DNA from: Chromera velia
Taxonomy: Eukaryota > Sar > Chromeraceae
Length of the DNA stretch: 20,958 bases
Assembly: GCA_018398765.1 (NCBI GenBank)
Contig: JAHBMJ010002244.1
Coordinates: 1 to 20,958, forward strand
Direction of reading: 5' to 3'
Shown: in pieces, positions 1-20,958 of the stretch
How positions within the stretch are numbered: position 1 is the stretch's first letter
How the letters are laid out: every line of letters begins with the position of its first letter
The notes under the pieces: generated by a model
The model's input: the letters and a program-made list of their open reading frames with translations, nothing else
Told to the model about the DNA's origin: nothing
The model's database searches: none
Program-made: the position numbers and the translations under genes

Positions 1-1137
1 AGTCAAAAGAACAACAAACAACGTCATTTGCTTGTGTCCTAAGCAGTCACTTCATTTTCAGTCCAAGCAATCGGCTGAAACGCCAAAACAGAAACCAGCT
101 TTTGTTCCCCCCTGCTCTTATCTCAAACAACACATGAGAAATCGGACCCAAAAAGTCGGTATTTTCACAAAATAACCATCGAAAGTTTTCCGGAAAACTA
201 TAGAGACTATCAAACAACGATCCAAAAAGCGATTGAAGTTATCTATCAGATGCAAGAGGAACAATCTGAAGTTGATTTCAGCAGAGAACAGAGAACACTG
301 ACAGACTGATTTCAGGATATGTGATGTAGCATAATTGCAGGCAAAGCCCGGCAGAGCTAAGCTCAGATGCATGTATGGCTGTATTGGTGAGCCAATATAT
401 TTTTTTCTTATTTTTTTAATACGTTCGCATAGCAAAATTCAAGGGCAGGGGTCTATATGCAGCTAGCTGGCATGCCGTGGCCCCCGGCCATGGTATCTGT
501 TAAGGCCCTTAGCCGCACCTATGGAAAAAAAAAAGTCGAATTACCAATAAATCGGGATACATTTACCTTTCGGGACCCGCGCTTTCCGGCAATTGCATGT
601 ATAGCGCGTGCATGGCAAACATGCACCTTTTGTCTAACTTTGATGTATCGGTACATGAATGAATGAATGAATAAATGAATGAATGAAGTTGGCTTTACTT
701 ATGCAAAAACACACATGGAGGGGAATTGTACGTAGATTCGATCATCCGTGTAGTTTTTAAGGAAGGCGATAAAGCATACCGTCTAAGTGAAGCTGTTCTG
801 AATTGCTTAGAATTGCTTCGTTATTTGACTATGCTACCAAGCTCAGTGGCAAGTTAAGACATGCCGCCTTACAGAGTTAGGAGTAAGCCGCACCATGACT
901 GAGTGCGCTTGACAAAGAGGAAAAACGGTTAATTTGATCTGCAGGAATCTTTTTTTACTCGTCTTCTTTCTTTCTACTTGGCCCCTCTTATCGTTCTTCA
1001 GTACCTAGTTTCTCGACTTCCTTCTACCTCCACTTGAGGATTTGGGACACAAAATACTGTCTATATATAGTGTGTATCGCTGTGGATGCTGTACTATTCG
1101 CTTTGAAATGTTGTGGAGAGCCTTACCACGTATGGGT
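1..1137. other. no supported gene
   Basis: No open frame here has recognisable domains or plausible splice structure. The only pattern is a short (TGAA)n microsatellite at about 655-687. The longest frame (118-435, - strand) has an unremarkable composition and is treated as chance. Confidence 0.5.
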
Positions 1138-2600
1138 CCAGCGCTTGGTGAGTTCAAGAGGGAGAGATATGAACAGAAGCCGTTTGGGCCTGTGGATAAA
1201 GCTAGGTAAGCAAGTGTGTGAACAGAAGCCGTTTGGGCATGTGGGTGAATGTTTGGGCGTGCGGGTGTATGGAGAAAGAGGGGCATGGAAAGGAAGTGTG
1301 TGCAGTAACAGAATCCGCTTAGGCCTGCAGGTGGATGAATGAAGGGAGATGGAGAGAACGAGCATGTTTATGAGTATGTATGAGTTTGTGAACAGAAGCC
1401 GTTTAGGCGTGCGGGTGAGACAAGGAGAACGAATGTGTGAATAGAAGCTGCTTGGGCTCGTGGATAAATGAAGAGAGATCAATTGTATATCATTAAAGAA
1501 AAGCCGCTTGGGCTGCTGGTTAGGCCTGTGGATGAATGAAGAGAGATCAAGTGTATGAATAGAAACATACAGAAGCCGCTTGGGCCTATGGATGAGTGAA
1601 GAGAGACAGGGAGAACGAGCGTGTGAACAGAAGCCGTTTGGGTATGTAGGTGAATGAAGGGAGATAAGGAGATACAAAGAGAGCGAGTATGTGAACAAAA
1701 GCCGCTTGGGTATGTGGGTGAATGAAGGGAAATAAGGAGATACAAGGAGAGCGAATGTGTGAATAGAGGCTACTTAGGTGTGTGGGTAAATGAAAGGAGA
1801 CAAAGAGATACAAGGAGAGCGAGTGTGTGAACAAAAGCCGGTTAGGTATGCAGGCGAAGAAAGAGAGACAAGGAGAATGACTATGTGAACAGAAGCGAGG
1901 AACAGGAGCCGTTTGGGCCCATGAATGAATGAAGAGGGATCAATTATGTGTCATTGAACAAAAGCCGCTCGGGCTTATGGCTAGGCCTATCGATGAATGA
2001 AGAGATATCAAGTGTATGAACAGAAGCCGCTTGGGCCTGCTGATAGATTAGGAAAGATATGGAGAGTGAGTGTGTGAACAGAAGCCGTTTGGGAGTGTGG
2101 GTGAATGAAGAGAGACAAGGAGATACAAGGAGAGCGAGTGTGTGAACAGAAGCCGCTGGGGCCTCATGCAGTGAATCAATGAAGAATAATGAAGAGAGAC
2201 ATAAAGAGCGAGTGTGTAAACAGAAGCCGTTTGGGGCGTCACGACAGTGTGGGTGCATGAACATAGATAGGGAAAGCAAGTGTGTGAACCGGTGTGAACA
2301 GGCTAGGTGAACAGGAGCCGGTTGGGCGTGTGGGTTAATGAAGAGGGACAAGGACTCGCACAAGCATATCAGCAGAAGATATTTGTATGGGCGTGTGAGT
2401 ACCTGAATAAATAGAGACAGCCTGTCACTAAGAGAGAATGAGACTCAGTATGTAAATAGAACTTCAAGCCGCTAGGGCCTGTGGGTAAATAGAAATAAAC
2501 AAAGAGAGACGAAGAGAGCGAGTGTGTCAATAAAAGCCGTTTAGGCGTATGAATGTGAGAGTATTAATGGAAGCCGTTAACTTTGGGCATGTGGGTGAGT
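1138..2600. repeat. degenerate ~65 bp minisatellite
   Basis: About 21 imperfect copies of a unit with the core GAACAGAAGCCGTTTGGG, followed by a GTGGGTGAATGAAGAGAGA-like segment and a GGAGAGCGAGTGTGT-like segment. Core copies lie near 1171, 1223, 1391, 1500, 1571, 1628, 1696, 1831, 1900, 1958, 2020, 2077, 2144, 2220, 2312, 2465 and 2533. Spacing is mostly 55-75 bp and sometimes longer, so units differ by internal indels. Open frames on the - strand here read as repeated Pro-Lys-Arg-Leu-Leu and Ser-Leu strings and are products of the repeat, not genes. Confidence 0.85.
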
Positions 2601-2624
2601 GATCAAAGAGAGACAGGGAAAATA

Positions 2625-2750
2625 AGGGAGTAAGTGAGTGAACAAGTGAGACAGTGAGTGAGTGAATTAGTGAGAAAAGCAAGAATGACTTAGTGAGTAG
2701 TGACCTAGTCAGTGACTAAGTGTGTTGGTGAGTGAGTAAGTGAGCACAAT
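2625..2750. repeat. GTGA-rich short-period repeat
   Basis: Irregular runs of GTGAGTGA and related AGTGA words follow the minisatellite directly. They may be its decayed edge or an independent tetranucleotide expansion. Confidence 0.55.
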
Positions 2751-3147
2751 TAACTACAGCAACTAATACAGCAAGCGTAGTAAGCGCATAGTTTGGGACT
2801 TGTATAACGTTGTGTTCAAACATTTTATAGACTAGCTCACAGCCTCAGTCATAGCTAGATGATTTAAAAGAGCAAGTTGATAATAGAAGGCGTATATAAT
2901 GTTTGGCTACTATATATACTACTATGCTACTACTAGAATGGCCAAAATATAAATAAAAGTAAATGAAAGAAACATTACAGCATGTGTGCCTGTATATAAA
3001 AGACCTATATATTAACTCTATAAATAAAAAATAAAAATGTAAGTAGATGTAAGCAGGGAGCACTGTGATTTTTTTTTTTAATAAGCAAAAATAAGTTGTT
3101 AAACATTTATCAGTAATGTATTGCTGCGGTTACAATTTCATTTTCTC
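2751..3147. other. AT-rich intergenic stretch
   Basis: AT-rich sequence with many TATATA and AATAAA words and no convincing coding frame. A - strand frame at 2845-3063 is rich in Tyr, Phe and Ser, as expected from AT bias alone. Confidence 0.5.
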
Positions 3148-3399
3148 TTTCACGTTTGACCTCCCTGAACGTAACTACCACTTGATAGTTCAAACCGCAT
3201 TTTTGGATAAGCTTGAAAGTCCACGCCGCAAATGCGGATCATTTATGGTGTCTTGAAAGCCAAAGCCGCATATCTGGACGGTGTCTTGACCATCTACGCC
3301 GCAGGCGTGGACGGTCTCTTAAAAAAAGATGCCGCAAATAGAGATGATCTTGATTATATTTTTTTAAGTAGCACTTAGGTTCAGGGAGATTTCACGTTT
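3148..3399. mobile_element. MITE-like element with TIRs and flanking direct repeats
   Basis: Imperfect terminal inverted repeats lie at 3161-3185 and 3364-3388. They match at 20 of 25 positions, and the outer 10 bases (CTCCCTGAAC) are perfect. The 10-bp word TTTCACGTTT occurs directly outside on both sides (3148-3157 and 3390-3399), as a target-site duplication would. Inside are about five copies of a ~33-bp unit starting G/ACCGCA (near 3194, 3225, 3265, 3298 and 3331). No transposase is encoded, so the element would be non-autonomous. A 9-10 bp duplication would suit the Mutator-like superfamily, but that is inference. It could also be a decayed gene fragment with a chance inverted repeat. 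Confidence 0.5.
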
Positions 3400-4243
3400 A
3401 TTCACGTTAACACCATGTGTTAGCGAAGTCCTTGTACGTCATTAATTTTTTTATTAGCAAACGTATCTAATAGCAAAGCTCTTCTTATTTCTTCTTCTCA
3501 ACCGTCTTAAAACCTGTCCAGCCGTCTCCGGCCCTCTACGGCATTTACAGATACCGCGGCTACGCCTTTGCGCAGCCAACAACCGTGATTGAGGGTTTTG
3601 TCATGCACCATATATTAATATGTATTCCTATTAATATGGGAAGGGGAAACTGTTGCATGCATGTACCATGATCATGGACGCACCTCTCAGTGCTCTCACC
3701 CTATCTCACCCCTGGGGGCCACGGCATGTCCCGTAGGGACATTACAATCAAACTATAAACTATCAGCTGGCAGCGGGAACCACGAAGGTCAGGCAATTGT
3801 TTGTTTACTACTGTGCATCGTGACAGAGAAGCATCTGTTGGGGGAGCTGAAAAACTAAGACAGGCTGCCCAAGCACACAATCTCGATCTGTCAGACTATT
3901 GTAACTCTACGTGCGTGCTCACGCAAACAACAGGCGTGTCAAGAATGCCTACTATCCCATGCTGGTCATGCGCAGTTCTGAACGAGCGCACCTTCAGTCC
4001 GACTCCGACTGATCGATAGTGATCGTGTTAATTCAACCGAGTGCTTCGTGTTGACCTTTTCTGGCATACAGTAACGGCTGGAGACTCTTCGAGTGGACTC
4101 TACCTGCGAAGAGTCCGTTCTTCAAAGCCATACGTGCGCTCCTTTCTCGGGACTGAAGGAGCCCCGGTCTATTTTGGCAGTTCTGGTTGCACACATATAC
4201 ATGCTTCCAGTGCATACATTTACCACTTTGCTGTAGATCCACG
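3400..4243. other. upstream region of the kinase gene, no gene called
   Basis: Short open frames (for example 3801-4019 and 4041-4325 on +) lack recognisable features or splice partners. The stretch probably includes the promoter and 5' UTR of the kinase gene, but I see no defined TATA box or initiator. An AT-rich palindromic word (TATTAATA) lies near 3611. Confidence 0.4.
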
Positions 4244-6274
4244 ATGTGGCGAAGCAGCCAATCTCAAATTTCCGATGACACCAGGACCGACCGTTTGTTT
4301 GAGAGCTTCACCTATGACTGCTTGAGAAACGCGACCGTTACCAAGGACAATACGCGAGCACAGCAATGGGGGATCCAGAGATCAAGGCGATGGCCCCTGT
4401 TATGGGTCTTCCAAGATCCCCGGCTGGAAGAACTCTACAGGGTGAGTCTTCGGTCTTTCCATCTGTCCGTCTGTAAGCTTCCAAAGAAATGTTGTGCCTG
4501 TCATGTTTCATTCTCTGGATTTCTATATATGCATGGATTGGTCTCTTGTCTGACCTGGCTGCGCATGATTAAAAAAAATACGCTCAGTGAGTTAGAGTGT
4601 ATAGCAGATGAATCACCACCCATGCAGGCACAGCTGCATAAATTTGCATCTGAATGCACGTCATCAGGCTGCTTTACGAGTTCACAGTCGCATTTGTACG
4701 CGTGTCAGAGAGTTAGAGCCTCTCTGTGTTCAGTTGAACCTCCCAAGATGCTACCTACTCCAGGATTGTGTGGGGGGATACATGTGTTGTAGAGTGGGAT
4801 ACATGTATTGTAGTGTGGGATACATGTATTGTAGTGTGGGATACATGTATTACACACGCTGCACTGTGACCACGCACTAATGAGCATATGATCTGTTCAG
4901 GAACTGGGGATGAGATCGGCATGTAACCGAATGTGGATGATGGTCAGCTGGGTCGTCTTCTCAGAGCGTTGGTTGGTTGGTTCGTTACACCCTAGCATCC
5001 TCAACAGTTTTTCAATGCCGGAAGGATCCTATCTTGCAGAAGTTCCTTGTAGAGAGAGGTATTTGAACGCTCTCGTCTCGTCTCACTTTGCTGCAAGCAA
5101 AGCGGGGGGCCTATCTGTCTAGCGTTGACCGCTTTCTCTCACCCCATCAGCCATCTCATTTCTTCCCGCCCCTTCCTCTCAATCTCTCTTTCACTTTACA
5201 CCCAATCAATTTGACCGTGAAGGGCTGCGGCCTGTTCCACATTCTCGTTCGCTTTCTTCTGTGCAAAGATGTTACGAAGCAGTCTTGTTCATTTCTTGCA
5301 CGCATCTCCGTACAAGCTGTCAAAGTGTCAAAGGGTTTTGGCCATCTTGTCTTGCATGTGTGAATGGGCGGGCACGTATCTGCCTGCAGGCTCTGGCTGT
5401 GTTCAGTATCAACTTCCTCGCGTTCGTCATCAACGCCCCTCTTGGGTATGCGCAAGTCGGGAGGCGCTACTTCGGACGGGCCGGGGTCAGTCAGTCAGCC
5501 TGTCTGTCTGCCTGTCTGTCTTTTCTTCTGGGCATCTTGCCGGGAGTTCTGTCTACCTTTCGCTTTGTGCATGTGTGTGTGTGTGTGTGTGTGTAAGTGA
5601 GTGAGTCCACTTGATGGCCTCTCTGTAGGCCATGAAGCCGGTGCATCAAGGAATGAGCAAGCGGTCCCAAAAAAGAATGGAGGAAAGAGGCCAATGTGCT
5701 CGTAGACCGGGACCATGCAGGCATGCCCCTCTACAGTAGCTGGGCAGATGGGTGAATGGAAGTATTTATGTGCTGTCGAGTTTCGCCAGTCTTGTCCCAT
5801 CTTTTTCTTCTCTCATCAAACTTTTCTATTTGGAGTCTCCGTGTCCCCCCTTTCTGTCTGTCTGTGCGCATGCAGGTCTTGGGCCTCTTTTTTTGCATTG
5901 TGGGCGCCCTTCTGGTCATAGTTGGCATGCACATCCAGAGGAGGAGGTTTGAAAAGGTGGGTGACTAAATTTAGCAGAGAGGGATTGGAAGTTTAATGTA
6001 GCAGAAGAGAATGTCAAGAGAATGTGTGGAAACAACAGCGAGGGCTTTCTGCCTTCGTTGAAATGAAGAACCTGTGAAAAAAAAGGAAAGCCGACCGAAC
6101 AAAGAGAGATTGTCTGTCGAGTCCTTATTGCTAGACGAAGATGTGCGTAGCGTACGAAACTGGTTTGTCTGTGTATGGGCTGCGTGAGACAATGTGTTTT
6201 CTGTAAATTGTGTAAGTGAGCGTGTGTGCGGTGTGCATACGAGTGTGGGATTATGTTGCTTGCCTGTGTATTTG

Positions 6275-6324
<50 letters not shown>

Positions 6325-6331
6325 TGTGTAC

Positions 6332-6375
<44 letters not shown>

Positions 6376-7586
6376 GACCTCTGTAGCTGTGCTCGTGATG
6401 GATGCTTGCCGGAGCACCTGTTTGTCGTCTCCTTCGATTTTTGGGTCCTGATTTCTACTAAACACTCGCTCTGCAACTTCCCCCCTGGAGGACACTTGCA
6501 GACAGACATTCAGCCCCCCCTGAGAGCTAGACCCGAATGTCTCTGAGTTGACCCCTCATTTTCTTCATGTCTCTTCGCGATCATCTTTTTTCTTTTGCGT
6601 GCAGAAGACGTTCGGTTCTGCAATTGCACAGAAGAGAGAACCAGAGGAGGGCATTGACAAGGAAAAGCAAAAGGAAGACCTCGAGGAAGTCGGTCGGCTT
6701 GGAGGTCTAGTCTAGACTGCAAATTCAGCTTTTGCTAGTTTCAGATTTCCTATATTCATTTTCATCTCCTTCCTTTCGTGCCTCTGCCTGCCGATCTCTT
6801 TCCATCCGGATAGATCCTCTGCTGCCGCAACGGAACTCGACAGACACACTTTTACAGTCGGATTCATTACACCTCTCGCACCTTTATCGTCACATTCGAT
6901 TACGCACTTCGTTCGCATCCGGCCTTCTTGTGGGTGAGTGATACCTTTCTGTGTTCATGTGATAAATGCAGGGAAAGAGGGAGCAGGTTGCTTCTCTCTC
7001 GGTGACACCTGTAGAAGGAGCAAACGAAACGTCGGAGACCACAGCGACGACAGCGAATCCGCCAAAGGAAAAGGGAATCGGCACAGCAGTGGTCCGTTGG
7101 GGCAAGTCTCTGAGGAAATTGACGACACGACGAGACAGACCGAAGAAAAACAGTGCGACGGGGATGGAGGGAAAGGAAGGGGCAACTTCGTCGGGGAGGG
7201 GACTAACCGGGCTAACAGGGGAGAGGGCATCAGAGGGGCGGGAGTGGAAGAGTCGTAAAGAGTGGGGAGAGTGGAAAGGGGGTTCTATGGACCCACAGGT
7301 GCGGCAGCACTGGAGGAACTTGTTCATTATTGGAGTAAGTGGGTGGGTGGGTGGGTTGGTCAGGCGGAAAGATTAAGTAGTGTGTGGATCTCTTTTTCTG
7401 TTCCTCTACCTGCGTATCTGTCTGTCAGTACGATGGGCAGGCACACGGCAGATATCCTTTTCAATGCTCCCAGAAAAATCCTCTCCCTCGAACAGCAAAT
7501 TCATGCACTTTCACTTTAGCTGCAAATTGCAGGCTTCTGTAATACGGATGAAAGAAAAGTGTCGCTCACTCCACTCCATTCTCTCC

Positions 7587-7624
<38 letters not shown>

Positions 7625-8489
7625 ATCGCGCAGCTGACAGGGACTTTGATTTCTGCGGTCTCGGCCTTCACCTTCGCCGTCGCTTCTTTCCGTTGGCATG
7701 TGGAAGAGGAGTTCGGGACTGGTAGACGGAAAAGTGTCGCCGCCAGTGTGGCTTCTCTTGTCATTGTATGGATAGCCACAGGTACGTGGAGGACTGAATT
7801 GTTTTTGGAGTCGGGAGGTTCTGAGGAAGACACTGTGCTCTCTGATTTACTCATGAACCTCTTGCAATGAGCCGTCAAGTCTGTGTGTGTGTGTGCGTGT
7901 GTCTGTGCGTGCGTGCGTGCGTGCATGTGTGTGTGTGTGTGTGTGTTGTGCGCAAATGAATATTTACCTAAGTGCATGTGTGTGATGATTGTATCATCGC
8001 GTACGTGTATGTATGTGCGGGTCCCCCCNNCCTCTGTGCCCCCCTCTGTGTGTGTGTGTGTGTGTGCAGAGACTCTGAAGGACGTCGCATTTTTGTCTCA
8101 CCTCTATCTTGTAGTCTTTGCACTCTTTCAGCTTTCTTGGGATTCCACAGTCAGTCTTCTTTGTGAATTAGTGGAAAAAGTCCTCTTTCCTCCGGCTCTT
8201 CTTTTCAAATCTTCCCCCGATACATTCGAATTCAATCGTGCCTATTTGACCCACCGACTTTCGTTTAGGTCCTGTCTAAGTCTTCTCTTGTATGTGGAGA
8301 TGGGGCTTCTGCTTCCCGCGTTCCGGCTCGGAGGACCCTCTGATACCCGAATGTGCTTAGAGAGTAGACGGGGCACATTAAGAATCACTGTATCTTTCTT
8401 CGCGGGTGTACTTCACAAAGTTGGGTTTCAAGATACGCTGAACTGCGCGATTGCGACTGAGGGCATTAGTGGATTGTAATTCTGTTTCT

Positions 8490-8523
<34 letters not shown>

Positions 8524-8642
8524 AGTTTGTTGGTATGGCAGCCAATGCCTCCCAAGACCGTCTCCAGCGTATGTTCATTGTGACGATTTTTGTCGGTTTC
8601 CTTCTCCTAGCCACGCGGAGCTATGAGCGAGCACAGCGACAG
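4244..8642 (+). CDS. kinase gene, N-terminal membrane sensor exons
   Basis: The first exon (66 codons) is hydrophilic and ends FQDPRLEELYR before GTGAGT. Hydrophobic segments follow: one joined across 4901-4942 and 5390-5485 (MWMM plus ALAVFSINFLAFVINAP), one in 5876-5956 (VLGLFFCIVGALLVIVGM), one across 7334/7634, one at the end of 7634-7781 (SVAASVASLVIVWIAT), one in 8070-8149 (HLYLVVFALFQL) and one in 8526-8642 (MFIVTIFVGFLLLA). That makes six helices. Between helices 2 and 3 is a ~150-residue basic, Gly/Lys/Glu-rich loop (6605-6688 and 6972-7334) with no recognised domain. The exon at 7634-7781 ends in phase 1 and is completed by 8070-8149. The ligand is unknown. The donor of the 4901 exon could instead lie near 4976, adding part of a further hydrophobic stretch, or that exon could be skipped; both keep frame. 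Confidence 0.7.
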
Positions 8643-9183
8643 GTAAGTTGCTCGCTTTCTTTCGGTGTCCGTGCATTGTACTGACTCAACTCTGCAATCC
8701 TCTAGCAGCACTGCCTGACTGAATTTACGTCCAGCATGAGATATCAAAAAAAAAAGTTGAGGCAATGAGGGGTAAATGGGGGTCAATTTGAATATGTGAG
8801 GCAAAGAGGAGGAGTCAGAGGAAAAAGAAAATCAGTACAAAAACAAGGGGAAAGTGAGGTGTCAACAGTACTCATCCAGTTAATGACTCTTCGACAATTC
8901 CTGTGCAGCTCCCGCTTCACCATCGTAATTAGTCTGTATCTACTTTGCTTTCTCGCTCACTTGCTTGCAAACCGACCCCATATTATCGTTCGATCTGTCT
9001 TTTTCGGTGCTCGTGCAACTTTTTTGCCGCCAGGCCAGTCTGCCTATCTGTTCTATGAGCTGATGAGCGTGAACCAAATTTTACAAAAAGGCGTCGCCCA
9101 CGCTATTTTTCTGCCTTTCTTTTTTGTTTCTTTTTTTCTTGTTAATTTCTTCGTGCCTTCGTTTGTTTGTTTGTCTGTTTCCG

Positions 9184-9214
<31 letters not shown>

Positions 9215-10725
9215 CTGTTTTTTTTTTTTCTCTTCTTGTCGTTTGCCCATTCTTCTTTTCTGAGTCTCTGTCCGTCTGTGTCTGTCTGTCTGTCTGTGTT
9301 GGGATTTTTCTGCAGACACTTGCGGTGTTATGGGATTCCAAAAAAAACCAGAACCTGGCTGCTGAGACGGGAAAAGAGCTCTCACTGCAGCAACGTTTCA
9401 CTCTGAGCCAGGCACTGTTCTTCCAAAAGGTTTGCTTCTCTCTCTGCTCGTTCGTTCTATTCTTCCACTATCTACATTTCTTTCCTCCCCATCGTCTATG
9501 TGTGTGTGAAAGAGAGAGAGAGAGAGTTTCAACACGTGTTCACTTGTGTGTGCGTGTGCGTGAGTGTACATGTGTTTTTCTGATCGACGCTGCCTGCCTG
9601 TGTTTCAGAAGTTGAAGGGACCTCTCGATGGGCATCCGAAGGAACCCACAGCTGTGTATGTACTCAGATGATTTTCTAGTATCCCGATTGCTTGATTGAT
9701 TTCCGCACAGCCTTTCACTCACTTACTCAGTGGGTGTGTGATGGAATGAGAAATTGAGTGAGTGACCAGATGACTGAAGGATTACTTGAATCAATCGATC
9801 AATTAATGCCATGACATGATGATGCAGATTGTGCACGACCTCAAGACTCCTCTATGGTAAGTTTGAGAGTCTACAGAGACACATGAAGAGGATTCATCAT
9901 TCCAACTTGAGCGATCCTGTTCCTCTTCTTCTCTGCCCCTTCCTGCACTCCCTCTCTGTTTTTGCCAATCGAAGGTCCAGAAAGCACTTCAGTCTCTCAC
10001 TGTCCACCTGCAACTTTCTTTCTTTTTCATTTGACTCGACCTGTGTTGCAATGTCTTCATCGTAAAAACTCCCACACAGCGCAGAGGAGACAATCTCTCG
10101 CACGCGTGTGCAGTTGTTGCTTTCTTGTCATTGAAAGAATGTGCGTCTGTTTTTTTCTCGTGACTGATCGCATATATGTATGGATTCATGCCCTCATGTG
10201 TGTACAGGTCGATCATGCATGCATTAGAGAGCGTGAGAGAGTTTTGGGCCCAGAAAGCGCAACTGCATCACGAGCAGCAACAGCAACAGCAGCACAAAGA
10301 ACGTGCGAAGGGAGCAGGAGAGAGAGTAGCGGTCGAGGCGTCCGAATTTTTCCTCAATGATCACCGAGAAGAGAATGCGATCTTCTTGGAGGATCATGAC
10401 AGAATTTGGGTCCGTCAGTAGACCTAGCGACAAACTCTTTCGTTCCTCCGCTGACTGACCTCCTAGGTTGATAAGTGCGTGAGTGAGTCGCTGTCTGAAT
10501 GTGTGTAGATGTCTGTTTGGATGTCTGTGCATCTATTTGAGTTTCTCTGTGTTTGTATGGGTGTACTTGCCGGAGGCGATTCGACTTGTGCATAACTCGC
10601 ATTCAATCCAAAGTGATGGCATTTTAACTTTGACATCATCCTGTCCTCTCCATGAATCTGTTTTTGCATTTCTTTCTTTTGGACTCCCATTCGCTCGGTC
10701 CCTCCCTCCCTGTCTCTTTGTCTCT

Positions 10726-10775
<50 letters not shown>

Positions 10776-10826
10776 CCAATGCTACAAGCAGGCCTCGCAT
10801 CCACCGTGTACATGCAGGTCTGTCTA

Positions 10827-10863
<37 letters not shown>

Positions 10864-12526
10864 TGAATGAATATCGCCTGACCTTGTGATCCCACGATCG
10901 AGAGACCACCTGGCCAGATTGCTGCCTGCCTGCCCGCCTGACCCTTTTTGTTTTTGGCCCAGTGGGCTAACTGACGCCGCACCCTCTGTCTGTCTGGATG
11001 CTTGAGTTCCCCTCTCACTGGTTGATTCGTTGAATGCTTCTCACATTGTGTTCAAGCACTTGCTTCGCTCTCGTTTCTTGCTTCCTCGTTTGTCTCCTTC
11101 CTACCCTGCCTACCAGAATCTGGCGATGAATTTGTTGGAAGTCGCACGGCTGAAATTTTCGGATTCTGGAGACGGTGGCGGCGACGAGGAGACTGTGCAA
11201 CTAGCGTGTGGCATCAATTCGGTCTGGCGGTGTCTGGAGGTCAGTGAGGGCATTAATTCTGTTTTGGGGGGGGGGGTTGGGACGTCCGGGATAGGTTGAA
11301 CCGAGGGGGCAGTGTAGGTAGGGAGGGTCTGTTGGTGCTCGTAAGGAAAAAACCAAATTAAGCAGAGGGAGAGGAAATGGGCAATTTCCTTGAGCGATTG
11401 CAGTGGGATGTTTGTACATTGTTCTTAAGTCTCGTCTTCTGCTCTCTGCAGTCTGTCGGCATAATGATGACCCCTGCTGGGAAGATGAAGGGCGTGGATG
11501 TGGAAATTTCAGACGCACGTGGCCATCTTCTTTCGACTTTTGGGACTTTGGAAGGGATGGCATGGTTCGATGAGACGCGACTTTTGCAGGTTAGGGGGGC
11601 TCAGAAGTGTCCGTGAAAGAGATGTCTCCTTCATTCTTCCTCGGAGACGAAGAGGACATTTCCTTTTGTCATCTTCTTCTCCCATATTTTCTGCATGGGC
11701 TTCTCTCTGTAACAATTTCTTTCGTACTCTCTGACGCATTTGCACAGCAGAGCCTACACAGATGCAAATTCATACTCTGTACCCTGGAAGGACAACTCCC
11801 TCCTTTCAAGCTTTCTGCACTTTTCTCACCTTTCTGTGTTACAAAAGTGCCACCTCACGCTTACATTCTTGGTGTCTGATTGTCTGCTCTTACTGCCCCC
11901 TGCGTGCAGGCAATCACGTGAGTCTGTCAGCCTGCATGTCGTCACTTTGTCGCCCTTTTCGTCGGACCGTCTGTCTGGCAGTGTGTCGGCCTGTTGATTT
12001 GCTGATCGGTTGCTCGGTTCCTCGACCCATTTAAGAGATGGATGCATTTGCAAGTCTTTCGCTTCGTTTGCGTGATAAATCAGCCTGACGGAGAGTTTGC
12101 CCCTCTAAAACAGCCGAGAGTGAACATACTCTCCTTTACTAGGAGGCCCCCCTCTTTTTTCGCTTTTTTCGACCAAGCTTCTGTTTTCCCTGTCGTGCGT
12201 ACCGATCAATCATCCTTTCTCCAAAGTTACGTCTGGGCATGAGTGAACTGAAATCGACCTTTTGCTTTACCCAGAAGCGTGCACCATCCATGCGTCAGAA
12301 ACTTTTCACCCCTTGCTCTTTGCTTACCCTGCGGTCCTTCTGTGCATGCAGAAACGGCGTCTCAAATGGAGTAAAGGTCTCTTTGAATACCCTTACTTTT
12401 TTTTCTTTTGAGCAGGTTTTGTTTGCGTCTGGAAAGTCTGGGTCTTTTCGTTTGTCTTCGTGCAAGTGATTTGCTCATCTTATTTCCAGTTATTTTTCCG
12501 CTTCTGTCTGCTTGTGTCTCTTTCCT

Positions 12527-12568
<42 letters not shown>

Positions 12569-13734
12569 CGTATGCGTATGCGTGTATGCGTATATTGATT
12601 CCATTTTTTATTTCTTGGTGTCATTTTGTTATGTCACTCTCTCTCTCTGTCTTCCTTTTTTCTGTCTGTCTTTCTTTTTTCTGTCTGTCTGTCCGCCTTC
12701 CTTTTTTATTTCCCTCCCTTTATTTTCCCCTGCTCTTTTGCTTGTCCTCCCTCTCACTCTCTCTCTCTCTCTCTCTCTCGGCTTCTTTGGCGCGCACGAT
12801 CTCGCTCTTTCACAGGCATTCATTCATTCATGAATCCATTCGTCTATACACGCATAGACTCCGCACACACACATGTTCTGCCTGCAGTATACGAAGGGAG
12901 GTGGCAGTGTAGTTGTCCGGCTGCTTTCTGAAAGGGAACCATTGGAGTCTGCAGAAGCAGAAGGGGGACGCCCGGGCATCACACTGCAAACGCATATGAC
13001 TGACCCTCTCGGAAACAAGGAGGCAGAGGCCTTTCTTGCAGCTGCGGGGCTCGTGTGCGGGCCGCTGCAGAAGATTGTAATAGAAATTCAGGACACAGGG
13101 AGAGGAATTCCACAAAGCAAAATGAAGTGAGTCAGATGGACGTCTTAGTTCGGCGCGCGAGCCCAATCTTGTGTTGAAAGCAACTTCTGTTTCAAACTGG
13201 CAGACTTAATAGGGATGTTGTAACGTAAGACTCTGTGTTTGAGTACCGCAAAGACCTGCGGTCCAATCACTTACATTGAATAAGGAAGATCTCGTAATTG
13301 CCCGGCTCTCTTCTTCGTGTGCGGTTTCAATTTCAATCAGTGATTGAATGAATCGCTTAACCATACATCCATCTATCCATGCAGAGAGATCTGATGCGAG
13401 TACAGCCAGGTGAAGGTTCAGGACGCAGCTGTAGGGTCGGGTCTGGGTCTGTCGATCGTGAAGGCAATCATGAAGGCCATGGGGGGGACGGCAGAGGTCA
13501 GAAAGAGCAGAGACACCCAGAATCAGGGAAGCAGTTTTCTCTCTTCCTTCTCTTCTTTTTTTCTCACGTTCTCGTTCTCTTACTGATCGCCCCTCGTTGC
13601 AAAGGCGTTTCTCTTTCGTTCGCTGGATCTCTATAGGATTCAAGCGTGTTGTAGATATCACGAGTTGCGTCGACTTGGAGTCGGGTTTTGTGAGCCTGTG
13701 ACTACATGCTCATACATCTATTCGCAAAATTGTA

Positions 13735-13773
<39 letters not shown>

Positions 13774-16700
13774 ATTTCTTCTGAAGAGGGGGTAGGCACC
13801 TCCCTGTATCTCTCCTTCGTCTGTAGAGCCCTCATCCCGCGGTCCGCCTTGGACGAATCAAAGGAGGACCGCATGAGCCTTGCCATGCCTGCGAGAGCGG
13901 CATCTCCTCTGGATGAAACCTCTATTGACTTGGGCTTTAGTGGAGGCGGGGAGGAGGAGTGTGATGACGCGATGTTCACTCTCAGGGTGGGTGGGTGGGT
14001 GGGTTGGGAGGAGGCTGAAGGCTCCTCTTTTGATGTATTCATGTGCGTTCTAGTTACTGAACTGAAAGTTCTTTTGACTTGACTTTTTGATGCTCTGGAA
14101 ATTTGCCAGAGTTGATTTCTTTCCTTATTTCCCCTGCAGTCCACCTTTCTCGTCCTGAAGGACGGTCCTCCGCCTCCTTTGTCCTGTGGTCCTGCATCAT
14201 CTTTCTCGACAGTCGACTGACGCACGCAAAAAGGAAAAGGGGCGCGGAAGCTATTGAGGATTCTGCATGCTACCCCCAGGGCCTCCAATTTATGCACACA
14301 ATGTTAGGAACAAGCTGCCTGACTCTTCTCAAGTTCGCTTTTGGGGTTTGCTTCTGTTTTTCTCTTTTTGTCTGTCTGCATGTGGGTACGTGCAGCCCGG
14401 TCGTCGGTGTCCTCCTCACCGAGGGAGTGGGTCGCCTACTGGAACAGGAGGTGCAGAGGTGAGTGAGAACAGTCTTTGGTGGTTTTATATCGATTCAATG
14501 CAGTGGCAGCGATCTGAATCCTCTGCTTGTTTGAATGCACCAGGAATCACTCACACTTCTCGATCGATCTGAATTGGCAGACCTGTCCGATACACGATTG
14601 ATATTTCTCAGGCAAAGAGCAGAAAACGTCGCTTGCTCAATTCAGCTGAAGGAAAGTAACCTGACGCGAGACACCTTCGCTTTCATTTGACCTCACTGTC
14701 TCCATCCCTCTCCATGCAGACCTCCTCAATGTTCAGGGGTGTGGATTCTCTTCCCACGTTGATGAGCCGCAAGAGCAATCAGAAGAAACCTCGAAGAGCC
14801 TCCATTTTTTCACGCTTAGGCGCCGTGCGGACCGTCTCGAAACAACCGGGAGGACAGACGCTTACCGAAGCCTCTGCAAAGGCTGTGTGGGAAGCTCTCT
14901 GTAAACATTCAGAAGCAGGCCGACGAGAAGACGTGTGGGAGGGGCTTCTGGCTCTTCCTCCGTCGATACTTTCTTCTCTGCTTATACAGGTGCGAGAAGG
15001 GCTGCTTACGCTTTTGCCCTCTCTTGTGATTTTCGTCCAGTCTCTTCCTCTTCGTTCGATATTTGCCTATCAAACTTTTCGAATAAGCAATTTGTTTGGT
15101 ACAAAAGGAGAATCACAATACACCAGGAGGCTGAAAGTGCAGGGACAGAAACAGACAAATTCGGAGCAAGACCTATGTCTTTGGCTGGCATACACAAGCA
15201 GGTCGTACCTCAACAAATGTAGATCTGGCCCTTTTTAAGTGCCTGCGCTTCCTAACGGCGTACGTATGTATTGCTGAACAATCCTCTTCCTTCCTTCCTT
15301 CCTTCCTTCCTTCCTCCCTTCCTCCTTCCTTCCTTCCTTCCTTCCTTTCTTCCTCCTTCCTTCCTTCCTTCCTTCCTTCTTCCTTCCTTCCTTCCTTCCT
15401 TCCTCCCTCCCTCCCTCCCTCCCTCCATCCCTTCCTTCCTTCCTTCCTTGATTGACTCCTTCCTTCCTTCCTTCTTTCCTTCCTTCCTTGATTGACTCCT
15501 TCCTTCCTTCCTTCGTTGCAGGAGACAGGTGCCGCCATCGTGATTGTAGACGACCAACCGATGATGCTGTCAGTCAGTCAGTGATTCGAGTTTTCATTCA
15601 GTGAGAGTGACAGTAGGATGGATCACCGGGCAGTTTCTTCTCTTGCTGCTCAGTTGCCTTCCCGTCGGATGAGCTGGAGGCCTGGGTCTCTCTGCTTGTT
15701 GGCTCTGCTGCCTTGTATTCCACTCTGTTTTGTCGCAACACTTGCCATGGAGTGGCACGCACCCTTGTTCCCCTTTCCCTGTACATAAGTTGAAGAAGAA
15801 AAGATGATTGCTGTCTGAATCGTTGAGGTTGCGTGCAGTCACGTGTTGAAGGACATCGCCCGCAAGGTCGGCTTCCCTCCCGAACGGACGCTCGCGTATG
15901 AGGACCCAGAGGTCGCTGTCGCTGACGTTGTGGCCCTTGTGGGGGGAGCTCTCCCTTCGGGTCAGATGGCGGCTGTTCTTGAGGGTGTCAGGGCTGTGCT
16001 TCTCTTGACAGACATGCAGATGGGAGACGTGAGCGGTCTCTCTCTCGCACGACAAGTCAGGGAGGGTGCAGTTGAAGCAGGCGCAGTAGTAGGACCGTTC
16101 CCCCCCCCTCCAGCCCCAAACAACAGCCAACCGCCTCCTGATGGTATGAGACGTATTGTCAATTCCTCCGCGGGTAATGGGGACCCCTCTGTGAGTGTCG
16201 ATCCCATCTCTCTCACTCAGCCATCTCAGAGAAGCGCGGCATTTACTTCGATGACACAAAGAAGCGGGGCGTTCACCTCAGTCACGCACCGCTCGGCGTT
16301 GACCGCTGTGACCCACCGATCCTCCATCACATACTCAGCAGCTCCAGAACAATCGCAAATCTCCGCGACGCCAGGTGAGCCCATGACAATTCTAGACGCC
16401 GCAGCTGGACAGTACATTTCAGGTCCGAAGCTCTCACCTTCGTTAAAACCAGAGCGGCGTAAGCGTAATCTTTCTGACATAGAGGAAGAATCCCCGTCCC
16501 CCCATTCTCATAAACCTTCACCTACCTCTGTTGCTCTGGAGCTCCCACCCCGGAGAGTTTCCATTGCACAGTCAGCAGGCTCCAGGAAGCAGTCACCCAA
16601 AGCACAACAAGGAGAGTGGGCAGTCAGAGTCTCTAACCCTCCCCCAGAGCCTCCCGTGATTCGTTGTTGCCTCCTCTCCGCACAGATCCGCGGAGGAATT

Positions 16701-16871
16701 CTGGAGAGGCACCCGGAGGCGGAGACGGTCACAGATGCTGTGCTCGAGAAGCCGCTCTACCCTGCTGACCTCGCAATGCAGTTGCGCTTGCTGGCTGCTG
16801 CAGTACTCTCTAGACAGAAGAGAAAGAACAGCTCCATTGCGGAGATCTCGGAGTCCCTCAACTTTTGGTAA
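4244..16871 (+). CDS. membrane hybrid histidine kinase with C-terminal receiver domain (multi-exon)
   Basis: This is a sensor kinase predicted to autophosphorylate on a DHp histidine and transfer phosphate to its own receiver. Best exon set: 4244-4441, 4901-4942, 5390-5485, 5876-5956, 6605-6688, 6972-7334, 7634-7781, 8070-8149, 8526-8642, 9316-9429, 9609-9653, 9828-9856, 10208-10409, 10776-10817, 11117-11239, 11452-11589, 11910-11917, 12352-12376, 12888-13126, 13204-13216, 13401-13496, 13774-13986, 14140-14211, 14396-14458, 14720-14989, 15522-15580, 15839-16871. All phases join in frame, giving about 1,330 residues. Visible marks are about six membrane helices (residues ~75-400), the H-box with His near 459, an N-box TNGVSNGVKYT, G1 DTGRGIP, G2 GSGLGLS, and a receiver with Asp pair ~977/978, phospho-Asp ~1045, Ser ~1267 and Lys ~1291. 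The start at 4244 has a purine at -3; an in-frame ATG at 4187 is the alternative. Exons 4901, 6605, 13204, 14140 and 14396 are the least certain. The stop is TAA at 16869-16871, or TGA at 16982-16984 if a last short intron is removed. Confidence 0.85.
4775..4852. repeat. 21-bp tandem repeat, four copies
   Basis: Units starting GGGATACATGTATTGTA begin at 4775, 4796, 4817 and 4838, an exact 21-bp period. The array lies in the first intron of the kinase gene, shortly before the acceptor at 4900. Confidence 0.9.
6279..6374. repeat. compound (CT)n-(GT)n microsatellite
   Basis: A CT run of about 28 bases is followed directly by two GT runs broken by ACACTCT. It is intronic, between the exons ending at 5956 and starting at 6605. 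The His-Thr and Cys-Val frames across it are repeat artefacts. Confidence 0.95.
7589..7621. repeat. (CT)n microsatellite at an intron 3' end
   Basis: An uninterrupted CT run lies 12 bases before the acceptor CGCAG at 7633 and probably serves as the polypyrimidine tract. Confidence 0.9.
7880..8067. repeat. (GT)n / (GTGC)n microsatellites flanking an assembly gap
   Basis: GT and GTGC runs at 7880-7945 and a TG run at 8047-8067 lie on either side of two N bases at 8029-8030. The second run abuts the CAG acceptor at 8069. The gap may hide a collapsed repeat, but it lies in an intron. Confidence 0.85.
8029..8030. other. assembly gap (two N)
   Basis: Two undetermined bases follow a run of C. They do not affect any called exon. 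Confidence 0.99.
8491..8522. repeat. (GT)n microsatellite abutting a splice acceptor
   Basis: A pure GT run ends directly in TGTCAG, and the next exon starts at 8526. Confidence 0.95.
9124..9300. repeat. pyrimidine-rich (TTTC)n and (CTGT)n tract
   Basis: A long T/C-rich tract with a (TTTC)n run near 9185-9212 and (CTGT) words near 9280-9298 precedes the acceptor TGCAG at 9315. Long Phe/Leu/Ser frames here are artefacts. Confidence 0.8.
9316..11239 (+). CDS. kinase gene, signalling helix and DHp (HisKA) exons
   Basis: 9316-9429 encodes a polar helix (TLAVLWDSKKNQNLAAETG) that continues in frame from the last membrane helix, whose exon ends ERAQRQ. 9828-9856 is a 29-nt exon carrying the H-box IVHDLKTPL; the His is the predicted autophosphorylation site. 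10208-10409 extends it with a Gln-rich insertion (CAA/CAG run at about 10273-10293). 10776-10817 and 11117-11239 encode the second DHp helix (NLAMNLLEVARLKF). The distance from His to that helix is about twice what is usual for a HisKA hairpin. An optional phase-neutral exon at 8880-8924 cannot be excluded. Confidence 0.75.
10731..10864. repeat. (GT)n and (CTGT)n microsatellites bracketing a 14-codon exon
   Basis: A GT run at 10731-10772 ends in GCAG just before the exon 10776-10817. The donor of that exon (GTCTGTC at 10818) opens a (CTGT)n run to about 10864. The small exon is therefore enclosed by repeats on both sides. Confidence 0.95.
11452..13986 (+). CDS. kinase gene, ATP-binding (HATPase_c) exons
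   Basis: These exons form the catalytic ATP-binding domain. 11452-11589 ends FDETRLLQ, the usual lead into an N-box. An 8-nt exon (11910-11917) and a 25-nt exon (12352-12376) then complete AITNGVSNGVK, and 12888-13126 continues YTKGGGSVVVRLL. The second half of that exon has the G1 box IQDTGRGIP. 13401-13496 encodes YSQVKVQ and the G2 box GSGLGLSIVKAIM. 13774-13986 has the G3-like stretch EEGVGTSLYLSF, then an acidic linker. The conserved Asn, Asp and Gly residues are present, so the domain looks active. The join between 13126 and 13401 is uncertain: a 13-nt exon at 13204-13216 keeps frame, and alternatives exist. Confidence 0.8.
12529..12780. repeat. (GT)n, GTATGC and (CT)n microsatellites
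   Basis: A GT run at about 12533-12565 passes into GTATGC words. T/C-rich sequence follows, with a CT run near 12757-12779. All are in the intron before the exon starting at 12888. Confidence 0.9.
13737..13770. repeat. (GT)n microsatellite abutting a splice acceptor
   Basis: A GT run continues directly into GCAG, with the next kinase exon starting at 13774. Confidence 0.95.
14140..14989 (+). CDS. kinase gene, linker exons between kinase and receiver
   Basis: 14720-14989 (90 codons, phase 0 at both ends) is well supported by a CAG acceptor and a CAG/GTGCGA donor. It has a basic region (SRKSNQKKPRRASIFSR) followed by a helical stretch leading to the receiver. 14140-14211 (Pro/Ser-rich) and 14396-14458 (Gly/Pro/Arg-rich) are in-frame candidates with CAG acceptors but low-complexity products. 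A further candidate, 14280-14345, has a CCCCCAG acceptor and a weak GTTTGC donor and is phase-neutral. The linker has no recognised domain. Confidence 0.5.
15287..15514. repeat. (CTTC)n / (CTCC)n satellite forming an intron 3' end
   Basis: About 230 bases of CTTC and CTCC words, with a GATTGACTC motif repeated near 15449 and 15489. The tract ends just before the GTTGCAG acceptor of the receiver exon at 15522. The Pro-Ser-Phe-Leu and Lys-Glu-Gly-Arg frames across it are artefacts. Confidence 0.95.
15522..16871 (+). CDS. kinase gene, receiver-domain exons with 194-codon insertion
   Basis: The receiver accepts phosphate from the DHp histidine. 15522-15580 encodes the first strand and acidic pair (AAIVIVDDQPMMLS). 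It joins 15839 in phase 2 to give HHVLKDIARKVGF. The phosphoacceptor Asp is at 16011-16013 in VLLLTDMQMG. The conserved Ser (LLSAQ, codon at 16677-16679) and Lys (EKPL, codon at 16749-16751) follow, so every key receiver residue is present. Between LSLARQVREG and PPVIRCCLL lies a Pro/Ser-rich insertion (about 16066-16647) with four ~10-residue repeats. The C-terminus is a basic helix ending SESLNFW. Confidence 0.85.
16227..16340 (+). repeat. coding ~10-residue repeat inside the receiver insertion
   Basis: Four units read QRSAAFTSMT, QRSGAFTSVT, HRSALTAVT and HRSSITYS. Adjacent units differ at many third codon positions (CAG/CAA, TTT/TTC, ACT/ACC, TCG/TCA, ACA/ACG) while the first two units keep their residues. 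This is the pattern expected of sequence conserved as protein. Confidence 0.75.
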
Positions 16872-16984
16872 TAATTTTGATGGTCTGACCTCAATCGTGC
16901 GGATCTGCCCTCACCCATGGACTCCTCTCTTGTTTTTTTACTTCCCCCTGCAGGGATGCCCCATGTCAAGGTAAAATCACTTGA

Positions 16985-17740
16985 AGGAAGCAGATAGATG
17001 AGTTCATCGGGGGAGAATTCATCAACTGTTTTGGTTGGTGGGTGTGGCGGTCATGTATTGATGGCACTTGCGGGAATGATCAAAGCTTGGGGTCCATTTT
17101 TTATACGGAAGTCGAGAATAAAAGAGAGAAAACAAGAGATCGACAGAAGGGAATCTTATGCACCCCGTGTTTGGCCAGGCGCCGTCCTCGCACTGGCAGC
17201 TACTTCACTTTCTGCATTTAGTGCTGTGTTCTGCATGCGTGGTGAAACAAAAATCAAGCTCTGACAGCCGACCTGTTTTGAATCGTGACCTGGACGCCAA
17301 TTAAAATTTACATGATCGATGCAAATCTGACAGTGACACACATGCGCCGCCGGGTGGGCAGGAAATTTGATTCAGTCAGTCCACAGAGGTACCGACAAAG
17401 AAATTGATCCCTTCTCTGATTGGATGGTCAGGTGATCGACCCAATGCGATCTGATGGTGCGACTGCTATCAGCCGGCAGAGAGGGCCGGGCGTTGTGCAT
17501 TCATGGGGAATCATGGGGCACCGCGATTTTTGCATGCATGTAATGGAACTTTTCGCCCGCCACAGCAAGTCGACTTTTGTGGTTGTAGTCGCAAATTTGT
17601 TACTAAGAAAAGCGATCAAATCGTCAATTAAGCCAGTCGAATCGAACACTACATGTGCATGTACTGGAGCATCATGGCGGATGTTTTGCAAGGGAGCCAC
17701 TCAAGTGCCAGTAAGGGTTCAAAAAAAGTTAAGCTCAGTG
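16985..17740. other. intergenic region downstream of the kinase gene
   Basis: It probably includes the kinase 3' UTR; an AATAAA word lies at 17117-17122 but is not decisive. The frame at 16998-17264 (+) has no recognisable features and no splice partner. Confidence 0.4.
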
Positions 17741-18290
17741 GGTAAAAGGCTAGGGTAAAAGGCCACTTCAAGTTATTTCATGCCCCCACTAAGTCGCTAC
17801 CGCTTACATATTAATTTTTACTATTTTTTAAGCAATGTCACCCAACGTGCAAAACATTTGTTAACCAGAATCATAGTGTGAGTTTTTTAAATTTGAACTC
17901 AGGAAGGGAAAATATACTAGAAAATATGTTATCAAAATTTTAATTTTTTCTTTATTTGATATAAAAGATTTTGTATTATCAATAGAAATTATACAATGAT
18001 TTATATCCTGTATATAGATAGCATTCGGTAGCTAACGTTTTTTTTATTTAGAGCACGGATTTTACAAGTTTGTATGGGATTTCAACTAGAATTTTAGAAG
18101 TTTTTGGCTAGGAATCTAGCAGAATATTAGGCTGGGATTTTAGTTAAAAAATTGTTGAAGTTACAATATTTACCAGAGCTTTACGCAGCTCTAGCTAAAG
18201 CTCTAGAAAGCTATTTAATCAGTAAACAACAAATTGATTGTGAATTAAAAATTGTAGATGGATGAGTACCTAGGGAGGAAGACACGGAGC
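17741..18290. other. AT-rich island between convergent genes
   Basis: This stretch is strikingly AT-rich compared with its surroundings and has no coding frame. It contains repeated ATTTTAG-like words near 18090-18145 and a perfect 9-bp inverted repeat (AGAGCTTTA at 18175-18183, TAAAGCTCT at 18196-18204). It could be a degraded mobile element or a structural spacer. Confidence 0.6.
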
Positions 18291-18495
18291 GAAGCTTTTT
18301 CTCTTAGATGGGCACGAGGTTCAACTTGCTAAGTTTGTATTTACAAGTCGACTCCTACTGTGCTCTCTCTCTGCTCAGTCCTAGGCTCAGTCTCTTGATC
18401 CGTGCTTGATATCACTGATGATCTCCATGGCACTTCTACACATTCGAAGCTTAATTGACCCTCTTCAATTTCCCTCCTTTTGAGTCTGGCACCGA

Positions 18496-18677
18496 TCACG
18501 GCACTGCTCTGTCTCCTCTCTGGTGCCTTGCCAGTGCAAGTTTGTCTGCCAATTCGTTGGGAACTCTGAACTTCCAGTCGTCCTCCCGGATCTTCTTCAC
18601 CTCTCCCTTCAGGGCCTCCAGGGCTGCATGCGTAGATGGAAGGAAGGAAGGAAGGAAGGAATAAAGGAAGGAAGGAA

Positions 18678-18710
<33 letters not shown>

Positions 18711-19053
18711 GAAGGAAGGAAGGAAGGAAGAAGGGAAGGAAGAAAGAGAAAAAGGAACAACCATAAGGTACGAAGGAAGCTAGCAAGGAAAGAAGCGGAA
18801 AGAAGAGAGGACAAAAACGAACAACGGAAGGAAGGAAGGAAGAAAGGAAGGAAGAAAGGAAGGAAGAAAGACAAGCAGGAACAACCATAAGGTACGAAGG
18901 AAGCTAGCAAGGAAAGAAGCGGAAAGAAGAGAGGACAAAAACGAACAAAGGAAGGAAGGAAGGAAGGAAGGAATAAAGGAAGGAAGAAAGAAAGAAAGAA
19001 AGAAAGAAAGGAAGGAAGGAAGAAACGAAGGAAGGAAGGAAGGAAGGAATAAA

Positions 19054-19086
<33 letters not shown>

Positions 19087-20657
19087 GAAAAAAGAAAGAG
19101 AAAGAAAGAAAGAAAGAAAGGAAGGAAGGAAGGAAGAAAGGAAGAAAGGAAGGAAGGAAGGAAGAAAGACAAAAAGGAACAACCATAAGGTACGAAGGAA
19201 GCTAGCAAGGAAAGAAGCGGAAAGAAGAGAGGACAAAACCGAACAAAGGAAGGAAGGAAGGAAGGACGATCGAAGGGATGTCAGAAGAGACTGGACAGTT
19301 TGGGGTCGGATTATTTGACGGACAGAAGGACAGACAGACAGACAGTGTCTCCGGGCAGAGAGGCAGACAGACACAGGCAGGCAGGTAGGCTGCCCTGTGA
19401 GAAGAAAATCCTTGCTCTTTGCGTCTGCCTGTAGCGCTGCTCGTGTCTGTCTACCTCTTTGTTTGTTTGTTTGTTTGTCTGTCTGTCCGTCTCATTACCT
19501 CGCTGTCTGTTGACGTTTGCGATTTTCTGCCTGTATGGATCCTTCTGCAGCCTCCGCTCTCGCAACCTAGTTGAGCGTCCCTAGCTGTGTCTGTCTCTTG
19601 CACTGCCGTGGCGGGCAGTTGTTCTGCCCACCCTCTCACCCGTCATCTCCCCCTTCCTTTTTCCCCTCACTTACCCACCTTTTTTGCATTCCTCAGAGAG
19701 TCCCCCTCTCGAAGCAGCTGTGCTCTTGGCGTTCCCCCCTTTCCCCTCCTTCTTCCTGTTGTGGATCGACCCTGCGTTTTCGCCTGACGCCTCACCTCCG
19801 TAATTCGACACAGGCAGGTCAACCCCCTGCGTGGCTGCAGCCTTGTGGCGCCCTCCTCTGACATCTGCGGGGAAGGGGATGGGAGGGGGGGTGGCGTGCA
19901 CTCAATTTGGGTTGGGGGAAAAAAGTTGTACGTAAACTTTCGGTGGAATAAAGTGCGGACAGATCGGTACAGGCCGGGCCTGGAAGCAGACCATGGGACA
20001 CTGAAAACACTAGAGCATTTGAGAATGAGAATAGAGGGCACAAGAGGGGGCATAAGAGGGGGGACGACTCATTCAATCATGCACTTTCACCCCTATCGAT
20101 CCACCATGCAGTCCATCCCGTCTGTCATTTCTCTCGAAGACGACACCGGTGCTCATTCATCGTCTCTTCCTGCTCTGCTGCATTCACACTGATTTGTTGA
20201 TTGAATCATCTCCCTGAGGTGTATACCCAGAGAGTTTGAAATAGAAAAGTCAGGATCACGAAACACCTGTGCGAAGATCTGCAACACAATCTTCTGTACA
20301 CACTTGCTGCACGGTACTATCGGACCAGTCTTTTTCATTGCATGTGTCTGCAGCTGGTGAGTTGAGATGAATGTAGGGCGTGTGCATCCGGGTCTACACC
20401 TCCAATGGAGACAGAAAGCATTGAGACAGAAAGCTTGAGCGGAACTGACGATCTGCGTGTGCTCTCCTCATCCTACGCGAACGGCAGAGAAGGTCAAAAA
20501 AAGAGGCAGCAGTCACGAATACCAATCCAATGCACCCCAGCGACGAGATCCACGGACAACGTCTGAATGTCTCTGAGTATCCACCCAGTCGACTTGACAG
20601 TCAGGCAGAGTGACCAACGAGCCGTGCAGCGGTCACATGCAAAGTCCCGTCTCCTCT
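18496..20657 (-). CDS. 3' part of an unidentified multi-exon gene
   Basis: I do not recognise the product. Candidate exons in transcript order are 20657-20536, 20347-20267, 19826-19675, 19566-19499 and 18623-18496. Phases join in frame throughout, and the stop is TGA at 18498-18496. The last three give GLRERRLQKDPYRQKIANV, then NRQRALEALKGEVKKIREDD, then WKFRVPNELADKLALARHQR and a short tail: a charged, probably helical C-terminus. Supporting signals are a GTAAGT donor after 19675, a GTAATG donor after 19499, and a TTCC-rich tract with GCATGCAG before 18623. The upstream pair is weaker. It has a good T-rich tract with GGCACAG before 20657, a CAG/GTGTTT donor after 20267, and two CxxC pairs (CDRC and CSKC). 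The acceptor at 19827 lacks a pyrimidine tract. The 5' end is not in the window. The last two exons are the surest part. Confidence 0.45.
18633..19265. repeat. (GGAA)n satellite with three copies of a 71-bp spacer
   Basis: GGAA and GAAA words fill the tract. A non-repetitive 71-bp unit beginning GGAACAACCATAAGGTACGA occurs at 18754-18824, 18878-18948 and 19176-19246, almost identical each time. The tract lies in the last intron of the - strand gene, where it reads as TTCC and leads to the splice acceptor at 18624-18626. The long Ser-Phe-Leu-Pro frames are artefacts. Confidence 0.95.
19321..19490. repeat. short (CAGA)n and (TTTG)n / (CTGT)n runs
   Basis: CAGACAGA words near 19330-19345 and 19362-19372, and TTTG and CTGT runs near 19458-19487, lie in the same intron as the GGAA satellite. 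No coding content is seen. Confidence 0.8.
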
Positions 20658-20958
20658 CTGTGCCAAAGCAAATGAAATGAGAGGAAAAGAAAAAAAGGAC
20701 ACAAAGTGGGGGAAGGAGCAATCAAACAGAAATAATGTATTCACCACCAAATAACATAAGCCAGCTTCTGAACACGATCATGGACAGCTATATATTAATA
20801 TCACCCCGGGCATCACCCTAAAAAATGGGGGGGGGACCACCCCCCCCGTGCCAACTGACCCCGCCGCCGCCACAGGCATCGACACATACGAAGGGGGAGG
20901 GTACCCCCCCTTCAAGGAAGCATCTCGCCGCCGTCAACCCTCTTCTACCCTCCCTCCC
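20658..20958. other. right edge, no gene resolved
   Basis: 20658-20700 is the T-rich tract (on the - strand) before a candidate acceptor. 20825-20958 has runs of G and C and GC-rich words, with no convincing frame. The start of the - strand gene is expected further right. Confidence 0.4.

Follow-up and report, generated by a model that had tools for sequence, protein, structure and literature searches.

A long in-frame insertion, probably constitutively coding, in the helix 3–strand 4 loop of a putative hybrid histidine kinase receiver from Chromera velia

The window considered here, a stretch of 20,958 nt from Chromera velia (GenBank assembly GCA_018398765.1, contig JAHBMJ010002244.1), is the whole of contig C2232 in the 177.8-Mb assembly that was searched. 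In this assembly, 11 matches to alveolin (PF12314) and 58 to light-harvesting families exceed their cut-offs, suggestive of a photosynthetic alveolate, although the alveolin model is not exclusive and also matched one of 14 control genomes (Caulobacter). The window's + strand carries a putative hybrid histidine kinase gene, the exons of which we infer to belong together, with all of their borders being drawn from conservation with paralogues: a protein search of the same genome found five further copies of the receiver exon (C4004, C1299, C1767, C2653 and C145). The features are as follows:

12352..12376, + strand: piece of a HATPase_c exon with the N box (NGVSNGVK), conserved in the paralogues; the upstream junction (about 11590 to 12352) is putative
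12888..13126, + strand: HATPase_c exon with the G1 box (DTGRGIPQSKM) and donor GTGAGT, from paralogue conservation
13385..13496, + strand: HATPase_c exon with the G2 box (GSGLGLSIV), from alignment and a Pfam HATPase_c match (E 2e-6); in-frame TGA at 13392-13394
13774..13990 (3' end approximate), + strand: end of the kinase catalytic domain (ISSEEGVGTSLYLSF), from paralogue conservation
14720..14989, + strand: linker exon between kinase and receiver, from paralogue similarity
15522..15568, + strand: receiver strand 1 exon (ETGAAIVIVDDQPMML) with the acidic pair at 15549-15554 and donor GTCAGT, from paralogue conservation
15839..16868, + strand: receiver exon, from helix 1 to the end of the domain and including the insertion, open in 6/6 copies; stop codon TAA at 16869-16871
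16065..16109, + strand: 5' anchor of the insertion, GAVEAGAVVGPFPPP, with GPFP invariant in six copies; Ka/Ks 0.04 against C4004
16066..16647, + strand: block put forward in the preliminary description as a candidate exitron, holding conserved anchors at both ends
16104..16616, + strand: variable core of the insertion (171 codons), Ser/Pro-rich, repeat-bearing and probably disordered
16614..16655, + strand: 3' anchor of the insertion, EWAVRVSNPPPEPP, with WAVR invariant in six copies; Ka/Ks 0.05 against C4004
16656..16805, + strand: receiver strand 4 to helix 5 (VIRCCLLSAQ...LEKPLYP), from paralogue alignment and Pfam

Upstream of the receiver, HATPase_c is recognized at 28.7 bits (Pfam cut-off 26.4), and the exon order of the N, G1 and G2 boxes is kept in the paralogues. 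Reading 5501-15502 in all three forward frames gave no HisKA match at E values up to 1; the exons in this region may be short. The window sequence is repeat-rich, with long (CTTC)n and (GGAA)n arrays at 15286-15514 and 18638-19168, the first of which lies inside the intron directly 5' of the strand 1 exon.

The strand 1 exon joins the receiver exon across a GTCAGT...GTGCAG intron, and the acidic pair (DD, 15549-15554) is accordingly encoded separately from the remaining landmarks: the phospho-acceptor Asp (codon 16011-16013), a Ser in place of the Thr (16677-16679) and the conserved Lys (16749-16751). The preliminary description had credited the receiver with all of the canonical residues; this holds for the acidic pair, the Asp, the Lys and, by way of Ser, the Thr position, but four residues past the phospho-acceptor the usual Pro is a Gly. 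In CheY, the acidic pair and the Asp are 44 residues apart, and the Asp and the Thr are 30 apart; the corresponding spacings in the window gene are 63 and 222. With the interrupting block kept, Pfam Response_reg (PF00072) scores 21.2 bits and covers profile positions 1-67 only, whereas the score rises to 35.3 bits when it is left out (cut-off 30.2). A search of the Protein Data Bank with the joined receiver minus the block gave weak matches only, the best having an E value of 0.055.

Helix 3 and strand 4 of the receiver are set apart by a Ser/Pro-rich block of 582 nt (194 codons; 16066-16647, + strand) with no in-frame stop, bordered by GAGG/GTGCAG at its 5' side and by CCCCCAG/AG at its 3' side; its excision joins ...LARQVREEPPVIRCC... 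in frame. In these respects, the preliminary description is fully borne out, as is its remark that the internal repeats differ mostly at third codon positions: counted by eye, two 30-nt copies within 16227-16286 differ at nine sites, seven of which are third positions. The edges that it drew are defined by splice-like sequence and are not the natural edges of the insertion; the paralogues place the variable part at about 16104-16616.

In each of the five paralogues, a single open frame of 279-328 residues covers the receiver on both sides of the insertion point, and the insertion between helix 3 and strand 4 is present in 6/6 copies of the window family. (The paralogue search gave 15 matches, 11 of them from the window and the five copies; the four weaker ones, with E values of 0.046 to 7.2, were left out.) As each of the five paralogues reads through an insertion at this position without a stop, its presence is more than chance. 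On each side of its core is a conserved anchor, 5' (…AGAVVGPFPPPP) and 3' (…QWAVRVS.P), within which GPFP and WAVR are invariant in 6/6 copies. Between the anchors, the cores measure 171, 118, 144, 117, 109 and 145 codons and are almost unalignable; the DNA of the middle cannot be aligned even for copies with flank identities of 94% and 91%. The resulting Asp-to-Thr/Ser spacings across the family are 161-222, i.e. 131-192 residues are added. Outside the family, receivers L061, L062 and L051 of this genome have a W-V-like motif before strand 4 (GWVTRPDG, GWVIRPDG and QWAVFEE, respectively) that is like the WAVR anchor.

The substitution pattern is that of a translated sequence under constraint at its ends. 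Against C4004, the 15 codons of the 5' anchor show seven synonymous changes and a single nonsynonymous one, and the 14 codons of the 3' anchor show eight and four, respectively (Ka/Ks of 0.04 and 0.05 by NG86, the synonymous rate in the 3' anchor being near saturation); the receiver exon gives 0.17-0.27. Moreover, no stop breaks the reading frame in the 804 codons of the six cores, whereas the two alternative forward frames contain 48. The one scan made with the window family in other organisms, of viral contigs, gave no orthologue among 47 candidate stretches. A DNA search of the same genome with the block returned a single match, the block itself (simple repeats are skipped by this search), and at Pfam E values up to 10, it matches nothing except the receiver. 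An origin of the block as a mobile element or a foreign domain was weakly rejected, given the lone self match, the lack of a non-receiver Pfam match and the lack of a viral-contig relative.

The preliminary description had further proposed that the block is an exitron, alternatively spliced at 16065/16648 to yield either a compact receiver or one with a long loop. The length is indeed divisible by three, the block is stop-free with GT...AG ends, the acceptor is pyrimidine-rich and good by eye (it was unscored), and the receiver exceeds the Pfam cut-off once the block is gone. Weaker splice sites are a class-wide trait of exitrons, among which disordered regions are over-represented (according to the available part of PMC4484396); the block is like them in being stop-free, divisible by three, inside a coding exon and of disordered-type sequence, and it is unlike them in having a poor, unconserved donor and conserved protein inside. 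Using a matrix built from the 21 GT donors among 23 conserved exon ends of the six gene copies (two GC donors were excluded), the candidate donor GTGCAG scores -6.2 and ranks 44th of the 56 GTs in the exon, whereas the 21 inferred donors score 5.2 to 12.2, a gap that is somewhat flattered because the matrix was scored on its own training donors from one gene family. The two GC donors, GCAAGT in C2653 (L045) and GCAGGC in C1767 (L044), are both at the end of the G2-box exon and make up 2/23 of the inferred donors; GC-AG introns may therefore occur in this genome.

Nor does the GT-AG pair itself need a special explanation: with a GT in 16040-16110 and an AG in 16610-16656, the block could be spliced out without a frameshift in 14 ways, the proposed one included, and in the exon as a whole 962 pairs at least 60 nt apart keep the frame. 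By eye, a GT is present at the donor position in C4004 alone of the five paralogues, and C4004 has no AG at the acceptor position; conversely, an AG is at the acceptor position in C2653 and two bases off in C1299, both of which are without the GT; and C1767 and C145 have neither at the matching positions, although C145 has a GT one base away. Both dinucleotides are thus found in the window copy only (0/5 paralogues). The excised part would, in addition, take with it both anchors and their invariant residues, which are under purifying selection. On the combined weight of splice-site scoring, paralogue comparison, substitution pattern and pair counts, we disfavour the exitron and consider it very improbable. 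The block is instead very likely to be constitutively coding, judging from this sequence comparison, and on that reading, a splicing switch is unnecessary.

A different doubt concerns the window copy itself. The TGA at 13392-13394, in the G2-box exon, replaces a TGG (Trp) codon found in all five paralogues, and it may be a pseudogene lesion or a base error. If the former, the copy would be a decaying pseudogene, the insertion of which is now free of selection. This is a lesser possibility but one to be taken seriously, as the paralogues are unanimous at this codon; against it, the lesion is the only one among the exons compared, the Ka/Ks of the receiver exon against C4004 is well below one, and an assembly error at this base is possible. 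Synonymous divergence from C4004 (L042) along 15522-16805 and the G2 exon is a mosaic: the receiver core and the G2 exon are near-identical (10 synonymous changes at 121 sites), and the two anchors and the strand 1 exon are far more diverged (19 at 34 sites; Fisher p about 1e-8, for segments picked after the alignment was seen). One possible cause is gene conversion that has kept the cores alike in paralogues lying on different contigs.

Ser, Pro and Thr together account for a fraction of 0.37 of the window insert and 0.27-0.41 of the other five, and W/F/Y/C/I/V/L for 0.10-0.18 of the inserts against 0.30-0.35 of the receiver core; each insert has 2-7 SP/TP sites. Charge-hydropathy values of -0.11 to 0.03 are near the order/disorder line and not far into disorder. 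An AlphaFold model of the single exon, lacking strand 1 and computed from a single sequence, is poor throughout (mean pLDDT 46); the insert is mostly coil, with the lowest confidence over residues 101-205, which lends weak support to disorder. The preliminary description envisaged a disordered, phosphorylatable loop; from the composition, and with charge-hydropathy borderline, we take the core of the insertion to be probably an intrinsically disordered arm. How the arm has lengthened is visible directly: the C145 insert contains an exact tandem duplication (54/54 nt identical) and the window insert has 10-residue repeats, such that the loop has grown by in-frame tandem duplication in these two copies; the other four inserts have no comparable repeat.

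An interruption at this place is not confined to the window family. Of at least 56 receiver matches in this genome, which also has at least 38 HATPase_c matches, 18/56 Response_reg matches end at profile positions 66-72, and in all 19 of the interrupted receivers (these 18 and one ending at position 80), strand 4 follows in the same frame after a stretch that is charged or of low complexity. In 46 other receivers, the Asp-to-Thr spacing is 30-107, and in 33 of them, it is 40 or more, i.e. at least 10 above that of CheY. The other two spacings are near-constant (acidic pair to Asp, 45-50; Thr to Lys, 19-22). These 46 distinct receivers represent 41 of 50 loci, with the six window-family copies outside the set; as the search scored 50 of 139 first-look candidates, they constitute a sample and not a census. 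Spacings were taken by regular expression, with correction by hand in L002, L028 and L052; L063-L066 add no new entry, as they overlap L011, L024, L017 and L023, and L005, L021, L027, L031 and L049 have no entry, the sequences of L031 and L049 ending short of a full receiver.

In the bacterial receivers measured, this spacing is short. Among the best 80 of 366 bacterial relatives, the 66 that could be measured have Asp-to-Thr spacings of 28-36 and none reaches 40, in a control whose profile was made from seven other receivers of this genome and whose ranking by E value favours uninterrupted domains and is, therefore, biased to short loops. Of the 14 unmeasured ones, 11 have no long gap by eye, and the other three were left out of that look. 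A bacterial origin of the long loop was rejected on these 66 spacings, with the same bias attached. In an exon-by-exon search of this genome, no Hpt domain exceeded the family cut-off, a search that a split Hpt could escape; there was one sub-threshold match, and a search there for the motif H..K[GA] on both strands gave one unconvincing match.

When other receivers of this genome were searched against the Protein Data Bank, histidine kinase 4, histidine kinase 5 and CKI1 were among the best of the 60 of 121 matches listed. Histidine kinase 5 (4euk) matches profile positions 1-73 only and yeast SSK1 (5kbx) positions 1-70, such that both break near the same place as the receivers described here, whereas histidine kinase 4 (7p8c) accommodates the 108-position profile in 110 residues and has no comparable insert. 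The closest known parallel is in fungi, for which the available part of PMC8510515 reports helix 3–strand 4 inserts in all Ssk1 receivers (mean 38 ± 16 residues, Pro/Ser-rich, the insert not being visible in the yeast cocrystal) and inserts of at least 10 residues, in this loop and/or the helix 2–strand 3 loop, in 31% of hybrid-kinase receivers. The window receiver shares with the fungal Ssk1 and hybrid-kinase receivers the loop and the eukaryotic setting, and it seems to resemble them in Pro/Ser-rich composition and predicted disorder; its long acidic-pair-to-Asp spacing, given above, is likewise reminiscent of the fungal helix 2–strand 3 inserts. It differs in scale, with 131-192 residues added and GPFP and WAVR anchors in the window family, and in frequency, 33 of 46 sampled receivers being lengthened in this loop alone, as against the fungal 31% for either or both loops. 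From this resemblance in sequence, the feature appears to belong with the fungal inserts as an extreme variant: it occurs in a different lineage of eukaryotes, reaches a greater length and, among the receivers sampled, is found more often. Cytokinin and ethylene receptor homologues in chromerids are mentioned in the part of PMC7700396 that was available; our literature search, which reached few subscription papers, gave no earlier report on chromerid receiver loops among the matches listed.

Overall, we conclude that the block is very probably an insertion translated constitutively as part of the protein. It lengthens the helix 3–strand 4 loop in what we take to be the C-terminal receiver of a photosynthetic alveolate's hybrid histidine kinase. 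As to what it does, the helix 3–strand 4 loop of a receiver is on the face opposite the phosphorylation site; because of this, phosphotransfer could continue with a long loop in place, and the loop could grow without breaking it. The available part of PMC8510515 gives the loop the same location and offers target binding by the fungal inserts as a hypothesis. By analogy, the disordered middle may tether or dock partner proteins, or serve for Ser/Thr phosphorylation, and its variability would give each paralogue its own partners. We regard docking as the leading functional idea, at rather less than even confidence, and a passively tolerated spacer as its equal rival. In this alternative, the loop has no partner and simply tolerates extra sequence, slippage and tandem duplication having lengthened it in repeat-rich DNA; the unalignable middles between copies with nearly identical flanks and the recent exact duplication in C145 are in keeping with it, as is the report, in the available part of PMC12457776, that both tandem repeats and indels are commoner in longer internal exons, mostly encoding structure-less regions. 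A spacer accounts less readily for the conserved anchors at both ends, for the lengthening of just one of the three spacings in the 46 receivers and for the fact that none of the six window-family copies is without the insertion, the shortest having 109 codons between its anchors and the longest 171.

Should the docking interpretation be correct, the genome would offer a natural series for examining the docking hypothesis put forward for fungi, its receivers having similar cores and loops longer by anything between 0 and about 190 residues. More speculatively, and we think this on balance doubtful, the loop may have become a hypervariable disordered arm in this alveolate lineage free to diverge in each copy while the cores remained near-constant, perhaps by gene conversion. 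The loop, rather than the receiver face, would then determine signalling specificity, and this would have arisen separately from the fungal inserts. Finally, receivers with such loops score below the Pfam profile cut-off or break across the profile, and the two-component systems of algae such as this one may, therefore, be under-annotated.
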